The notes beneath the pieces were generated by a model that had not been told where the DNA came from, searched no databases, and worked only from the letters and a program-made list of their open reading frames with translations. Source: Sulfurimonas sp. HSL-3221 (GTDB taxonomy: Bacteria > Campylobacterota > Campylobacteria > Campylobacterales > Sulfurimonadaceae). From it: a stretch of 64,000 bases of DNA. The stretch covers positions 1,240,001 to 1,304,000 of the forward strand of contig NZ_CP087998.1 in NCBI RefSeq assembly GCF_021044585.1. Reading direction: 5' to 3'. Position 1 is the stretch's first letter; every line of letters begins with the position of its first letter. This document shows, piece by piece, positions 1 through 64,000 of the stretch. The position numbers were made by a program, and so were the translations under genes.

Positions 1-2646
1 CTGCTCCGCTTCGCCTTTGAATTTCAAACGGACCCCCTCAGCCCGGAGCGTGCGGAGGGTCGGTTCAAGCTTCTGAAGCGCTTCGGATGCGGTGATGATT
101 TTCGAATCGACGTTGGCAAAGACGAAGAAGGTGGTCTCCCCGTCATCCTTGACCAGCCGCTCCAGCGCGGTGATGACCTCGAAATCGCAGACATCCTTGA
201 GGCGGACGATCTGCCCGTTCTTCAGCGGGACGCCGAGGGATTCGAAAAACGCGAAATCGTCCTGGTAGGCGGAGCGGACCTTGATATCAAGCAGGCTCTG
301 GCCGTCGAAGATCACCCCGATGCGCTTGGAGAGATAGAGGTCCGAGACAAAATTGCCCAGGTAGGCGTCGGTGATGCCGAGCTGTTCGCCGTAGGCGTTG
401 ACCTTGATCTTGATCTCGTCGATCCCCCGTTTGATATTGTCGCCGGCATATTTGATGCCGTCGATCGCACCGAGCTCCGCTTCGAGCGCTTTGACCGCCC
501 GGATCGCCTGCTGGTAGTCTTCGCTCATAAGCCCGATACGGATATCCGCTTTGGCGTAGCCCATCCCTTTTTCGACGACCATCAGCTCTTCCAGCCCGAA
601 CCGCTCCTTGTAGCCCTGGGATACGAGCCATGCCCGCAGTTCTTTGGAGATCGCCTTGGAGGAGCGTTCGCGCACACTGTCGCGCCGGCTTTCGTAGAAA
701 CTAAGGTAGGGGGTAATGTAGCTGTCCATAAAGTTGTCGGGTTTTTTCTTCTGCAGTTCGACCCCGATGTACCCGACGGAGGGGAACATTTCGGTATCCC
801 CCGTGGCGCTGCGCCGGTATCCCGCCGTCGACGTGACATTTTCGACGCCGAAACGGCTGCCCTCCTTGAGAAGGTCTTTCTCGATGGCCTGCACGATGGC
901 CAGGGACTCCTCAAGGGTTGTCGTCGGGGCCGCTTTGAACGTGATGTTCAGGGCGGTGGCATCAAAGGGCTGGAACATCTGGAACTTGGCGTGTTTGAAC
1001 CCGGTATAGATCAGCAGCGGGATGATGATGACAAAGAGCAGCAAAAAGGTTTTCTGATACTGCATCAGCAGACCGAGGGCTGCCGAGTAGCGCCGGTTGA
1101 TCCCCTTCCACGAGAGGGTGCGCGAGGCGGGGCTGAGCAGGTGCACGGCGTGGATCGGCAGGAAGATGAAGGACTCGAGCAGCGACGCAATGACCAGGGC
1201 GCTGAAGGCGATGGGGATCATCTGCACGATCTCGCCGAGACGCCCGCTGATCATCAGCAGCGGAATAAAGGAGAAGAGGGTGGTGGCCGAAGCGATGGTG
1301 ACGGGTTTGGCCATCTCCCGCGTCCCGAGGAAGGCCGCCTTTGCCGGTGCGTACCCTTTTTCGATGTACTGCTGGATATTCTCGCTGACGACGATGGCGT
1401 CGTCGACGATGATACCGATGGCGATGATGACGCCGATCAGCGAATTGATATTGATGCTGTACCCGGTAAAGTAGAAATAGATGCTTCCCAGCACAAAGGA
1501 GGTCGGGATACCCAGGGCGATGATGAAGGCCATACGCGCATTGATCAGGGCAAAGGTCATCAGGGTGATGAGGATGATCCCGAAGAGGATATTCGAGATG
1601 ACGATGTTGAGCCGTTCCTGGATAATCGTCGTCTGGTCCTGCCTGACATCGTAGTCGACGCCGTCGACCTTCATGCTCTCTAGGAGTTTATAGATTTTTT
1701 CCCCGATCGCGATGGCGTCCCCTTTCGGGTTCTGCGAAAGCGAAAGGGTAATGGCGGTTTTGCCGTTCATGCTCGCCAGCGTCGAAGCGTCTTCGTAGCG
1801 CTTGGAGACCGTGGCGATGTCCCTGAGCGCGATCTGGCGGTCGCCGATATTGAGCACGGTCTGCTCAAATGCGTCCACGAACTTCTTCTGGTTTCCGACG
1901 GAGAGGAAATACTGGGCCTTGGCGTCGTCGATCTTGCCGAGGGGGTAGATATAGGAGAGTTCCGAGATGGTTTTGAGTACTTCCGTATGCGAAAGTCCGT
2001 ATGCGTCGATGCGCCGCTCGTCAAGCATGATCTCGTAGAAAAGGTCGGAGTCGCCGAAGATCGTGACGTCCGAAACGCCGGGAATCGCCATCAGGCGGGA
2101 CTTCAGTTTCTGTGCGAGCTCCCGGAGCCGGTCCAGGCTGACTTCGTCCGAACGTACCGATACCTGCATCAAGCCCCGCGCATGGGCCACGTTCCTGACT
2201 GCCGGCTCATCCATGTCGGAAGGGAGCGTCGGCACGACCAGTGCGATGGCGTCGCGGATCGATTCGGCCATCTCCGCTTTGTCTGCCCCCTTTTCGAGCT
2301 CGAGGCGTACGGAGAAGCTGCCCGGGGCGATGACCGAGGTGACGCTCTCGACGCCGACGAGGTTTTTGGTCTCCTCTTCGAGCGGCGTCACGACCATGCG
2401 GTTGAGGACGTCGACGGAGGCGCCGCCGTAGCTGCCGCGGATCGTCATGGTGTCGGGTTCGATCTCGGGGGAGATCTCCTTGGGGATCATCGTATAGGTA
2501 TAGATCCCGGCGGCGAACAGCAAGAAAAAGAGCGTGTAGTTGATCTTATAGTTATCGATAAAAAATTTCAGCAGCTTGTCAAACAGGGTGTTTTCACTGT
2601 TTGGGAGGGGGGTCTGCTCCGGGGCGGTTGACTTGCTTTTGTTCAC
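1..2646 (-). CDS. RND efflux transporter permease (HAE1/AcrB-like), 3' end outside window
   Basis: Inner-membrane proton-driven pump subunit of a tripartite RND exporter. Reading from a GTG at 2646 gives 882 open codons with no stop before the window edge, so about the last 150-180 residues (the final membrane bundle) are missing. The first membrane helix (FFLLFAAGIYTYTMIPKE) is followed by a periplasmic porter domain. The central bundle carries GIIVDDAIVVSENI, containing the adjacent Asp pair of the RND proton relay, and then a second periplasmic domain. No membrane-fusion or TolC-type gene is visible on this side; they may lie beyond the left edge. It sits 74 bases downstream of a membrane Fe-S protein on the same strand. 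The GTG start is the best candidate but its ribosome-binding site is weak. The substrate cannot be told from sequence. Confidence 0.9.
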   Translation of the reverse strand, partial: MNKSKSTAPEQTPLPNSENTLFDKLLKFFIDNYKINYTLFFLLFAAGIYTYTMIPKEISPEIEPDTMTIRGSYGGASVDVLNRMVVTPLEEETKNLVGVESVTSVIAPGSFSVRLELEKGADKAEMAESIRDAIALVVPTLPSDMDEPAVRNVAHARGLMQVSVRSDEVSLDRLRELAQKLKSRLMAIPGVSDVTIFGDSDLFYEIMLDERRIDAYGLSHTEVLKTISELSYIYPLGKIDDAKAQYFLSVGNQKKFVDAFEQTVLNIGDRQIALRDIATVSKRYEDASTLASMNGKTAITLSLSQNPKGDAIAIGEKIYKLLESMKVDGVDYDVRQDQTTIIQERLNIVISNILFGIILITLMTFALINARMAFIIALGIPTSFVLGSIYFYFTGYSININSLIGVIIAIGIIVDDAIVVSENIQQYIEKGYAPAKAAFLGTREMAKPVTIASATTLFSFIPLLMISGRLGEIVQMIPIAFSALVIASLLESFIFLPIHAVHLLSPASRTLSWKGINRRYSAALGLLMQYQKTFLLLFVIIIPLLIYTGFKHAKFQMFQPFDATALNITFKAAPTTTLEESLAIVQAIEKDLLKEGSRFGVENVTSTAGYRRSATGDTEMFPSVGYIGVELQKKKPDNFMDSYITPYLSFYESRRDSVRERSSKAISKELRAWLVSQGYKERFGLEELMVVEKGMGYAKADIRIGLMSEDYQQAIRAVKALEAELGAIDGIKYAGDNIKRGIDEIKIKVNAYGEQLGITDAYLGNFVSDLYLSKRIGVIFDGQSLLDIKVRSAYQDDFAFFESLGVPLKNGQIVRLKDVCDFEVITALERLVKDDGETTFFVFANVDSKIITASEALQKLEPTLRTLRAEGVRLKFKGEAEQ

Positions 2647-2661
2647 GCTATGCCTATTTCT

Positions 2662-2680
2662 GCCTGCCGGCCGGGCAGGC
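2662..2680. other. GC-rich hairpin between the Fe-S protein and RND genes
   Basis: A 7-base inverted repeat, GCCTGCC (2662-2668) and GGCAGGC (2674-2680), with a 5-base loop, lies in the 74-base gap. No T-run follows it on the minus strand, so it is not a textbook intrinsic terminator. It could attenuate transcription or stabilise the upstream mRNA end. Confidence 0.4.
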
Positions 2681-2720
2681 GTGGTTTATTTGGTGCCGGT
2701 TTGCCACGGCGGGGCAGGGT

Positions 2721-4205
2721 CTACAGCCTGCCTGCAGGGTGTTCTGCGGCAGGTTCGGCCGTCACACGCATTGCCTGCGGTGCGTTTTTAGACGGCTTTT
2801 CCGCGGGGGCGCTGTGGTGCCCGCGCTGCGCACGGCCGTAGGTGTCGAGGATGTAGCCCCGGTAGAGGTTGACGGCGACAAAAAAGATAATCAGCGATGC
2901 CGCAAACGGGAAGGCCAGGATTTTGGCGCGCTTTTTCGCCTCGATCAGCCTGATACGCTTGTAGAGGATGACGAGGGCCCAGGCCACCCCGACGTACCGC
3001 AGATACGAGAAGAGGTGCACCCATGCATCCTTTCGGCTTGCCGGCGAGGTGAAGTCGCTCTGTACGCCGAAGCCGTAGGCGAACCCGTCGACGATCTTCT
3101 CCATCCCGCTGACAAAGAACATCTCCAGCGTATGCGAAAGCGACCCGAAGATGAAAAGCGGCGCGAAGGCGTACCCGAGGGTGTAGAAAACGGTGCTGTA
3201 CTCTTTTTGAAGGATTTTGGACGCGACGAACATGCCTGCAACGGTGATGACGACCGAGAAGAGCACGGCGTATAAAAAGGCGAACAGTCCGACAGTGTCC
3301 ATACCGCCCAGGCCGGCGATCCCCTGAAGCGCCGCCGCCGTTTTCGCCCAGATGAATTCGTCGGCGATCGCACTGCGTCCCATGCCGTGGTGGAACGCCA
3401 TGGTAATGGGGATGGCCGCGACGATCAGAATATAGGCCCAGACCTCCGCTTTTTCGATCTTGAAGTGTGAAAAGAGCGAAAACGAGGGTTTGGTCAGGCG
3501 GAAGCTGACCGCTTCGCAGGCGGCCGAGCAGTCCATGCAGAGGGTACAGTCTCCCATCGAGTTCTTTTTGTCAAAGTTGAAGGGACTCAGGCCGTGTGTA
3601 CATGCTTTGGCACAGTCGAAGGTTTTGCACTCGCTGCAGGCGCTTTGGTTGGTCCCCAGCCACGTGAAGGAGAGCTTCTCATAGGCCCTGGTCAGGGTGC
3701 CGATGGGGCAGATGTATTTGCAGTAGCTCATCTCTTTATAGACGAGATAGAAGGCAAAAGAGAGCAGGGTCATGACGGTGAAGAGCACGGCCGAACCGAA
3801 AGGGGTATGGTACGCGGAGGGGAAGCTGTAGTAAACACCCCACCAGCCGACCATGAGCAGCGTCACGCCGATGAAACGGTTCTCAAGCCATTTGGGCATA
3901 CGCTTTTTCAGGCCGAATTTCGTGAGGTAGTGCCCCAGGAATCGGTGGGGACAGATACCGCAGAAGATGCGCCCGAAGGTCGGCAGCGACACGACAATGA
4001 AGAGCGACCAGAAAATCCCCCAGAAGAGGGCCGGCGTATAGAGGTTCTCTTTCCCGGGAACGGCGAACCCCAGGGCGATCGCGTAAAAGAAGAGGGCCGT
4101 CACGGCCAGCCGCAACAGAAAAAGAAAGCGTTGGTTCTTGAAGAGGTAACCGAGCAGCGGCATGCCGTAGAGGTCGTTTCGGTCGCGTTTGATATGATCT
4201 ACCAT
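2721..4205 (-). CDS. Membrane polyferredoxin, NapH/NosR/CcoG-like
   Basis: A 494-residue inner-membrane iron-sulfur protein of the kind that passes electrons between quinol and a periplasmic or membrane partner. Hydrophobic segments lie at about 28-48, 58-74, 111-127 and 138-157. Two membrane-edge motifs, FCGICPHR (Cys82, Cys85) and YCKYICPIG (Cys162, Cys166), are typical of NapH, NosR and CcoG. Two cluster motifs follow: Cys190-193-198-202 and Cys220-223-226-230. Unlike CcoG there is no FixG-type C-terminal domain; instead several more membrane helices (about 254-460) and a Pro/Ala-rich tail follow. No nap or nos genes are nearby, so the partner is unknown. Transcription probably starts in the AT-rich region 4206-4300. 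It may be cotranscribed with the RND pump gene. Confidence 0.8.
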   Translation of the reverse strand: MVDHIKRDRNDLYGMPLLGYLFKNQRFLFLLRLAVTALFFYAIALGFAVPGKENLYTPALFWGIFWSLFIVVSLPTFGRIFCGICPHRFLGHYLTKFGLKKRMPKWLENRFIGVTLLMVGWWGVYYSFPSAYHTPFGSAVLFTVMTLLSFAFYLVYKEMSYCKYICPIGTLTRAYEKLSFTWLGTNQSACSECKTFDCAKACTHGLSPFNFDKKNSMGDCTLCMDCSAACEAVSFRLTKPSFSLFSHFKIEKAEVWAYILIVAAIPITMAFHHGMGRSAIADEFIWAKTAAALQGIAGLGGMDTVGLFAFLYAVLFSVVITVAGMFVASKILQKEYSTVFYTLGYAFAPLFIFGSLSHTLEMFFVSGMEKIVDGFAYGFGVQSDFTSPASRKDAWVHLFSYLRYVGVAWALVILYKRIRLIEAKKRAKILAFPFAASLIIFFVAVNLYRGYILDTYGRAQRGHHSAPAEKPSKNAPQAMRVTAEPAAEHPAGRL

Positions 4206-4349
4206 TGAATCCCTGCGTTGATGACAAACATCATATAATTAAATTATTTTTAAGTTAAGAATGTAATTTTAATAGCTTAGTGTTAAGGGAGTGTTAAAGG
4301 GAGGGGATATCCCGCGTAAAACGGGCCTGTTCCGGGGGAAGTGGGTATA

Positions 4350-4363
4350 GAGGGGAACCCCTC
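4350..4363. terminator. Hairpin with T-run, plus-strand polarity
   Basis: GAGGG-GAAC-CCCTC forms a 5-bp stem with a tetraloop, followed on the plus strand by TTTTAT (4364-4369). The T-run faces the plus strand although both flanking genes run on the minus strand, so it could stop antisense transcription entering ychF. Its role as a terminator of ychF is doubtful because no T-run follows it on the minus strand. Confidence 0.35.
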
Positions 4364-4381
4364 TTTTATACGTTGAAACGG

Positions 4382-4399
4382 AAGTGCACGTGTGCACTT
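4382..4399. other. Perfect 8-base inverted repeat just after ychF
   Basis: AAGTGCAC and GTGCACTT (4382-4389 and 4392-4399), separated by GT, form a perfect dyad 9 bases beyond the ychF stop. On minus-strand RNA this is a stable stem without a following T-run. It could be an mRNA 3' stem or a protein-binding dyad. Confidence 0.45.
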
Positions 4400-4408
4400 A
4401 GTCAACCG

Positions 4409-5509
4409 TCAAACATTAAACCTAAAGTGCATGACATCGCCGTCCTGGACGATGTACTCCTTGCCCTCCAGGCGCATCTTACCGGCCTCTTTGGCACCGG
4501 CCTCCCCGTTGCAGGCGACGAAGTCCTCGTAGCCGATCACCTCGGCACGGATAAACCCCTTTTCGAAGTCGTTGTGGATGACGGCGGCAGCCTTGGGCGC
4601 CGTCGTGTTCTTGCGGATCGTCCAGGCGCGTACTTCCTTGACGCCGGCGGTGAAGTAGCTCATCAGCCCCAGTTTATCGAAGCCTTTGCGGATGATCTGC
4701 TCCAGTCCGGACTCCTCGACGCCGAGGTCGCGGAGGAATTCGTCGCGCTCCTCGTCTTCCAAACCGACCAGCTCCTCCTCGATCTTCGCGCAGAGTTTGA
4801 TGACTTCGCAGTTCTGTGATTCGGCATGGGCCGCGAGACGCTGAACATACTCGTTGTCCTCAAGCAGGCCGTCTTCATCCGTGTTGGCGCCGTACATGAT
4901 CTCCTTGGCCGTCAGCAGGCGCAGATCCTTGTTGAGTTCGGCGAAACGGTCATCCTCGATGTCGGGGAAGCTGCGGGCAAGGTTGCCCTGGTCGAGGTGG
5001 TCGAGCAGGGTCTGGGCGAAGTCGACCATCGCCTGCGCCTTCTTGTCCGCTTTGGCCTGCTTTTTGAGGCGTTCGATGCGGTTTTGCAGCATTTCGACGT
5101 CGGCGAGGATCAGTTCGGTCTCGATGATCTCGACGTCGCGGAGCGGGTCGATGCTTCCTTCGGTATGGACGACGTTCTCATCGGCGAAACAGCGCACGAT
5201 CTGCAGGATCACTTCCGTTTCGCGGATATTGGCGAGGAATTTATTTCCCAGACCCTCACCCTTGCTGGCACCCTTGACGAGGCCGGCGATGTCGACGAAG
5301 TCGAGGGTGGAGTGCTGGATGCGCTCGGGGTTGACGATCTTGGCCAGGGCGTCCAGGCGCGGATCCGGGACGGGGACGACCGCCTTGTTCGGTTCGATGG
5401 TACAGAAGGGGTAGTTGGCCGCTTCCGCGTTCTGCGCCTTGGTCAGCGCGTTAAAAGTAGTTGATTTTCCGACGTTCGGCAGCCCGACGAGTCCGATGGC
5501 TAATCCCAT
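4409..5509 (-). CDS. ychF: Redox-regulated ATPase YchF (Obg family)
   Basis: A 366-residue cytosolic P-loop NTPase that in other bacteria prefers ATP over GTP, binds ribosomes and affects oxidative-stress responses. The start MGLAIGLVGLPNVGKST gives the G1 loop near residues 8-17. The switch region DFVDIAGLVKGASKGEG and the C-terminal TGS-like domain are present. The reading frame stays open far upstream, but the family start is the ATG at 5509, preceded by AGGAAAC. A TACAAT -10 lies upstream at 5547-5542. It heads the conserved block toward folD, although here an ATPase gene separates it from pepA. Confidence 0.96.
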   Translation of the reverse strand: MGLAIGLVGLPNVGKSTTFNALTKAQNAEAANYPFCTIEPNKAVVPVPDPRLDALAKIVNPERIQHSTLDFVDIAGLVKGASKGEGLGNKFLANIRETEVILQIVRCFADENVVHTEGSIDPLRDVEIIETELILADVEMLQNRIERLKKQAKADKKAQAMVDFAQTLLDHLDQGNLARSFPDIEDDRFAELNKDLRLLTAKEIMYGANTDEDGLLEDNEYVQRLAAHAESQNCEVIKLCAKIEEELVGLEDEERDEFLRDLGVEESGLEQIIRKGFDKLGLMSYFTAGVKEVRAWTIRKNTTAPKAAAVIHNDFEKGFIRAEVIGYEDFVACNGEAGAKEAGKMRLEGKEYIVQDGDVMHFRFNV

Positions 5510-5541
5510 AGTGGTTTCCTGTCTGTAAGAATAAGTCCGAC

Positions 5542-5577
5542 ATTGTACTCTCTCGGGGGTTAGGGACGGGTTAGGGG
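5542..5577 (-). promoter_or_regulatory. ychF promoter with a G-quadruplex motif over the -35 region
   Basis: On the minus strand TACAAT (5547-5542) is a good -10 for ychF. The matching -35 region falls in 5555-5577, which on the plus strand reads as four G-tracts of at least 3 with loops of 3, 2 and 3 bases (GGGGG TTA GGG AC GGG TTA GGGG). This fits the canonical intramolecular G-quadruplex pattern and would lie on the template strand. Confidence 0.55.
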
Positions 5578-5601
5578 AAGAGCGAAGCTTTCGTGGCGGC
5601 C

Positions 5602-8157
5602 CTAGGAGAAGCGGATGCCGCGAAGCAGTTTGAAAAGTTCGAACCAGGCGACACTGGCGATACCGGCAACGACGGCCAGCAGAAGGCCTGCGATGTCTAG
5701 CTCCCCGAAACGGAAGAGTTGGCGAAGCTGTGGCTCGAAGAGCGCGAGTGCCAAAAAGAGGAGAGCGCCACCGGTAATCCACCAAACGGCGCGGTTCGGG
5801 ATATGCAGGGATGCGAAGAGCGTACGCTTCCAGGATCGGTTGGCAAAAATAAGCGTGATGTTGGCTATGACCAGCGCCGTGAAGGCCAGTGCCCTTGCAT
5901 CCTCCGCCGTGGCGCCGCGGGACAGGACTATACCGTAGAGGGCAATTGCCCAAATGAGCACACCGGTGCCCTGCAGCAGGCTTAGTCCAAGGTTCCACAC
6001 GCCGAAAAGCGGCTCGTCCAGAGGACGTGGAGGGCGTAGCATGGCATCGGTCTCTTCCCGTTCCGCTTCGAAGACGACGGAGCAGGCCGGATCGATGATA
6101 AACTGTAAAAAAGCGATATGGACCGGAAAAAAGATCAGGGGCCATCCGAAAAAGACAGGCAGCAGTGCTATGCCGGCGATCGGAACATGAATGGCAAGAA
6201 TATAGGCCATCGCCTTGCGGAGATTGTCGTAGATACGCCGGCCCAGCCGGACGGCCTCGACAATGGAGGTGAAATCGTCGTCAAGCAGCACTAGCGAAGC
6301 GGCTTCGCGCGCGACATCCGTCCCACGTCCGCCCATCGCGATGCCGATATGGGATGCCTTGAGTGCCGGGGCGTCGTTGACACCGTCACCAGTCATTGCC
6401 ACGACTTCACCGTCAGCTTTGAGGGCGTTGACGATTTTGAGTTTGTGTTCGGGCACGACCCGTGCAAAGATATTGATCGTTCTTATGCGCGCGGCCAGCT
6501 CCGCTTCGTCGCAGCCGTCGATTTCACTTCCCGTCATCAGCGTATCGGCTCTCAGCCCTGCCTCCCGGGCGATGGTACGTGCAGTGCCGGGGTAGTCCCC
6601 GGTCATCATGACGACACGTATCCCCGCGGCATGACACCGGGCAATAGCAGAAGGCACAGTGAGGCGCAACGGGTCGGCAAGGGCGATCAGGCCGAGCAGA
6701 CGAAAGGCGAAGTCGTGCTGGATGCTCGGCCACTCTTTGCCGGAGTAGCGGGCGTCCGCGACACCGAGCACCCTCAGGCCTTGCGATGAAAGCGCTTCGA
6801 CCTGCTGCGCAAGTTGCGCTGACGATGCAGCATCGAGATGACAAAGGTCCGCGATCGATTCGGGCGCACCTTTCGAGGCAACGACGTACTCGTCACCGTG
6901 GGTGGAGCGCCAGACATGGGAGATGGCATGCATTTCGGCCGACAGGGGATACTCGTAGACCAGTTCCCAGTCGTCGTGCAGGTGCTCTGTACCGGAGAGA
7001 TAGCGTTGCGCGAGGGCGTGCATCGCCTTTTCCATCGGATCGAAGGGGTCGGCTTCGCTGGCAAGGATCCCGAATTCGAGCAGTTCGTGAAAAGTCTCGG
7101 GCAACGGAGCCGTGTCTGTTACGTCGGGGACGCGGAAGAGCGCTTCGCCGGTGACAATCGTATGGACGTTCATGCTGTTTTGCGTCAGCGTACCGGTTTT
7201 GTCGACGCACAGAACCGTTGCCGAACCGAGGGTTTCGATCGCCGGAACGCGGCGGGTCAGCACGCGGCGCCGGGAAATACGCCAGGCCCCGAGTGCGAGG
7301 AAGACGGTGAGGACGACGGGGAACTCTTCGGGGAGCGTTGCCATGGCGAGGGTAATCCCCGCGAGCAGGCCGTCGAGCCAGTCGCCGCGCGTCAAGCCGT
7401 AGACGACGATGAGCAGGGCGCACAGTAGCAGACCGAGAGCGGCGAGCAGACGCACCATCTTTCCCGTCTGACGCTGCAGCGGGGTTTTCTCGGTCTCGAT
7501 GCCCTGCAGGGACTTTCCGATGGTGCCAATGGTGCTTTTTGGACCGGTAGCGTTGACCTCCGCAATGGCCATTCCCTGTACAACAAGGGTGCCGGAGTAG
7601 ACATAGGGCTGATCCTCGCCCCCGGGTTGAAGGCGTAGATCCCCCTCCAACCAATGACGCTTTCCGACAGGGACCGATTCGCCGGTCAATAGGGATTCGT
7701 CGACCTGAAGGTTCCGCTGTGCCAGGATGACGGCATCAGCGGGGACACGGTCTCCCTCGACCAGAACAAGCATATCGCCCCGCACCACTTCGCGTCCGGG
7801 GATACGCTGTTGCCCGCCGCCGCGTACAACCAGAGCGCGGGGACTCGTCATATCCCGCAGGGCTTCCAGGACGCGCTCTGTGCGATGTTCCTGATAAACG
7901 GTTGACCCTATGACAACGATGACGAAACTGAGGAGAATGGAAGCCTCGGCGTTGTCCCCCAGGAGGAAATAGATCGCTGCTGCAGCCAGTAGCAGAATAA
8001 ACATGGGCTCGGTCATAACGTCGCGTACGATCACGGTCAATGTGCGCCGTCGCGCACCCGGTATTTCGTTATACCCATCAATGCGCAGCCGTGCCGCCGC
8101 CTCGGTGTCGGTCAGCCCCTCAACGTCATGCCAATCAGGTCTGTCGGGTTTGAGCAT
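5602..8157 (-). CDS. P2-type cation-translocating ATPase (calcium-pump-like)
   Basis: An 851-residue membrane pump. An N-terminal cation-ATPase domain is followed by the actuator loop with TGES (158-161), PEEFP (276-280) in the fourth transmembrane helix, the phosphorylation motif DKTGTLT (Asp319), and TGDGVNDAP in the hinge. This is the SERCA/PMR1-like layout. The motif variants PEEFP (for PEGLP) and IIDPACS in the sixth helix make the ion uncertain; Ca2+ or Mn2+ are reasonable guesses. An upstream in-frame TTG at 8175 exists, but the ATG at 8157 has GGAGA at proper spacing. The gene is inserted between ychF and pepA, which are near neighbours in H. pylori. It probably has its own promoter in the divergent region upstream. 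Confidence 0.92.
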   Translation of the reverse strand: MLKPDRPDWHDVEGLTDTEAAARLRIDGYNEIPGARRRTLTVIVRDVMTEPMFILLLAAAAIYFLLGDNAEASILLSFVIVVIGSTVYQEHRTERVLEALRDMTSPRALVVRGGGQQRIPGREVVRGDMLVLVEGDRVPADAVILAQRNLQVDESLLTGESVPVGKRHWLEGDLRLQPGGEDQPYVYSGTLVVQGMAIAEVNATGPKSTIGTIGKSLQGIETEKTPLQRQTGKMVRLLAALGLLLCALLIVVYGLTRGDWLDGLLAGITLAMATLPEEFPVVLTVFLALGAWRISRRRVLTRRVPAIETLGSATVLCVDKTGTLTQNSMNVHTIVTGEALFRVPDVTDTAPLPETFHELLEFGILASEADPFDPMEKAMHALAQRYLSGTEHLHDDWELVYEYPLSAEMHAISHVWRSTHGDEYVVASKGAPESIADLCHLDAASSAQLAQQVEALSSQGLRVLGVADARYSGKEWPSIQHDFAFRLLGLIALADPLRLTVPSAIARCHAAGIRVVMMTGDYPGTARTIAREAGLRADTLMTGSEIDGCDEAELAARIRTINIFARVVPEHKLKIVNALKADGEVVAMTGDGVNDAPALKASHIGIAMGGRGTDVAREAASLVLLDDDFTSIVEAVRLGRRIYDNLRKAMAYILAIHVPIAGIALLPVFFGWPLIFFPVHIAFLQFIIDPACSVVFEAEREETDAMLRPPRPLDEPLFGVWNLGLSLLQGTGVLIWAIALYGIVLSRGATAEDARALAFTALVIANITLIFANRSWKRTLFASLHIPNRAVWWITGGALLFLALALFEPQLRQLFRFGELDIAGLLLAVVAGIASVAWFELFKLLRGIRFS

Positions 8158-8385
8158 CTCTTTCTCCAGTGTCAAGTAATTGTACAGTGATCGTTATCGA
8201 AGATGCAAACATACTCATTCTGCTACATCGCGGGAAATGAAGCGGAGCAGGTGTTATAGGGGCTTGGAAAAAGATATGGCAGTGTTGTATGGTGATTAAA
8301 TATTTAAAATTAATTATTTTGTAACGAAATGACGTTAGACTACTGTCGGCTTTGAATCGAAGTCAATTCCATCGAAAGTAGACCC
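8158..8385. promoter_or_regulatory. Divergent promoter region, ATPase and small membrane protein
   Basis: A 228-base gap. On the minus strand a TACAAT (around 8180-8186) sits close to the ATPase start. On the plus strand an AT-rich stretch (8292-8335) precedes the small gene. No dyad that I would call an operator. Confidence 0.4.
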
Positions 8386-8688
8386 ATGGAGCGCCACTGG
8401 ATCATTTCAATTGCACTATTCGCAATCGTCGCGGGCATGACGGCTGTTTTTTATGAAGCTAACGCGTTCGCTTCAATCGCGCTGTCAGCGTCGGAACAGC
8501 CGGAAATGGTTGTAGACACCGGCACTGCAGAGGAAACCCTAGAGACCTCTACGGGCATCCGTGAGTTCCTCACCTCAAACCTCATGGAGCTCTGGAGCGT
8601 GGTCAGAAGTGATGGAATACTCTCGACAGCGGCAAGTGCGGCGGGGATTATGCTGGGATTGCTGCTGCTGTTTATGAATGGTTCCTGA
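8386..8688 (+). CDS. Small membrane protein of unknown function
   Basis: A 100-residue protein I do not recognise. It has an N-terminal hydrophobic segment (about 7-33, signal anchor or signal peptide), a polar stretch rich in Thr/Glu, and a second hydrophobic segment near the C terminus (about 79-97). It is divergent from the P-type ATPase and may be a small accessory protein of it, but only position suggests this. The ribosome-binding site (GAAAG) is poor. The AT-rich promoter region and its place between two well-spaced genes favour a real gene. Confidence 0.5.
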   Translation: MERHWIISIALFAIVAGMTAVFYEANAFASIALSASEQPEMVVDTGTAEETLETSTGIREFLTSNLMELWSVVRSDGILSTAASAAGIMLGLLLLFMNGS

Positions 8689-8725
8689 CAAACGAACCTG
8701 TTTGCCGGGAAGGTGAGGGAAGCGC

Positions 8726-10162
8726 CTACTTTTCTGCTAGCGTGCGCAGGAGGGCGACGGTCGTGCGAACACCGGCACCGGTTCCGCCGTGGGGGTTGAC
8801 GCCCCAGCCGGATTCCGTGTAGGCCGGACCGGCAATGTCGAAGTGCATCCACTTCTCTTTCATCCCGTCGGTAATGAAGTGGTCAAGGAACATCGCCGCC
8901 GTAATAGCGCCGCCGTAGGGGATGTTGCTGATGTTGCTAACATCGGCGATTTCGCTTTTGAGGGCTTTTTTCAGATGCGGGTTGAAAGGCAGCGCGCCGA
9001 CGAGTTCCCCCGCGCGCTCCGCCGCACCGTAGATGGTGTGTTTGAGGGCGCTGCTGTGGCCCATGATGCCCGTCGTATAGGGACCGAGTGCGACGACGCA
9101 GGCGCCGGTCAGCGTCGCATAGTCGAAGAGGTAGTCCGCTTCGACATTGTCCTGGGCGTAGGAGAGGACGTCGGCAAGGACCAACCGTCCCTCGGCATCG
9201 GTATTGCGTACCTCGATCGTCTTGCCGTTGCGGGCGAAGAGGACGTCATCGGGCTTGTAGGCGTTGCCGCCGATCATGTTCTCCACCGCCCCGACAAAGC
9301 CGTGGACAGCGACGGGCAGCTTCAGCTCGCTGACGGCTTTCATGATCCCAAGCACCGCACAGGCGCCGGCCTTGTCCATTTTCATCGTGACCATGGACGT
9401 AGAGGGTTTGAGGCTCAGTCCGCCGCTGTCGTAGGTGAGCCCTTTGCCGACGAGCGAGACGGTCGCCACAGGGTTTTCCGGAACATAGGAGAGATGGATC
9501 ATGCGGGGTTTGTGTGCCGAGGCGCGGGCGACCATCAGCATCGCCTGCATCTTCTCCTCTTCCAGCGCGTGCTCGTCGAAGATCTCGCAGCCCAGGTCGT
9601 TGGCGTCAGCGAGATCCTGGGCAATGATGGCCAGGTCGGCGGGGACCATGTCGTCGGGGGTCGTATTGACGAGGTCGCGGGCGAAGTTCGTGGCTGTCGC
9701 AAGGATAACGGCGCCGTCGACGGCGGTTTTCAGAGCATCGGCATCGAGTGCACTGCCGTCGTAATTCGCACCGGCAACGTAAAAGGTTTTGAGCTTGGAG
9801 GGTTTGGCGTCGGATTTGTAGCGCGTGTATTTGTAGCTCCCCAGTACAATACCCTCGACAAGGGCGGCGGCGTTTTCAAGGCCGTACTGCGCGATTTTGG
9901 CGCTCTCATAGGCAAACCCGCTGATGCTTTTGGCGGCAGCAGCCATCGCGTCGCGGAGAGCGTCGGGTTCAAACGCCGTGACGGCGGCGACGTATTCAGC
10001 CCCTTCGTGCAGCATGCAGGTCTGTCCCTCTTTGGCCTCGAATCCGGCCTGTTCGAGAACGGATTTTTTCGGGTGCGACGCCAGTGTTTCCGGCGTCAGA
10101 AGGGTAACGGTAAGGGCCGCGTCGATGGATTCAACGGGTTGCGTTTCGAGCTTGACGAGCAT
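8726..10162 (-). CDS. pepA: Leucyl aminopeptidase
   Basis: A 478-residue M17 family cytosolic aminopeptidase with two metal ions, forming hexamers in known members. The signature NTDAEGRLVLADVL is present, as is the upstream GKGLTYDSGGLSLKP metal/active-site segment. The start is the ATG at 10162 (MLVKLETQ), preceded by GGAGAAAC; longer readings extend into dedA. Its first 32 bases overlap the end of dedA, so the two are probably translated together. Length matches the family. Confidence 0.95.
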   Translation of the reverse strand: MLVKLETQPVESIDAALTVTLLTPETLASHPKKSVLEQAGFEAKEGQTCMLHEGAEYVAAVTAFEPDALRDAMAAAAKSISGFAYESAKIAQYGLENAAALVEGIVLGSYKYTRYKSDAKPSKLKTFYVAGANYDGSALDADALKTAVDGAVILATATNFARDLVNTTPDDMVPADLAIIAQDLADANDLGCEIFDEHALEEEKMQAMLMVARASAHKPRMIHLSYVPENPVATVSLVGKGLTYDSGGLSLKPSTSMVTMKMDKAGACAVLGIMKAVSELKLPVAVHGFVGAVENMIGGNAYKPDDVLFARNGKTIEVRNTDAEGRLVLADVLSYAQDNVEADYLFDYATLTGACVVALGPYTTGIMGHSSALKHTIYGAAERAGELVGALPFNPHLKKALKSEIADVSNISNIPYGGAITAAMFLDHFITDGMKEKWMHFDIAGPAYTESGWGVNPHGGTGAGVRTTVALLRTLAEK

Positions 10163-10736
10163 GTTGTTTCTCCAGCATTTGGTTTTCGATTCGTTTGAAC
10201 AGGGTCGTGATGCCGTACAGCGCGGCACCGGCGAGCGGTAGGGCAAAATACCAGTGTGTTTTTCCCCACTCGAGCACCTGCAAGATCTGTTCCCCCAGCA
10301 GGTAGGCGGGGATAATCGTGATCGCCGCCCAGACCCAGGCGCTGAGCAGGTTGATAAAGGCGAATTTTTTCGAGGAGTATTTTGTGATCCCGATGCTCAT
10401 CGGGATGACAGTGCGCAGTCCGTAGAGGTAGCGCTGTACGAAGATAAGGGGCCAGCCGTACTTTTTAAGCAGCAGGTGGGCAATAGCGAACTTGCGGCGC
10501 TGTGAATGGAATTTCCGCTGGATGAAGCCTTTGTTGAAACGGCCGATATAGAAGTAGATCTGATCGCCGGCAAAACCGCCGAGCCCGGCGACAAAGATGG
10601 CAATGGGGACGTTCATATGTCCCGTGGTTGCCATGATGCCGGCCATCAGTAGGCCCATCTCCCCCTCGAGGATACTCCAGACGAAAAGGATGATGTAACC
10701 GTACTCCTGCAGCAGTTCCAGTAAATAGGCTTCCAT
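10131..10736 (-). CDS. DedA family membrane protein (VTT domain)
   Basis: A 201-residue inner-membrane protein. The DedA/SNARE-associated (VTT) domain covers about 20-150, with the family pattern FAGDQIYFYIGR near 55-66 and YGLRTVIPMSIGI near 108-120, and several hydrophobic helices. DedA proteins are thought to be lipid (undecaprenyl-phosphate or phospholipid) flippases driven by ion gradients. The C-terminal tail is Arg/Gln/Ala-rich. It overlaps pepA by 32 bases and follows trpB by 9. The equivalent position in H. pylori also holds a DedA-like gene. Confidence 0.88.
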   Translation of the reverse strand: MEAYLLELLQEYGYIILFVWSILEGEMGLLMAGIMATTGHMNVPIAIFVAGLGGFAGDQIYFYIGRFNKGFIQRKFHSQRRKFAIAHLLLKKYGWPLIFVQRYLYGLRTVIPMSIGITKYSSKKFAFINLLSAWVWAAITIIPAYLLGEQILQVLEWGKTHWYFALPLAGAALYGITTLFKRIENQMLEKQHARQARNATR

Positions 10737-10745
10737 GCGTCCCCT

Positions 10746-11945
10746 TTAATCGAAGTGTAGCATGTCTTTGGCCTGGATCATGTCTTTGTCCCCACGGCCG
10801 GAGAGGTTGACGATGACCAGCTTCCCGGCAATGTCGGGCATTTTCTTCAGATAGGCGACGGCGTGGGAGCTCTCGAAGGCCGGGATGATCCCCTCCTTGC
10901 GGCTGAGCCAGACGAAGGCTTCCAGGGCTTCATCGTCGGTGATGGTGTCGTAGGCGACCGTACCGTTCTCCTTATGGAAAGCGTGTTCCGGCCCGATCCC
11001 GGGATAGTCCAGACCGGCGGAGATGGAGTGCGCTTCGAGGATCTGGCCGTCGGCATCCTGGAGCAGATAGCTCATCTGGCCGTGCAGGACCCCGGGGCGC
11101 CCTTTGAGCAGGGAGGCGCCGTGCTTGTCCGTCTCGGTCCCCAGACCGCCGGCCTCGATGCCGATGCACTGCACCTCTTTGTCTTCGAGGAAGTGCTGGA
11201 ACATGCCGATGGCGTTGGAGCCGCCGCCGATGCAGGCGACGACCGTGTCGGGGAGGCGGCCCTCTTTTTCCAGGATCTGCGCGCGGGCTTCCCAGCCGAT
11301 GATCGCCTGGAAGTCACGGACCATCATCGGGTAGGGGTGGGGTCCGGCGACGGTGCCGATGATGTAGAAGGTGTCGCGGGCATGGGTGACCCAGTGGCGG
11401 ATGGCGTCGTTCATGGCGTCTTTGAGGGTACGCGACCCGCTTTCGACGGCATGGACCTTGGCGCCCAGCAGTTTCATGCGGAAGACGTTGAGCTCCTGGC
11501 GGGCGACATCCTTGGCTCCCATGAAGATCTCGCACTCGAGCCCCAGCAGGGCGGCGATCGTCGCCGTGGCGACCCCGTGCTGCCCCGCGCCGGTTTCGGC
11601 GATAACCTTCTGCTTGCCGAGTTTCTTCGCCAGCAGCCCCTGGGCAATGACGTTATTGACCTTGTGCGCACCGGTGTGGTTCAGGTCCTCGCGCTTGATG
11701 TAGACCTTCGCGCCGAGCTCTTCGGAGACATTGGCCGCATAATAGAGCGGGGAGGGACGGCCGACATAGTCTTTGAGGTAGCCGTCCACCTCGCTCCAGA
11801 AGGCTTCATCAAAACGGTACTGTTCATACGCTTTTTCAAGCTCCAGCAGGGCCGGCATCAGGGTTTCGGGAACATAGCGGCCGCCGAAGATGCCGAAATG
11901 GCCGTTGGTATCGGGATCGAACGTGGAGGGTTCGGGGATGTACAT
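10746..11945 (-). CDS. trpB: Tryptophan synthase beta chain
   Basis: A 399-residue PLP enzyme that condenses indole and serine to tryptophan. The PLP lysine lies in HTGAHKVNN, and the phosphate-binding loop [10 protein letters not shown] and the C-terminal NLSGRGDKD are present. The ATG at 11945 overlaps the apt stop in TGATG, with TAGGAG upstream; a TTG one codon earlier is possible. No trpA is visible, so trpB sits away from a trp operon, within a housekeeping block where H. pylori has no trpB. It looks like the canonical TrpB1 type (about 400 residues). Confidence 0.95.
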
Positions 11946-12493
11946 CAATCCACTCCTATAACGGTATAAACGGGGGTGAGCTCGGTCAGGCTGTCGATGC
12001 CCGGCAGGAACTCAAGCCCGAGGATAAAACAGGCTTCGACGCAGTGTGCGCCGACTTTTTCAATCAGGGAGGCTGCGGCCTTCGCCGTTCCGCCCGTGGC
12101 GATCAGGTCGTCGATGAGGAGGACCTTGGCACCTTTGTCGGTGCCGAATGCGTCCATATGCACTTCGACCTCGTCAAAACCGTATTCGAGGGAGTACTTC
12201 TCCGACACGGTCGTGGAAGGGAGTTTTCCTTTCTTGCGAATGGGGACGAAACCGACACCCAGCATCTGCGCCAGGGCCGCGCCGAAAATAAAGCCGCGCG
12301 CGTCGATCCCCGCGACAAAATCAAGGTTGTAGGATTCGTAACGCGTCTTGAGATGCGTCATCAGCGTGCTGAACGCCTCGGCGTTGTTCAGCAGCGTCGT
12401 GATGTCTTTAAAGATGATGCCCGGCTTGGGAAAGTCGGGGATATCGCGGATCGCACTTTCAATCAGGGCTTTTTGATCGACGGTCAGGGACAT
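11945..12493 (-). CDS. apt: Adenine phosphoribosyltransferase
   Basis: A 182-residue purine salvage enzyme making AMP from adenine and PRPP. The PRPP-binding motif [14 protein letters not shown] is intact and the start [14 protein letters not shown] is typical for Apt. It is followed by trpB with coupled TGATG overlap and preceded by rpiB after 8 bases. Length is usual. Confidence 0.96.
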
Positions 12494-12501
12494 GGACGGC
12501 C

Positions 12502-12957
12502 TTACAGTGAGGCCGAGCAGCCGCCGACGGCTTCGATCTTTGCAACGCGTCCGGCGTGGCGGCCGCCCTCAAAGGCGCCCGCGACCCAGGCGTCGATGAT
12601 GGATTCCGCGACCCCGCGGCCCACGACACGCTCGCCGAAGCAGAGGACATTGGCATCATTATGCGCGCGGGCCATGGTCGCCGTATAGGCGTCGTGGCAA
12701 AGAGCCGCGCGGATGCCGGAAAATCGGTTGGCGGCCATACTCATCCCCAGACCCGAACCGCAGATCAGGATACCGTCGGCATCTTCCTCGTCGGTGAGCA
12801 CGGCGTTGCAGACTTTGACGGCAAAGTCGGGGTAGTCGACGCGGTCTTTGCTGTGGGGACCGAGATCGACGACCTCGTGGCCTTTGGCTTTCAGCAGTTC
12901 GACGGTGTAGTCTTTAAGGTCGAGTCCGGCGTGGTCGGTAGCAATGTAGAATTTCAT
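12502..12957 (-). CDS. rpiB: Ribose-5-phosphate isomerase B
   Basis: A 151-residue RpiB/LacAB-family isomerase interconverting ribose-5-P and ribulose-5-P. The start [11 protein letters not shown] and the active-site segment [12 protein letters not shown] are characteristic. The ATG at 12957 has GGAGTA upstream; an upstream extension would add a Cys-rich segment not seen in the family. It lies 16 bases from the S2P protease gene, in the order also found in H. pylori. Confidence 0.94.
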
Positions 12958-12973
12958 GGAGTACTCCTTCGGT

Positions 12974-13651
12974 TTAAGATAATAGCAGATGCAGCACGTA
13001 CTGGACGGGCATGAAAAGTACATACTCTCTCAGCGGCGTGATCAAGATGATGATGACGATAAACATACCGTAGGGTTCCAGGCGCTGGAACCACATGGCG
13101 ATGTTGTTTAGGCCGAGTTTGAGTGAGAGGAACATTAAAAAATGCGCCCCGTCAAACTGCGGGATCGGCAGCAGGTTAAAGACGGCGAGCAGCACGTTGA
13201 TAAAGACCAGCTGCATGACGATAAGGTAGAGGAAAATATAGCCCAGTCCGTCGCTCTGAACCGGCTGGTGCATCCCTGTCAGCAAGACGGCGAAGAGGGA
13301 GGCCAGGGCGAAGTTGTAGGCGATGCCGGCGAGGCTGACCTGCATGGCGGCATTGTAGCCGCCGTTGGTGATAACGGTGCGCATGTTGACCGGTACCGGT
13401 TTGGCCCAGCCGAAGAGGAACCCGCCGCCCATGCCGAGCAGCACGGGGATGAAATACATCATCAGCGGCACAAGGATCGTCCCGATGGGGTCGATGTGGA
13501 TCAGCGGATTGACGGAGAGGCGCCCGGCATGCTTGGCCGTCGTGTCGCCGTAGCGGTAAGCGACCCAGCCGTGCATGATCTCGTGGCCGATAATGGCAAT
13601 GGCCAGTGCAATGACGGCCGCGGCGATTTTCAGCAGATCAATAGAGTCCAC
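12974..13651 (-). CDS. Site-2 protease family (M50) membrane metalloprotease
   Basis: A 225-residue polytopic membrane protein. HEIMH in the first helix and NLLPIPQFDG in a later helix are the two zinc-binding motifs of short S2P-type proteases, which cleave substrates inside the membrane. The GTG at 13651 is chosen because upstream readings run through lepB in the wrong frame; it overlaps the lepB 3' end by 14 bases. The substrate is unknown. Its place beside lepB hints at signal-peptide clearance, which is inference only. Confidence 0.88.
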   Translation of the reverse strand: MDSIDLLKIAAAVIALAIAIIGHEIMHGWVAYRYGDTTAKHAGRLSVNPLIHIDPIGTILVPLMMYFIPVLLGMGGGFLFGWAKPVPVNMRTVITNGGYNAAMQVSLAGIAYNFALASLFAVLLTGMHQPVQSDGLGYIFLYLIVMQLVFINVLLAVFNLLPIPQFDGAHFLMFLSLKLGLNNIAMWFQRLEPYGMFIVIIILITPLREYVLFMPVQYVLHLLLS

Positions 13652-14459
13652 GGTCTTGGCCCTCTTCGCGCTGGCGTTCGGCGACCGCGCGCTCCAGGTA
13701 GGGGGACTGTTCGAGGTCCTCGGGGGTTTTGAACATGCGGTCCCAGCGGATCTCGTAGTTGTCGTCCATGCTGAAGTAGATGAACCACGGCGTCCCTTCG
13801 ACAAGGCCGTAGGGTACGGCGCCCCAGAAGCGGCTGTCGTTGGAGTGATCGCGGTTATCGCCCATCATGAAGTAGCGGCCTTCGGGTACCTGGACCGGTC
13901 CGAAATTGAAGATGGGCTGTGGGTAGCGGCCGTCATCAATGATGGAGGGATCGTGGTGGATGCCCGGATGATCCTTCATGTAGGGGTTCTTGACCCAGAG
14001 ACGGCCGTCGAACTCCTTGAGTTCGTGGGTGAAGGTGTAGTGCTGGCGAATATACTCGTCCCCTTCGACCGGGTGGAGGTAGAGATCCTTGTTGAAGACG
14101 AAGAGCTCGTCCCCCGGGGTCGCGACGCAGCGTTTGACGTAGTGCAGGGTCGTGTTGTTGGGGTAGCGGAAGATCACGATGTCCCCGCGCTGAGGCGTGT
14201 CGCCGTCGATGATGTGCCCGTCGGTGCCCGGAATAAGCGGGATCTCCAGGAACGGGATGTGCGGGGTAGAGATGCCGTAGGCGAACTTTTTGGCGAAGAG
14301 GTGGTCGCCGATGAGCAGGGAGTCTTTCATGGAACCGCTGGGGATGCGGAACGCCTGGGCGACGAAAAAGATGACGAAGAGGACGATAATGACCGTTCCC
14401 GTCCAGCTGTTGGAGAAGCGGTAGGCCGCTTTGGCGGCGTGTTTGACCTTCGTCTTCAT
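13638..14459 (-). CDS. lepB: Signal peptidase I
   Basis: A 273-residue inner-membrane serine protease that removes Sec signal peptides. One N-terminal helix (about 18-36) precedes the catalytic Ser in PSGSMKDSL, the Lys in YVKRCVATPGD and box E GDNRDHSNDSRFWG. The start ATG (14459) overlaps the folD stop in ATGA, indicating coupled translation. This single-helix, Lys/Ser-type protein matches other campylobacterial LepB enzymes. Confidence 0.96.
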   Translation of the reverse strand: MKTKVKHAAKAAYRFSNSWTGTVIIVLFVIFFVAQAFRIPSGSMKDSLLIGDHLFAKKFAYGISTPHIPFLEIPLIPGTDGHIIDGDTPQRGDIVIFRYPNNTTLHYVKRCVATPGDELFVFNKDLYLHPVEGDEYIRQHYTFTHELKEFDGRLWVKNPYMKDHPGIHHDPSIIDDGRYPQPIFNFGPVQVPEGRYFMMGDNRDHSNDSRFWGAVPYGLVEGTPWFIYFSMDDNYEIRWDRMFKTPEDLEQSPYLERAVAERQREEGQDRGLY

Positions 14460-15313
14460 TGGCGCTCTTGTGCGTGCATCTCGGCCGCTTTGAGGGTGTT
14501 TTTCAGCAGCATGGCGATGGTCATCGGGCCGACTCCGCCGGGCACCGGGGTGATGTAGGAGCATTTCGGCGCGACGTTTTCGTAATCGACGTCACCGACG
14601 AGGCGGCCGTCCGGTGCGCGGTTGATACCGATGTCAATAACAATGGCCCCCTCTTTGACCATATCCTCCTTGATCAGGTTGATGACCCCGGCCCCGACCA
14701 GGACGATGTCGGCGTTGCGGGTATGGGCTTTGAGGTCTTTGGTATGGATATGGGTGATCGTGACGGTCGCGTTGGCGTTGAGCAGCAGGGCCGCCATCGG
14801 TTTGCCGACGATGTTGGAGGCGCCGACGACGACGGCGTCTTTGCCCGTGAGGTCGATCTCGTACTCGGCGAAGAGCTCCATGACGCCCAGCGGGGTACAG
14901 GGGACGAAGCCGTCCAGCCCCGTCATTAGGCGGCCGGCATTATAGGGGTGGAAACCGTCGACGTCCTTGTGCGGGGCGACGAGTTCGAGCAGGCGGGTCG
15001 TGTCAATATGCGGCGGAAGCGGGAGCTGGACGAGGATACCGTCGATGTTGGGGTTGCCGTTCATCATTTCGATGGTCTGTTCGATCGCCTCCTGGGAGAT
15101 CGTTTCAGGCATTTCGTGGGTGACGGAGTAGAAACCGGCGCGGTCGCAGGCCTTCTTTTTCATGCCGACGTAGGCATGGGAAGCGGGGTCGTTGCCGACG
15201 AGGATGACGGCGAGGCCCGGGACGCGACCGGTCCGTTCCTTGAGTTCGGAAGCCGCGGTGGCGACACCTTCTTCAATCTTCTTGGAAAGCGCTTTTCCGT
15301 CGAGTATCTGCAT
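14456..15313 (-). CDS. folD: Methylenetetrahydrofolate dehydrogenase/cyclohydrolase
   Basis: A 285-residue bifunctional cytosolic enzyme of one-carbon metabolism. YVGMKKKAC contains the catalytic Lys, followed by GILVQLPLPPH, the nucleotide-binding GASNIVGKPMA and the C-terminal PVPGGVGPMTIAML. It is first in the folD-lepB-S2P transcript. A promoter on the minus strand probably lies in 15320-15350, shared as a divergent region with the cytochrome gene. Confidence 0.97.
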   Translation of the reverse strand: MQILDGKALSKKIEEGVATAASELKERTGRVPGLAVILVGNDPASHAYVGMKKKACDRAGFYSVTHEMPETISQEAIEQTIEMMNGNPNIDGILVQLPLPPHIDTTRLLELVAPHKDVDGFHPYNAGRLMTGLDGFVPCTPLGVMELFAEYEIDLTGKDAVVVGASNIVGKPMAALLLNANATVTITHIHTKDLKAHTRNADIVLVGAGVINLIKEDMVKEGAIVIDIGINRAPDGRLVGDVDYENVAPKCSYITPVPGGVGPMTIAMLLKNTLKAAEMHAQERQ

Positions 15314-15374
15314 TTCAACTGACCTAATAATTTTTTTGATAATATACCCCTACTTCAATAAAAAGGTGCTTTTA

Positions 15375-15713
15375 ATGGCCCGTTGGCTCCTGTTTTTGGC
15401 GACCTTGCTTGCGGCGGAGGAGTCCTTCATCACCCCGCAGGAATACGCCGCGCAGCTCTACCACAATCCGAGGGGGATCGGCTGCAATCTCTGCCACGGC
15501 GAACACGGCGAGGGGAAGGTGATCGCCCATTATACCGACAAGGGTGTTCGCAAATCGTTTACCGCTCCGGCGATCAACGTTATCGGCTTCGAGGATTTCG
15601 ACCGGGCCCTCAACGGCCGCGTCAAAGGGATGCCGCGCTACTTCCTGACCGAGGAGGAGCGCCATACCCTCTACCGTTACCTGCACCCAAAGGATGCCAA
15701 TGTTCCAAACTGA
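15375..15713 (+). CDS. Small periplasmic monoheme cytochrome c
   Basis: A 112-residue secreted protein. The N terminus MARWLLFLATLLA is a short signal peptide. CNLCH near residue 36 is the single heme c site, and a Met in the C-terminal half (KGMPRYFLTEEE) is the likely axial ligand of a class I fold. AAGG precedes the ATG at 15375. The 3' end overlaps the CitE-like gene by 20 bases, so the two are cotranscribed, although their functions have no obvious link. A -10 like GATAAT lies at 15338-15343. Confidence 0.85.
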   Translation: MARWLLFLATLLAAEESFITPQEYAAQLYHNPRGIGCNLCHGEHGEGKVIAHYTDKGVRKSFTAPAINVIGFEDFDRALNGRVKGMPRYFLTEEERHTLYRYLHPKDANVPN

Positions 15714-16635
15714 TCTTCCCGAACTGGAGCGGGCCGCGGAGACCCTCGACATCGCCGCCCTTGACGCGCTGCTCTCACCGCGGCGCCGTACCCTGAACGG
15801 TTCTGCCGCATTTCACGCGCCGCTGATGCTCTCCGCCCACCGCGTCAAGCATCTCTCGAAGATCCCGCAGCTGTCCGCCGACGCAGTAATGTTCAACCTC
15901 GAAGACGGGGTGTCGGCCGAACAAAAGCCGGTGGCGCTGCGTCTGTGTGCCCTCGCGCTTTCCCGGCTGCCGCAAAGCAGCAAGAAACTGGTCGTGCGGG
16001 TCAACCCCCTCGACGAGGGCGGGATGGAGGAGATCGCTTTTCTTGCCCCTTATATGCCCGACGCCATCCGCGTCCCGAAGGTCCGTACGGCGGAGGAGGT
16101 GGCGCGGATCGTTTCACTGGTACCCGCACCGATCGAAGTCCACCTCTCCATTGAGACGAAGGAGGCGTGGCTCGCCCTCGCAAGCTTACGGACCGATCCG
16201 CGGGTCTGCACCTTCTACCTCGGCATCCTTGACCTCTTCGCCGACCTGGGGCTCGACCAGGCGCTGATCGCCCCGGAAAACCCGACCCTGCGTTACCTGC
16301 TGTCGCACTTCTTCGTCACCTGTCGCGCCCTCGGCGTCAAACCCGTCTCCTTCGTCTACCAGGATTACCGCAATGAAGCGGGCTTTGCCGCCTGGCTCGG
16401 ACTGGAAAGGGAAATGGGGTTCGACGCCAAGGGGTGCATTGCGCCGAAACAGGCCGAACAGGTGATGGCGGCCTTCGGCCGGGACGAGGCGGCATTGTTG
16501 CGGGCACGGGAGATCGTCGCCCTTTTCGAGGCCGAACGCGCCAAAGGGGTGACGGGCTTCACGCACGAGGTGTACGGTTTCGTCGACGAACCGATCTACA
16601 AGGGGGCGCTCGCCCTGCTGAAGGGTACGGAGTGA
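15694..16635 (+). CDS. CitE/HpcH-like aldolase or CoA-ester lyase
   Basis: A 313-residue TIM-barrel protein of the HpcH/HpaI aldolase-citrate lyase beta superfamily. NLEDGVSAEQK, VRVNPLDEGG, IRVPKV, LSIETKEAW and YLGILDLFADLGL match the metal- and substrate-binding landmarks of CitE-like proteins. No citrate lyase alpha or gamma genes are present, so it is likelier a malyl-CoA or related lyase than part of a citrate lyase complex; the substrate is unknown. The start may be the ATG at 15694 or at 15700. Its stop overlaps the symporter GTG by 3 bases, suggesting the symporter brings in a related C4 acid. Confidence 0.8.
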   Translation: MPMFQTDLPELERAAETLDIAALDALLSPRRRTLNGSAAFHAPLMLSAHRVKHLSKIPQLSADAVMFNLEDGVSAEQKPVALRLCALALSRLPQSSKKLVVRVNPLDEGGMEEIAFLAPYMPDAIRVPKVRTAEEVARIVSLVPAPIEVHLSIETKEAWLALASLRTDPRVCTFYLGILDLFADLGLDQALIAPENPTLRYLLSHFFVTCRALGVKPVSFVYQDYRNEAGFAAWLGLEREMGFDAKGCIAPKQAEQVMAAFGRDEAALLRAREIVALFEAERAKGVTGFTHEVYGFVDEPIYKGALALLKGTE

Positions 16636-17876
16636 CGCAGCTGCGCGCGGCGCTCGCGTCGACGAACGGGCTCATCCTTGCCGGGATCGTTCTGGGAGCG
16701 CTTTTCGGCGCGTTCTTCCCCGAACTGGCCCTGGCGCAGCGGATCATCGGCCAGATGTTCGTCGCCCTGCTGAAAATGCTCGTCGTCCCCCTGGTCTTCG
16801 CCAGCATCTTCGTGGCCATCGCCGGGCTGGGGACGCTGCACCATCTCAAGAATATGGGGCTGCGCACTATCGGTCTCTACCTGCTCACGACGGCGCTTTC
16901 AGTCCTGCTGGCGATCGTCGTCATGAACGTTCTCGGCATTGGCGAAGCGGTCTCCGCCGAAGGGGTCGCGTTCGCGCAGGCGCACGAGATCAAACCCTTC
17001 TCATTCGAAGCGATGCTGCTTGGCTTCATCCCGACGAACGTTTTCGCCTCCCTGACGAACGGGGCGATGATGCAGGTGATCGTCTTCTCCATCCTCTTCG
17101 CGATCGCCAGTCTCTATCTCAGCGACCACCACCAGGGATTGATGCTCGACTTCTTTACGGGCGTCAACAACGCGATGCTCAAGATGGCCGAATGGGTCAT
17201 CAAACTGACGCCTCTGGGCGTCTTCAGCCTGATCGCCTATGTCGTTGCCGACGAGGGGGTTGACGTCATTCTCGGGCTCTGGAAATATATGCTTGTCGTC
17301 ATCGGAGTGATTCTGCTGCACGGGCTGGTGACGTTGCCGTCGCTTGTCGCCTTCTTCGCGCGCGTTAACCCCTACCATTATATGGGACAGGTCAAGGAAG
17401 CGATTCTGCTTGCATTTTCCACTGCCTCCAGCGCGGCGACACTGCCGGTCTCCATCGAGGTGAGCGAGCAGAAGGGCGGGGTGCGCCGGGAGAGCGCCGG
17501 GTTCGTGCTGCCGCTGGGCGCGACGGTCTCCATGGACGGGACGGCGGCCTACCTGGTCGTGGCGGTGCTCTATATCGCGACCCTCGCCGGGGTGGAGCTC
17601 TCCTTCGGCGACCAGGTGCTGCTGGGGGTGACTGTCGTGGCCCTCTCCGTCGGTGTCGCGGCGCTGCCGAGCGCCTCGCTGGTGATGATGGTCGTTATTT
17701 TGAACCAGATCGGTCTGCCGGCGGACTATATTGGCCTTATTGTCGCCGTCGACCGGGTACTGGACATGTTCCGCACCTCCCTTAACGTCACCTCGGACCT
17801 GATGGTCACGAAGATCGTCGACGTTACGACGCGCAAAGAAGCGCTTGGGGAAACGGCCCGGGAGCGCAGCGCTTAA
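16632..17876 (+). CDS. Dicarboxylate/amino acid:cation symporter (DAACS, SLC1-like)
   Basis: A 414-residue polytopic membrane transporter. The serine-rich hairpin motif AFSTASSAATLPVSIE, the variant SMDGTAAYL (usually NMDGTA) and DRVLDMFRTSLNVTSDLM are the landmark elements of the GltP/DctA fold. The GTG start overlaps the CitE-like stop. The substrate is probably a C4-dicarboxylate or acidic amino acid. The stop shares four bases with the convergent TonB-like gene, leaving no room for a terminator between them. Confidence 0.93.
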   Translation: MTQLRAALASTNGLILAGIVLGALFGAFFPELALAQRIIGQMFVALLKMLVVPLVFASIFVAIAGLGTLHHLKNMGLRTIGLYLLTTALSVLLAIVVMNVLGIGEAVSAEGVAFAQAHEIKPFSFEAMLLGFIPTNVFASLTNGAMMQVIVFSILFAIASLYLSDHHQGLMLDFFTGVNNAMLKMAEWVIKLTPLGVFSLIAYVVADEGVDVILGLWKYMLVVIGVILLHGLVTLPSLVAFFARVNPYHYMGQVKEAILLAFSTASSAATLPVSIEVSEQKGGVRRESAGFVLPLGATVSMDGTAAYLVVAVLYIATLAGVELSFGDQVLLGVTVVALSVGVAALPSASLVMMVVILNQIGLPADYIGLIVAVDRVLDMFRTSLNVTSDLMVTKIVDVTTRKEALGETARERSA

Positions 17877-18787
17877 TAGCCGCGCAGGTAGTAGCCGAAT
17901 TTGTAGCGTACCAGCGTTTTTTGCTCGGGCCGTGGGTACTTCCAATAGACCGATTCGATTGTCTCCTTGGTGACCTCGTCAAGGAGGAAGAAGCCGCTGT
18001 TGCGCACGGTGCGGAAATCGGTCATTCTGCCATCGGGGTGGAGGTAGAACTCGACGATGTTGTAGTCGTTGACACGCATGTTATTGGGGATCATCGTACT
18101 GCCGGTGGCGTTGAGCTGGGTCTGGGTGAGGCTGCGCATGATCTCCTGGTTGTCAAGCAGGTACTTCTGTTCCCCTTCGCTCAGTTTTCCGAACGCATCG
18201 CCGTAGGCCTCGCGGATATCGTCCGGGATACGGCTTTCGCGCCGGGCATTCGCTGATTTGGCGGCAGTTTTCTGTTCGACGTTCTTCTGTTTCTGTGACA
18301 GTTTGGCAAAGAGGTTTTTATGTTCCGTCGGCACCGCGGTGGCATTGGCCTCGGCCGTTTTCGGTTCGGGTGTTTTCATAAAAGGGATATAGGGCTTTTC
18401 CGGTGGCACGGGTTCCGTTTTGGCGACCCGTTTCTGCGGCTCGGCGATCTTCTTGGGGGTCGGGATCTTCTGCTGTGGTTTGACCGGCGTCGGCTGCGTG
18501 ACGGGCAGCTGCTGTTGCGGTTGCGGGAGCGGTTGGGCCTGGGGAAGTTTTTCGAGCTGCTTACCTTTGGGCATCGGCGGTATCTTCTCCGCCGGCGGGC
18601 GCTTGTTCGGGAGCGCGGCGTTTGCTTTGGCTTTCGGGCGCTCCTTGAGCGAGACCTTGATGCGGTGCTCCTGGAGTTTCGGCTCGACCGGTTCGGTGAC
18701 GAAAATGTAGCCCAGCAGCAGGAAAAGCAGCAGGATGAGCAGATGAAAGAGTACGGCAATGATGAGGGCGGCGGTACTTCGGCTCAT
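17873..18787 (-). CDS. TonB-like energy transducer
   Basis: A 304-residue protein with one N-terminal helix (about 6-34), a long Pro/Lys/Gln-rich periplasmic spacer (about 45-175) and a C-terminal TonB-like domain (about 225-304) ending [10 protein letters not shown]. It would carry proton-motive energy from an ExbBD complex to outer-membrane receptors, or act as a TonB/TolA-like linker. No exbB or exbD is adjacent. The ATG at 18787 ([10 protein letters not shown]) is chosen because it sits just before the membrane segment. A minus-strand -10 lies at 18853-18848. Confidence 0.8.
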
Positions 18788-18847
18788 CGGGTCGGTGTTT
18801 CCTTCCAGCCGAGGCAGGGTGTGTCGGCCAATGTGTAAAGTGGGGGA

Positions 18848-18869
18848 ATTATAACCCATTTGCTATAAT
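18848..18869. promoter_or_regulatory. Back-to-back promoters of tonB-like gene and hemL
   Basis: The plus-strand TATAAT at 18864-18869 is a -10 for hemL, giving a leader of about 58 nt. The minus-strand TATAAT, read from plus ATTATA at 18848-18853, is a -10 for the TonB-like gene. The two boxes are only 10 bases apart, so polymerases at the two promoters would compete. Confidence 0.6.
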
Positions 18870-18933
18870 GGCGGGAAAATTCAGGGGCTTTTGCGCGACA
18901 GCGCCGCGTAAGCGCCCCTTTCACGGACGGTCA

Positions 18934-20217
18934 ATGAACATTACATCCTCGATTCAGGCATTTGAAGAAGCACAGACATTGATTCCCGGCGGTGTGGATT
19001 CGCCGGTACGCGCCTTTAAAAGCGTCGGCGGAACCCCGCTCTTTATTGAAAAGGGCGAGGGCGCTCACCTCTACGATATCGACGGCAACGCCTATGTCGA
19101 TTATGTCCAGAGCTGGGGACCGCTGATCTTCGGCCACCGCGACGAAGCGATCGAGAACGCGGTCTGCGACGCGGTCCGCCATGGCCTCAGTTTCGGGGCG
19201 CCGACGCTTTCCGAGAGCGAACTGGCCAAAGAGGTCATCGGGATTTTCGAGAGCATCGACAAAGTCCGTTTCGTCTCCAGCGGGACCGAGGCGGTCATGA
19301 GCGCCATCCGCCTGGCGCGCGGCTATACCGGCAAAGACGACATCGTTAAGTTCGAGGGATGCTACCACGGTCACAGCGACGCCCTGCTGGTGCAGGCCGG
19401 TTCGGGCCTCGCGACCTTCGGCAACCCGAGCTCCCCGGGCGTCCCGGCGGACTTTACCAAGCATACCCTCCTGGCCAAATACAACGACATCGAGAGCGTG
19501 CGCAAATGCTTCGAGGATTCGGACAACATCGCCTGTATCATCATTGAGCCGATTGCCGGCAACATGGGGCTTGTCCCCGCGGACAAGGAGTTCCTGGCGG
19601 AACTGCGCCTGCTCTGCGACGCCCACGGTGCGCTGCTGATCTTCGACGAGGTGATGAGCGGTTTCCGCGCGACCCTGCACGGTGCCGAGTCCATCACGGG
19701 GACGACACCGGATATGGTGACGCTGGGCAAGGTCATCGGCGGCGGGATGCCGGTCGGCGCCTTCGGCGGCAAGGCCGAGATTATGGCGAAGCTCTCCCCG
19801 GAAGGGCCAGTGTACCAGGCGGGAACGCTCAGCGGCAACCCGGTAGCGATGGCGGCGGGGATCACCGCCGTGCGCAAACTCCGCAGCAACGCCAAGCTCT
19901 ACAGCGTGCTCGAAGCGCGTGCCAAACGCCTGATGGAGGGGTTTGCAGAAGTGGCGGACAAGCACGGTATTGCCCTGAAGACGGACGTGCGCGGTTCGAT
20001 GTTCGGCTTCTTCTTCAATGACAAACCGGTTAAGAACTTTGACGATGCGGCGGCGTCGGATCTGGAGCGTTTCGCTGCTTTCCACGCCGGCATGCTGTCG
20101 CGTGGCTTCTATTTTGCCTGTTCGCAGTTCGAGACAGGCTTTATCTGTACGCAGATCACCGACGAGATGATCGAGGCAACGATCAGCGCGGCGGATGAAG
20201 TGATGGAGGCGCTCTGA
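18934..20217 (+). CDS. hemL: Glutamate-1-semialdehyde 2,1-aminomutase
   Basis: A 427-residue PLP enzyme making 5-aminolevulinate for heme by the C5 pathway. [12 protein letters not shown] near the start, the glycine-rich [15 protein letters not shown] segment and the PLP lysine in [16 protein letters not shown] are all present. The ATG at 18934 is chosen from family length; the upstream reading would begin right at the -10. The stop overlaps the AtpZ-like start in TGATG. Confidence 0.97.
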
Positions 20218-20573
20218 TGGCGGACAAGCACCTGACGGGCCTGACCCCGGAGAACGGAGAACCCGAAGAGCGCAAGCCGCGCCTCAAGCCGATTGTCGAG
20301 GGGGCGGAAACGCTCTCGCTCGGTATCTCGATGGTCGTGGCCGTGCTGATCGGGGTGGCGCTCGGTATCGGTCTCAAAAAGCTGACGGGCATTACCTGGC
20401 TGCTCTGGGTCGGCGTCGTCATCGGGATCGCCGCGGCCTTCCTGAACGTCTTCAAGGCCTACTCGAAACAGTATAAAGAGTTCGAAGAGCTCTCCAAAAA
20501 TCCGCGCTACAACCCCAAAACCCTGGAAGGTGACGACGACGATGACGATGACGACGCTGCGAAGCACTATTAG
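20217..20573 (+). CDS. AtpZ/AtpI-like small membrane protein
   Basis: A 118-residue protein with two helices (about 36-55 and 60-80), matching the AtpZ/AtpI family that accompanies F-type ATP synthases (proposed assembly factor or divalent-cation channel). The tail carries eight consecutive Asp residues. The start overlaps the hemL stop. No atp genes are in the window. The DNA of the Asp tract also serves as the start of the next gene in a different frame. Confidence 0.75.
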   Translation: MADKHLTGLTPENGEPEERKPRLKPIVEGAETLSLGISMVVAVLIGVALGIGLKKLTGITWLLWVGVVIGIAAAFLNVFKAYSKQYKEFEELSKNPRYNPKTLEGDDDDDDDDAAKHY

Positions 20574-21069
20574 TCCTTTCCTCGCCGTTCATATCCTTCT
20601 GTACGGCCTGCTCGCCGTCTCCAAGGCGGCCTTCCTCAATGCCCAGATCGCGTTCGTTTCCGCGTTTTTGATCCTGCTGGGTTCGCTTTACAGCTACCGC
20701 AAACTCGTGCAGCGCAACCTCGAAAACGAGACGGCAGTGCACCAGGATGATCTCGTCGAGAAGATCGACGACCCTTATGACCTTTACAGCGAAAGCGAAG
20801 AGGAGTTTGAGGAGGAGAAGCCGCTCAAGGATGTCATTAAGGAGGAGAAGGCGCGACTGAAGGCGAGCAAGGCGACCGTGCGCAACGTCTCCAAATCGAC
20901 GCCGGCACTGCTCTCCGTTTACCGCCTCGTACCGTACGGCATTCTGGTCCTCGGGTTTATCGCCCTTAAAAACAACAATATGCTTTCACTCTGGTATTTC
21001 CTACCGGGACTGGCAGCGGGGATCGTGGCGGGGTTTTTGAGCGGCAAGGCGCTTTTTGCCTCCCGCTGA
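20542..21069 (+). CDS. Membrane protein of unknown function
   Basis: A 175-residue protein with two N-terminal helices, a very acidic and charged cytosolic middle (Glu-rich, about 65-110), and two C-terminal helices. I do not recognise the family. The ATG at 20542 follows GGAAGG at 20525-20530; an ATG at 20548 and a GTG at 20530 are alternatives. It overlaps the end of the AtpZ-like gene by 32 bases and probably belongs to the hemL transcript. Confidence 0.75.
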   Translation: MTMTTLRSTISPFLAVHILLYGLLAVSKAAFLNAQIAFVSAFLILLGSLYSYRKLVQRNLENETAVHQDDLVEKIDDPYDLYSESEEEFEEEKPLKDVIKEEKARLKASKATVRNVSKSTPALLSVYRLVPYGILVLGFIALKNNNMLSLWYFLPGLAAGIVAGFLSGKALFASR

Positions 21070-21077
21070 TTGACCGT

Positions 21078-21764
21078 CTACTGGTTAATAATGGGGATGT
21101 TGACCGTGACGGATTTCTTGCCCACCTCGCAGAAGAGGTGGTTCTTCTTACACATCTGTTCAATCGCCGACTTGTAGACTTCGTCAAAAACGTTTCCGCT
21201 CACCTTGAGGGAGAAGAAGGTGTACTTTTTCTCCTCATAGAGGATGTACTCCCCGATACGGAAGGCGAGTTTCGTCGTGATCGTTTCACTGCCGCCGAAG
21301 GATTCGTACATCTTGTTGAGCAGGCGGATGAACTGGTCGGTGTTGAGACGCGTTTCGGGCATCGTCGGGTCCAGGTCCTTGTGGAAGGCCGACTTGTTTC
21401 CGATGGAGTTCGTCGCGATGCAGAGGTCGATGAGCGAGTAGATGTTGACCAGCTCGCCTTCGATCTCCGGACGTGAGAACTGGAAAGAGGGGGTCTGGAA
21501 AAAGCGGATACCGATCTCCTCTTCGTTGACGTACCCGACCATGATCCCGAAGATTTTAAAGCGGCCGTACTCCAGCTCCATAAAGGTCGTTTTAAACCCG
21601 AAAGAGGGGCTGGCGTAGGTCGTGGCAAGTTCAAAAAGCGTCAGACGGTCGACGGCACCGAGCAGGTACTGTCCCTCCGCATTGACGGAGAGGACCTTGC
21701 CTGAGGCGCTGAAGAGAATATAGGGGTTGAAATCGTATTCGATCCACTGCTGTTCGAAGGTCAT
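21078..21764 (-). CDS. Conserved hypothetical protein next to rpoD, PAS-like N terminus
   Basis: A 228-residue soluble protein. Residues about 8-110 (YDFNPYILFSASGKVLSVN and following) resemble a PAS sensor fold by pattern; the C-terminal half is mixed alpha/beta without a motif I know. The ATG at 21764 shares its A with the rpoD stop (TAATG), so its translation is coupled to the housekeeping sigma factor. A role in modulating transcription is only suggested by this coupling. Confidence 0.7.
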   Translation of the reverse strand: MTFEQQWIEYDFNPYILFSASGKVLSVNAEGQYLLGAVDRLTLFELATTYASPSFGFKTTFMELEYGRFKIFGIMVGYVNEEEIGIRFFQTPSFQFSRPEIEGELVNIYSLIDLCIATNSIGNKSAFHKDLDPTMPETRLNTDQFIRLLNKMYESFGGSETITTKLAFRIGEYILYEEKKYTFFSLKVSGNVFDEVYKSAIEQMCKKNHLFCEVGKKSVTVNIPIINQ

Positions 21765-23623
21765 TATTCCTCGATATAGTTCTTGAGTTTGCGGCCGACT
21801 TTAGGGTGCTTGAGCTTTTTGATCGCGCTGCTTTCGATTTGGCGGACGCGTTCGCGGGTGACATTGAGCTCTTTGCCGATCTCTTCAAGGGTACGGTCAC
21901 TTTCGTCGTCCATGATCCCGAAGCGCATCTTGATAACGGCTTTTTCGCGCTCGTTGAGTTGCTCGAGCACACCTTCGATCTGAACCTTGAGGTCGTCTTT
22001 GAGGATCGCGTCGGAAGGCGAGAGGGAGGTGCGGTCCTCGATAAAGTCGCCGAAACGGCCGTCTTCTTCGCTACCGATCGGTGCCTCGAGGGAGATCGGC
22101 TCTTTGGTGATCTTGATGACGTTCTTGACCTTCTCGACGGAGAGGCCGACCTCTTCGGCGATCGTCTCGACATCGGGCTCTTTGCCGTTCTCCTGCAGGT
22201 ATTTGCGCATGATCTTGTTGATACGGTTGATCGTCTCGATCATGTGGATCGGGATACGGATCGTACGCGCCTGGTCGGCGATGGCGCGGCTGATCGCCTG
22301 CCGGATCCACCAGGTAGCATAGGTGGAGAACTTGTACCCTTTCTGGTACTCGAACTTGTCGACGGCTTTCATCAGACCGATGTTCCCCTCCTGGATCAGG
22401 TCGAGGAAGGGGAGGCCGCGGTTGGTATAGCGCTTGGCGATGGAGACGACGAGACGGAGGTTTGATTTCGCCATCCGCGTCTTGGCCGTCTCGGAGATCG
22501 CCTTACCGCGCTTGATCTGCTCGAGGATGTCCGAGAGCTTTTCCGGTTCCATATTAAAGCCGCCCTTGGAGGCCTCTTTGGTCTGGATCAGCTTCTTGAT
22601 CTCCATATAGGTGCCGACCATGGTCGCTTCGGGGACCCGTGCCGCGATATCCTCTTTGGAGAGCTCTGTAATGTTATCGAGGATCTCTCTGTGGTTCTTG
22701 CGGAGCAGATCGTTGAAGAGCGGAAGCTTGTACTCGAGGCGCTTGAGCTCTTTTTCAAACCCTTCGTCGCTCTTGAGGGAGGTCTCCATCGATTTGACGA
22801 GCTCGTTGATCAGCTTGGACGTCGGTCCGAGGTCAAGCAGCTTCTCTTTGAGAATCTTCTTTTTGAAGCTTGCCGTCAGGAAGAAGTGGACGATCTCTTC
22901 GTTCATGTCGCCGTTCTCGACGCCTTCAGGCAGTTTTTCGGAGGCTTTCTGCCACTCTTTTTTCGCTTTTTCGAGGGCCTTGAAGCTGCTGACGACGAGA
23001 TCGACGCGCTTTTTATCTTTCGCGCTGACCTTCTTTTCGCCGCCCTCATCGTCATCGCTGTCATTGTCGTCGTCGCCGTCGCCGTCGTCTTTTTCGTCTT
23101 CAAAGCTTTTGAAGAGCTCTTTGACACGGCGTTCGCGATTGATGAGCGGTTCTTTATAGTCAAGGATGAAGTCGATCAGGTAGGGGACGGAACAGATCGC
23201 GTCGATAATGATGCTCTCACCGAATTCGATCTTTTTCGAGATCTCGATCTCCTCCTCTTTGGTCAGGAGCGGGATCTGTCCCATTTCGCGCAGGTACATC
23301 CGTACCGGCGAATCGGAGCGGGACCACTCCATCAGCTCGTGCTGCTTGAGGATGTCGAACTCCTCGCCGCTGGCGTTTTCGATCAGTTTGCGCTGAGCAT
23401 CGCGCCGCGCTTCGGCTTCCTGCTCGTTCATGAGCTTGGCGTGCTCCGAAGCGGTATAGAGGCAGCGTTTGTTCTTTTCGGCAAGTTTCAGGATGCTTTT
23501 TGCCTGGGCGGATGTCGGATTCTTCTCAAAAAGCTCCGCGATCGTTTCGTAGGTGATACAATTCTCGGATTGGTGTTCGACAAAAAGGGTTTCAAGGGCT
23601 TTATTGAGTTCTTTTGCGGTCAT
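21764..23623 (-). CDS. rpoD: RNA polymerase sigma factor RpoD (sigma70)
   Basis: A 619-residue primary sigma factor. Region 1.1 lies at the N terminus, region 1.2 around [16 protein letters not shown], and region 2 includes [16 protein letters not shown]. Region 4 ends with [20 protein letters not shown]. The non-conserved region holds an insert of Asp-rich sequence (about 178-205). The ATG at 23623 has AGGAGC upstream; a longer reading to 23680 lacks a ribosome-binding site. A minus-strand TATAAT at 23728-23723 gives a leader of about 90 nt. Confidence 0.97.
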
Positions 23624-23867
23624 CGGGTGAAAAGCTCCTGGAATAAGTAATATTGGGGCGTATCGGCTTATCCCCTCCATCGGGGTGGGCCAGGCCTCGT
23701 GGGTTTTTTGAGTTAAGTGGGGATTATACTTTATGATGGCTTAGTCTTTGCTTTCCTTCATGGAAACGGAAAGAAATAAAGGATACATATTATTTAATAT
23801 ATCCCGTCATTCAACCCCCTTTGAGGGATTTTGGATATAATCGCACCAAAAAACTGCAGGATCTTCT
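23624..23867. promoter_or_regulatory. Divergent rpoD / leuD promoter region
   Basis: A 244-base gap. The minus-strand TATAAT at 23728-23723 serves rpoD. The plus-strand TATAAT at 23836-23841 serves leuD, with a leader near 20 nt. An AT-rich dyad TATTA-TT-TAATA lies around 23789-23800 upstream of the leuD promoter and could be an UP element or operator. No leader peptide rich in Leu codons was seen before leuD. Confidence 0.6.
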
Positions 23868-24374
23868 ATGAGCACACTCGAAGGAAAAGTCTGGCGGTTC
23901 GGTCAGGATATCGATACGGACCTGATCATCGCCGCACGCTATCTTAATACTTCCGATCCCAAGGAACTCGCGAAGCATGTAATGGAGGACGCCGATCCCG
24001 ATTTCGTTTCGAAAATGGCACCGGGCGACATTATCGTCGCCGGCAACAACTTCGGCTGCGGTTCGTCACGCGAACATGCCCCGATCGCCCTGAAAGCCGC
24101 CGGGATCGCCGCAGTGATTGCCCCGACATTTGCCCGCATCTTCTACCGCAACGCCTTTAATATGGGACTGCCGATCTTCGAACTCGAAGAGAGCGCCGAG
24201 ATTGCCGAAGGCGATATCGTCTCCGTCGACATGGACAAAGGGACTGTCACGGACAAGACGACCGGCAAGAGCTACGCCTTTACGCCGATCCCGCCGTTTA
24301 TGCAGGAGCTGCTCTCCGCCGGCGGCCTGATGAATTATGCCGAAGAAGAGATCAAAGCAGGAGGAAAAGCATGA
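23868..24374 (+). CDS. leuD: 3-isopropylmalate dehydratase small subunit
   Basis: A 168-residue swivel-domain subunit of isopropylmalate isomerase (leucine biosynthesis), partner of Leu[19 protein letters not shown] is the substrate-binding signature. The short length is the archaeal-like/LeuD2 type common in this phylum. leuC is not in the window. It is coupled to leuB by ATGA overlap. Confidence 0.95.
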
Positions 24375-25441
24375 AAACCTATAACATTGCCCTGATCAAG
24401 GGGGACGGGATCGGTCCCGAGATCATCGACGAAGCGGTCAAGGTGCTCGATGCCGTTGCCGCCCGGTTCGATTTTTCCATGCGTTATGAAGAGGTCCTGA
24501 TGGGCGGAAGCGCCTACGACGTCACCGGCGATCCGCTGCCCCAGGAGACGATCAACGTCTCCTTGAATGCCGACGCGGTCCTTTTCGGCGCCATCGGCGG
24601 TGAGAAGTGGGACAACCTGCCGCGCGAAAAGCGTCCGGAGAGCGGCTTGCTGCGTTTCCGCAAAGAGCTCGGCGTTTTCGCCAACCTCCGCCCGGCCGTC
24701 GTCTATGACGAACTGGTCAACGCCAGCTCCCTCAAGCCCGAAGTCGTCAAAGGCGTCGACCTGATGGTCGTGCGTGAACTGATCGGCGGTATCTATTTCG
24801 GCGAACCCAAAGGTTGGGAAGGGGACAAGGCATACAACACGATGGTCTATACGAAGCCGGAGGTTGTGCGCATCGCCCACACGGCGTTCAAGATTGCGAT
24901 GGAACGCGGCAAAAAGGTCTGTTCCGTCGACAAGGCAAACGTCCTCGACGTCTCCCAGATGTGGCGCGAGACCGTCGAAGAGGTCGCCAAAGAGTACCCG
25001 GAAGTCTCCCTGTCGCATATGTACGTCGATAATGCCGCGATGCAGCTGATCCGCGACCCGAAACAGTTTGACGTCATCCTGACGGGGAACATTTTCGGCG
25101 ACATCCTCAGCGACGAGGCGAGCATGCTCTCGGGCTCCATCGGGCTGCTCCCCTCTGCCTCCGTCGGCGCGAAGATCGGCGTGTACGAGCCGATCCACGG
25201 TTCGGCACCGGACATCGCGGGGCAGGGGATCGCCAACCCGATCGCGACGATCGCCAGCGCGTCGATGATGCTCCGCTTCGCCCTGGGCGAAAACGAGGCG
25301 GCGGACCGTATCGACGCGGCCATCAAGCATGCCCTCAAAGACGGCTACCGTACGCGCGACCTCGCCAACTACGATGCCAAAGAGCTCTGCTCCACCAGTG
25401 AAATGGGTGACATCATCGCCAACTACGCGGCCAAAGAATGA
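24371..25441 (+). CDS. leuB: 3-isopropylmalate dehydrogenase
   Basis: A 356-residue NAD-dependent dehydrogenase of leucine biosynthesis. GDGIGPEII at the start, [13 protein letters not shown], and the metal/NAD segment [15 protein letters not shown] with [14 protein letters not shown] are diagnostic. Starts and ends with 4-base ATGA overlaps to leuD and purU. Confidence 0.97.
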
Positions 25442-26274
25442 AAGAGTACCGGGTACTGATCGATTGTCGTGACGAAAAAGGGCTCGTCTATAAAGTCTCG
25501 AGCATCTTTTTCAAGTACGACCTGAACATCCTCTCCAACAGCGAGTTCGTCGACAGCGAAACGAACCTCTTCTTTATGCGCAGCGTCGTCAGCGGCTTCA
25601 TCGACGGCAACGACCTGGAGAAGGAACTGCGCGCCGTGCTGCCGGAAAAGGCGAACCTGCGTATCGTCTCCCCGGAGAAGAAGAACATCGTTTTGATGGT
25701 CACAAAGGAGTCCCACGCCCTGGGGGACCTGCTGATCCGCTACGAGGCCGGCGAACTCGACGCCAACATCCTCGGCGTCGTTTCCAACTACGACCTGCTT
25801 GAACCGCTGATCGAGAAGTTCGGCATTCCTTTCTATACGGTGTCGCACGAGGGGCTCAGCCGCGACGATCACGAACAGAAGGTGCTCGAGTGCCTGGCCG
25901 CTTTCGGCGAGATCGACTATATCGTCCTGGCGAAATACATGCGTATCCTCACCCCGAATTTCGTCGAGGCCTACGCCAACAAGATCCTCAACATCCACCA
26001 CTCTTTCCTGCCGGCGTTTATCGGGGCAAACCCCTACAAACAGGCGTATGAGCGCGGGGTGAAGATCATCGGAGCGACGGCGCACTTCGTCAACAACGAC
26101 CTCGACGAAGGGCCGATCATCTCCCAGGACGTCAAGCATGTCGACCATGCCCACAACTGGCAGGAGATGCAGCGTCTCGGACGCGATATCGAGAAGATCG
26201 TCCTCTCCCGGGCCGTACGCCTGGCCCTCGAGGACCGCATCTTCGTTTACGGGAACAGGACCGTTATTTTTTAA
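25438..26274 (+). CDS. purU: Formyltetrahydrofolate deformylase
   Basis: A 278-residue enzyme releasing formate from 10-formyl-THF, balancing one-carbon units. An N-terminal ACT-like domain (about 1-80) precedes a formyltransferase-like domain with [10 protein letters not shown], the catalytic-site segment [10 protein letters not shown], and [17 protein letters not shown]. Its start overlaps leuB in ATGA. A dispersed repeat follows within about 15 bases. Confidence 0.95.
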
Positions 26275-26287
26275 CTAAACGCCAAAT

Positions 26288-26374
26288 GAACAAAGTCCAT
26301 TTGTCTACGCTGCCGCTAAGGCACGTTGTCCTCGCTTTGCTGCGGAATTCCGCTTTGCTGCATCGGCAGTAGGC
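26288..26374 (+). repeat. Dispersed intergenic repeat, copy 1
   Basis: Fills the purU-trmL gap. The core (26304-26373) is bounded by CTACGCTGCCG and CGGCAGTAG, near-inverted ends, and contains TGTCCTCGCT, GCGGAATTCCGCT and GCATCGGC. The reverse complement of 59902-60020 carries the same order of blocks with about 20 extra bases. A small CAAAG/TTTG stem precedes the core in both. Not coding in any convincing frame. Confidence 0.75.
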
Positions 26375-26403
26375 CCACGCGCTTTGCGCTTTTAAAGGCA
26401 CTC

Positions 26404-26874
26404 ATGTTTAACATCGTTCTTGTCCATCCGCAGATCCCCAACAACACCGGCGCCATCGGGCGCCTCTGCGTCAACACGGGTGCCACGCTGCACCTGATCG
26501 AGCCGCTGGGATTCGATATCAGCGAAAAGGCGGTCCGGCGGGCGGGGCTGGATTACTGGCACAAGATCGACCTGCATGTCTGGGAGAGCCTGGAGGCGTT
26601 TACCGCAGCGCACCCCGATGCCGCGCGGTACCACCTGGCGACGACCAAGACGGAGCAGCCCTATTTCGAGCATACCTTCCGGGAAGGGGACTACCTCTTT
26701 TTCGGCAGCGAGACCGCCGGGATCCCCGCCGAGCTTCTCAACGCGCATCCGGAAGCCTGCATGACAATCCCCATGACGCGGGAGGGGCGCAGCCTCAACC
26801 TGGCGATCAGCTGTGGGATTATCCTCTATAAGGCGATTGAACAGAACTTTGAGACCTATAAGGAGATGATGTGA
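26404..26874 (+). CDS. trmL: tRNA (cytidine(34)-2'-O)-methyltransferase
   Basis: A 156-residue SPOUT methyltransferase acting on the wobble position of leucine tRNAs. MFNIVLVHPQIPNNTGAIGR at the start, FGSETAGIP and the knot segment MTIPMTREGRSLNLA are characteristic. The ATG at 26404 is chosen; longer readings run into the repeat. The stop overlaps the GTG of a 52-residue gene. Confidence 0.95.
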   Translation: MFNIVLVHPQIPNNTGAIGRLCVNTGATLHLIEPLGFDISEKAVRRAGLDYWHKIDLHVWESLEAFTAAHPDAARYHLATTKTEQPYFEHTFREGDYLFFGSETAGIPAELLNAHPEACMTIPMTREGRSLNLAISCGIILYKAIEQNFETYKEMM

Positions 26875-27029
26875 ACGGGGTAATCGATACGATCATGCTG
26901 ATCCTCTTTGTGCTTTTCATGTTTATGATTTTCGGCGGTTACCATCGCCAGAAATTCGAAGAGCGCGAAAAAGAGGAGAAACGCAAAGAGGCGGAGGAGG
27001 AATCCGCTTCATCAGACACAAAGGCCTAG
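26871..27029 (+). CDS. 52-residue single-helix membrane protein
   Basis: A short gene starting at GTG 26871, which overlaps the trmL stop (GTGA). It encodes one hydrophobic helix (about 6-22, rich in Ile/Leu/Phe/Met) and a highly charged Glu/Lys-rich cytosolic tail. The 4-base overlap, shared strand and membrane-then-charged layout favour a real small protein. No family recognised. Confidence 0.6.
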   Translation: MNGVIDTIMLILFVLFMFMIFGGYHRQKFEEREKEEKRKEAEEESASSDTKA

Positions 27030-27031
27030 GC

Positions 27032-27115
27032 TCAGAGCAGCCTGTCGGCCAATCTTTCCAGAGAGTGTTCAAACTTCTCAAACCATGATTCCGCTTTTCT
27101 GATCATCTGTGCCAT
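27032..27115 (-). CDS. Candidate 27-residue amphipathic microprotein
   Basis: ATG at 27115 to TGA at 27032 encodes 27 residues starting MAQMIRKAESWFEKFEHSLE, with hydrophobic residues spaced as in an amphipathic helix. GGGAG lies 5 bases before the ATG, inside GGGAGCTCCC. A minus-strand TACAAT (27151-27146) could be its -10. It is divergent from the S24 repressor gene, a position where cro-like genes, leader peptides or toxins occur. Coding status is unproven. Confidence 0.35.
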   Translation of the reverse strand: MAQMIRKAESWFEKFEHSLERLADRLL

Positions 27116-27145
27116 GGGAGCTCCCTTTGTCATTTAATTTGACCT

Positions 27146-27238
27146 ATTGTAGGACTGCATGACATCTTTCTTTTTAAATATTGCAATTTGACATATAATT
27201 TTGCTACGATCTTACATCGCTATACTATTATGCTATAC
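27146..27238. promoter_or_regulatory. S24 repressor promoter and repeated heptamer
   Basis: Plus-strand TTGACA (27188-27193), TATAAT (27194-27199) and TATACT (27221-27226) offer alternative promoter elements for the repressor gene. GCTATAC occurs twice in direct orientation (27219-27225 and 27232-27238), 13 bases apart, right before the gene. AATTTGAC also occurs twice (27137-27144 and 27186-27192 region). The heptamers are candidate autoregulatory operator sites. Confidence 0.45.
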
Positions 27239-27267
27239 AAAACAACGCGTAAAAGAAGGAGCTGAAG

Positions 27268-27927
27268 ATGAAAGAGTTTGCCGACATCGTCGAGGAGATC
27301 AAAGATATCGTTTCCGGCGAGCTTCCGGGGAAAAAAGTGTTCGACAAGGATGTCGCCTCCCTGCTCGGGATCTCGCAAATGAACTTTGCCACCCTGAAAA
27401 AACGCAACAAGATCCCCTATGAAGAGCTGCTGAACTTCTGCGCCAAACGCTCCATCGCGATCAACTGGCTGCTCTTCGGCCAGTCACCCGAAAGCCTGAT
27501 CGAACCGACCAACAAGTTCTACATGGTCCGCTATTTCAGCGAGATCAGCGCTTCCGCCGGCGGCGGGGCGGATGTGTTCGACGAGGGTTCCGAACCGATG
27601 ATGCTGAGCGGAAATTTCGTGCAGACCCTCGGCGGGGAGCAGGAGCTGCGCTATATTGAGGCAATCAATGTCAGCGGGGATTCGATGGAACCGACCTTCA
27701 GCTACGGCGACATCATCTTTGTCAACCGCAGCAAAAAGGATATCGGCCGGGGCGGGATTTTTACCATCAATACCGAAGGCGGCCTCTTCATCAAACGCCT
27801 CCACAAGCGAATAGATGGTAAAATCGACATTATTTCTGACAATAAAGAGTACCCCGTCCAGACCGCCGCTCCCGATGCTATCGAGATCATCGGACGCGTT
27901 GTCGGGCGGTTCGGTCAGGTCGATTAA
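27268..27927 (+). CDS. S24 family (LexA/CI-like) transcriptional repressor
   Basis: A 219-residue DNA-binding protein. The N-terminal helix-turn-helix (about 24-60, DVASLLGISQMNFATLKKR) is of the bacteriophage CI-repressor type. The C-terminal S24 peptidase domain has Ser139 in SGDSMEP and Lys176 in GGLFIKRL. An Ala97-Gly98 pair in SASAGGG is a plausible self-cleavage site. Such proteins are cleaved when RecA is activated and release their operators. No phage genes surround it, so it is likelier a chromosomal stress regulator, perhaps standing in for LexA. GAAGGAG precedes the ATG. Confidence 0.85.
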   Translation: MKEFADIVEEIKDIVSGELPGKKVFDKDVASLLGISQMNFATLKKRNKIPYEELLNFCAKRSIAINWLLFGQSPESLIEPTNKFYMVRYFSEISASAGGGADVFDEGSEPMMLSGNFVQTLGGEQELRYIEAINVSGDSMEPTFSYGDIIFVNRSKKDIGRGGIFTINTEGGLFIKRLHKRIDGKIDIISDNKEYPVQTAAPDAIEIIGRVVGRFGQVD

Positions 27928-27956
27928 CCGTCCCAGGGGCGGGAACCGGAGAGAAG

Positions 27957-29303
27957 ATGTTTTCCCACCCACGCCCTTTGACCGCCCTGGCGGCAGCCCT
28001 CCTGGCCCTGTCGCTGGGCGGCTGTACCCCCAAAATGCTCCGGGACACGGCGGCCGAAACGCCGCTTCCCCCTCTCGCCGGCGTCGAGGACCTTCAGCGT
28101 TTCCCCCAGACGATCGATCCCTACCTTATCCGGCTGCAGGAGCGCAACGCAACGCTGCCGGTACAACAAGGGTACGAAAGCACCTATTACAAGGTGTGGG
28201 ACGACGCGTATACGCCCGAAGCGCTCGAAGAGGTTAAGTGGCCCTTTGATGTCTACCGTCCCGAAAACGCCTACGGACAGAACCTCCAGCCACTCTCGCA
28301 GGCATGGTTCTATGCGATGCTGCGCGAAGCGAACTGGCAGGCGTACGGCAGCACTGCCGGCCGTGCCGTGGCGCTGCGCCGCCTGGATCTGCGCAACTTC
28401 CCGACGGAGAAGCCCCTGTTTCGCGACCCCTCGGTGGCCGGGGAGGGGTTCCCCTTTGATTATCTGCAGAACAGTACCGTTTTCGCCGGCGAACCGCTCT
28501 ATATTTCGCACTACTCCCGAAGCGGGGCATGGGCCTACGTCATGACCTCCTACGCGACGGGCTGGGTCCCCGTCGACCGCATTGCCCCCGTCGGCAGAGC
28601 GGAGCGGGAGGTCCTGCGGGCACAGCCTCTGCTGGGACTGCTCGAAGACCGCATGCCGATCCACTCCCTGCGGGGACGCTATATGTTCGAAGGGTATGTG
28701 GGCATGGTCCTGCCGCTGCAGCAAAAAAGCGCGGCGCAGTGGCGCGTCGACCCGGCGGGCCACGCCGGGACCGCAGAGATCCCGCGGGAAGCGGCGGCAC
28801 CGCTCCCGCTCACCTTCACCCGCGAAAACATGCGCCGGGTTATTGCACCGATGATGCAGACGAAATACGGTTGGGGCGGGCTGTACGGCGAACGGGACTG
28901 CTCCTCGACGCTGCGGGACATCTTCGCCCCCTTCGGCCTCTGGATGCCGCGCAACTCCTACAAGCAGTCCAGGCTCGGGGAAGTCGTCTCTTTCGAAGGC
29001 CTTGACGATGCCGCGAAACTCGCCAAGATCGCCGAGGAGGGGAGACCCTTCGAGACGCTGCTCTACCTCAAAGGGCACATTCTGCTCTACCTGGGCGTCT
29101 ACGACGGCGAGCCTGCGGTGCTTCATACGGTCTGGGGCGTCAAAACCGTTGACGACGAGGGGAACTTCGGCCGCCATATTATCGGCAAGACCGTGATCTC
29201 ATCCCTGCGCCTGGGGCATGAACTGGACGGGTACAGCGACGAATACTCACTGCTGCATAAAGTGGAAAGTATGAATTTCGTTTTTGAAGAGGAAGCGGAG
29301 TAG
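27957..29303 (+). CDS. NlpC/P60-type lipoprotein with SH3 domains
   Basis: A 448-residue envelope lipoprotein. The signal peptide ends in the lipobox LGGC (Cys near 22). A middle region (about 140-290) resembles paired bacterial SH3 domains, with GWVPVDRI typical. The C-terminal NlpC/P60 domain has the catalytic Cys in YGERDCSSTLRDIF and the His in GHILLYLGVYDG. It is likely a peptidoglycan endopeptidase cleaving stem peptides. GGAGA precedes the ATG. It follows the repressor gene after 29 bases and may share its transcript. Confidence 0.87.
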   Translation: MFSHPRPLTALAAALLALSLGGCTPKMLRDTAAETPLPPLAGVEDLQRFPQTIDPYLIRLQERNATLPVQQGYESTYYKVWDDAYTPEALEEVKWPFDVYRPENAYGQNLQPLSQAWFYAMLREANWQAYGSTAGRAVALRRLDLRNFPTEKPLFRDPSVAGEGFPFDYLQNSTVFAGEPLYISHYSRSGAWAYVMTSYATGWVPVDRIAPVGRAEREVLRAQPLLGLLEDRMPIHSLRGRYMFEGYVGMVLPLQQKSAAQWRVDPAGHAGTAEIPREAAAPLPLTFTRENMRRVIAPMMQTKYGWGGLYGERDCSSTLRDIFAPFGLWMPRNSYKQSRLGEVVSFEGLDDAAKLAKIAEEGRPFETLLYLKGHILLYLGVYDGEPAVLHTVWGVKTVDDEGNFGRHIIGKTVISSLRLGHELDGYSDEYSLLHKVESMNFVFEEEAE

Positions 29304-29321
29304 GTACCGCGGAGGCGGTAC

Positions 29322-30518
29322 TTAGTGAAGGTCGGCGTTGAGCTTGACCTCGCGGCGGGAGCGCAGAGCGATCATCTCGCCGGTAAAGGAGTCCTGGCGG
29401 TAGTGGATGCCGTTAAGGCCTGCGAGATCCTTCCCTTTGAACCAGTCGCCCTCCAGTTCGACGCCCGGGTTGGCGGCTTTGATCTTCTCGAGCTCTTCGT
29501 ATTCGATGAGAAACTTCGTCCCTTCGAGGATGGCGATGCCCGCATCGATGATACAGGCGTCACCCAGCGGAATACCGCAGACGGAGTTCGCGCCGAGGAG
29601 GCAGTTCTTGCCGATGGAAATCGGGTTGCCGTCGGTGCCGCTGAGGACACCGAGGATGGAAGCGCCGCCGCCCACATCGGAACCATCGCCGACGACCGCG
29701 GAGCTGGAGATGCGCCCTTCGACCATGCTGACACCCGTCGTACCGGCATTGAAGTTGATGTAGCTTGCCCCCGGCATAACGGTCGTACCGGCGTGCAGCT
29801 GGGCACCGAAGCGGACCTTGGACGTTTCAAGGATACGGGTATTGTCCGCCGGGATGATGTGCTGCAGGAAGCGCGGAAATTTGTCGACGAAATCGATGTG
29901 CGGGTACTGACCGGAGAACTTGAGCTCGATCTCGTTTTCACGGAGCCAGTCGAGTTCGATCGGCTGGCCGTCGCTCCAGGCGACGTTCGGCAGCGCGCCG
30001 AACGCGCCGTTCAGGTTGATGCTGCGCAGGGCGACTTTGCCCAGGGACATCGCGTAGAGCTTCAGGTAGGTCGCCTCGACGCTCTGGCACGGCGCATCGT
30101 TGAAGATGAAGACGACGCGGAACTCGCCGTCGCGCATACCGCTCTCTTTGATCTGGTTGTACAGTGCGGAGATGACCTGGATGTTCTTGTGGGCATCGCC
30201 GTAGGCCTCGTCCGCATAGGGCGTGAAGGCATTGAGGCAGCTCTCGAGGAAAGGCAGGGTGACGTTGCAGATCGCCTCGTCGCCGCTGATGTCGACCGGG
30301 CAGCCGCTCTCTTTGAGCGCCTCCATGAAGATCGCCGCGCTGCCGAAGTTCTCATCCCAGTTGACGACCGGGTAGGTCGCCTGCAGGATCTTGTCGGTGT
30401 TCAGCTGGCCGAAATCGACCCGGCAGATACCAAAGGCGACCGGTGCCTTGTACCCTTCACCGTTTTGAATGTCAGCCACTTTGGCCTTGAATGCGTCTGC
30501 AGTTTCAATCATTTCCAT
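29322..30518 (-). CDS. dapD: Tetrahydrodipicolinate N-succinyltransferase
   Basis: A 398-residue enzyme of the succinylase branch of lysine/diaminopimelate synthesis. The C-terminal half is a left-handed beta-helix of hexapeptide repeats (from about 235: RFGAQLHAGTTVMPGASYIN through IGKNCLLGANSVCGIPLG). The long N-terminal domain makes this the larger DapD type of Campylobacterota rather than the 274-residue enterobacterial type. AAGGAAC precedes the ATG. A minus-strand TAGAAT (30551-30546) is its -10. Confidence 0.93.
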   Translation of the reverse strand: MEMIETADAFKAKVADIQNGEGYKAPVAFGICRVDFGQLNTDKILQATYPVVNWDENFGSAAIFMEALKESGCPVDISGDEAICNVTLPFLESCLNAFTPYADEAYGDAHKNIQVISALYNQIKESGMRDGEFRVVFIFNDAPCQSVEATYLKLYAMSLGKVALRSINLNGAFGALPNVAWSDGQPIELDWLRENEIELKFSGQYPHIDFVDKFPRFLQHIIPADNTRILETSKVRFGAQLHAGTTVMPGASYINFNAGTTGVSMVEGRISSSAVVGDGSDVGGGASILGVLSGTDGNPISIGKNCLLGANSVCGIPLGDACIIDAGIAILEGTKFLIEYEELEKIKAANPGVELEGDWFKGKDLAGLNGIHYRQDSFTGEMIALRSRREVKLNADLH

Positions 30519-30690
30519 AGAGCAGGTTCCTTGAATTTTTTCGGAATTCTAACACAGACCAGCTCTGATAACCCTGCATCTGACTTGGCAGCGGGATTTT
30601 CTAAGGCGCGTATTAAGGCGCTTCATTGATGCAAAACCGAAGCTGTCGGTTAGAAGTTGCGGTGTTATACTTTCGCAAAGGATTGAAGCA
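30519..30690. promoter_or_regulatory. Divergent dapD / ankyrin-gene promoter region
   Basis: A 172-base gap. The minus-strand TAGAAT at 30551-30546 serves dapD. The plus-strand TATACT at 30666-30671, only 19 bases from the ATG, serves the ankyrin gene, with AAGGA between. Nothing else seen. Confidence 0.5.
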
Positions 30691-31170
30691 ATGAGCAACT
30701 GGTCGACGTTACTACAGTCGGATGACTACCTCGGTGTCAAGAAGAGTCTCAAAGAGGGCGCCGACGTCAATGAAAAGAGCGAGCACGGGGAGTCGGTGAT
30801 TGCCCAAGCGCTGCGCCTGCGCTGCAGCGATGAACTGCTGGAGCTGCTGGTCGGGGCGGGTGCGGATCTCTTTGATGCCGATGATGAGGGCGTAAGTGTT
30901 TTCGATGTCGCGATCACCTACAACAACCCGACAATGGTGCGCAAGATCATTGACGAAGGGGTCAACGTCAACGAGACCCGCCGGGCCAGCGGCTTTACCC
31001 CGCTGATGGCCGCCGTCTGCTATAACCGCAAAGAGATTGTCGAGCTTCTCATGGCAAACGGAGCGGACACCGCCATAACGGACAAGCTCGGGCTGACCGG
31101 CGCCGATTACGCCCGCAAGACCCACCGCAAACAGATGCTCGGCCTGTTGGGAGAAGAGGGGGCAGAGTGA
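30691..31170 (+). CDS. Ankyrin-repeat protein
   Basis: A 159-residue protein made almost wholly of four ankyrin repeats; [20 protein letters not shown] (about 109-128) is the clearest. There is no signal peptide, so it is likely a cytosolic binding protein. Its stop overlaps the htpX start (TGATG), suggesting it regulates or escorts that membrane protease; this is inference from coupling. Confidence 0.85.
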
Positions 31171-32042
31171 TGGAACAGATCAAAACCGTCTTTCTTCTCT
31201 CCTCGCTGGCGGTGCTGTTCGTGATGCTCGGCGGCTATTTCGGCGGCATGAACGGGGCGCTGATCGGCCTGCTGCTTGCCGGCGGGATGAATTTCTACGC
31301 CTATTTTTATTCGGACAAGATGCTGCTGCGGCACTACCACGCCGAACCGGGCACGCCGGAGCAGAACCCTCGTCTCTACCGTATCATCAGCTCCCTCGCG
31401 CACAAGGCGGACCTTCCGGTCCCGGCGATGTATATCATCCACGAGCAGACCCCGAATGCCTTTGCCACGGGACGCGACCCGGCACACGCCGCCGTCGCCA
31501 TTACCGAGGGATTGCTGCAGATGCTTGACGATGAGGAGGTCGAAGCGGTCATGGCCCATGAGCTCTCCCACGTCAAGCACCGGGACATGCTCATTGCCAC
31601 GGTAGCCGCCTCCATCGCCGGTGCCATTGCGATGATCGCCAATATGATGCAGTTCGGGGCGATGTTCGGTAACAACCGCGGGCGCAACCCCATCGTCATG
31701 ATCGCACTGGCGCTGCTGCTGCCCCTGGCGGCCAGCGTCATCCAGATGACCATAAGCCGCTCCCGGGAGTTTATGGCCGATGCCGGTTCCGCCCGGATCA
31801 CGGGGCACCCCGAGTGGCTGCAGCGGGCCCTTCGTAAACTTGAGACCTACAATACCCGCGGCAGCGTCCAGGGCGCGACCCCGGAGAATGCCCACCTCTT
31901 CATCGTCTCCCCCTTCGCCGGCAAACGGCTCTCTTTCGGGGAGCTATTCCGCACCCACCCGACGACAGAGCAGCGCATCGCCCGTCTGGAGCTCCTCAAA
32001 TCAGGGGAGAGTCCGAAACATTTCGAGCGCCACTACCGCTAA
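31170..32042 (+). CDS. htpX: Membrane zinc metalloprotease HtpX (M48)
   Basis: A 290-residue inner-membrane quality-control protease. Two N-terminal helices are followed by HELSH (active-site His/Glu), two more hydrophobic segments (about 147-165 and 173-195), and the third zinc ligand Glu in [11 protein letters not shown]. The ATG at 31170 is preferred to a GTG one codon earlier because it forms the TGATG junction with the ankyrin gene. The 3' end overlaps a convergent gene by 4 bases. Confidence 0.92.
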
Positions 32043-32227
32043 AAAAGCTTCTCCTGCCGTTCGTTCTCGAGGGGCTTGCGTTTCTCTTTGTTCAACCACT
32101 CTTCGAGCAGGTGCTCGACGACTTTACTCAGGCTCATTTTATAGCGCTGCCGCGCGTATTTCATGCTTTCGTTCCAGACCTCTTTATCCACGATGAGCGA
32201 GCGGGTTATCTCATTTTTCGGCTTCAT
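32039..32227 (-). CDS. Small ribbon-helix-helix-like protein
   Basis: A 62-residue protein with [20 protein letters not shown] followed by a basic helix and [14 protein letters not shown], fitting a ribbon-helix-helix DNA-binding fold by pattern. The start at ATG 32227 has GGAT upstream; a TTG at 32239 is an alternative. It ends with 4 shared bases against htpX. No toxin partner is visible, so it is not clearly an antitoxin. An AT-rich stretch (32235-32270) upstream is its likely promoter. Confidence 0.6.
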
Positions 32228-32350
32228 GATATCATCCAATATTAATTATATATAAAATTATATAGTAATTTTAGGGATGCGTCAAATAGGGGGTGACGGT
32301 TAAAGCCTTTTTAAAAAAGGGGAGAATAGAATGGTTGCCAAGGAGTGTCT

Positions 32351-32728
32351 ATGAACCTGTCCAACGTTATCTCCGGCTTCTTCATTATCCTCGCACTGAC
32401 GACGAACTTCGGTTTCTTTTACGGTGATCCGACGGTCATTGACGAGCACAGCCGGTATGAGCTTTTTGCGGCGATCATCTTCAACCTGATCGCGACTGTC
32501 TACAAACTGGGGGACAAGACGCAGATCGGCGCCGTGCTGCTGGCGACCAGCCTGGTGGCCGATATCCAGCTCATCAGCTCCGCGTCGGTCTGGGCCTTCG
32601 GCGAATACGTCGTCGGCATGAACACGGAGGTGGTCGTCGCGATCATCTCGCTCTCGGGCGGGGCCATGATCGCCAATATCGTTTCCGTCATCCTCTTTAC
32701 GGCGGAAACCATCAAATCGAAGCGCTGA
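32351..32728 (+). CDS. Four-helix membrane protein (DUF6394-like)
   Basis: A 125-residue protein with about four hydrophobic segments. I associate it with DUF6394, a campylobacterial family often placed next to ion-channel genes; this is from memory. AAGGAG sits 6 bases before the ATG at 32351. It lies 4 bases upstream of the potassium-channel gene, so the two are cotranscribed and it may be an accessory subunit. Confidence 0.7.
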   Translation: MNLSNVISGFFIILALTTNFGFFYGDPTVIDEHSRYELFAAIIFNLIATVYKLGDKTQIGAVLLATSLVADIQLISSASVWAFGEYVVGMNTEVVVAIISLSGGAMIANIVSVILFTAETIKSKR

Positions 32729-32732
32729 GGCC

Positions 32733-34433
32733 GTGGACAATACCGCGCTTTTCCTGATCATCCGGCGCCTGCGGGTGCCGATGTTTGTACTGATCACGAC
32801 CTTTGGAATCTCCATCCTTGGGATGGTACTTATCCCCGGGGTGGACGAGCAGGGCCAGCCCTACCATCTGACTTTCTTTGACGCCTTCTATTTTGTCACC
32901 TATACCGCATCGACGATCGGTTTCGGGGAGACACCCTACAGTTTTACCTACCCGCAGCGTCTCTGGGTCTCTTTTTCCATCTACCTCTCCGTCATCGGAT
33001 GGTTCTACGCCATCGGCGCTATCGTCGCCCTGATGCAGGACAAGGTGCTCGCATCCCAGATCGACCTCTCGAAGTTCAAAGGCAAAATCCACGGCATCCG
33101 CGAACCTTTTATCATCTTCGTCGGCTACAACCTCCTGGCCAAAAGCATTATCCGTAAACTGAGCGACGAAGGGATACAGTCCGTCGTCATCGAGAACGAC
33201 GCGATGCGCATAGACGAAATGGTCCTGGCGAACTATACGCTGGAGATCCCGGCGCTGCACGGCGACATCAACGACCCGGACGTGCTGCGCATGGCCGGCA
33301 TCAACAAACCCGAATGCCAGGCGGTCGTCTCCCTCTCCAGCGACGACGCGATGAACCTGCATACGGCCATGGCGGCCAAACTGCTCAATCCCCATGTAAA
33401 GGTGATCGTCGAGGCGACGTACGAGGAGTACGCGGAGAACCTCAATACCATCGGGATAGAGATCGTCGAAAACCCTTTCAAAATCGTGGCCAAGCGGCTC
33501 TATATGGGGCTGCGCGCGCCCTCGCTGCTGATGCTGGAGCAGTGGATCTACGGCGAACCGCTGCAGCTGCATCCCCGGGACATGATCCCCACCGAGGGCA
33601 AATACATCGTCTGCGGCTACGGGCGGATGGGCAAGGCGCTGCGCATTGCGCTCAAGCGCGCCGGCATCGAGTACGTCTTTATCGAGACGAACCCCAAAAA
33701 AGTGCGCCAGATGCGCAAGGACGATGTCCACATCATGGTAGGGGAGGGGCAGGACAAGAAACTCCTGCTCGATGCCGGGGTCAAAGAGGCCTCCTGCATC
33801 ATCGCCGGCATGAACGACGACTTTATCAACCTGAGCATCGTGATGGCGGCGAAAAAACTGAACCCGAACATCTTTACGGTTGCCCGCCAGAACAACATCC
33901 ACGACGACAGTGTCTTCAAAGCCGCGGACATCGACCGCGTGACGATCGTCAAAAACCTGCTGATCAACCAGACCTACATCGCCATCGCGCGGCCGCTCAG
34001 CGAACGTTTCCTGCAGCTCATCAAGAACAAGGGCGCGGAGTGGGGGGACGGCCTCATCATCACCCTCAAACAGATCATCGGCGACAATCCCGACAAGCTG
34101 GAGACCGTCGTCGACGAAGAGCATGCGTACGCGCTCTGCCGCCACCTGGAAAAAGGGGAAACAGCTGAGCTGGAGATCCTGCTCCGCAGCCGTAAAGATC
34201 ACCGCTACTGCAACCGCGCCGTTGCGCTTTACCTGCGGCGCGGCGATGAGGATTTTCTACTTCCGGACCCGGGGATGCCGCTCCAGATCGGCGACCAGTT
34301 GCTCTTTGCCGGGGACAGGGAGTCATTCGAGGATATCGCCTACAGCATGGAAAACCTCTACGAGCTGCAGTATGTCCTCGAGGGTAAAAGCTGCGCCACC
34401 TCGGTGAGCTGCCGCCTGCATACGGGACGCTGA
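32733..34433 (+). CDS. Potassium channel with two TrkA-N (RCK) domains
   Basis: A 566-residue protein. Two helices flank a pore loop with filter TIGFGE (61-66). Two Rossmann-type RCK/TrkA-N domains follow (about 105-225, FVGYNLLAKSII, and about 285-405, VCGYGRMGKAL), and then a TrkA-C-like region (about 480-545). The TIGFG filter and FGE ending differ from the classic TVGYGD but occur in bacterial K+ channels. The start is GTG 32733. Its stop directly abuts the stop of the convergent phosphoesterase gene. Confidence 0.9.
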   Translation: MDNTALFLIIRRLRVPMFVLITTFGISILGMVLIPGVDEQGQPYHLTFFDAFYFVTYTASTIGFGETPYSFTYPQRLWVSFSIYLSVIGWFYAIGAIVALMQDKVLASQIDLSKFKGKIHGIREPFIIFVGYNLLAKSIIRKLSDEGIQSVVIENDAMRIDEMVLANYTLEIPALHGDINDPDVLRMAGINKPECQAVVSLSSDDAMNLHTAMAAKLLNPHVKVIVEATYEEYAENLNTIGIEIVENPFKIVAKRLYMGLRAPSLLMLEQWIYGEPLQLHPRDMIPTEGKYIVCGYGRMGKALRIALKRAGIEYVFIETNPKKVRQMRKDDVHIMVGEGQDKKLLLDAGVKEASCIIAGMNDDFINLSIVMAAKKLNPNIFTVARQNNIHDDSVFKAADIDRVTIVKNLLINQTYIAIARPLSERFLQLIKNKGAEWGDGLIITLKQIIGDNPDKLETVVDEEHAYALCRHLEKGETAELEILLRSRKDHRYCNRAVALYLRRGDEDFLLPDPGMPLQIGDQLLFAGDRESFEDIAYSMENLYELQYVLEGKSCATSVSCRLHTGR

Positions 34434-35555
34434 TCAGACGATATCGATCACGCTGATCTCGCTGGGAGCGAGCACCCGCAGCGGCGGTCCCCAGTAGCCC
34501 GTGCCCCGGCTGACGTAGATCTGTTTGTCCGCGTCGACGCGGTAGTGTCCCGCGAGGTAGGGCTGGTCGATCATCACGAGCAGGCCGAAGGGAAAGATCT
34601 GCCCGCCGTGGGTGTGACCGCTGAGCATCAGGTCGTACGCCTTGTGCTGCATAATCCGCGTACTTTTGGGCTGATGGGAGAGGACGATCGTTTTGAGCGC
34701 AGGGTCACAATCCCCGAAGGCGGCTTCGACGTCGTAAGGCATCACCCCCATCCGTTTGGAGATCAGGTCGTTGACACCGACGAGGTTGAACCGTTCGGCG
34801 ATCTTCACGCTCTCATTGTCAAGCACGGTAATACCCAGTGCATTGCGCAGGTGCGCCACAATGGCCTCCACGCCGTGGAAATATTCATGATTCCCGGTAA
34901 TGAAGAAGGTGCCGAAGCGGGACTGCAGCGCTTTGAGCGGTTCGAGTTCCGCGGCAACGTGTTCGATCTTCCTGTCGACAAGGTCGCCGGTGATGACGAC
35001 CATGTCGGGGCGCAGCGCATTGGTACGCGTCACGCATGATTCAACGAACTCCCTGCGGATGTCCAGGCCGATATGCATATCGCTGAGCTGGACGATACGG
35101 AAGGGCTTTGCATCCGTTTCGCCCAGTGCGATCTGCTCAAAACGGAGCATCGGACGGCGCAGACCGCCGATCAGCCCATCAAGAAGGTAGCTGACCGCCG
35201 CGATGATCATGGTGAGGTCAAAACCGATCTTGATGAAGCGGCGGCGTTCGGGCTGAAAGGGGATGCGCTCCGCGGCCGTATGCATCAGGTCGTAGACGAG
35301 GGCGACAAAAAAGAGGATGAAGGTAACGCCGACGCTGCTGCTGAGAAGGTAATAGAGCAGGGGTGAATCGGGCAGGAGGTGGGTCAGGGTCTGAAAGACG
35401 AAAAGGACCTCGACGACGAAGAGGGAGAGGGCGACGGTTTTCCACGCACCGGCCCTGCCGAAGTGAAGCCGTCGGAAGAAACGGCGGTAGGCGTAGAGGT
35501 TCAGCGCGCCCATGACGGCGGTGAAGACGAATCCGAAGAGCAAAAAGCGCATCAT
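34434..35555 (-). CDS. Membrane-anchored metallophosphoesterase
   Basis: A 373-residue protein with four or five hydrophobic N-terminal helices (about 1-125) and a calcineurin-like phosphoesterase domain. SDMHIG, GDLVDR, GNHEYFHG and SGHTHGGQIFPFG supply the two-metal site. It resembles YkuE/YaeI-type enzymes, which act on lipid or nucleotide phosphoesters; the substrate is unknown. The start overlaps the CinA-like gene by 4 bases. Confidence 0.88.
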   Translation of the reverse strand: MMRFLLFGFVFTAVMGALNLYAYRRFFRRLHFGRAGAWKTVALSLFVVEVLFVFQTLTHLLPDSPLLYYLLSSSVGVTFILFFVALVYDLMHTAAERIPFQPERRRFIKIGFDLTMIIAAVSYLLDGLIGGLRRPMLRFEQIALGETDAKPFRIVQLSDMHIGLDIRREFVESCVTRTNALRPDMVVITGDLVDRKIEHVAAELEPLKALQSRFGTFFITGNHEYFHGVEAIVAHLRNALGITVLDNESVKIAERFNLVGVNDLISKRMGVMPYDVEAAFGDCDPALKTIVLSHQPKSTRIMQHKAYDLMLSGHTHGGQIFPFGLLVMIDQPYLAGHYRVDADKQIYVSRGTGYWGPPLRVLAPSEISVIDIV

Positions 35556-36292
35556 GTGATCTGGAAGGCGATCTCTGCCTCATGCAGGAAGTCGGTAAAG
35601 AGCGCGAACGCATCGTCAACGGCGGGTGTTTCGCTGCCGGCAACGGAGATCTCGACACGGGCGACGCCGTCTCGCAGCATCGGAAGCGAAGAGAACTCGA
35701 TCGCCTCCGGCACCTTTTTCATGACGTCGATGAGCGTGTTCTCGCTTGTCTCGGCGATCAATGTGCGGCGATGGAGGCGTTTGGGCTGGGAGAAGTGTCC
35801 TTTGATGGCGGCCTCGATCATCGGGTGCGCCATCTCCGGGAATCCCGGTACGAAAAAGTAGCGGTTCTCCAATGAGAAGCCGGACATATTGTTGACGGGG
35901 TTTTTCAGCAGGGTGACGCCGACGGGCAGGTCCGCCATACGGACACGGTGGGGACGGGCCTCGTCACCGAAACGCTCAATGATATCCTGCTCGAACTGGA
36001 AGTGGCGCCGCAGCGGCTTGTCGGTAAAGACTTTGGCCGCGATGGGACGGGTCAGATCGTCGGGGGTGGAACCGATCCCGCCGAAACTGAAGAGGACGGC
36101 ATCCGGATCGGCGAGAATCATCCTGTAGGTCGCTTCGATCAGGGCAGCATCGTCCTTGATAACGAGGGAGGCGTAAAGGGCGTGCCCGTACGGCTCCAAG
36201 GCTTCTTTGAGAAAGGCGAAGTGCTTGTCGCTCCGACGTCCGTTAAGGATCTCGGTGCCGATAATGACGGCATAGAAGTTTGGCGTATTCAT
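35552..36292 (-). CDS. CinA-like molybdopterin-binding domain protein
   Basis: A 246-residue protein containing the MoaB/Mog-type domain of CinA (AVIIGTEILNGRRSDKHFAF, FSFGGIGSTPDDLTR, PGFPEMA). It lacks the C-terminal nicotinamide-nucleotide amidase domain of full CinA. Likely a nucleotide pyrophosphatase or NMN/ADP-ribose-related enzyme rather than a cofactor-insertion protein. It overlaps the phosphoesterase gene by 4 bases and follows adk by 50. Confidence 0.83.
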   Translation of the reverse strand: MNTPNFYAVIIGTEILNGRRSDKHFAFLKEALEPYGHALYASLVIKDDAALIEATYRMILADPDAVLFSFGGIGSTPDDLTRPIAAKVFTDKPLRRHFQFEQDIIERFGDEARPHRVRMADLPVGVTLLKNPVNNMSGFSLENRYFFVPGFPEMAHPMIEAAIKGHFSQPKRLHRRTLIAETSENTLIDVMKKVPEAIEFSSLPMLRDGVARVEISVAGSETPAVDDAFALFTDFLHEAEIAFQIT

Positions 36293-36342
36293 AGGGGTAT
36301 TATAGCGTCTGAAAAGGGTGGGAGGGCGGAACCGCCCGGCGC

Positions 36343-37573
<1,231 letters not shown>

Positions 37574-37577
<4 letters not shown>

Positions 37578-39334
37578 GACTGGCTTTTGGATTCTCTGGT
37601 GCGGATATGCAGCTCACGCAGCTGCGCGTTGTCGACGCTGCTCGGGGCCTGGGTGAGCAGACAGGAGGCTTTCTGCGTTTTCGGGAAGGCGATGACGTCG
37701 CGGATGCTGTCCTTTTTGGCGAGCAGCATGATGAGGCGGTCGAAACCGATCGCGAAACCGCCGTGCGGCGGCGCACCGAACTTGAGGGCGTCGAGGAGGA
37801 AGCCGAACTTCTCCTGCGCTTCCTCCTCCTCGATGCCGAGCAGTTTGAAGATCTCCTCCTGGACATCCTGCTTATGGATACGGATGGAACCGCCGCCCAG
37901 CTCGACGCCGTTGAGGACGATATCGTAGGCGATGGATTCGATGTCTTCGAGATGCTCGTGGTTGAGGTCTTTAGGCATCGTGAAGGGGTGGTGGAGGGCT
38001 TTGACGCGCCCTTCGTCGATCTCGAACATCGGGAAATCGACGACCCAGAGGAACTCAAAGCGGTCTTTGTCGACGAGGTTCATCTTCTCATGCTCGGCGA
38101 TAAAGATGCGGAAGCGTCCCATGTAGTCCCAGACGGTGTGCTTGTCGCCGGCGCCGAAGAAGACGACGTCGCCGACTTCAAGCTCGGTGCGGTCGATGAT
38201 CGCCTGGATATCTTCCTCGGAGAAGAACTTCGTCAGCGGCCCTTTGAGGCCGTCCTCTTTCATCTGGAAGTAGCCAAGCCCCTTCGCGCCGAATTTGCGG
38301 ACGTAATCCTCGAAACTTTTCATTTCGCGCTTGGAGAAGACGAGATCGGCACCCGGGACGCGCAGCGCCTTGATGCGGTTGAGTTTCGGGTTTTTCGCGA
38401 TGGCGGTGAAGATCTCGTTATCGCAGCGCTCAAAGATGTCGATGACGTCGACCATCTCCAGGCCGTAGCGCATGTCCGGTTTATCAGAACCGTATTTCTC
38501 CATCGCCTCTTTGTGCGGCATACGCGGGAAGGGTGCCTGGACGTCATGGCCGGCGGCTTTGAACATCCCGACGATCAGCTTTTCGGCGACGGCAATGACC
38601 TCTTCCTGGTCACAAAAGCTCATCTCGACATCGATCTGGGTAAATTCGGGCTGGCGGTCGGCGCGGAGGTCTTCGTCGCGGAAACACTTTGCGATCTGGA
38701 AATAGCGGTCGAAACCGCCCACCATCAGCAGCTGCTTGAAGAGCTGCGGGGACTGGGGCAGGGCGTAGAATTCGCCTTCGTGGACACGGCTCGGGACGAG
38801 GTAGTCGCGTGCGCCTTCCGGCGTGGATTTCGTCAGGATCGGCGTCTCGACCTCGAGGAAGCCGAGCTCGTCGAGGACGTTGCGCGCCGCGATGGCCGCT
38901 TTGGAGCGCAGTCTGAAGGTATCAAATGAGGAAGTGGAACGCAGGTCGAGGTAGCGGTACTTAAGCTTCGTCTCTTCGCCGACGGACTCGTCACCGATGA
39001 CAAAGGGCATCGGTGCGGAGCGGTTCTCGATGACAAGCTCGTCGACGACGACCTCGATGGCACCCGTTTTGAGGCGCGGGTTCGTCAGCCCTTCGCCGCG
39101 CAGGCGGATGGTCCCTTTGGCGATCAGGACGAACTCGTCGCGGACGTCGTTGGCGATCTGGTGCGCTTCGGCGTTATCCGCCGGGTCGCAGACGAGCTGG
39201 ATCAGTCCGGATTTGTCACGCAGGTCGATAAAGATGATGCCGCCATGGTCACGGTAACTGTTCGCCCAGCCGGCGAGTTCGACGCGCTCGCCGACGTTGT
39301 TTTCGTTTAAATCGGTACAGTAATGGCTTCTCAA
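37574..39334 (-). CDS. aspS: Aspartyl-tRNA synthetase
   Basis: A 586-residue class II synthetase. The N-terminal OB fold ([20 protein letters not shown]) precedes the bacterial-type catalytic core with motif 2 ([18 protein letters not shown]), the GAD insertion, and motif 3 ([14 protein letters not shown]). No ATG fits the family start; TTG at 39334, preceded by AAGGA at 9 bases, gives [10 protein letters not shown] right after the initiator, as in relatives. A minus-strand TATAAT (39393-39388) is its -10. In many Campylobacterota this enzyme is non-discriminating and also charges tRNA-Asn. Confidence 0.95.
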
Positions 39335-39610
39335 AACGTTGGGTCCTTGTGCCGGCAGGTGTGATTCCTGCGGCAAAAATTTTCGCGATTATATCGCATA
39401 GGGGATTCAGCATTGCTAAAGGACAGGGGTAAGATGGGATCCGAGGCATGTTTCTGCCGGATCGCCAAACAAAACGGACGGTGACGGTCAGGATGCCATT
39501 CACTCGTCACACCACGTTAATTAACAAAAAACTGGTAAAACTTATATGGAAATGTTATAATCGCCGCCACAAATCGCCCCGGCGTCTACGTTGCATGCTA
39601 AAGGATCCCC
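39335..39610. promoter_or_regulatory. Divergent aspS / outer-membrane protein promoter region
   Basis: A 276-base gap, the longest in the window. The minus-strand TATAAT (39393-39388) lies inside a GCGAT-TAT-ATCGC dyad (39385-39397) and serves aspS. The plus-strand TATAAT (39556-39561) serves the barrel gene, with a leader near 45 nt. An imperfect ATCC..GGCA/TGCC..GGAT stem is seen around 39438-39462. No tRNA fold found. Confidence 0.55.
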
Positions 39611-40375
39611 GTGACATTTTTCTCGAAACCGATACTGCTTTGCGCGCTGTTTGCAACAGCTCTCCAGGCCTTCGAAACCGACGTTGAAACGGGGGTGGGG
39701 GTGTGGTACGCCAAGGCGTCGGGGGATCTGACCTATAACGACAGCGGGGGGAGCGTCAGCTCTGTCGGCGACCTGGGGTACAAGGATGAATACAACTTCT
39801 ACATCTTTGCTGACTTCAAGCCCCGGGAGGTTTCGCCCTTTGTACCGAATCTCCGTCTCGCATACACGTCGATCGCCTATAACGGCCGCACGAAAAGCTC
39901 CGTGACCTGGGGACCCTTCCTCTACCAGGCGGATGCGCCGAACAAGGTGAGCGCGGAAGAGTATGACGCAACCTTCTACTATACGTTCGAAAATCTGCTC
40001 TCCTGGGCATCGTTCGATGCCGGTATCAACGTCAAGTACGTCACGACGCGCTATACCATTGACGACAGCTCTTTTCATTACGATGAAAGCGACGTCACGA
40101 CGCTGCCGCAGCTCTATCTGCATGCGAGCATACCCGTCATGCAGCTGCCGGCATCCGTTGAACTCTCCTACTATTACTATGACGAAGGCAGTTTCACGCT
40201 CTACGATTTCCGTCTGGCGGGACGCTACGATTTCGGGACGGTCGCGACCCATTTCATGCCTTCGATCGAACTGGGCTACCGCATGCACCGGCTCTGGCTC
40301 CAAAAAAAGAGCTACAACACGAAGATCGATCTCCTGCTAAAGGGATTCTACCTGGAAGGCTCGCTGCACTTTTAG
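39611..40375 (+). CDS. Outer-membrane beta-barrel protein (TIGR04219-like)
   Basis: A 254-residue secreted protein with a short signal peptide (cleavage near LQA-FET, about 20) and alternating aromatic/polar strands across the whole length, ending in LEGSLHF with a C-terminal Phe as required by the barrel-assembly machinery. It resembles the TIGR04219 family of proteobacterial barrels. The GTG at 39611 has AAGGA 6 bases upstream. It stands alone with its own promoter. Confidence 0.82.
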   Translation: MTFFSKPILLCALFATALQAFETDVETGVGVWYAKASGDLTYNDSGGSVSSVGDLGYKDEYNFYIFADFKPREVSPFVPNLRLAYTSIAYNGRTKSSVTWGPFLYQADAPNKVSAEEYDATFYYTFENLLSWASFDAGINVKYVTTRYTIDDSSFHYDESDVTTLPQLYLHASIPVMQLPASVELSYYYYDEGSFTLYDFRLAGRYDFGTVATHFMPSIELGYRMHRLWLQKKSYNTKIDLLLKGFYLEGSLHF

Positions 40376-40414
40376 CACTCTGACTCGAAAACACGGCGGC
40401 GATGCGCAGCGTGG

Positions 40415-40428
40415 TATAATCTGTTCCA
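40415..40428 (+). promoter_or_regulatory. nadK -10 box implying a leaderless transcript
   Basis: A perfect TATAAT at 40415-40420 ends 7 bases before the nadK ATG (40428). With usual -10 to start spacing, transcription would begin at or one base before the A of ATG, and no ribosome-binding site exists upstream. Confidence 0.55.
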
Positions 40429-41294
40429 TGAATGAAACAGCGCAGATTTCACTGAAAAAAGTCGGCATTATCCTGCGGCCGTCGACGCCGGAACTGAAAG
40501 AGGTTTTCTACCGGGTCAAGCAGATCTTCGAGGCCCACGGCATCGAAGTGCTTATCGACAACCTCAGCGGCGGCATGATCGGCGTCCTGGGTCAGCAGTT
40601 CGACATCCTCTGCCGGGAGAGCGACCTGCTGGCCACGATCGGCGGCGACGGGACCCTTATCTCCGCCGTGCGCCGGTCGCACAGCTTCGGCAAACCCGTG
40701 ATGGGGATCCACGCCGGGAAACTCGGTTTCCTCGCCGACGTTGCGCTCGATGAGCTCGATGAGATCCTGACGCAGATCCAGGCCGGGGAGTACCGCATCG
40801 ACGAACGGGCGATGCTGCAGGCGGTGATTACGACGGGGGCGGGGGAGAAGCGCGTCGTCGCTTTCAACGACATCGTCATCACGCGCCCCTCCATCTCCAA
40901 GATGATCCACGTCGAGACCTTCGTCGACGGCAAAAACTTCAACACCTATTTCGGCGACGGCGTCATCATCTCCACCCCGACGGGGTCGACCGCCTACAAC
41001 CTCTCCGCCGGGGGGCCGGTCCTCTTCCCCCTGACGAAGGTCTTCGCCCTGACGCCGATCTGTCCGCACTCACTGACCCAGCGGCCGGTCGTTCTGCCCG
41101 GGCAGTACGATATCGAAGTCCGGACACCGGACCAGAGCGCGCTTGCCGTCGTTGACGGGCAGGATATGTACGAGTTCGGCGAAGGGGACAGCATCCGCAT
41201 CTCCCTGGCCGACATGCCGGCCAAACTCCTGCACCGCAAAGCCTTCAACTACTTCGATGTGCTCAAGGAAAAACTGAACTGGGGGGAAGGATGA
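40428..41294 (+). CDS. nadK: NAD kinase
   Basis: A 288-residue cytosolic enzyme making NADP from NAD. GGDGTLISAVR is the catalytic motif with its invariant Asp; NDIVITRPS and TPTGSTAYNLSAGGP are the other signatures. The stop overlaps recN in ATGA. Same order as in C. jejuni (nadK-recN). Confidence 0.96.
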   Translation: MNETAQISLKKVGIILRPSTPELKEVFYRVKQIFEAHGIEVLIDNLSGGMIGVLGQQFDILCRESDLLATIGGDGTLISAVRRSHSFGKPVMGIHAGKLGFLADVALDELDEILTQIQAGEYRIDERAMLQAVITTGAGEKRVVAFNDIVITRPSISKMIHVETFVDGKNFNTYFGDGVIISTPTGSTAYNLSAGGPVLFPLTKVFALTPICPHSLTQRPVVLPGQYDIEVRTPDQSALAVVDGQDMYEFGEGDSIRISLADMPAKLLHRKAFNYFDVLKEKLNWGEG

Positions 41295-42850
41295 TCGAAC
41301 ATTTCCATCTGCGCGACTGTCTGACATTTGAAGAGGTCTCCATTGACCTCAAACCGGGGCTTATCGTCTTTTCGGGACCCAGCGGCAGCGGAAAGTCCGT
41401 CTTTATGCGTTCCATCCTCGCCTCGTTCGGTCTGGACGATCCCATCGCGGCCCTGAGCGAATCGGTCGTCTCCTGGCAGATCGACGAAAGCGCCAGCGGG
41501 CTGCTCAATGAAAGCCCGAACGTGCTTCGGGAGGTGAAGAAAGAGAAGGCACGCTACTTCTTTAACAGCCAGTCCATCTCCCGCGCGACGGTGGCGGAGC
41601 TCAGCAAAACCCACCTGCGCCACCTGAGCCTGAAGGATTACAGCGATTTCGATTCGGACGCGCTCCTGGGGCTCATCGATGCGACGGTCTCCGTTTCCGA
41701 TGCGAAACATACGCACCACGTCAGTCTCTACCACCAGGGGTACCTGCGTCTTAAGCAGCTCGAACAGGAGCTGGAGCGCCTTAAATCCGACGAGCGCAAA
41801 CTGCGGGAGCAGGAGGAGTTCGCCCGATTCGAGGTCAACAAGATCAACGACATCGGTCCGGAACCGGGCGAATACGACGCCCTGCTCGAGATCAAGAAAT
41901 CCCTGTCGAAAAAAGAGAAACTCGAAGAGAAGATCGGCCACGCCCAGCAGATCTTCGATTATGAGCATATCGTCAACGAAGTGCTCGAATCACTGGACAT
42001 CGACGGCGCCTTTTTCGACGACACGATGAACGAACTGCGCACACAGTTCGATTCAGCCCAGGAGCGTTTCGACGACCTCGAGGGCACCGATATTGAACAG
42101 GTCCTCAACCGCCTGGAGTCGCTTTCGGAACTAAAGCGGCGCTACGGCAGCATCGAGGAGGCGCTCTCCTACCGCGACAGCAAACAAAAAGAGCTCGACG
42201 TCTACGAATCCCTGGAGGAGCATGTCGAAGCGCTGCAGCAGGAACTCAATACCCTCTACACCTCCTTGACGCAGAGCGCCGCGCAGATCTCCCTTGCACG
42301 CAGCGGCGCCCTGTACACGCTTAACGACTCCATCAACGGCTATCTGCACCAGCTCTATCTCGACGGCGCGGAAGTGACGCTGACCCACGGCGATTTCGGC
42401 CCGCAGGGGCAGGACCGCGCCTCCCTGCAGCTCAAGGGCGCACCGCTGCAGCAGATCAGTGCCGGGGAATTCAACCGCCTACGTCTTGCGCTCCTGGCGG
42501 TCAAGTCCGAAGGGATGCAGGGGCAGCAGGGCGTTTTGATGCTTGACGAGATCGATGCCAACCTCAGCGGCGAGGAGTCCATGAGCGTCGCCCGGGTACT
42601 GCGCACCCTCAGCCGCCATTTTCAGATCCTCGTCATCTCACACCAGCCCCAACTGACCGCCATGGGCGAGCAGCACTTCATCGTCACCAAAAGCGAACAC
42701 AGCCACGTCCGGGAACTGGCTACGCAGGAGGAGCGGATGGAGGAGATCGCCCGGATCGTCAGCGGCGAATCGGTTTCGGAGAAAGCCCGCCATCTGGCCA
42801 CGGAGCTGCTGGAGACGGCCCACGGCAGCGCCGAAAGGGGCGTTTCGTGA
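41291..42850 (+). CDS. recN: DNA repair ATPase RecN
   Basis: A 519-residue SMC-like ATPase aiding double-strand break repair. Walker A GPSGSGKS (31-38), long coiled coils (about 150-330), signature ISAGEFNRLRLAL and Walker B GVLMLDEIDAN are present. The signature has SAGEFNR where most RecN have SGGELSR, a divergence typical of this phylum. At both ends the gene overlaps its neighbours (ATGA and GTGA). Confidence 0.92.
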   Translation: MIEHFHLRDCLTFEEVSIDLKPGLIVFSGPSGSGKSVFMRSILASFGLDDPIAALSESVVSWQIDESASGLLNESPNVLREVKKEKARYFFNSQSISRATVAELSKTHLRHLSLKDYSDFDSDALLGLIDATVSVSDAKHTHHVSLYHQGYLRLKQLEQELERLKSDERKLREQEEFARFEVNKINDIGPEPGEYDALLEIKKSLSKKEKLEEKIGHAQQIFDYEHIVNEVLESLDIDGAFFDDTMNELRTQFDSAQERFDDLEGTDIEQVLNRLESLSELKRRYGSIEEALSYRDSKQKELDVYESLEEHVEALQQELNTLYTSLTQSAAQISLARSGALYTLNDSINGYLHQLYLDGAEVTLTHGDFGPQGQDRASLQLKGAPLQQISAGEFNRLRLALLAVKSEGMQGQQGVLMLDEIDANLSGEESMSVARVLRTLSRHFQILVISHQPQLTAMGEQHFIVTKSEHSHVRELATQEERMEEIARIVSGESVSEKARHLATELLETAHGSAERGVS

Positions 42851-43623
42851 TCATCGACACCCATATCCACCTCGACGATGAGCGTTACGAAGAGGATCTC
42901 GAAGCGGTGCTCGAGCGCGCCGAACGCGAGGGCGTCGAGGCCCTGATCATCCCCGGTGCCGATGCCGAGACCCTGCCACGGGCCATCGCGATCGCCGAAG
43001 CGCATGAAAACGTCTATTTCGCCGTCGGTATTCACCCCTACGATCTTGACGGCTTCGACACAGCCTGTTTCGACGAATTCCTCAACCACCCCAAGTGCGT
43101 CGCCGTCGGGGAGTGCGGGCTTGACTACTTCCGACTCGAAGGCAGCGAGGAGGAGCAGGCCGAAGAGAAACGGAAACAGGCTGAGGTGTTCCGGGCCCAG
43201 ATCCGCATCGCGCTGGCCTACGGCAAACCGCTGATTGTGCATATTCGTAACGCCAGCCATGACGCGCGCGTCATTCTCGAAGAGGAGGGGGCATCGCGGG
43301 TCGGGGGCGTGCTGCACTGCTATAACGCCGACGAAGAGTTGTTGGTGCTCGCCGGCCAGAACTTCTATTTCGGCATCGGCGGCGTGCTGACCTTCAAGAA
43401 CGCGCGCAAGCTTGTGCAGGTGCTGCCAAAGATCCCGAAAGAGCGCCTCCTGATCGAAACGGACGGGCCCTATCTGACGCCTCATCCGCACCGCGGCGAA
43501 CGCAACGAACCGGCCTATACGAAACTGGTCGCCGAAAAAATGGGCGAACTGCTCGACATGCCCGTCGAGACGGTCGAAGCGGTAACGACTCGGAACGCCT
43601 CGCGGCTTTTCGGCATTTTCTAA
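42847..43623 (+). CDS. tatD: TatD family metal-dependent hydrolase/DNase
   Basis: A 258-residue TIM-barrel enzyme. IDTHIHLDD gives the first two metal His residues; VGIHPYD, VGECGLDY, PLIVHIRNA, GVLHCYN and ETDGPYLTP supply the rest. Likely a 3'-5' exonuclease for damaged DNA. The start is GTG 42847, coupled to recN. Confidence 0.94.
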   Translation: MIIDTHIHLDDERYEEDLEAVLERAEREGVEALIIPGADAETLPRAIAIAEAHENVYFAVGIHPYDLDGFDTACFDEFLNHPKCVAVGECGLDYFRLEGSEEEQAEEKRKQAEVFRAQIRIALAYGKPLIVHIRNASHDARVILEEEGASRVGGVLHCYNADEELLVLAGQNFYFGIGGVLTFKNARKLVQVLPKIPKERLLIETDGPYLTPHPHRGERNEPAYTKLVAEKMGELLDMPVETVEAVTTRNASRLFGIF

Positions 43624-43639
43624 CAACAGGGCACTATGT

Positions 43640-43668
43640 TATAATAAGCCAAAAAAGAGGGGATTTTT
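43640..43668 (+). promoter_or_regulatory. Promoter before the lytic transglycosylase gene
   Basis: TATAAT at 43640-43645 and GAGGGG before the TTG start at 43668 suggest an internal promoter, splitting nadK-recN-tatD from the envelope genes that follow. Confidence 0.55.
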
Positions 43669-44894
43669 TGGTTATTGGACGTATTCTTGCACCCATTTTT
43701 TTGCTGCCCGCGCTGCTTTTCGGCGCCCTGTTTTTTGATTCAGACTCGAACCGGGAGGCCGAGATCGTACGGGCGTTCGATCTGCCGACCACTTTTCTAA
43801 ACGACCCCAAGCTTCAAAAGATCATCAGCAAAAAACGCACAGAGTACCAGCGCCGCGGCTTCTTCAAGAGCCTTGACCAGGCCTACCTTTTCATCCCGAT
43901 GATCAAGGACATCCTGGTACACTCTGACGTCCCCGACGAGTTCCTCTTCCTGGCGATGGCGGAGTCGGGCTTCTCCATCGACGCCTATTCCCATAAAAAA
44001 GCCTCCGGGGTCTGGCAGTTCATGCCCGAAACGGGGCGTACCTTCGGCCTTCAGATCAATGATTATGTCGACGAACGCAGGGACCTTGTCAAGTCGACCA
44101 AGGCCGCCATCACCTACCTGGAGACGCTCCATGCCAGGTTCAACAAATGGTACCTCGCCGCCATCGCGTATAACTGCGGGGAAGGGCGTCTTTACCGTGC
44201 GATCAAAAAGGCGGGTACCGACAACATCTCCGTGCTGCTCGATGAGAAAAAACGCTACCTTCCCAGGGAGAGCCGCAACTATATCCGCAAGATCGTCGCG
44301 CTGACGCTGCTGGCGTCGGATGAGGATTTCATGATCAACCAGGAGTACGCCTACTTGCTTAACCGCGCCAACGCCTACTCCATCGCGCAGGTCAAAGTGT
44401 CACGGGGTGAACGCATCAGCCGGGTCGCCAAGCTGATTAACATGCCAACGTACAAGCTGACATCGCTCAATCCCCACCTCAAATACGACTTCGTACCGCC
44501 CAAAAACACGCAGTACACGATCTATATCCCCTATGTCAAACTGAACGAATTCCGCCAGAATTACAAACCCGCCCCGTTGGAGACCTTCTACATGCTTCAC
44601 CATGTCGAAGCGGGGGATAACCTCTCCCGGATAGGAAAAAAATACCGCGTCCCCTACAAGATGATCAAGGAGTTCAACCGTCTGCATACGAACATGCTGC
44701 GTATCGGGCAGAAGCTTGTTATCCCCCTTTCCAAACCGCTGGATCTTAAAAACGGCAAATACACCGTCAAGCGCGGAGACTCCCTCGAGACGATCGCCCG
44801 TATTTTTGAGACGACGGTCTCCAGCCTGAGAAAACTCAATAACATCAAGGGGAGCCTGATCCGCGTCGGCGACCGGCTGAGTATTTATGACTAA
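43668..44894 (+). CDS. mltD: Membrane-bound lytic transglycosylase with LysM repeats (MltD-like)
   Basis: A 408-residue secreted enzyme cleaving peptidoglycan glycan strands. A signal peptide (about 1-22) is followed by an SLT domain with catalytic Glu99 in AMAESGFSIDAY and SGVWQFMPETGRTFGL, then two LysM domains (about 305-350 and 362-408) for glycan binding. The TTG start at 43668 follows GAGGGG. The end overlaps rlpA by 8 bases. Confidence 0.9.
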   Translation: MVIGRILAPIFLLPALLFGALFFDSDSNREAEIVRAFDLPTTFLNDPKLQKIISKKRTEYQRRGFFKSLDQAYLFIPMIKDILVHSDVPDEFLFLAMAESGFSIDAYSHKKASGVWQFMPETGRTFGLQINDYVDERRDLVKSTKAAITYLETLHARFNKWYLAAIAYNCGEGRLYRAIKKAGTDNISVLLDEKKRYLPRESRNYIRKIVALTLLASDEDFMINQEYAYLLNRANAYSIAQVKVSRGERISRVAKLINMPTYKLTSLNPHLKYDFVPPKNTQYTIYIPYVKLNEFRQNYKPAPLETFYMLHHVEAGDNLSRIGKKYRVPYKMIKEFNRLHTNMLRIGQKLVIPLSKPLDLKNGKYTVKRGDSLETIARIFETTVSSLRKLNNIKGSLIRVGDRLSIYD

Positions 44895-45675
44895 AATCCT
44901 TCCGCTTCTCGCCCTTTTGCTCCTGGTCGCCGGGTGCAGTACGCGGGGCGTATCGTCCCGCACTGCCTATGAAGCGCCCCCGGCCGTCGCTACACGGACA
45001 ACGCCCGCGTCATCGACGTACAAACACCCTACGATGCGCCCCTACACGGTCAATGGTCGCCGCTACTACCCCACGGTCGTCCAGAAGGGCGACACCTTCG
45101 ACGGCCGCGCCAGCTGGTACGGCCCCGACTTTCACGGCAAACTGACCTCGAACGGCGAACGCTACGACATGTACGCCGCCACCGCCGCGCACAAAACCCT
45201 GCCGATGAATACCATCGTGCGCGTCACCAACAGACGCAACGGGCGCCAGACCGTCGTACGCATCAACGACAGGGGGCCCTTTGTCGCATCGCGGATCATC
45301 GACCTCTCCAAAAAGGCCGCCAACGATCTTCAGATGGTGGGAGCAGGGACGACCGACGTGCATCTCGAGGTGCTTGGCTTTGCCGGCAAAGGCGAGCGCG
45401 TCATCCCGTCGGAAGCGGCGCTGCGCGCCGGACCGGCGGAGCAGGTCGTCAGTGCGTTCTATATTCAGATCGGCGCTTTCCGCCGTTTCGAGGGCGCTTC
45501 CATCACCCAGCAGAAATTCGATGGTTTCGAAGGGCATAAAACGATCATCAAGGATACTGAGTATAATAACGAAAGACTTTTCCGCGTCTGGCTCGGAAAG
45601 TTCAAAAGCGAGGCCGAGGCGCACGATTTTATTGCATCGTCGCCTTTTGAGCACGCCTTTATCGTAAGGAAATAA
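44887..45675 (+). CDS. rlpA: Septal ring lytic transglycosylase RlpA family lipoprotein
   Basis: A 262-residue outer-membrane lipoprotein. Lipobox VAGC (Cys17); a double-psi beta-barrel (about 70-160) with ASWYGPDFHGKLTSNGERY and the catalytic Asp in RINDRGPF; and a C-terminal SPOR domain (about 189-262, FYIQIGAFRRFEGA) that binds denuded glycans at the septum. It follows MltD, as in C. jejuni, and the pair probably acts on the same substrate. Confidence 0.93.
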   Translation: MTKILPLLALLLLVAGCSTRGVSSRTAYEAPPAVATRTTPASSTYKHPTMRPYTVNGRRYYPTVVQKGDTFDGRASWYGPDFHGKLTSNGERYDMYAATAAHKTLPMNTIVRVTNRRNGRQTVVRINDRGPFVASRIIDLSKKAANDLQMVGAGTTDVHLEVLGFAGKGERVIPSEAALRAGPAEQVVSAFYIQIGAFRRFEGASITQQKFDGFEGHKTIIKDTEYNNERLFRVWLGKFKSEAEAHDFIASSPFEHAFIVRK

Positions 45676-45677
45676 GC

Positions 45678-46250
45678 ATGATCGTCAAAGAGCGCAATAC
45701 CAAAGAGACGCAGATTCGCGTAGAGCTTGAACTCTACGGCGAGGGGAAAAGCAGCATCGAAACCGGTGTCGGTTTTTTCGACCACATGCTCGAAGCTTTC
45801 GCCAAACATGCCCTGATCGATCTGAACGTCTCCTGCCAGGGCGACACGCACATTGACGACCACCACAGCGTCGAGGATGTCGGCATCGTGATCGCCATGG
45901 CGCTGGCCGAGGCGATCTACCCGATCGAGAAGGTCGAGCGTTTCGGCAACGCCGTCGTCGTCATGGACGAGGCGAGCGTCAGCTGCGACATGGACCTAAG
46001 CAACCGTCCCTATCTCTATTACGACGTTCCCGTCAGCGGCAAGGTCGGCAGCTTCGATGCTGAGCTGGCCGAAGAGTTCTTCCGGGCCATCGTTTTCAAT
46101 TCACGCATCTGTGCGCATATCGTCATGCAGCGCGGTAAAAACCGACACCACGTCATCGAGGCGGCCTTCAAAGCCTTCGCCGTGGCGCTGCGCCGGGCAG
46201 TCACCCGCAACGAACGCGTCACCGTACCGAGCACGAAGGGCGTTTTGTGA
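45678..46250 (+). CDS. hisB: Imidazoleglycerol-phosphate dehydratase
   Basis: A 190-residue monofunctional HisB of histidine synthesis. GVGFFDHMLEAFAKHALIDL, DDHHSVEDVGI and the His-rich NRHHVIEAAFKAFA supply the Mn-binding sites. No other his genes are in the window. It is placed in the middle of an envelope-biogenesis run and its stop overlaps kdsC (GTGA). Confidence 0.95.
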   Translation: MIVKERNTKETQIRVELELYGEGKSSIETGVGFFDHMLEAFAKHALIDLNVSCQGDTHIDDHHSVEDVGIVIAMALAEAIYPIEKVERFGNAVVVMDEASVSCDMDLSNRPYLYYDVPVSGKVGSFDAELAEEFFRAIVFNSRICAHIVMQRGKNRHHVIEAAFKAFAVALRRAVTRNERVTVPSTKGVL

Positions 46251-46744
46251 TCAAACTGATCATCCTGGACGTGGACGGCTGCCTGACCAACGGACAGATC
46301 ATCTACGGTGAAAGCGGCGAAGAGATCAAGGCGTTCAACGTCAAAGACGGCCTGGCGATCAAGAGCTGGATGCGCCTCGGACACGAAGTGGCCATTATCA
46401 CCGGACGCCGATCGGGCATCGTCAAACGGCGCGCGGACGAGCTGGGGATTTTGCACCTCTATCAGGGTGTCATGGACAAACGCAAACGCCTGGAGATGCT
46501 CTGCAGCGATCTCGGCATCGATGTGGCAACAGAGGTCGCGGCCGTCGGTGACGACCTGAATGACCTGAAAATGCTGGAGCTGGCCGCAGTCTCCTTTGCC
46601 CCTGCCGATGCATCCGCCTACATCACCGGCCGCGTCGACAACGTCCTTTCCCGCCGGGGCGGCGAAGCTGCCGTACGGGAGATGATCGAAGCGCTGATGC
46701 GCCGTAACGGCGAGGAAGAGGCCTTTCTCGCGCAGTGGCAATGA
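46247..46744 (+). CDS. kdsC: 3-deoxy-D-manno-octulosonate 8-phosphate phosphatase
   Basis: A 165-residue HAD-superfamily enzyme in KDO synthesis for lipopolysaccharide. DVDGCLTNG holds the nucleophile Asp, followed by FNVKDGLAIKSW, ITGRRSGIV and GDDLNDL. The start is GTG 46247; the end overlaps lptC. Directly precedes the LPS transport genes. Confidence 0.92.
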   Translation: MIKLIILDVDGCLTNGQIIYGESGEEIKAFNVKDGLAIKSWMRLGHEVAIITGRRSGIVKRRADELGILHLYQGVMDKRKRLEMLCSDLGIDVATEVAAVGDDLNDLKMLELAAVSFAPADASAYITGRVDNVLSRRGGEAAVREMIEALMRRNGEEEAFLAQWQ

Positions 46745-47259
46745 GCGTCACGTCCTTCTACCTCCTTATCGGGGCGGTGCTGGGGGGAATTTTCCTCTTT
46801 TTCAAACCGTTGCAGGTCGATATTGCCTCCCCCGGGGAGCTCGCACAGATCGAGCTGGATCGTTTCACGGTCTACGAGGTCGCGTCGACCGGGGTGAAAA
46901 CGATACTGGCGGGGCATCATGCATCGCGCTTCCCCGACCGCTACGAGGTGGTTGATCTGAACCTCACCGACCGTTCGGAAGGGCATGTGGAGACCATGAA
47001 GGCCAGCAAAGGCATCTACAAAGAGCCGCTGATCACCCTCGAAGGGGATGTGCGCTTCAGACGTGACGACGGGATCACCTTCGAGACCGCAAAGGCCGAC
47101 TACAACCAGAGCTCGGGGGAAGTACGCGCACCGGGCGCTTTCGTGCTTTGGCAGGCGCGGGACCGCGTTGACGGCAGAAACCTTTACTATAACCTCAACA
47201 GCGGCGATATCAGTGCGAAAAAGATCGTCGGAATCTACACCATGAAGGAGAAGATGTGA
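46741..47259 (+). CDS. lptC: LPS export protein LptC
   Basis: A 174-residue bitopic protein: one N-terminal helix (about 8-24) and a periplasmic beta-jellyroll. It receives LPS from LptB2FG and passes it to LptA. Identification rests on length, layout, and position between kdsC and lptA; sequence is weakly conserved in this family. Confidence 0.82.
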   Translation: MSVTSFYLLIGAVLGGIFLFFKPLQVDIASPGELAQIELDRFTVYEVASTGVKTILAGHHASRFPDRYEVVDLNLTDRSEGHVETMKASKGIYKEPLITLEGDVRFRRDDGITFETAKADYNQSSGEVRAPGAFVLWQARDRVDGRNLYYNLNSGDISAKKIVGIYTMKEKM

Positions 47260-47735
47260 AGTCCGCTTTAGCCCTTATCCTGGCCACGGCAGTGACCGGG
47301 AGCCTCTATGCAGCCGAACAGCTCAGAATCGTTGCCGACGCCTTTACGGCCAACGAAAAACAGGGGCGTTCGGTCTTCGAGGGTCATGTGCACATCAAGA
47401 TGGGAAGCGACGAACTCAACGCCTCGCGCGTTGAGGTCTATACCGCGGCCGACCGTACGCCGACGAAGTATATCGCCAGCGGCGACGCCTCCTTTTTCCT
47501 CAAGGCCGACAACGGTTCCACCTACAGCGGGCGCGCGCAGAAGGTCATCTATCTGCCGCTCAAAGAGCAGTACAGTTTCTACGGCGACGTACACCTTATG
47601 CAGCACGACGAGCACAAGCAGATCGACGGTGAAGAGGTCGTGGTCAATATCCAGGAGGGAACGGCCGCGGCAAAAGGGGCTGAGCGCCAGCCCGTTATCA
47701 TGATCTTCAATCTCCCCGAGGAGAAAAAGAAGTGA
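47256..47735 (+). CDS. lptA: LPS transport periplasmic protein LptA
   Basis: A 159-residue secreted beta-jellyroll protein bridging inner and outer membrane for LPS transport. Signal peptide ends near LYA-AEQ (about 20). The start is GTG 47256. Core pattern (ANEKQGRSVFEGHVHIKMG, YSFYGDVHLMQ) is typical of the OstA-like fold. Confidence 0.88.
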   Translation: MKSALALILATAVTGSLYAAEQLRIVADAFTANEKQGRSVFEGHVHIKMGSDELNASRVEVYTAADRTPTKYIASGDASFFLKADNGSTYSGRAQKVIYLPLKEQYSFYGDVHLMQHDEHKQIDGEEVVVNIQEGTAAAKGAERQPVIMIFNLPEEKKK

Positions 47736-48355
47736 TTGAGGTCGTCGAAGCGCATTTCGAGACGAGCGCCGCGAACATCTCCCAGTCACCGGAGAACGAC
47801 ACCGTCAACGAGGTGGCCTTCATGGCCCGCTCCAACGCAGGCAAAAGTTCGCTGCTCAATGCGCTGTGTAACCACAAAAACCTTGCAAAAGTCTCCGCGA
47901 CGCCGGGGAAAACGCGCCTGATCAACTATTTCGACGCCACCTTCATGGATCGGGAGAGCCGCGAAAAATATTCGGCAAAACTGGTCGACCTTCCCGGGTT
48001 TGGATACGCGAAGGTCTCCAAAAGCCTCAAGAGCGACTGGGAGAAGAACCTGACCGACTTCATTACCCAGCGCGAACAGATCCGCGTCTTTGTCCATCTT
48101 GTCGATGCGCGCCACCCCGATCTCCCCATCGACCGCTCCGTCGCCGAATACCTTGAGCAGATCCGCCGCCCCGGCCAGACCGTTCTGCGCGTCTTTACCA
48201 AAGGGGACAAGCTCAACCAGAAAGAGCTCGGGGCGCTGCTGCGGGATTACCCCGGTGCGATGGTCGTCTCCAGCAGCAAAAAGCGGGGCATTTCAAAACT
48301 GGCGGCACGCCTTTACGATCTCCTGACGGAGGATGATGATGGCCATTCACTATAG
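47732..48355 (+). CDS. engB: Ribosome biogenesis GTPase YsxC/EngB
   Basis: A 207-residue GTPase for 50S subunit assembly. G1 RSNAGKSSLLNAL, G3 DLPGFGYAKV and G4 TKGDKLN are intact. The start is GTG 47732, coupled to lptA. The 3' end overlaps the acetyltransferase gene by 17 bases. Confidence 0.94.
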   Translation: MIEVVEAHFETSAANISQSPENDTVNEVAFMARSNAGKSSLLNALCNHKNLAKVSATPGKTRLINYFDATFMDRESREKYSAKLVDLPGFGYAKVSKSLKSDWEKNLTDFITQREQIRVFVHLVDARHPDLPIDRSVAEYLEQIRRPGQTVLRVFTKGDKLNQKELGALLRDYPGAMVVSSSKKRGISKLAARLYDLLTEDDDGHSL

Positions 48356-48800
48356 AAAAGCGACCCTGGCCGATATCGAGGCGATGCAGCGCCTCGTCGC
48401 GCCCAAGGTCGACGACGGCACCATTCTCGTGCGCAGCAACGACGAACTGGCGACCAACATCCGCTCCTACATACTCGCTTTTGACGGCGAGCGCCTGATC
48501 GGCTTCACGGCACTGCATGTGCATTCGCCGGAGCTGGCGGAAATCCGCTCGCTGATCGTCGACGAACCCTACCGCAACCGCGGGATCGGGGCGGAACTGG
48601 TCAAGCTGGCACTGGAAGAGGGGAGGAAGCTCGGCCTCAAACGGATCCTGGCACTCACCTATGCGGCCCGATTCTTCGAAAAACTCTCCTTTTCCGAGAT
48701 CCCAAAAGAGAGCCTGCCCGAACATAAGATCTGGGCCGACTGTATCAAATGCAAGCACTTTCCGGTATGCAACGAAATCGCGCTGATCAAAACCCTCTGA
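48339..48800 (+). CDS. GNAT acetyltransferase, short ArgA-like N-acetylglutamate synthase
   Basis: A 153-residue GNAT domain protein. RSLIVDEPYRNRGIGAELV is the acetyl-CoA loop. The C-terminal segment PEHKIWADCIKCKHFPVCNE with its Cys pairs is typical of stand-alone N-acetylglutamate synthases for arginine synthesis. Three successive ATGs occur; 48339 has the best distance from GGAGG. Confidence 0.82.
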   Translation: MAIHYRKATLADIEAMQRLVAPKVDDGTILVRSNDELATNIRSYILAFDGERLIGFTALHVHSPELAEIRSLIVDEPYRNRGIGAELVKLALEEGRKLGLKRILALTYAARFFEKLSFSEIPKESLPEHKIWADCIKCKHFPVCNEIALIKTL

Positions 48801-49219
48801 TCTGGCTTTTTTTCGCGCTGCTCTTCGTGCCCTACGAAGCGCTCTCCATGCACTACCTCTATCTGCCGCCGATGTTCGGCGTCCTTTTTTTCCTCTACAT
48901 CAGGGCGCTTGATACCCATTCGTCCTTCGCGTTTTTCCTGATCATGATCCTGCTGGTCATCGCCGAGACCGCCAAGGGGTATCTGCTGCTCAGCACGCTC
49001 TTCTTCTATACGGTCAGCTACTTCCTGATCCTGCCGCGGATCAAAAGTATCGTCTCCTGCCATCTCTGCCTCAACGGGATCATCGTGGTGCTCGCCTACG
49101 TCGGCTACTGGGCGTTTACCGCGCTTTTTGCGAATATGTTCGCCCTGCCGCTGCCGCAGCTTGATTTCAAGGTCATCTTCTACATGATGATCGAATTCTT
49201 CCTGGTGGGGCTGCTGTGA
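48767..49219 (+). CDS. Integral membrane protein upstream of PBP2 (MreD-like position)
   Basis: A 150-residue protein with about five hydrophobic helices. In C. jejuni an unnamed membrane protein occupies the same place. Size, topology and position before PBP2 recall MreD of the elongasome, but I see no decisive motif. The start is uncertain: ATG 48767, or 48749 with six more residues. The end overlaps the PBP2 GTG. Confidence 0.72.
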   Translation: MQRNRADQNPLIWLFFALLFVPYEALSMHYLYLPPMFGVLFFLYIRALDTHSSFAFFLIMILLVIAETAKGYLLLSTLFFYTVSYFLILPRIKSIVSCHLCLNGIIVVLAYVGYWAFTALFANMFALPLPQLDFKVIFYMMIEFFLVGLL

Positions 49220-51000
49220 GAACCCGTTTCCTTATCGCCCTGTTCATCTTCATCTGGGTCTCGCTGCTCAGCCGCGTCTACTATCTGAGCGTGCACTCCA
49301 ACCGCTATTACGAGCAGCTCTCGACGGAAAACACCCTCAAGACGGAGCGGATCGCACCGGTCCGCGGCGAGATACTCGACCGGAACTTCAAGCCCCTCGC
49401 CATCAACAAGCTGGGTTTCAAGATCGAGATCATGCCCCATCTGAACACCCAGAAGCGGTTGGAGAGCCTTCAGACGACGCTGGAACGGATCCAGACGCTG
49501 CTGCCGATGCTCGATGCGCAGAAGATGATCAAGATCTACAAACAGAACGATTCACACTACAACCACCGCGAGATCGCCGTGGCCGACTTTATCTCCTACG
49601 AGGATATTCTGCCCGTCTACTCGGAGCTGAACCTGCTCGAGAACGTCAAGATCTCTCCGGCCCCGATGCGCTACTACCCCTACCAGAAGATCGCGGCGCA
49701 TCTCATCGGGTATACGGCGAAGTCCAACCAGCAGGAGATCGAGAAGGACCCCGTGCTCAAACTGACGGGCATCGTCGGGAAATCGGGTCTTGAGAAGCAG
49801 TACAACCGCTACCTCGAAGGGGTGCCCGGGGAGCGCACGGTACAGATGAACGCGCTCAACGAGGAGATCTCCGTGCTCGAGACCCGCAAGGCGGTGGAGA
49901 ACCGGAACCTGGTGCTCACCATTGACATGCGGTTGCAGCAGTACATCAGCGAACTGATGCGCGGGAATGCGGGGGCCGTGATCGTGATGGGCCTTGACGG
50001 CGAGATCCTCTCGGCGGGGAGCTACCCCGAATACAACCCCAACACCTTCGTCTCGGGGATCTCGGCAAAGAAATGGAACGCCCTGATCAACGACCTCGAC
50101 ATGCCCTTTACAAACAAGATCGTCAACGGGCTCTATCCGCCGGGCTCCACCATCAAACCCTCTATCGGGCTCGTCTATCTCGACAGCGGGATCAGCCAGT
50201 GGTGGTACGTCACCTGCAGCGGTACGATGAAGCTGGGGAACCGAAATTTCCGCTGCTGGAAAAGCTGGGGACACGGCAAGACAGACCTGCACAAGGCGAT
50301 CCGCGAGAGCTGCGATGACTACTTCTACAAAGGGAGTCTCAAGGTCGGGATCGAAAAAATCAGTGAAGGGTTGAAAAACTTCGGCCTGGGCAACAAAACG
50401 GATATAGACCTTCCCAATGAGTTCATCGGCACCATTCCCAACCGGGCCTGGAAACGGGAGCGCTACAACGAACCGTGGTATATCGGCGAGACGCTCAACA
50501 CCTCCATCGGGCAGGGGAGTGTGCTCGTTACGCCCCTGCAGATCGCCCAGAACACGGCGCTCCTCGCCGGCGGGAAACTGCCACGACCGAGGCTAGCGCG
50601 CATGATCGACAACAACCTGACCAAAGCGGTCTACCGGGATGTACTGACCCCTGCGCAAAAAGCGGACCTTCCCATCATCCGCCGTGCGATGCGCCAGGTC
50701 TGCAGCCATCCCAAAGGAACGGCGTCCTCCCAGATCAAAACCACGGTGCCCATCGCAGGCAAGACCGGTACCGCCCAGGTAGTCGGGATCCCGCAGGCGA
50801 CGAAGAAACGGATCAAAGAGGAGGATATGGCCTACTATACGCGCTCACACGCCTGGCTGACGACCTATGGGCCCTATAAGCATCCCAAATACGTCGTTAC
50901 CGCCCTGATTGAACACGGCGGCCACGGGGCCAGCGCCGCCGGTGACATCGTCTCGAAGATCTATGACAAACTGGTAGAGTTCGGGTATATTAAAAAGTAG
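49216..51000 (+). CDS. mrdA: Penicillin-binding protein 2 (transpeptidase)
   Basis: A 594-residue class B PBP of the elongation complex. One N-terminal helix (about 5-25), PBP dimerisation domain with APVRGEILDRN, then the transpeptidase: STIK (Ser311), SCD (Ser365) and KTGTAQ (Lys516). The SxD second motif is as in PBP2 rather than SxN. The start is GTG 49216. Last gene of the conserved run. Confidence 0.94.
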   Translation: MRTRFLIALFIFIWVSLLSRVYYLSVHSNRYYEQLSTENTLKTERIAPVRGEILDRNFKPLAINKLGFKIEIMPHLNTQKRLESLQTTLERIQTLLPMLDAQKMIKIYKQNDSHYNHREIAVADFISYEDILPVYSELNLLENVKISPAPMRYYPYQKIAAHLIGYTAKSNQQEIEKDPVLKLTGIVGKSGLEKQYNRYLEGVPGERTVQMNALNEEISVLETRKAVENRNLVLTIDMRLQQYISELMRGNAGAVIVMGLDGEILSAGSYPEYNPNTFVSGISAKKWNALINDLDMPFTNKIVNGLYPPGSTIKPSIGLVYLDSGISQWWYVTCSGTMKLGNRNFRCWKSWGHGKTDLHKAIRESCDDYFYKGSLKVGIEKISEGLKNFGLGNKTDIDLPNEFIGTIPNRAWKRERYNEPWYIGETLNTSIGQGSVLVTPLQIAQNTALLAGGKLPRPRLARMIDNNLTKAVYRDVLTPAQKADLPIIRRAMRQVCSHPKGTASSQIKTTVPIAGKTGTAQVVGIPQATKKRIKEEDMAYYTRSHAWLTTYGPYKHPKYVVTALIEHGGHGASAAGDIVSKIYDKLVEFGYIKK

Positions 51001-51013
51001 CGGCTGCAGGGGC

Positions 51014-51943
51014 TTACTGCCCGAGCGCGCTTTTGACGAAGAGGGCAAAGATCATCAGTAGAATGATCCCGCCGGCTTTGCTGTAGAGCTTATTGGCAAG
51101 GACCAGCAGCAGCGCGAGTGAAGCAGCCATCATAATGTAGATGTCGGCGAGGTTTGTCCCGTTGATGGGAAGCGGGCGGATAATGGCCGCGCCGCCGAGC
51201 ACCATGGCAAAGTTGGCAACGTTGGAACCGATGATGTTCCCAATGCTCAGATCGGCGTTGCCCTTTTTGAGGGCAACAAGGGAGACGACAAGCTCCGGCA
51301 GCGACGTCCCGAAGGCGATCAGCAGCAGGCCGATGACCCATTCGCTGACCCCGAGGCTGCGGGCGATCATACTGGCGCTTTCGACAACGAAGTGGGCCCC
51401 GCCGATGGTCATAATGAAGCCCACACCGAGCAGCGCAATCGTTTTGCCCCAGGCAAAGGCCTCTTTTTCCAGGCTCTCGTCAATCTCCTCGGTCAGTTCC
51501 GAACCGTCCGTCGAGAAGAGGAAGTAAAGGTAGGCGGCCATGAGAATGACAAAGATGCCGCCCTCGAAACGGCCGATGACGCCGTCGTAAGCCGTCAGAA
51601 AATAGAGGATGACGGGGAAAAGGATCCAGGCGCTGTCGCGGTTGAACAGATCGCGGTCCGGATTCATCTTCTTCGCCAGGACAAAGACGAGGCCCAGGAC
51701 GAGGGTGATATTCATCGTCACGCTGCCGACGACGTTCGCGACAGCCATTTCGGGCTTGGCGTACCATGACGCTGTCATCGATGCCGCCATCTCCGGCAGG
51801 GAAGTGCCGAACCCGACCAGCGTCGCGCCGATGACGAAGTGGGAGATGTTGTAGTGCAGGGCGATCCGCTCGGATTCGCGGATAATGAAATCCGCCCCCC
51901 AGATAAGCGCCGCCATCGCGGCAACGAAAACAAGATACTCCAT
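51014..51943 (-). CDS. CaCA family sodium/calcium exchanger (YrbG-like)
   Basis: A 309-residue transporter of about ten helices. The two alpha-repeats are GFGTSLPEMAASMTA with VANVVGSVTMNITLVLG, and AFGTSLPELVVSLVA with IGNIIGSNVANFAMVLG, whose Glu/Asn/Ser residues bind Ca2+ and Na+. A charged cytosolic loop lies in the middle. It is convergent with PBP2, 13 bases apart, and overlaps the ybeY stop at one base. Confidence 0.92.
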   Translation of the reverse strand: MEYLVFVAAMAALIWGADFIIRESERIALHYNISHFVIGATLVGFGTSLPEMAASMTASWYAKPEMAVANVVGSVTMNITLVLGLVFVLAKKMNPDRDLFNRDSAWILFPVILYFLTAYDGVIGRFEGGIFVILMAAYLYFLFSTDGSELTEEIDESLEKEAFAWGKTIALLGVGFIMTIGGAHFVVESASMIARSLGVSEWVIGLLLIAFGTSLPELVVSLVALKKGNADLSIGNIIGSNVANFAMVLGGAAIIRPLPINGTNLADIYIMMAASLALLLVLANKLYSKAGGIILLMIFALFVKSALGQ

Positions 51944-52374
51944 TACGCCTCCTCGGTACGGACGATCAGGCTGCTCGGCAGTCCGAGCGCTTTGATGACT
52001 TCTTCCTCTTTGCGCCGCATCTCGCCCTCGTCCGTCTCATGGTCAAAGCCCAGCAGGTGCAATACGCCGTGCAAAAAGAGCAGGGCGCACTCCTCCGTCT
52101 CGCTGTGACCGAAACGCGCCGCGCCGCTGCGCACATGGTCTGCGCTGATAACGATGCTGCCGATCGGTGCCATCGGCATCGGATCGTAAGGGAAGCTCAG
52201 CACATCGGTCGCTTTGTCGATGCCGCGGTGGTCGCGGTTGAGCACGCGGATCGTCTCGTCGTCGCAGATGACAAGCTCCATCTCGCCTGCGTCCAGCGCG
52301 TCAACAATGGCGTCAAGCAGTGTAAAATCCGGTAGAAAATCCGTTTGGTTGTCGATATCAATCATAGACGGCAT
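51943..52374 (-). CDS. ybeY: Endoribonuclease YbeY
   Basis: A 143-residue single-strand endonuclease for 16S rRNA 3' maturation and ribosome quality control. HGVLHLLGFDH carries the zinc ligands. NRDHRGIDKATDVLSFPYD is the other signature. The start may be ATG 52374, or 52365 (MIDIDNQT), which aligns better with relatives. Confidence 0.92.
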   Translation of the reverse strand: MPSMIDIDNQTDFLPDFTLLDAIVDALDAGEMELVICDDETIRVLNRDHRGIDKATDVLSFPYDPMPMAPIGSIVISADHVRSGAARFGHSETEECALLFLHGVLHLLGFDHETDEGEMRRKEEEVIKALGLPSSLIVRTEEA

Positions 52375-52428
52375 TTTAGCCAATCTGTGCTTTAGCGTGC
52401 CGTTACTGAAACGTTTTTGCCGCTATGC

Positions 52429-52441
52429 TACAATCAATCCA
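52429..52441 (+). promoter_or_regulatory. -10 box implying a leaderless transcript for the dehydrogenase operon
   Basis: TACAAT at 52429-52434 is followed after 6 bases by the ATG at 52441; no ribosome-binding sequence lies between. Transcription would begin at or next to the start codon. Confidence 0.45.
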
Positions 52442-52950
52442 TGATAAACCGACGAACCCTCCTGTTCGGGGGCGCGGCGCTGCTGCTTCTGCCTGCCGAA
52501 AGCGGTGCGGAGTACGCCCGTCCCGTCACCATGCACGCAGAACCGTACCAGACCATTGCCACCGTCCATCGCGACCTCTTTCCCGGTGGCGGCGGTGCCC
52601 CTTCGCCCCGGCTGCTCAAAGCGATCGACTACCTCGGCGGCGTTATGCGCGATCCCTACGTCGATGACGATGACAAGCGTTTTCTCACCAACGGCGCGCG
52701 CTGGCTGAACGAACAGGCCCGCAAGGATTACGGCTATGCCTACTACCGGCTCCCCCCGGAACAGCGCCAGCAGGTCCTGCAAAAGGCTTCCGGACTCGTC
52801 TGGGGGGACAACTGGCTCTGGAGCGTGCTCTCCTATCTTTTCGAAGCCCTGCTGAGCGACCCTGTCTACGGCGCGAACACCCACGAGGCAGGGTGGCGCT
52901 GGCTGCGTTACGAACCCGGCTATCCCCGGCCGAAGACACCGTTAATATGA
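52441..52950 (+). CDS. Gluconate 2-dehydrogenase subunit 3-like protein (Tat-exported)
   Basis: A 169-residue small subunit of a GMC-type dehydrogenase. The N terminus MINRRTLLFGGAALLLL has the twin Arg and hydrophobic core of a Tat signal, followed by a helical domain with DNWLWSVLSYLFEALLSDPVYG typical of subunit 3. Such subunits help fold and export the flavoprotein, which has no signal of its own. Its stop overlaps the flavoprotein ATG. Confidence 0.85.
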   Translation: MINRRTLLFGGAALLLLPAESGAEYARPVTMHAEPYQTIATVHRDLFPGGGGAPSPRLLKAIDYLGGVMRDPYVDDDDKRFLTNGARWLNEQARKDYGYAYYRLPPEQRQQVLQKASGLVWGDNWLWSVLSYLFEALLSDPVYGANTHEAGWRWLRYEPGYPRPKTPLI

Positions 52951-54653
52951 AACAATATGATATCTGCATCGTCGGCAGCGGCGCGGGGGCTTCTCCCGTA
53001 GCATACGAACTCAGCCGCGCGGGCTACCGTGTCCTCGTACTGGAGAAGGGGCCCTACCTGACGGAGAAGGATTTTACCAAGGACGAAATCGCCGTCAGCC
53101 GCCGCAGCATCTACACCCCCCGGCTTAGGGAGGAGCAGCATGTCGTGGAGACCTATGACAGTGACGGCAGCATTGATCGCGTGACCGCGGCGGAATCGGG
53201 CTGGAACTTCTGGAACGGCTCCATGGTGGGAGGCTCTTCGAATCTGATGAGCGGCTATTTCCACCGGATGAAACCGGTCGACTTCAGGCTCCGATCCGCC
53301 TTCGGTCCCGTGGCAGGGGCCAACGTCGTCGACTGGCCCATCTCCTATGACGACATGGAACCCTATTTTACGAAAGTCGAACAGCTCGTCGGCGTCTCGG
53401 GCAGGGTCGTCGAGCACCCTTTCCAGGAGCGGCGCTCCACGAAGGATTTCCCCTTCCCGCCGACCTGGGAGCAGCCCATCTCCGGCTGGTTTGATACGGC
53501 CTGCGAAACGCTCGGGTATCACAGCATCCCCACGCCGAGGGCCGTGCTCCCCTTTGACGCCCTGGGGCGCAGCGGCTGTTCCTACTCCAACTTCTGCGGC
53601 AGTTACGGCTGCGCGACGGGCGCCAAAGGCAACGCCCGCGCGGCACTCCTTGAAAAGGCGAAAGCGACGGGGCGGTGCGATATTCTCCCGAACGTGTTTG
53701 TCTACAGACTCGATGCCGACCGGCAGCACGTCACCGCGGCGCACTACTTTGATGCCGACGGCAGACCCCGCACCGTCACGGCAGGCACCTTTGTTGTTGC
53801 CGCCCAGGCGATCGAAAGCGTACGCCTGCTGTTCAATTCGCGCAACGATTTCCACCCCGACGGTCTGGGAAACGCCAACGGCCAGCTGGGCAAGAACCTT
53901 ATCTTTTCCGCCGGCGGCAGCGGGCAGGGGAGGTTCGAGTTTGCCCGCCTGAACGAACGGCAGCGCTTTGAGCTGATGACCCGCGGCGCCTTCGTCAACC
54001 GCTCGTTGCAGGAGTGGTACGTCTATCATCAAAACGGGCGTGCGGTGAAAGGGGGGACGATCGATTTTCTCTTCGAGCATGCCAACCCCGTCAGTCGTGC
54101 CCTGCGCGAGCTTTACGACGACGACGGCAATCTGCTCTGGGGGCGGAAACTGCAGGCGCGGCTTGAGCACGCCTTCACGGCGTCTCGTATCTTCGCCTTT
54201 GAGGTCTTTAATGACTGGATGCCGACGGACAAATGTTTTGTCTCCGTTGACGAAAGCGTGAAAGACAAGTGGGGAGTGCCCGTCGGCAAGATCCGCCTCT
54301 ACGGCCATCCGCAGGATATCGAGGTCGGGAATTACCTGGCCGAAAAAGCGGAGAGTGTCCTGCGGCAGATGGGAGCGGTTGAGATCGAGAGCGACATCTC
54401 CTCGGCCCCGCCGCCGAATCTGGTCGCCGGCGGGTGCCGTTTCGGGACGGACCCCGAACACTCCGTCCTCGACCCCAATTGCAAAATGCACGGCATCGAC
54501 AATCTCTATGTTTCCGATGCGAGCTTTATGCCGACGGGCGGGAGCGTGCCCTACACCTGGACGATCTACGCCAACGCGTTCCGGGTCGCCGATGCCATCA
54601 TGGCCGCGCTCAAAGGCCGGGAAACAGGCTATAATAACGTCAAAGATTCATAA
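52947..54653 (+). CDS. GMC-family FAD dehydrogenase, catalytic subunit
   Basis: A 569-residue flavoprotein. The FAD-binding GSGAGASPVAYELSRAGYRV is at 10-29, GGSSNLMSG at about 95-103, and the C-terminal GMC region YVSDASFMPTGGSVPYTWT. Cys211, Cys217 and Cys222 (C-x5-C-x4-C) closely recall the 3Fe-4S ligands of bacterial FAD-glucose and fructose dehydrogenases. The usual cytochrome c subunit is missing here, and no ready-made His pair is obvious in the active site. It would oxidise a sugar, polyol or alcohol in the periplasm. Cotranscribed with the Tat-carrying small subunit. Confidence 0.86.
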   Translation: MKQYDICIVGSGAGASPVAYELSRAGYRVLVLEKGPYLTEKDFTKDEIAVSRRSIYTPRLREEQHVVETYDSDGSIDRVTAAESGWNFWNGSMVGGSSNLMSGYFHRMKPVDFRLRSAFGPVAGANVVDWPISYDDMEPYFTKVEQLVGVSGRVVEHPFQERRSTKDFPFPPTWEQPISGWFDTACETLGYHSIPTPRAVLPFDALGRSGCSYSNFCGSYGCATGAKGNARAALLEKAKATGRCDILPNVFVYRLDADRQHVTAAHYFDADGRPRTVTAGTFVVAAQAIESVRLLFNSRNDFHPDGLGNANGQLGKNLIFSAGGSGQGRFEFARLNERQRFELMTRGAFVNRSLQEWYVYHQNGRAVKGGTIDFLFEHANPVSRALRELYDDDGNLLWGRKLQARLEHAFTASRIFAFEVFNDWMPTDKCFVSVDESVKDKWGVPVGKIRLYGHPQDIEVGNYLAEKAESVLRQMGAVEIESDISSAPPPNLVAGGCRFGTDPEHSVLDPNCKMHGIDNLYVSDASFMPTGGSVPYTWTIYANAFRVADAIMAALKGRETGYNNVKDS

Positions 54654-54664
54654 GGGGAGCACAC

Positions 54665-55348
54665 GTGGGTAAAAAAGCGGTCTGTATCATGAGCGGCGGA
54701 ATGGATTCGACACTGGCGGCCTATATGCTCCGCGCTCAGGGGTATGAGATCGTTGCGGTCCATTTCAACTACGATCAGCGCACGCAGCAAAAGGAGCTGG
54801 AGAGCTTCCGGGCTATCACGGCGCGCCTCGGCACCGGGCAGACCTACGAGATCGATCTGGACTTTTTCGCCGCCATCGGCGCCTCGGCATTGACGGACAG
54901 AAGCATCGACGTCCCCACGGGCGGCATTGAAGCCGGCGTCCCCGTCACCTACGTACCGTTCCGTAACGGCATCTTTTTGAGCATCGCCGCCGCCATTGCC
55001 GAAAAAGAGGGAGCTTCCGTCATCGGCATTGGTGTCGTCGAGGAGGATTCCAGCGGCTACCCCGACTGCCGCGAGGCCTACATCGAAGCGATGCAGCGTG
55101 CCGTCAATCTCGGCACGAGGGATGAAACGCAGCTCACCATCGCCATGCCGCTGGTGCACCTTAAAAAGGAGCAGATCGTCGCCGAGGCCCTTGCGTACGA
55201 CGTACCGCTCGAACTGACCTGGAGCTGCTACAGTGACGAAGCGGCGGCCTGCGGCGTCTGCGACAGCTGCCGGCTCCGCCTCAAAGGTTTCGAACTGGCC
55301 GGCATACCCGACCCGATTCCCTATCGTGTTAAAAACGGTGTGTCCTAA
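54665..55348 (+). CDS. queC: 7-cyano-7-deazaguanine synthase
   Basis: A 227-residue ATP-dependent enzyme of queuosine synthesis. SGGMDSTLAAYML is the PP-loop; the C-terminal zinc site is CGVCDSC plus the upstream WSCYS Cys. Start is GTG 54665 after GGGGAG. A TATAAT in the tail of the preceding gene (54630-54635) may give it its own promoter. Confidence 0.94.
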   Translation: MGKKAVCIMSGGMDSTLAAYMLRAQGYEIVAVHFNYDQRTQQKELESFRAITARLGTGQTYEIDLDFFAAIGASALTDRSIDVPTGGIEAGVPVTYVPFRNGIFLSIAAAIAEKEGASVIGIGVVEEDSSGYPDCREAYIEAMQRAVNLGTRDETQLTIAMPLVHLKKEQIVAEALAYDVPLELTWSCYSDEAAACGVCDSCRLRLKGFELAGIPDPIPYRVKNGVS

Positions 55349-55403
55349 GCCTGTCGAAAACTGTTATGATATACAATATCAGAAGTTGACACAAAGGAGT
55401 CCG

Positions 55404-56624
55404 ATGACAGAGTTTGTACAAGTTGCGCGACAGCCCATCATCGATGCTTCCAATGCTACCTACGGCTACGAACTGCTGCACCGCGAAGGTGAGAACAACG
55501 CCGCTAACCCAGCATTGACGCATCGGCTGATGTCCGCGCAAGTAATGCTGAGCGTATTCAACCTGATTGGCCGGGAGCGCGCAGTGGGGGATAGTCTTGC
55601 ATTCTTCAATATCTCCCCCGCTTTTTTGATGACGGATATTATTGAGACCTTCCGTCCCGATCAATGCGTCTTCGAGATTGCGGCGAACGAGCCGCTGCGC
55701 CATAATGAAATCGCCAAGCTGAAAATTCTGTACGACAACGGGTACCGTTTTGCCCTGGATAACTTCATCGTATCTGCCAATACGATCACCCAGTACGAAA
55801 ATGTACTGCCCTATATCAGCTATCTCAAGATCGACATTCAAAACAGCGATGTCGAACAAGTTGCCGAATATGCCGGCGTGTTAAAGAAAAACCATAAGCT
55901 CATTGCCCAGAAGGTCGAAACCATCGACGAGTTTTCCGCATACCAGAGCCTCGGTTTCGATTATTTCCAGGGGTACTACATCCAGCACCCGGTCCCGGTC
56001 AAGCACTACCGCCTCGAACCCAAACAGATCGGGGTCAGCCGGCTTTACAAGATGCTCGACACCGTGCCGTTCCATGAATTCGCCAAAGAGTTTGAACGCC
56101 ACAACGAGCTCACCATCCAGTTTTTCCAGTATCTCATCTCCACCGGCATCAAGCGCTACGACGCCACGCGCTCCGTCCGTGCCATGATCATGGATATCGG
56201 TCCCGATGTCATGCGCCGCTGGTTCATGCTCATCATTTATGCGAAGGGCGGTGCGGACATCAGCGTCGAGAAAGGGCCTTTTTCCCGCTTCTTCGAAGAG
56301 CGTATCGACCTGATGAACACCATCGTTTCCAACGTTCACAGCGCCGATCCGGAGCGCCGCAGCGACGAACTCCGCCTGCTGGCGGTTTTCTCGACCCTGA
56401 TCGACATCTACCAGATCCCTTTCGATACGCTGATGGCGTCCTTCGAGATCACCAAGAACCTCGAAAAGTGGATCGCGGCGCGCAAAGGGCGTTTCAGCCT
56501 GCTGTACAAGGCCGTAAACCAGCTGCAGCACAAACCCCTCGATATCGAGAAGGTCAACCGCGTGCTCAAAGCCTTCAAGACCGATTACGACGAGGTGAGC
56601 GTCAAGATGGACCACCGGGTGTAG
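55404..56624 (+). CDS. Degenerate EAL plus HDOD signalling protein (YuxH-like)
   Basis: A 406-residue cytosolic protein. Residues about 5-205 follow the EAL barrel (QPIIDASNATYGYELLHRE, FALDNF, YLKIDIQ, FQGYYI) but the ExL metal motif and catalytic residues are changed, so it should not hydrolyse c-di-GMP. Residues about 210-395 form an HDOD domain. Proteins of this layout act as scaffolds or c-di-GMP-linked regulators, for example of motility. AAAGGAG precedes the ATG; TATGAT (55365-55370) or TACAAT (55372-55377) is the likely -10. Confidence 0.85.
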   Translation: MTEFVQVARQPIIDASNATYGYELLHREGENNAANPALTHRLMSAQVMLSVFNLIGRERAVGDSLAFFNISPAFLMTDIIETFRPDQCVFEIAANEPLRHNEIAKLKILYDNGYRFALDNFIVSANTITQYENVLPYISYLKIDIQNSDVEQVAEYAGVLKKNHKLIAQKVETIDEFSAYQSLGFDYFQGYYIQHPVPVKHYRLEPKQIGVSRLYKMLDTVPFHEFAKEFERHNELTIQFFQYLISTGIKRYDATRSVRAMIMDIGPDVMRRWFMLIIYAKGGADISVEKGPFSRFFEERIDLMNTIVSNVHSADPERRSDELRLLAVFSTLIDIYQIPFDTLMASFEITKNLEKWIAARKGRFSLLYKAVNQLQHKPLDIEKVNRVLKAFKTDYDEVSVKMDHRV

Positions 56625-57122
56625 ATGCGCCTGGAGCACCCCTTCGACCCCGTTGCCGACGACCGTTCCCGCGTCCTGGTCCTCGGTTCTTTCCCCAGCA
56701 TCGCCTCTTTCAAAGCCGATTTCTACTACGCCCACCCGCGCAACCAGTTCTGGCCCATCATGGAGAGACTTTTTGACGTCGCCCTCCCGGACAAAGCCGC
56801 CCGCCGCGCTTTCGCGCTGGAGCAGGGGATCGCCCTCTGGGACAGCTATGCATCCCTGGTGCGCAGTGAGAACAACTCGAGCGACGCGAATCTGAGCGAG
56901 CTCGTTCCCAACGACATCCCCGCTTTTCTCGCGTCGCATCCCGGGATCGTGCATATTTTCTGTACCGGCAAAAAAGCCTTCGAAGGGTGCAAAAAACATT
57001 ACCCGGACCTTTCCGTCCCCTGTACGCTGCTTCCCTCGACATCGCCGGCGTACGCTGCTATGCGTTTTGAGGCGAAACTCGAGGCCTATCGGCCGGTCAA
57101 GGGGGTGCTCTATGGTGATTGA
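56625..57122 (+). CDS. Hypoxanthine-DNA glycosylase (UDG superfamily)
   Basis: A 165-residue base-excision repair enzyme of the uracil-DNA glycosylase fold. LGSFPSIASF with FYYAHPRNQFWPIM forms the active-site region, and LPSTSPAY is the DNA-binding loop, as in the TIGR04274 deoxyinosine glycosylase group. It begins directly after the preceding stop and overlaps the next gene by 11 bases. Removes deaminated adenine in known members. Confidence 0.85.
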   Translation: MRLEHPFDPVADDRSRVLVLGSFPSIASFKADFYYAHPRNQFWPIMERLFDVALPDKAARRAFALEQGIALWDSYASLVRSENNSSDANLSELVPNDIPAFLASHPGIVHIFCTGKKAFEGCKKHYPDLSVPCTLLPSTSPAYAAMRFEAKLEAYRPVKGVLYGD

Positions 57123-57741
57123 GTTCGACGGCATCCAGGTCGAGCACCGTGTCAATCCCCGGATGAAGCACGCCTATCTCAGTGTGGAGGCGGACGGCAC
57201 GGTCGTGCTCAAGTCCAACGGTCGGGGGCAGCGGCACCTGCAGGCGTTCGTCACTTCCAAGCGCGAGTGGATCCTTCGCCAGCAGAACCGCTACGCCGCG
57301 CAGCCGACGATGCGGCTGGGGGAGAGCCTACTTTTTCTGGGCGACATCGTACCCCTTACGTCGCTTGACGCCGCGTTTCAGACGCACTCGCCCGAGGCGC
57401 TCCGGCGAAGCTGCGACCGCTTCTACCGCGAACGCGCCGAAGCAGTGCTGCGCGAAAAAACCGCCCTGTTCGCCGAACGGATGGGGGTGACGTACGAGGC
57501 GATCCGCTTCCGGAAGATGAAACGGCGCTGGGGGAGCTGCTCGAAGACGGGGGTGATCACCTACAACACCCTGCTGCTCCAGCTTGAAGAGGCGATGGTT
57601 GATTATACCGTCGTACACGAACTGGCGCACCGCGTCCATTTCAACCACTCCGCCGACTTCCACGCTCTCGTAGCCTCCATCCTTCCCGACGAGAAGGCGC
57701 TGCGTCTCCGGATGCGGCACCGCAAAGCCTCCTACTACTGA
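57112..57741 (+). CDS. YgjP-like metal-dependent hydrolase (M48/DUF45)
   Basis: A 209-residue protein. HELAHRVHFNHSADF holds the HExxH zinc motif and a further His; RWGSCSKTGVITYN is the family signature upstream of it. No signal peptide, so cytosolic. Substrate unknown; relatives are linked with nucleotide or protein repair. The ATG at 57112 has AAGGGGG upstream. Confidence 0.86.
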   Translation: MVIEFDGIQVEHRVNPRMKHAYLSVEADGTVVLKSNGRGQRHLQAFVTSKREWILRQQNRYAAQPTMRLGESLLFLGDIVPLTSLDAAFQTHSPEALRRSCDRFYRERAEAVLREKTALFAERMGVTYEAIRFRKMKRRWGSCSKTGVITYNTLLLQLEEAMVDYTVVHELAHRVHFNHSADFHALVASILPDEKALRLRMRHRKASYY

Positions 57742-57750
57742 TCAGCGTTT

Positions 57751-57779
57751 TTGAACTATTAATGCACTCTGCCTATACT
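57751..57779 (+). promoter_or_regulatory. sigma70 promoter of the MsrBA gene
   Basis: TTGAAC (57751-57756) and TATACT (57774-57779) are separated by 17 bases. The start codon follows at 57799 with GAGGAGAG between. This is the best-formed -35/-10 pair I found in the window. Confidence 0.65.
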
Positions 57780-57798
57780 CGGGAAAAGAGGAGAGAAG

Positions 57799-58725
57799 AT
57801 GAAATACATTCTTTTTTTTATCACCCTGTTTCTGACCCTGGCCGTTGCCGCGGATAGCGCGCCGTACAAACCCGTCGGCACCTGGAAACCGCTGACGCCG
57901 CAGGAGGAAGCGGTCATCGTCCATAAAGCCACGGAGCGTCCCTACAGCGGCGAGCTGCTTCACAACAAGGCCAAGGGCACCTATGTCTGCAAACGCTGCG
58001 GGGCCAAACTCTACCGCTCCGAGGACAAATTCGATTCGCACTGCGGCTGGCCATCCTTTGACGACGAGATCCCCGGCGCCGTGAAGCGCATTCCCGATCC
58101 CGACGGCTACCGTACGGAGATTATCTGCGCCAACTGCGGCGCGCACCTGGGCCATGTCTTCAGCGGTGAGCACCTGACTCAGAAGAACCTCCGTCACTGT
58201 GTCAACTCCATCTCCATGGAATTCATCCCCGAAAAAAAAGTCGCCTACTTTGCCGGCGGCTGTTTCTGGGGCGTGGAGTACTACATAGAGAAGATCCCCG
58301 GCGTCACATCGGTCGTCTCCGGCTATATGGGTGGCAATATGCCAGACCCTACCTACAGGGACGTCTCCTCCGGGCGTACCGGCTATCTTGAGACAGTTGC
58401 TGTCACTTATGACCCTTCAAAAGTCGACTACAAAACGCTTGCCAAAACCTTCTTCGATATCCACGACCCGACGCAAAAGGGCAGGCAAGGGCCCGACATC
58501 GGCAGCCAGTACCAGAGTGCGGTTTTCTACAATGACCTGAAAGAGAAAATGATTGCCGAAGCGTTGATAGCGCAGTTGGTCAAAAACGGCTATAACGTCC
58601 AAACGGAGCTGCTCGAAGCATCAGCATTCCAGAAAGCCGAAGCGTATCACCAGGACTACTACATGCGTCATCACAAACAGCCTTACTGCCACGGCTTCGT
58701 CGACCGCTTCAAAGATAAGGATTAG
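57799..58725 (+). CDS. Secreted bifunctional methionine sulfoxide reductase MsrB-MsrA
   Basis: A 308-residue fusion with a signal peptide (about 1-18). MsrB comes first: zinc Cys64, 67, 110, 113, SHCGWPSF (Cys82), and catalytic Cys134 in RHCVNS. MsrA follows from about 147 with catalytic Cys155 in GGCFWG. It would repair both methionine sulfoxide epimers in the periplasm. The B-then-A order is the reverse of the common MsrA-MsrB (PilB-like) fusions. Its own promoter precedes it; the stop shares 4 bases with the convergent dctP gene. Confidence 0.93.
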   Translation: MKYILFFITLFLTLAVAADSAPYKPVGTWKPLTPQEEAVIVHKATERPYSGELLHNKAKGTYVCKRCGAKLYRSEDKFDSHCGWPSFDDEIPGAVKRIPDPDGYRTEIICANCGAHLGHVFSGEHLTQKNLRHCVNSISMEFIPEKKVAYFAGGCFWGVEYYIEKIPGVTSVVSGYMGGNMPDPTYRDVSSGRTGYLETVAVTYDPSKVDYKTLAKTFFDIHDPTQKGRQGPDIGSQYQSAVFYNDLKEKMIAEALIAQLVKNGYNVQTELLEASAFQKAEAYHQDYYMRHHKQPYCHGFVDRFKDKD

Positions 58726-59855
58726 CGGACGTTGAGGAAGTAGCGCAGGCTGGCGTCGCTGAAGACCTTGCTTTTGGCAAGATAGGAGGAGGCGCTCTCA
58801 AAAACCCGTTTGAAGTCGGCGCTCTGGGCGCTCTGTTCGGCGATAACCGCTGTCAGCGCTTTTTTAGCGGCCTCGGTGACGGCGTCGGGGAAGCGCATCA
58901 GCTTGACGCCGTTCGCTTCGAGCGAAGCCATCGCCTCGGCGTTCTTCGCCTGGAATTCGAAGGTCATCGTGCTGTTGAGCTCGCTGACAGCACACTCGAT
59001 GATAGCCTGCTGTTCTCCCGAGAGCCGCTCCCACGTATGTTTGCTGAAGGTCATCTCCAGGATGGAACCCGGTTCGTGCCATCCCGAGTAGTAGTAGGGC
59101 GCTACCTTGTAAAAGCCCATCTTCGTGTCGAGGTAGGGGCCGACCCACTCTGTCGCATCGATCACGCCGCGCTCCAGGGAGGTGTAGATCTCCCCGGCGG
59201 GCAGCAGGACGGGGTTGACGCCGAGCTTCGACATCACTTCGCCGCCGAGCCCCGGGATGCGCATCTTCAGGCCATTCATATCCTCCAGGGTCTCGATCGG
59301 TTTTCGAAACCAGCCGCCCATCTGGATATTGGTATTGCCGCCGGCAAAAGGGTGGAGGTTGTAGCGGCCGTAGAGCTCCCGCCACAGCTCCATGCCGCCG
59401 CCGTAGAGAATCCAGCCGTTAAGCTCCTCCGCCGTCATCCCAAACGGGAACCCGCTGAAGAGGGAGAAGGCCGCGTTTTTGCCCTTCCAGTAGTAGGGGC
59501 CCGAGTGGAACCCGTCGATCTGGCCGCTGCTGGCCGCATCAAAAACGGCGAGGGCGGGGACGAGGGTGTTTTTCGGGAAGAGCTTGATACTGAGCTGCCC
59601 GCCGCTGATCTGCGCGACCCGATCGGCGAAACGGTCGACGCCCGTGCCCATGATGGGAAAGTGCGCCGGCCAGCTCGTCGCGATCTTGAGCTCCGTCTTT
59701 TTGCCGCGGTTGATGTTGACGCTTTTGTCTGTCGTATCGTGCTGTTTCGGATGTTTGCTGTAGTCGATCGCCACCCGATTACTGTCGTTGCAGCCCTCGA
59801 GCAGCACCGCCGACGATGTCGCCGCCGCAGCAGTCAGAAAAGTACGTCTATCCAT
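58722..59855 (-). CDS. Orphan TRAP transporter solute-binding lipoprotein (DctP family)
   Basis: A 377-residue periplasmic binding protein. The start MDRRTFLTAAAATSSAVLLE has a twin-Arg motif and is followed at Cys22 by a lipobox-like LEGC, so it may be Tat-exported and lipid-anchored. The DctP fold covers about 55-375, with KMRIPGLGGEVMSKLGVNP and a tryptophan-rich WVGPYLDTKMGFYK segment. No DctQ or DctM membrane subunits are adjacent. The sequence resembles the TtuA/DctP group with an alpha-keto acid or aromatic ligand, which is a weak inference. Confidence 0.85.
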   Translation of the reverse strand: MDRRTFLTAAAATSSAVLLEGCNDSNRVAIDYSKHPKQHDTTDKSVNINRGKKTELKIATSWPAHFPIMGTGVDRFADRVAQISGGQLSIKLFPKNTLVPALAVFDAASSGQIDGFHSGPYYWKGKNAAFSLFSGFPFGMTAEELNGWILYGGGMELWRELYGRYNLHPFAGGNTNIQMGGWFRKPIETLEDMNGLKMRIPGLGGEVMSKLGVNPVLLPAGEIYTSLERGVIDATEWVGPYLDTKMGFYKVAPYYYSGWHEPGSILEMTFSKHTWERLSGEQQAIIECAVSELNSTMTFEFQAKNAEAMASLEANGVKLMRFPDAVTEAAKKALTAVIAEQSAQSADFKRVFESASSYLAKSKVFSDASLRYFLNVR

Positions 59856-59901
59856 CTATAATCTCCTATATAATTCCCATTTCTTTTCCAAAAACCGGCC
59901 A

Positions 59902-60020
59902 GTACTTTCTACGCTGCCGCCGATGTAGCGTAGCGGAATTTCGCAGCGCAGCGAGGACAAAGCAGCAGTGTGCTTTAGTGCCATAGCCGCCAGCGTAGGC
60001 AAAGGGGCTTTTGCTCCTTT
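59902..60020 (-). repeat. Dispersed intergenic repeat, copy 2
   Basis: The reverse complement of this stretch opens with a stem AAAGG..CCTTT (60020-60001), then CCTACGCTGGCGGC, TTTGTCCTCGCT, GCGAAATTCCGCT and ends GCGGCAGCGTAG. It is the fuller counterpart of 26288-26374. The two ends are inverted repeats (CTACGCTG[C/G]CG), so the RNA can fold into one long hairpin. Oriented with the flanking minus-strand genes. Confidence 0.75.
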
Positions 60021-60029
60021 AACGTTCTG

Positions 60030-61190
60030 TCAATAAAACGCCGCGATAATGGCATAGCAGATAAAGAAAAAGAGGTGCGACGTCCCTTCAAAATAGTTGG
60101 TATAGCCATCATCCGTCGTTTTCCATGCCAGCACGATGGTGAGAATGAGCGCCCCGACCTGCAGGGTGTTGAAGTCCAGGGTCAGGGGATGCGCCGTCGT
60201 ATAGGAGAGCGCCAACAGCGCCGGTACGGTGAGCATGATCGACACCGTCGAGGCCCCCATCGCAATATTGATAACCCGCTGGATCTGGTCGTTTCGTGCC
60301 GCCGTGATCGCCGTCATGATCTCCGGTGCAACGGAGATGATTGCGATGATGAGGCCCGCCAGGCCGACGGGGAAGTCATACTTTTGCACCAGGGACATCC
60401 CCTCATCAGCGAAGATCTCCGCGACGAGACCGATCAGCGCGATCAGGGCGAAGATGATCATAAAGTTGCTGACCGTGGCGAGACGTTCAAAGGCATCGGG
60501 CTGCTCCTCCGTCTCCTCTTCACCCTCGGAGAGGCGCCGCTTGTAACGGAAGATGCGGCTGCGTGCCGTCGCCTTGAAGAAGTGCGAGTGGGTCTTCGTC
60601 TGGAAAATGAAAATGACAATGTAAAAACAAAAAAGGACGAAGCCGATGATGTTGCTGGCGAGGATCAGGTCACGGTGCGACTCGGAGGTAAAGTGCATGA
60701 TGCTCGGCACAAGCAGTGCGGAAGTGGCGACGAGCAGGATTGTCGTATAGGTACTGGAGGTATCCTCGTTGTGCTCCTGCTCCTTGAATGCAAGCCCGCC
60801 GATAAAGACGGCCAGTCCCAGCAGCACGTTCATGTCGACGATGACGGCGGAGATGATACCCCCTTTGACCGTATCAAGCGCACGCGGGTCGTTGTGCGAA
60901 CTCATAAGAACCATATAGAGCAGGATGATCTCGACGATGACGGCGCTGAAGGTGAGAACGAAGGAGCCATAGGGCTCTTCAAGCCGTTCGGCAAGCACTT
61001 CGGCCACTTCGGCGACGGTCATGGAGAGCAGGGCGATGGAAACGGCGGAGAGCGTCGTAGCGAGATAGGCGTTATGATAGTGGTGGAAAACGAATGCGAT
61101 CACGCCGAGTACGATACCGTAGACGGCGACTTTATTTTGAGAGAGTCCTTCTTTTAGCGTCAGGGGACTCGATGAGGGGTCTGCGTTCAA
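60030..61190 (-). CDS. Calcium/proton antiporter (ChaA/Cax-like)
   Basis: A 386-residue transporter with about eleven helices and an acidic central loop (about 220-232). The two CaCA-type repeats are marked by SMTVAEVAEVLAERLEEPYG and ISVAPEIMTAITAARND. Start TTG 61190 is preceded by AGGAG at 8 bases, which overlaps the stop of the upstream gene (TAGGAG), indicating re-initiation. It would export Ca2+ (or Na+/K+) in exchange for protons. Confidence 0.88.
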   Translation of the reverse strand: MNADPSSSPLTLKEGLSQNKVAVYGIVLGVIAFVFHHYHNAYLATTLSAVSIALLSMTVAEVAEVLAERLEEPYGSFVLTFSAVIVEIILLYMVLMSSHNDPRALDTVKGGIISAVIVDMNVLLGLAVFIGGLAFKEQEHNEDTSSTYTTILLVATSALLVPSIMHFTSESHRDLILASNIIGFVLFCFYIVIFIFQTKTHSHFFKATARSRIFRYKRRLSEGEEETEEQPDAFERLATVSNFMIIFALIALIGLVAEIFADEGMSLVQKYDFPVGLAGLIIAIISVAPEIMTAITAARNDQIQRVINIAMGASTVSIMLTVPALLALSYTTAHPLTLDFNTLQVGALILTIVLAWKTTDDGYTNYFEGTSHLFFFICYAIIAAFY

Positions 61191-61201
61191 CGCAATTGCT
61201 C

Positions 61202-62200
61202 CTAGAAGAGGGTTGGTGTTTCGGCCTTGTAATGCACGGTATCAAGAAGTCGTCTGTCCTGACCGCCGATCAATGCAAAATGGTATGGAACCGTTTTTAA
61301 TAGCTGCATTATATCTTCTTGGTTCTCATATAGCAAGAATGCGTCGTGGTGCTCGGATGTTTCGGCGGAGCTTTTGGGCATCAGGTAGATGATCTTCGCC
61401 CATTTGGCTTCGCTGCGGATAAAATCCATCTCCTGCAGGAGCAAAGAGAGGTCCGGTTCGAAGATCAGGACTTTGCCGCCCTGGCCGAAAGTCTTGGGAC
61501 GCAGGTCGTCACCCACAAAGACGGGCACGAAGTGGGAGCTCCCCTGCATGCCGCCGACGGTGAACGTCAGCCCGTGTGACTTGGCGAATTGGTAGAGATG
61601 GCCGAGGTAGGGGAGGAAAAAAGGGGAAAGCTGCATGCGCTCGTAATAGACGTCATCAAGCACAAACGATGTTTCAAAAAGGGTCTGCTCCGCAATGTCG
61701 ATGGGAACGTTACCCGTTTTCGGAAGGGGCAGTACCTGCACGAAGAGGTCCTCGCAGCGTTTGTACTCCGGGACGAAGACCCAGCTTGCTTCGGGCAGCT
61801 CCCACAGGTCGTAAAAGTTCGACCGGATGGTTCCCTGCCAGACGAAGCAGCGCGGATCTTTAAGCATCTGGGCCGCGACGGCCAGGGTCACCTGGTCGCA
61901 GCCGTAGACGTGCAGCGATTTCTCCAGCATGCGGAAACGCAGCAGGCGCAACAGCGTAAACTCGACCGAATCGACTTTCAGCCAGGCGATCTCCGGGTCG
62001 GTGACCGTGCATGCCTCTTCATAGAGCACGGCATAGGCACCGTTGGCCACGGCCTGGGGAATATCCGCCTTGTCAAAGGCGATGAAGAGGTCCCCCCGTC
62101 TCACTTTGTGTGCTTCGAGGACAACGGCGTCGACAAGCGTCACGGCCGGATCGGACATCATCTCCGCCCCGGTCAATGAGAGGAGGTTCTGCAGCCTCAT
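61202..62200 (-). CDS. Unrecognised protein with a MurF-N-like start
   Basis: A 332-residue soluble protein. Residues about 25-62 (VLEAHKVRRGDLFIAFDKAD) strongly recall the N-terminal substrate domain of MurE/MurF ligases (DSRKVxxGDLFxAL), but no ATP-binding GTxGKT loop or ligase core follows. The remainder (about 90-330) is mixed alpha/beta without a known motif. It overlaps metG by 4 bases and supplies the ribosome-binding site of the antiporter gene. A peptidoglycan role is only suggested by the domain. Confidence 0.6.
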   Translation of the reverse strand: MRLQNLLSLTGAEMMSDPAVTLVDAVVLEAHKVRRGDLFIAFDKADIPQAVANGAYAVLYEEACTVTDPEIAWLKVDSVEFTLLRLLRFRMLEKSLHVYGCDQVTLAVAAQMLKDPRCFVWQGTIRSNFYDLWELPEASWVFVPEYKRCEDLFVQVLPLPKTGNVPIDIAEQTLFETSFVLDDVYYERMQLSPFFLPYLGHLYQFAKSHGLTFTVGGMQGSSHFVPVFVGDDLRPKTFGQGGKVLIFEPDLSLLLQEMDFIRSEAKWAKIIYLMPKSSAETSEHHDAFLLYENQEDIMQLLKTVPYHFALIGGQDRRLLDTVHYKAETPTLF

Positions 62201-64000
62201 CCGACGGAACTGCCTGCCTTTCTCGGCGCTTCGGGACGCATCAGCGAGAGCCCCTCGTCATCTTTGGCCGCCAGCAGCATCCCCTCGGAGACCATGCCCA
62301 TCAGCTTGGCCGGTTTCAGGTTCGCGACGACGCAGACCTGGGTGCCGACGAGGCTCTGTGCTTCGTAATATTCGCGGATGCCGGCGACGACCTGGCGCGG
62401 CTTCTCCTCGCCGACGTCAACCTGCAGCTTGAGCAGCTTCTTGCTCTTGGGTACCTCTTCGGCTTCGACGATGGTGCCGATCTTGAGCTGAGTCTGGAAG
62501 AACTGGTCGATGGTGATCAGGTTGTCGGCCTCGACCGGTTCCGCCGCTTTCGCTTTTTTCGGCGCCTCTTCTTCTTTCGCGTTGGGCTGGGCCGCCGGGG
62601 CCTGGTCCATCAGCGGGGCCTCGATGCGCGGGAAGAGGGGTGGGACCTTCTTGATCGTAAAGGTCGGCAGCAGTTTACCGCCCTTGACCAAATCGTTATA
62701 CGCGTTGGTGTCGATAGCAAAACCGAGCGCGTCCGCGATCGTCGACGTCGTTTTCGGCATGAAAGGGTGCAGCAGGACAGAGGCCTTGGCGAGAATGTTG
62801 GCCACGAGTGCCACCAATGCCAGCGCCTCTTCCTTTTTCCCCTCTTTCATCTTGACCCACGGTGCATGCGCTTCGATCGCCTTGTTCCCGATCGTAAAGA
62901 GTTTCCAAAGCTCTTCGAGGAAACGGTGTGTCTGAACTTCGTCTAGGAAGCGCTCGACGCTGCCGAGCACGGCATTGACCTCTTCCATCTCTGCTTTGTG
63001 GTAGGTCATGACATCGCTGCTGTCGATGACGAAATCGGAATACTTTCCGCTCATCCCGATAATGCGGTTGAGCAGGTTCCCCAGGTCGTTGCTGAGATCG
63101 GAGTTGATCCGGTCGATCAGGGCGCGCTGGGAGAAATCGCCGTCCTGCCCGAAGGGGACTTCGCGCATCATGAAGTAGCGCAGGTTCTCCAGGCCGTAGA
63201 CGTCGGCGACCTCTTTGGGGCTGACGACGTTGCCCTTGGACTTGCTCATCTTCTCGCCGTCGCGGGTCCACCAGCCGTGGGCACCGATATGCTTCGGCAG
63301 CGGCAGGTCCAGGCTCATCAGGAACGCCGGCCAGTAGATGGCGTGGAAGCGAAGGATATCCTTGCCCACCAGTTGCATCTGTGCCGGCCAGAAGTCCATT
63401 TTCGCCTCGTCGCGGCCGTAGCCGAGCGCCGTGATATAGTTGAGCAGGGCATCGAGCCAGACGTACATAACATGCTTGCTGTCCCCGACAGATTCGGGCA
63501 GCGGCACGCCCCAGGTGAAGCTCGTACGGGTCACGGAGAGGTCATTCAGACCGCCCTTGACGAAGTTGATGACCTCGTTGCGGCGGGATTTCGGCAGGAT
63601 AAAATCCTGGTGCGCTTCGTAATAATCAAGCAGTTTCTGCTCATACGCCGAGAGCTTGAAGAAGTAGCTCTCCTCCTTGACGATGCTTGTCGAGCGGCCG
63701 CAGTCCGGGCAGAACTCGCCGTCGATGAGCTGGGTTTCGGGGAAGAAGGTCTCGCAGCTAACGCAGTAGTGCCCCTCGTAGTTCCCCTTGTAGATGTCCC
63801 CCTTGGCGTACATCTTCTCGAATGCCTTCTGGACACCGGTCATATGGTCCTTGTCCGTCGTACGGATGAACTGGTCGTAACTGATGCCGAATTCGTCCCA
63901 GAGGTTGCGGAAGCTGGCGCTGATCTCGTCGGCGAACTGCTGGGTCGGTTTCTCGAACTTTTTCGCCGATTCCTCGATCTTCTGCCCGTGTTCGTCGGTC
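62197..64000 (-). CDS. metG: Methionyl-tRNA synthetase, 5' end outside window
   Basis: About 600 codons remain open up to the right edge, so only the N-terminal HIGH region is missing. Visible are the zinc-knuckle region CETFFPETQ with CPDCGRS, the KMSKSKGNVVSP loop, the anticodon-binding helical domain, and a C-terminal EMAP/Trbp111-type tRNA-binding domain (IDQFFQTQLKIGTIVEAEEV onward). The MetG type with a fused C-terminal domain dimerises. Coupled to the following gene by ATGA overlap. Confidence 0.95.
   Translation of the reverse strand, partial: TDEHGQKIEESAKKFEKPTQQFADEISASFRNLWDEFGISYDQFIRTTDKDHMTGVQKAFEKMYAKGDIYKGNYEGHYCVSCETFFPETQLIDGEFCPDCGRSTSIVKEESYFFKLSAYEQKLLDYYEAHQDFILPKSRRNEVINFVKGGLNDLSVTRTSFTWGVPLPESVGDSKHVMYVWLDALLNYITALGYGRDEAKMDFWPAQMQLVGKDILRFHAIYWPAFLMSLDLPLPKHIGAHGWWTRDGEKMSKSKGNVVSPKEVADVYGLENLRYFMMREVPFGQDGDFSQRALIDRINSDLSNDLGNLLNRIIGMSGKYSDFVIDSSDVMTYHKAEMEEVNAVLGSVERFLDEVQTHRFLEELWKLFTIGNKAIEAHAPWVKMKEGKKEEALALVALVANILAKASVLLHPFMPKTTSTIADALGFAIDTNAYNDLVKGGKLLPTFTIKKVPPLFPRIEAPLMDQAPAAQPNAKEEEAPKKAKAAEPVEADNLITIDQFFQTQLKIGTIVEAEEVPKSKKLLKLQVDVGEEKPRQVVAGIREYYEAQSLVGTQVCVVANLKPAKLMGMVSEGMLLAAKDDEGLSLMRPEAPRKAGSSVG

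Follow-up and report, generated by a model that had tools for sequence, protein, structure and literature searches.

In the FAD-dependent glucose dehydrogenase of Burkholderia (BcGDH), Cys212, Cys218 and Cys222 are described as the ligands of a 3Fe-4S cluster, which lies approximately 12–13 Å from the N5 atom of FAD (PMC6719666). In Campylobacter jejuni, cj0414 and cj0415 are reported to form a two-component gluconate dehydrogenase, thought to deliver its electrons to a periplasmic cytochrome c (PMC4178425, PMC3156733). Concerning copper-binding peptides, the MNIO enzyme HvfB together with HvfC is described to convert cysteines of HvfA into copper-binding 5-thiooxazoles, the precursor being modified by MNIO prior to secretion, and HvfX of the same system is given as uncharacterized (PMC13419390). 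According to a survey of HvfA/bufferin-type precursors, the latter are almost wholly tied to MNIO (67 of the 2583 Buf_EGKCG genomes were without it); its text mentions neither GMC nor choline (PMC12452194). The open-licence literature yielded no paper in which GMC enzymes are connected to HvfA peptides.

The DNA analyzed here is a stretch of 64,000 nucleotides (the window) from Sulfurimonas sp. HSL-3221, corresponding to positions 1,240,001–1,304,000 of contig NZ_CP087998.1. It includes a two-gene locus for a small subunit 3 (S3) and a GMC-fold flavoprotein, followed by queC (window coordinates):

52441..52950, + strand: subunit 3 (S3), Gluconate_2-dh3 family (PF13618), 169 aa, Tat-type N-terminus MINRRTLLFGGAALLLLPA
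52947..54653, + strand: GMC-fold flavoprotein (PF05199 and PF00732), 568 aa, member of a subfamily lacking the catalytic His/Asn pair
54665..55348, + strand: queC, 198 bits (cut-off 150)

Anatomy of the S3-GMC locus

The S3 and GMC genes overlap on the same strand. S3 scored 33.4 bits against PF13618 (cut-off 23.4), its structure model gave no significant match in Foldseek, and there was no dehydrogenase subunit among the matches listed in its profile search. The N-terminal RR pair was near-invariant among 24 aligned homologues, which supports the Tat-carrying character ascribed to S3 in the preliminary description, although the score with the Pfam TAT model (12.7 bits) stayed under the cut-off of 22.7. 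That the two-subunit layout would be unusual was not borne out: apart from the Cj0414/Cj0415 precedent, the enzyme was found in 114 of 115 inspected loci and was accompanied by a same-strand S3 gene in 104 of the 114, i.e., the two-subunit layout is the rule in this GMC subfamily. The queC gene, encoded on the same strand, begins 11 bases past the GMC stop codon and is also present near S3-GMC in several close relatives, with no evident functional link; considered as a possible component of the system, it was retained merely as a neighbor.

The GMC protein is the sole PF05199 match in the genome (a single 2.52 Mb contig), with scores of 74.7 bits for PF05199 and 35.9 bits for PF00732, each above the cut-off; these two domains and the N-terminal dinucleotide fold place it among the GMC oxidoreductases. 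Its top sequence matches in PDB were the Burkholderia glucose dehydrogenase and the Gluconobacter fructose dehydrogenase (FDH). An AlphaFold2 model built from 27 sequences (pLDDT 83.3, pTM 0.88) had the BcGDH/FDH fold, matching 8jej with E 1.1e-41 and 6a2u with E 3.9e-36, and superimposed over 505 residues both on 9jqa (VIA Z 36.9, rmsd 3.1) and on 6a2u (VIA Z 36.6, rmsd 3.3).

The following cysteine motif is located in the flavoprotein gene:

53577..53612, + strand: Cys211-x5-Cys217-x4-Cys222, candidate Fe-S ligands, aligned to BcGDH Cys212/218/222

In the phmmer alignment the three cysteines paired with Cys212, Cys218 and Cys222 of 6a2u, with one additional residue ahead of the third, in agreement with the resemblance to the BcGDH 3Fe-4S ligands noticed at the outset. 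All three were retained in each of the 133 distinct subfamily members (window protein counted in), so that the motif is not a chance one, and this conservation, combined with the alignment to BcGDH, makes an Fe-S cluster in the GMC protein likely. Residues 218–221 of the triad loop were modeled with pLDDT below 50.

Absence of the catalytic pair

Two codons mark the sites at which GMC enzymes carry their catalytic residues:

54420..54422, + strand: Leu492, site of the catalytic His (BcGDH His476), by phmmer, MAFFT and hhalign
54549..54551, + strand: Pro535, site of the catalytic Asn (BcGDH Asn519), by phmmer

Position 492 was Leu in 132 of the 133 members and Ile in the remaining one, position 535 was Pro in 131 and Thr in two, and none of the members had either a His or an Asn at these catalytic sites. 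The catalytic His with a second His or Asn, another mark of the GMC oxidoreductases, is therefore absent from all of these members, the window protein included. The site of the FAD-linking His105 of BcGDH was occupied by Leu, Phe or Val. Glu419, Asp423, Trp424, Asn491, Cys512 and Tyr541 were invariant in the 133 members and, therefore, the protein is conserved rather than decaying. Judged from these alignments, the subfamily has lost the alcohol-oxidizing His/Asn pair.

One locus (L195) is presumably of the Cj0414/Cj0415 type, judged from its gene and protein sizes and from its neighbors, FrdB among them. The catalytic His of this type again fell on Leu492 (MAFFT, hhalign), and its Asn aligned to Pro535 or, with a gap, to Val534 (hhalign: Val534, one residue off). 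The window protein was considered as a Cj0415 ortholog and rejected, having approximately 24% identity to the Cj0415-type protein and belonging to a separate score group in the order-wide search; by sequence comparison, the two are members of different subfamilies.

Electron acceptor

The preliminary description had pointed to the lack of a multiheme cytochrome in the operon, and there is indeed no cytochrome gene of any kind within it. Genome-wide, 17 profile matches were obtained for PF00034 and 14 for PF13442. Among the ORFs read at these matches only one, a protein of 438 aa that is probably a di-haem peroxidase relative, had three CxxCH motifs. A triheme or subunit-2-like cytochrome was, accordingly, found neither in the operon nor among the PF00034/PF13442 matches of the genome, and the search for it that had been proposed as a check left the initial claim standing.

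Gene neighborhoods of the relatives

After S3, two neighbor clusters were the most frequent in the 115 loci, one comprising a DoxX-type protein and the other a small protein that is rich in Cys and carries KCG repeats. The former was identified as an HvfX family Cu-binding RiPP maturation protein (NCBIfam, 127 bits, cut-off 80); of four KCG examples, two were above the NCBIfam cut-off as HvfA family metallophores and the other two gave weak matches below it. The gene order KCG-HvfX-GltS-S3-GMC (L049) parallels KCG-MNIO-HvfC-HvfX-GltS (L219, L233), GltS not being present in every cluster of either kind, and both modules were adjacent on one Sulfurimonas contig (L112). The gene order suggests that S3-GMC takes the place of MNIO-HvfC.

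Each distinct enzyme was represented by a single locus having a minimum of 3 kb upstream (loci with a shorter upstream part and copies with the same protein were left out). Of these 93 distinct loci, 43 had KCG and/or HvfX within 4 kb of the enzyme (38 with KCG, 31 with HvfX), compared to none of 40 control windows set at arbitrary positions in enzyme-carrying genomes. In 35 of the 61 genomes possessing both GMC and HvfX, the two were no more than 2.7 kb apart, and this proximity spanned seven families of the order. In one case a KCG gene adjoined S3-GMC on a plasmid. Mapped on the enzyme tree, the linkage label needed at least 11 changes, at least nine of which were forced by well-supported branches, versus approximately 31 in shuffles.

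Several further genes recurred in these neighborhoods. A protein of approximately 582 aa with a conserved glutamate synthase region followed HvfX at L225:4796-6541 (the HSL-3221 genome), L049:5594-7345 (PF01645) and L233:6040-7797, and is common to the MNIO and the S3-GMC clusters. In Gammaproteobacteria, a small thioredoxin-like gene was positioned just upstream of S3-GMC (L142:2288-2779, L155:2870-3364 with PF13899, L164:2877-3374). Two Sulfurospirillum-type loci (L083:3821-7401, L205:6535-9995) combine KCG and S3-GMC with an adjacent two-component system and MsrP-type gene; ferric reductase and molybdo-oxidoreductase genes have been reported from a few EGKCG clusters (PMC12452194). Loci L096, L107, L117 and L123 had two different KCG genes each, one of which in L107 and L117 was lipoprotein-like and located near genes resembling copper-transport genes. 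An HMA-domain gene was present in some of the KCG/HvfX-linked loci, and some genes in linked loci probably encode copper P-type ATPases.

Co-occurrence across genomes

The enzyme was detected in 104 of 398 genomes of the order, HvfX above the curated cut-off in 86 (the only ones counted out of 145 genomes with any HvfX match), MNIO (PF05114) in 38 and KCG in 56. Genomes were scored as enzyme-less if they had only fragments or weak GMC matches (E above 1e-60; e.g., G292, G388 and G085) or a protein of the distant Cj0415-type group, whereas the fragments G113, G125 and G259 were scored as enzyme-positive. Without correction for kinship, HvfX or KCG occurred in 76 of 104 genomes with the enzyme, in 24 of 31 with MNIO only and in 10 of 263 with neither, leaving 28 GMC-positive genomes with neither HvfX nor KCG. 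Of the genomes with HvfX, 55 had the enzyme but no MNIO, 18 had MNIO but not the enzyme, six had both and seven had neither. Kinship was ignored in these tests, save that two comparisons stayed within one genus or one family: in genus g2, KCG or HvfX was present in 16 of 18 GMC-positive versus 0 of 10 GMC-negative genomes, and among the MNIO-less genomes of the window's family, HvfX was present in 21 of the 27 enzyme-positive versus 0 of the 17 enzyme-negative ones.

KCG precursors without MNIO were frequent in the order (36 of 56 KCG genomes), in contrast to the near-complete association in the published survey (PMC12452194), and 32 of these 36 genomes had the enzyme, often in the same operon. 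In the MNIO-less Campylobacterota with KCG peptides or HvfX, S3-GMC was present in most of the sampled genomes, often in the MNIO-HvfC slot. A simple mutual exclusion of GMC and MNIO was considered and found no support, either within the order, where seven genomes carry both (Fisher p 0.33), or in genomes mostly outside Campylobacterota. The latter came from a scan of genome contigs, whose best 80 loci were mainly from Sulfurimonas-type Campylobacterota, plus Gammaproteobacteria and Calditrichota; of the 19 genomes behind the loci of mostly the last two groups, 17 had HvfX above the cut-off and 12 had MNIO. Since the enzyme often coexists with MNIO in these 19 genomes, it may act there in addition to MNIO instead of replacing it.

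The HSL-3221 genome

No MNIO (PF05114) was detected in the genome of HSL-3221 itself, and two HvfX genes were above the cut-off. One of these (130 bits) directly follows an ORF of 84 aa (259703-259957), identified by reading the DNA ahead of HvfX, with a signal-like start, six KC[N/S/G] motifs and the end KGKCGQGKCGG. This HvfA-like ORF matched no NCBIfam model, nor was it picked up by NF050137. Searching the genome with a DNA pattern designed for KCG repeats gave a single match, with a mismatch and distant from HvfX. A distance of 1.03 Mb separates the S3-GMC pair, which adjoins queC, from the HvfA-like ORF and HvfX, and the five nearest rows to the window enzyme on the tree, as well as ten other rows of its branch, were all unlinked to KCG/HvfX. 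The link between S3-GMC and a copper peptide in this genome is, therefore, one of co-occurrence and family membership and not of position.

Proposed role and alternatives

Our preferred reading, to which we give a probability of roughly 0.45, is that S3-GMC is an exported flavo-iron-sulfur enzyme serving HvfA-like copper-binding peptide systems, most likely by oxidizing KCG cysteines. Anatomy, conservation, gene order and co-occurrence were read from sequence; the cofactors, the export as a complex, the substrate, the reaction and the electron acceptor are proposed on that ground. S3 and the GMC protein would form a complex, folded in the cytoplasm together with FAD and, probably, an Fe-S cluster; the Tat signal of S3 would carry the complex to the periplasm, where it would most likely oxidize cysteines of the exported KCG peptide, with electrons passing from peptide Cys to FAD, to the Cys-triad cluster and to a periplasmic cytochrome c. 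A thiol should require less base help than an alcohol, which would fit the loss of the His/Asn pair. The main and strongest objection to a role in peptide oxidation is the place, since MNIO acts before secretion and S3-GMC would act after it. The copper-peptide role is further weakened because the window and its nearest relatives are unlinked to KCG/HvfX and 28 of the 104 GMC-positive genomes have neither. In the 19 genomes mentioned above, 12 of which have MNIO alongside the enzyme, S3-GMC is no simple replacement of MNIO. A more specific proposal, in which S3-GMC would be an MNIO-independent and oxygen-independent periplasmic maturase turning KCG cysteines into copper-binding groups and passing the electrons to respiration, is quite unlikely in our estimation. 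If it were true, low-oxygen bacteria would obtain in this way what others produce by means of O2 and a di-iron enzyme.

The same linkage and co-occurrence data would also suit an enzyme handling periplasmic copper/thiol redox beside the peptides, by oxidation of Cu(I) or thiols or by setting the redox state of the peptide, with no covalent peptide change. The HMA-domain gene and the presumed copper P-type ATPase genes of some linked loci argue for it and it fits the enzymes coexisting with MNIO, but a GMC-fold enzyme acting in this way is not known to us, and we consider this reading somewhat unlikely. That the enzyme oxidizes an organic alcohol or sugar, as initially suggested for this locus, was made less probable by the absence of the catalytic His and Asn and by the neighborhoods of the relatives, which point to copper-binding peptides. 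Still, a conventional dehydrogenase of the periplasm that acts on sugars, polyols or sugar acids and feeds cytochrome c, as reported for Cj0414/Cj0415, would account for the best fold and sequence matches being fructose and glucose dehydrogenases, has its two-subunit precedent in C. jejuni, and would be in line with those GMC-positive genomes in which neither HvfX nor KCG was detected. We regard it as unlikely, given that all 133 members lack the His and Asn, that the remote Cj0415-type protein retains both and that the recurrent neighbors of the relatives are non-sugar genes. Very improbable is an accidental link with KCG/HvfX, through shared gene islands or ecology, of an enzyme with an unrelated function: the linkage label does cluster on the tree, and the branch to which the window enzyme belongs is unlinked, with queC as the adjoining gene, but the changes forced by well-supported branches, the close HvfX genes in seven families, the KCG gene beside the enzyme on a plasmid and the sharp difference within genus g2 all speak against it. 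If the link of S3-GMC with the peptides holds, a widespread flavoenzyme family would obtain a function, and a second route to copper-binding peptides would become directly testable.

Comparison with described systems

The window protein has in common with the BcGDH gamma-alpha complex (6a2u) and the Gluconobacter fructose dehydrogenase the GMC fold, the Cys triad in the same loop and a small subunit 3 co-encoded with the flavoprotein. It differs from them in the spacing of the triad (C-x5-C-x4-C instead of C-x5-C-x3-C), in the non-conservation of BcGDH His476, Asn519 and the FAD-linking His105, and in that no triheme subunit was found in the operon or in the genome. The Cj0414/Cj0415 type, as represented by L195, shares with the window pair the two genes, the Tat-type small subunit and the C-x5-C-x4-C motif, and is distinguished by one more Cys in the motif and by the retained catalytic His/Asn, at the low identity given above. 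MftG, the GMC dehydrogenase of the mycofactocin system, acts with a peptide-derived product, in which it would resemble the proposed S3-GMC; it was the top NCBIfam hit for the window protein, with a score (70 bits) far under the cut-off of 387.

On the peptide side, the HvfABCX (oxazolin)/bufferin systems share with the S3-GMC-linked loci a KCG-repeat precursor with a signal-like start and an HvfX/DoxX protein, and MNIO with HvfC occupies in them the same gene slot that is held by S3-GMC in the GMC-linked loci. The precursor repeats differ as well, being mostly xMKCGA in the GMC-linked and EGKCGE or EGKCGG in the MNIO-linked genes.
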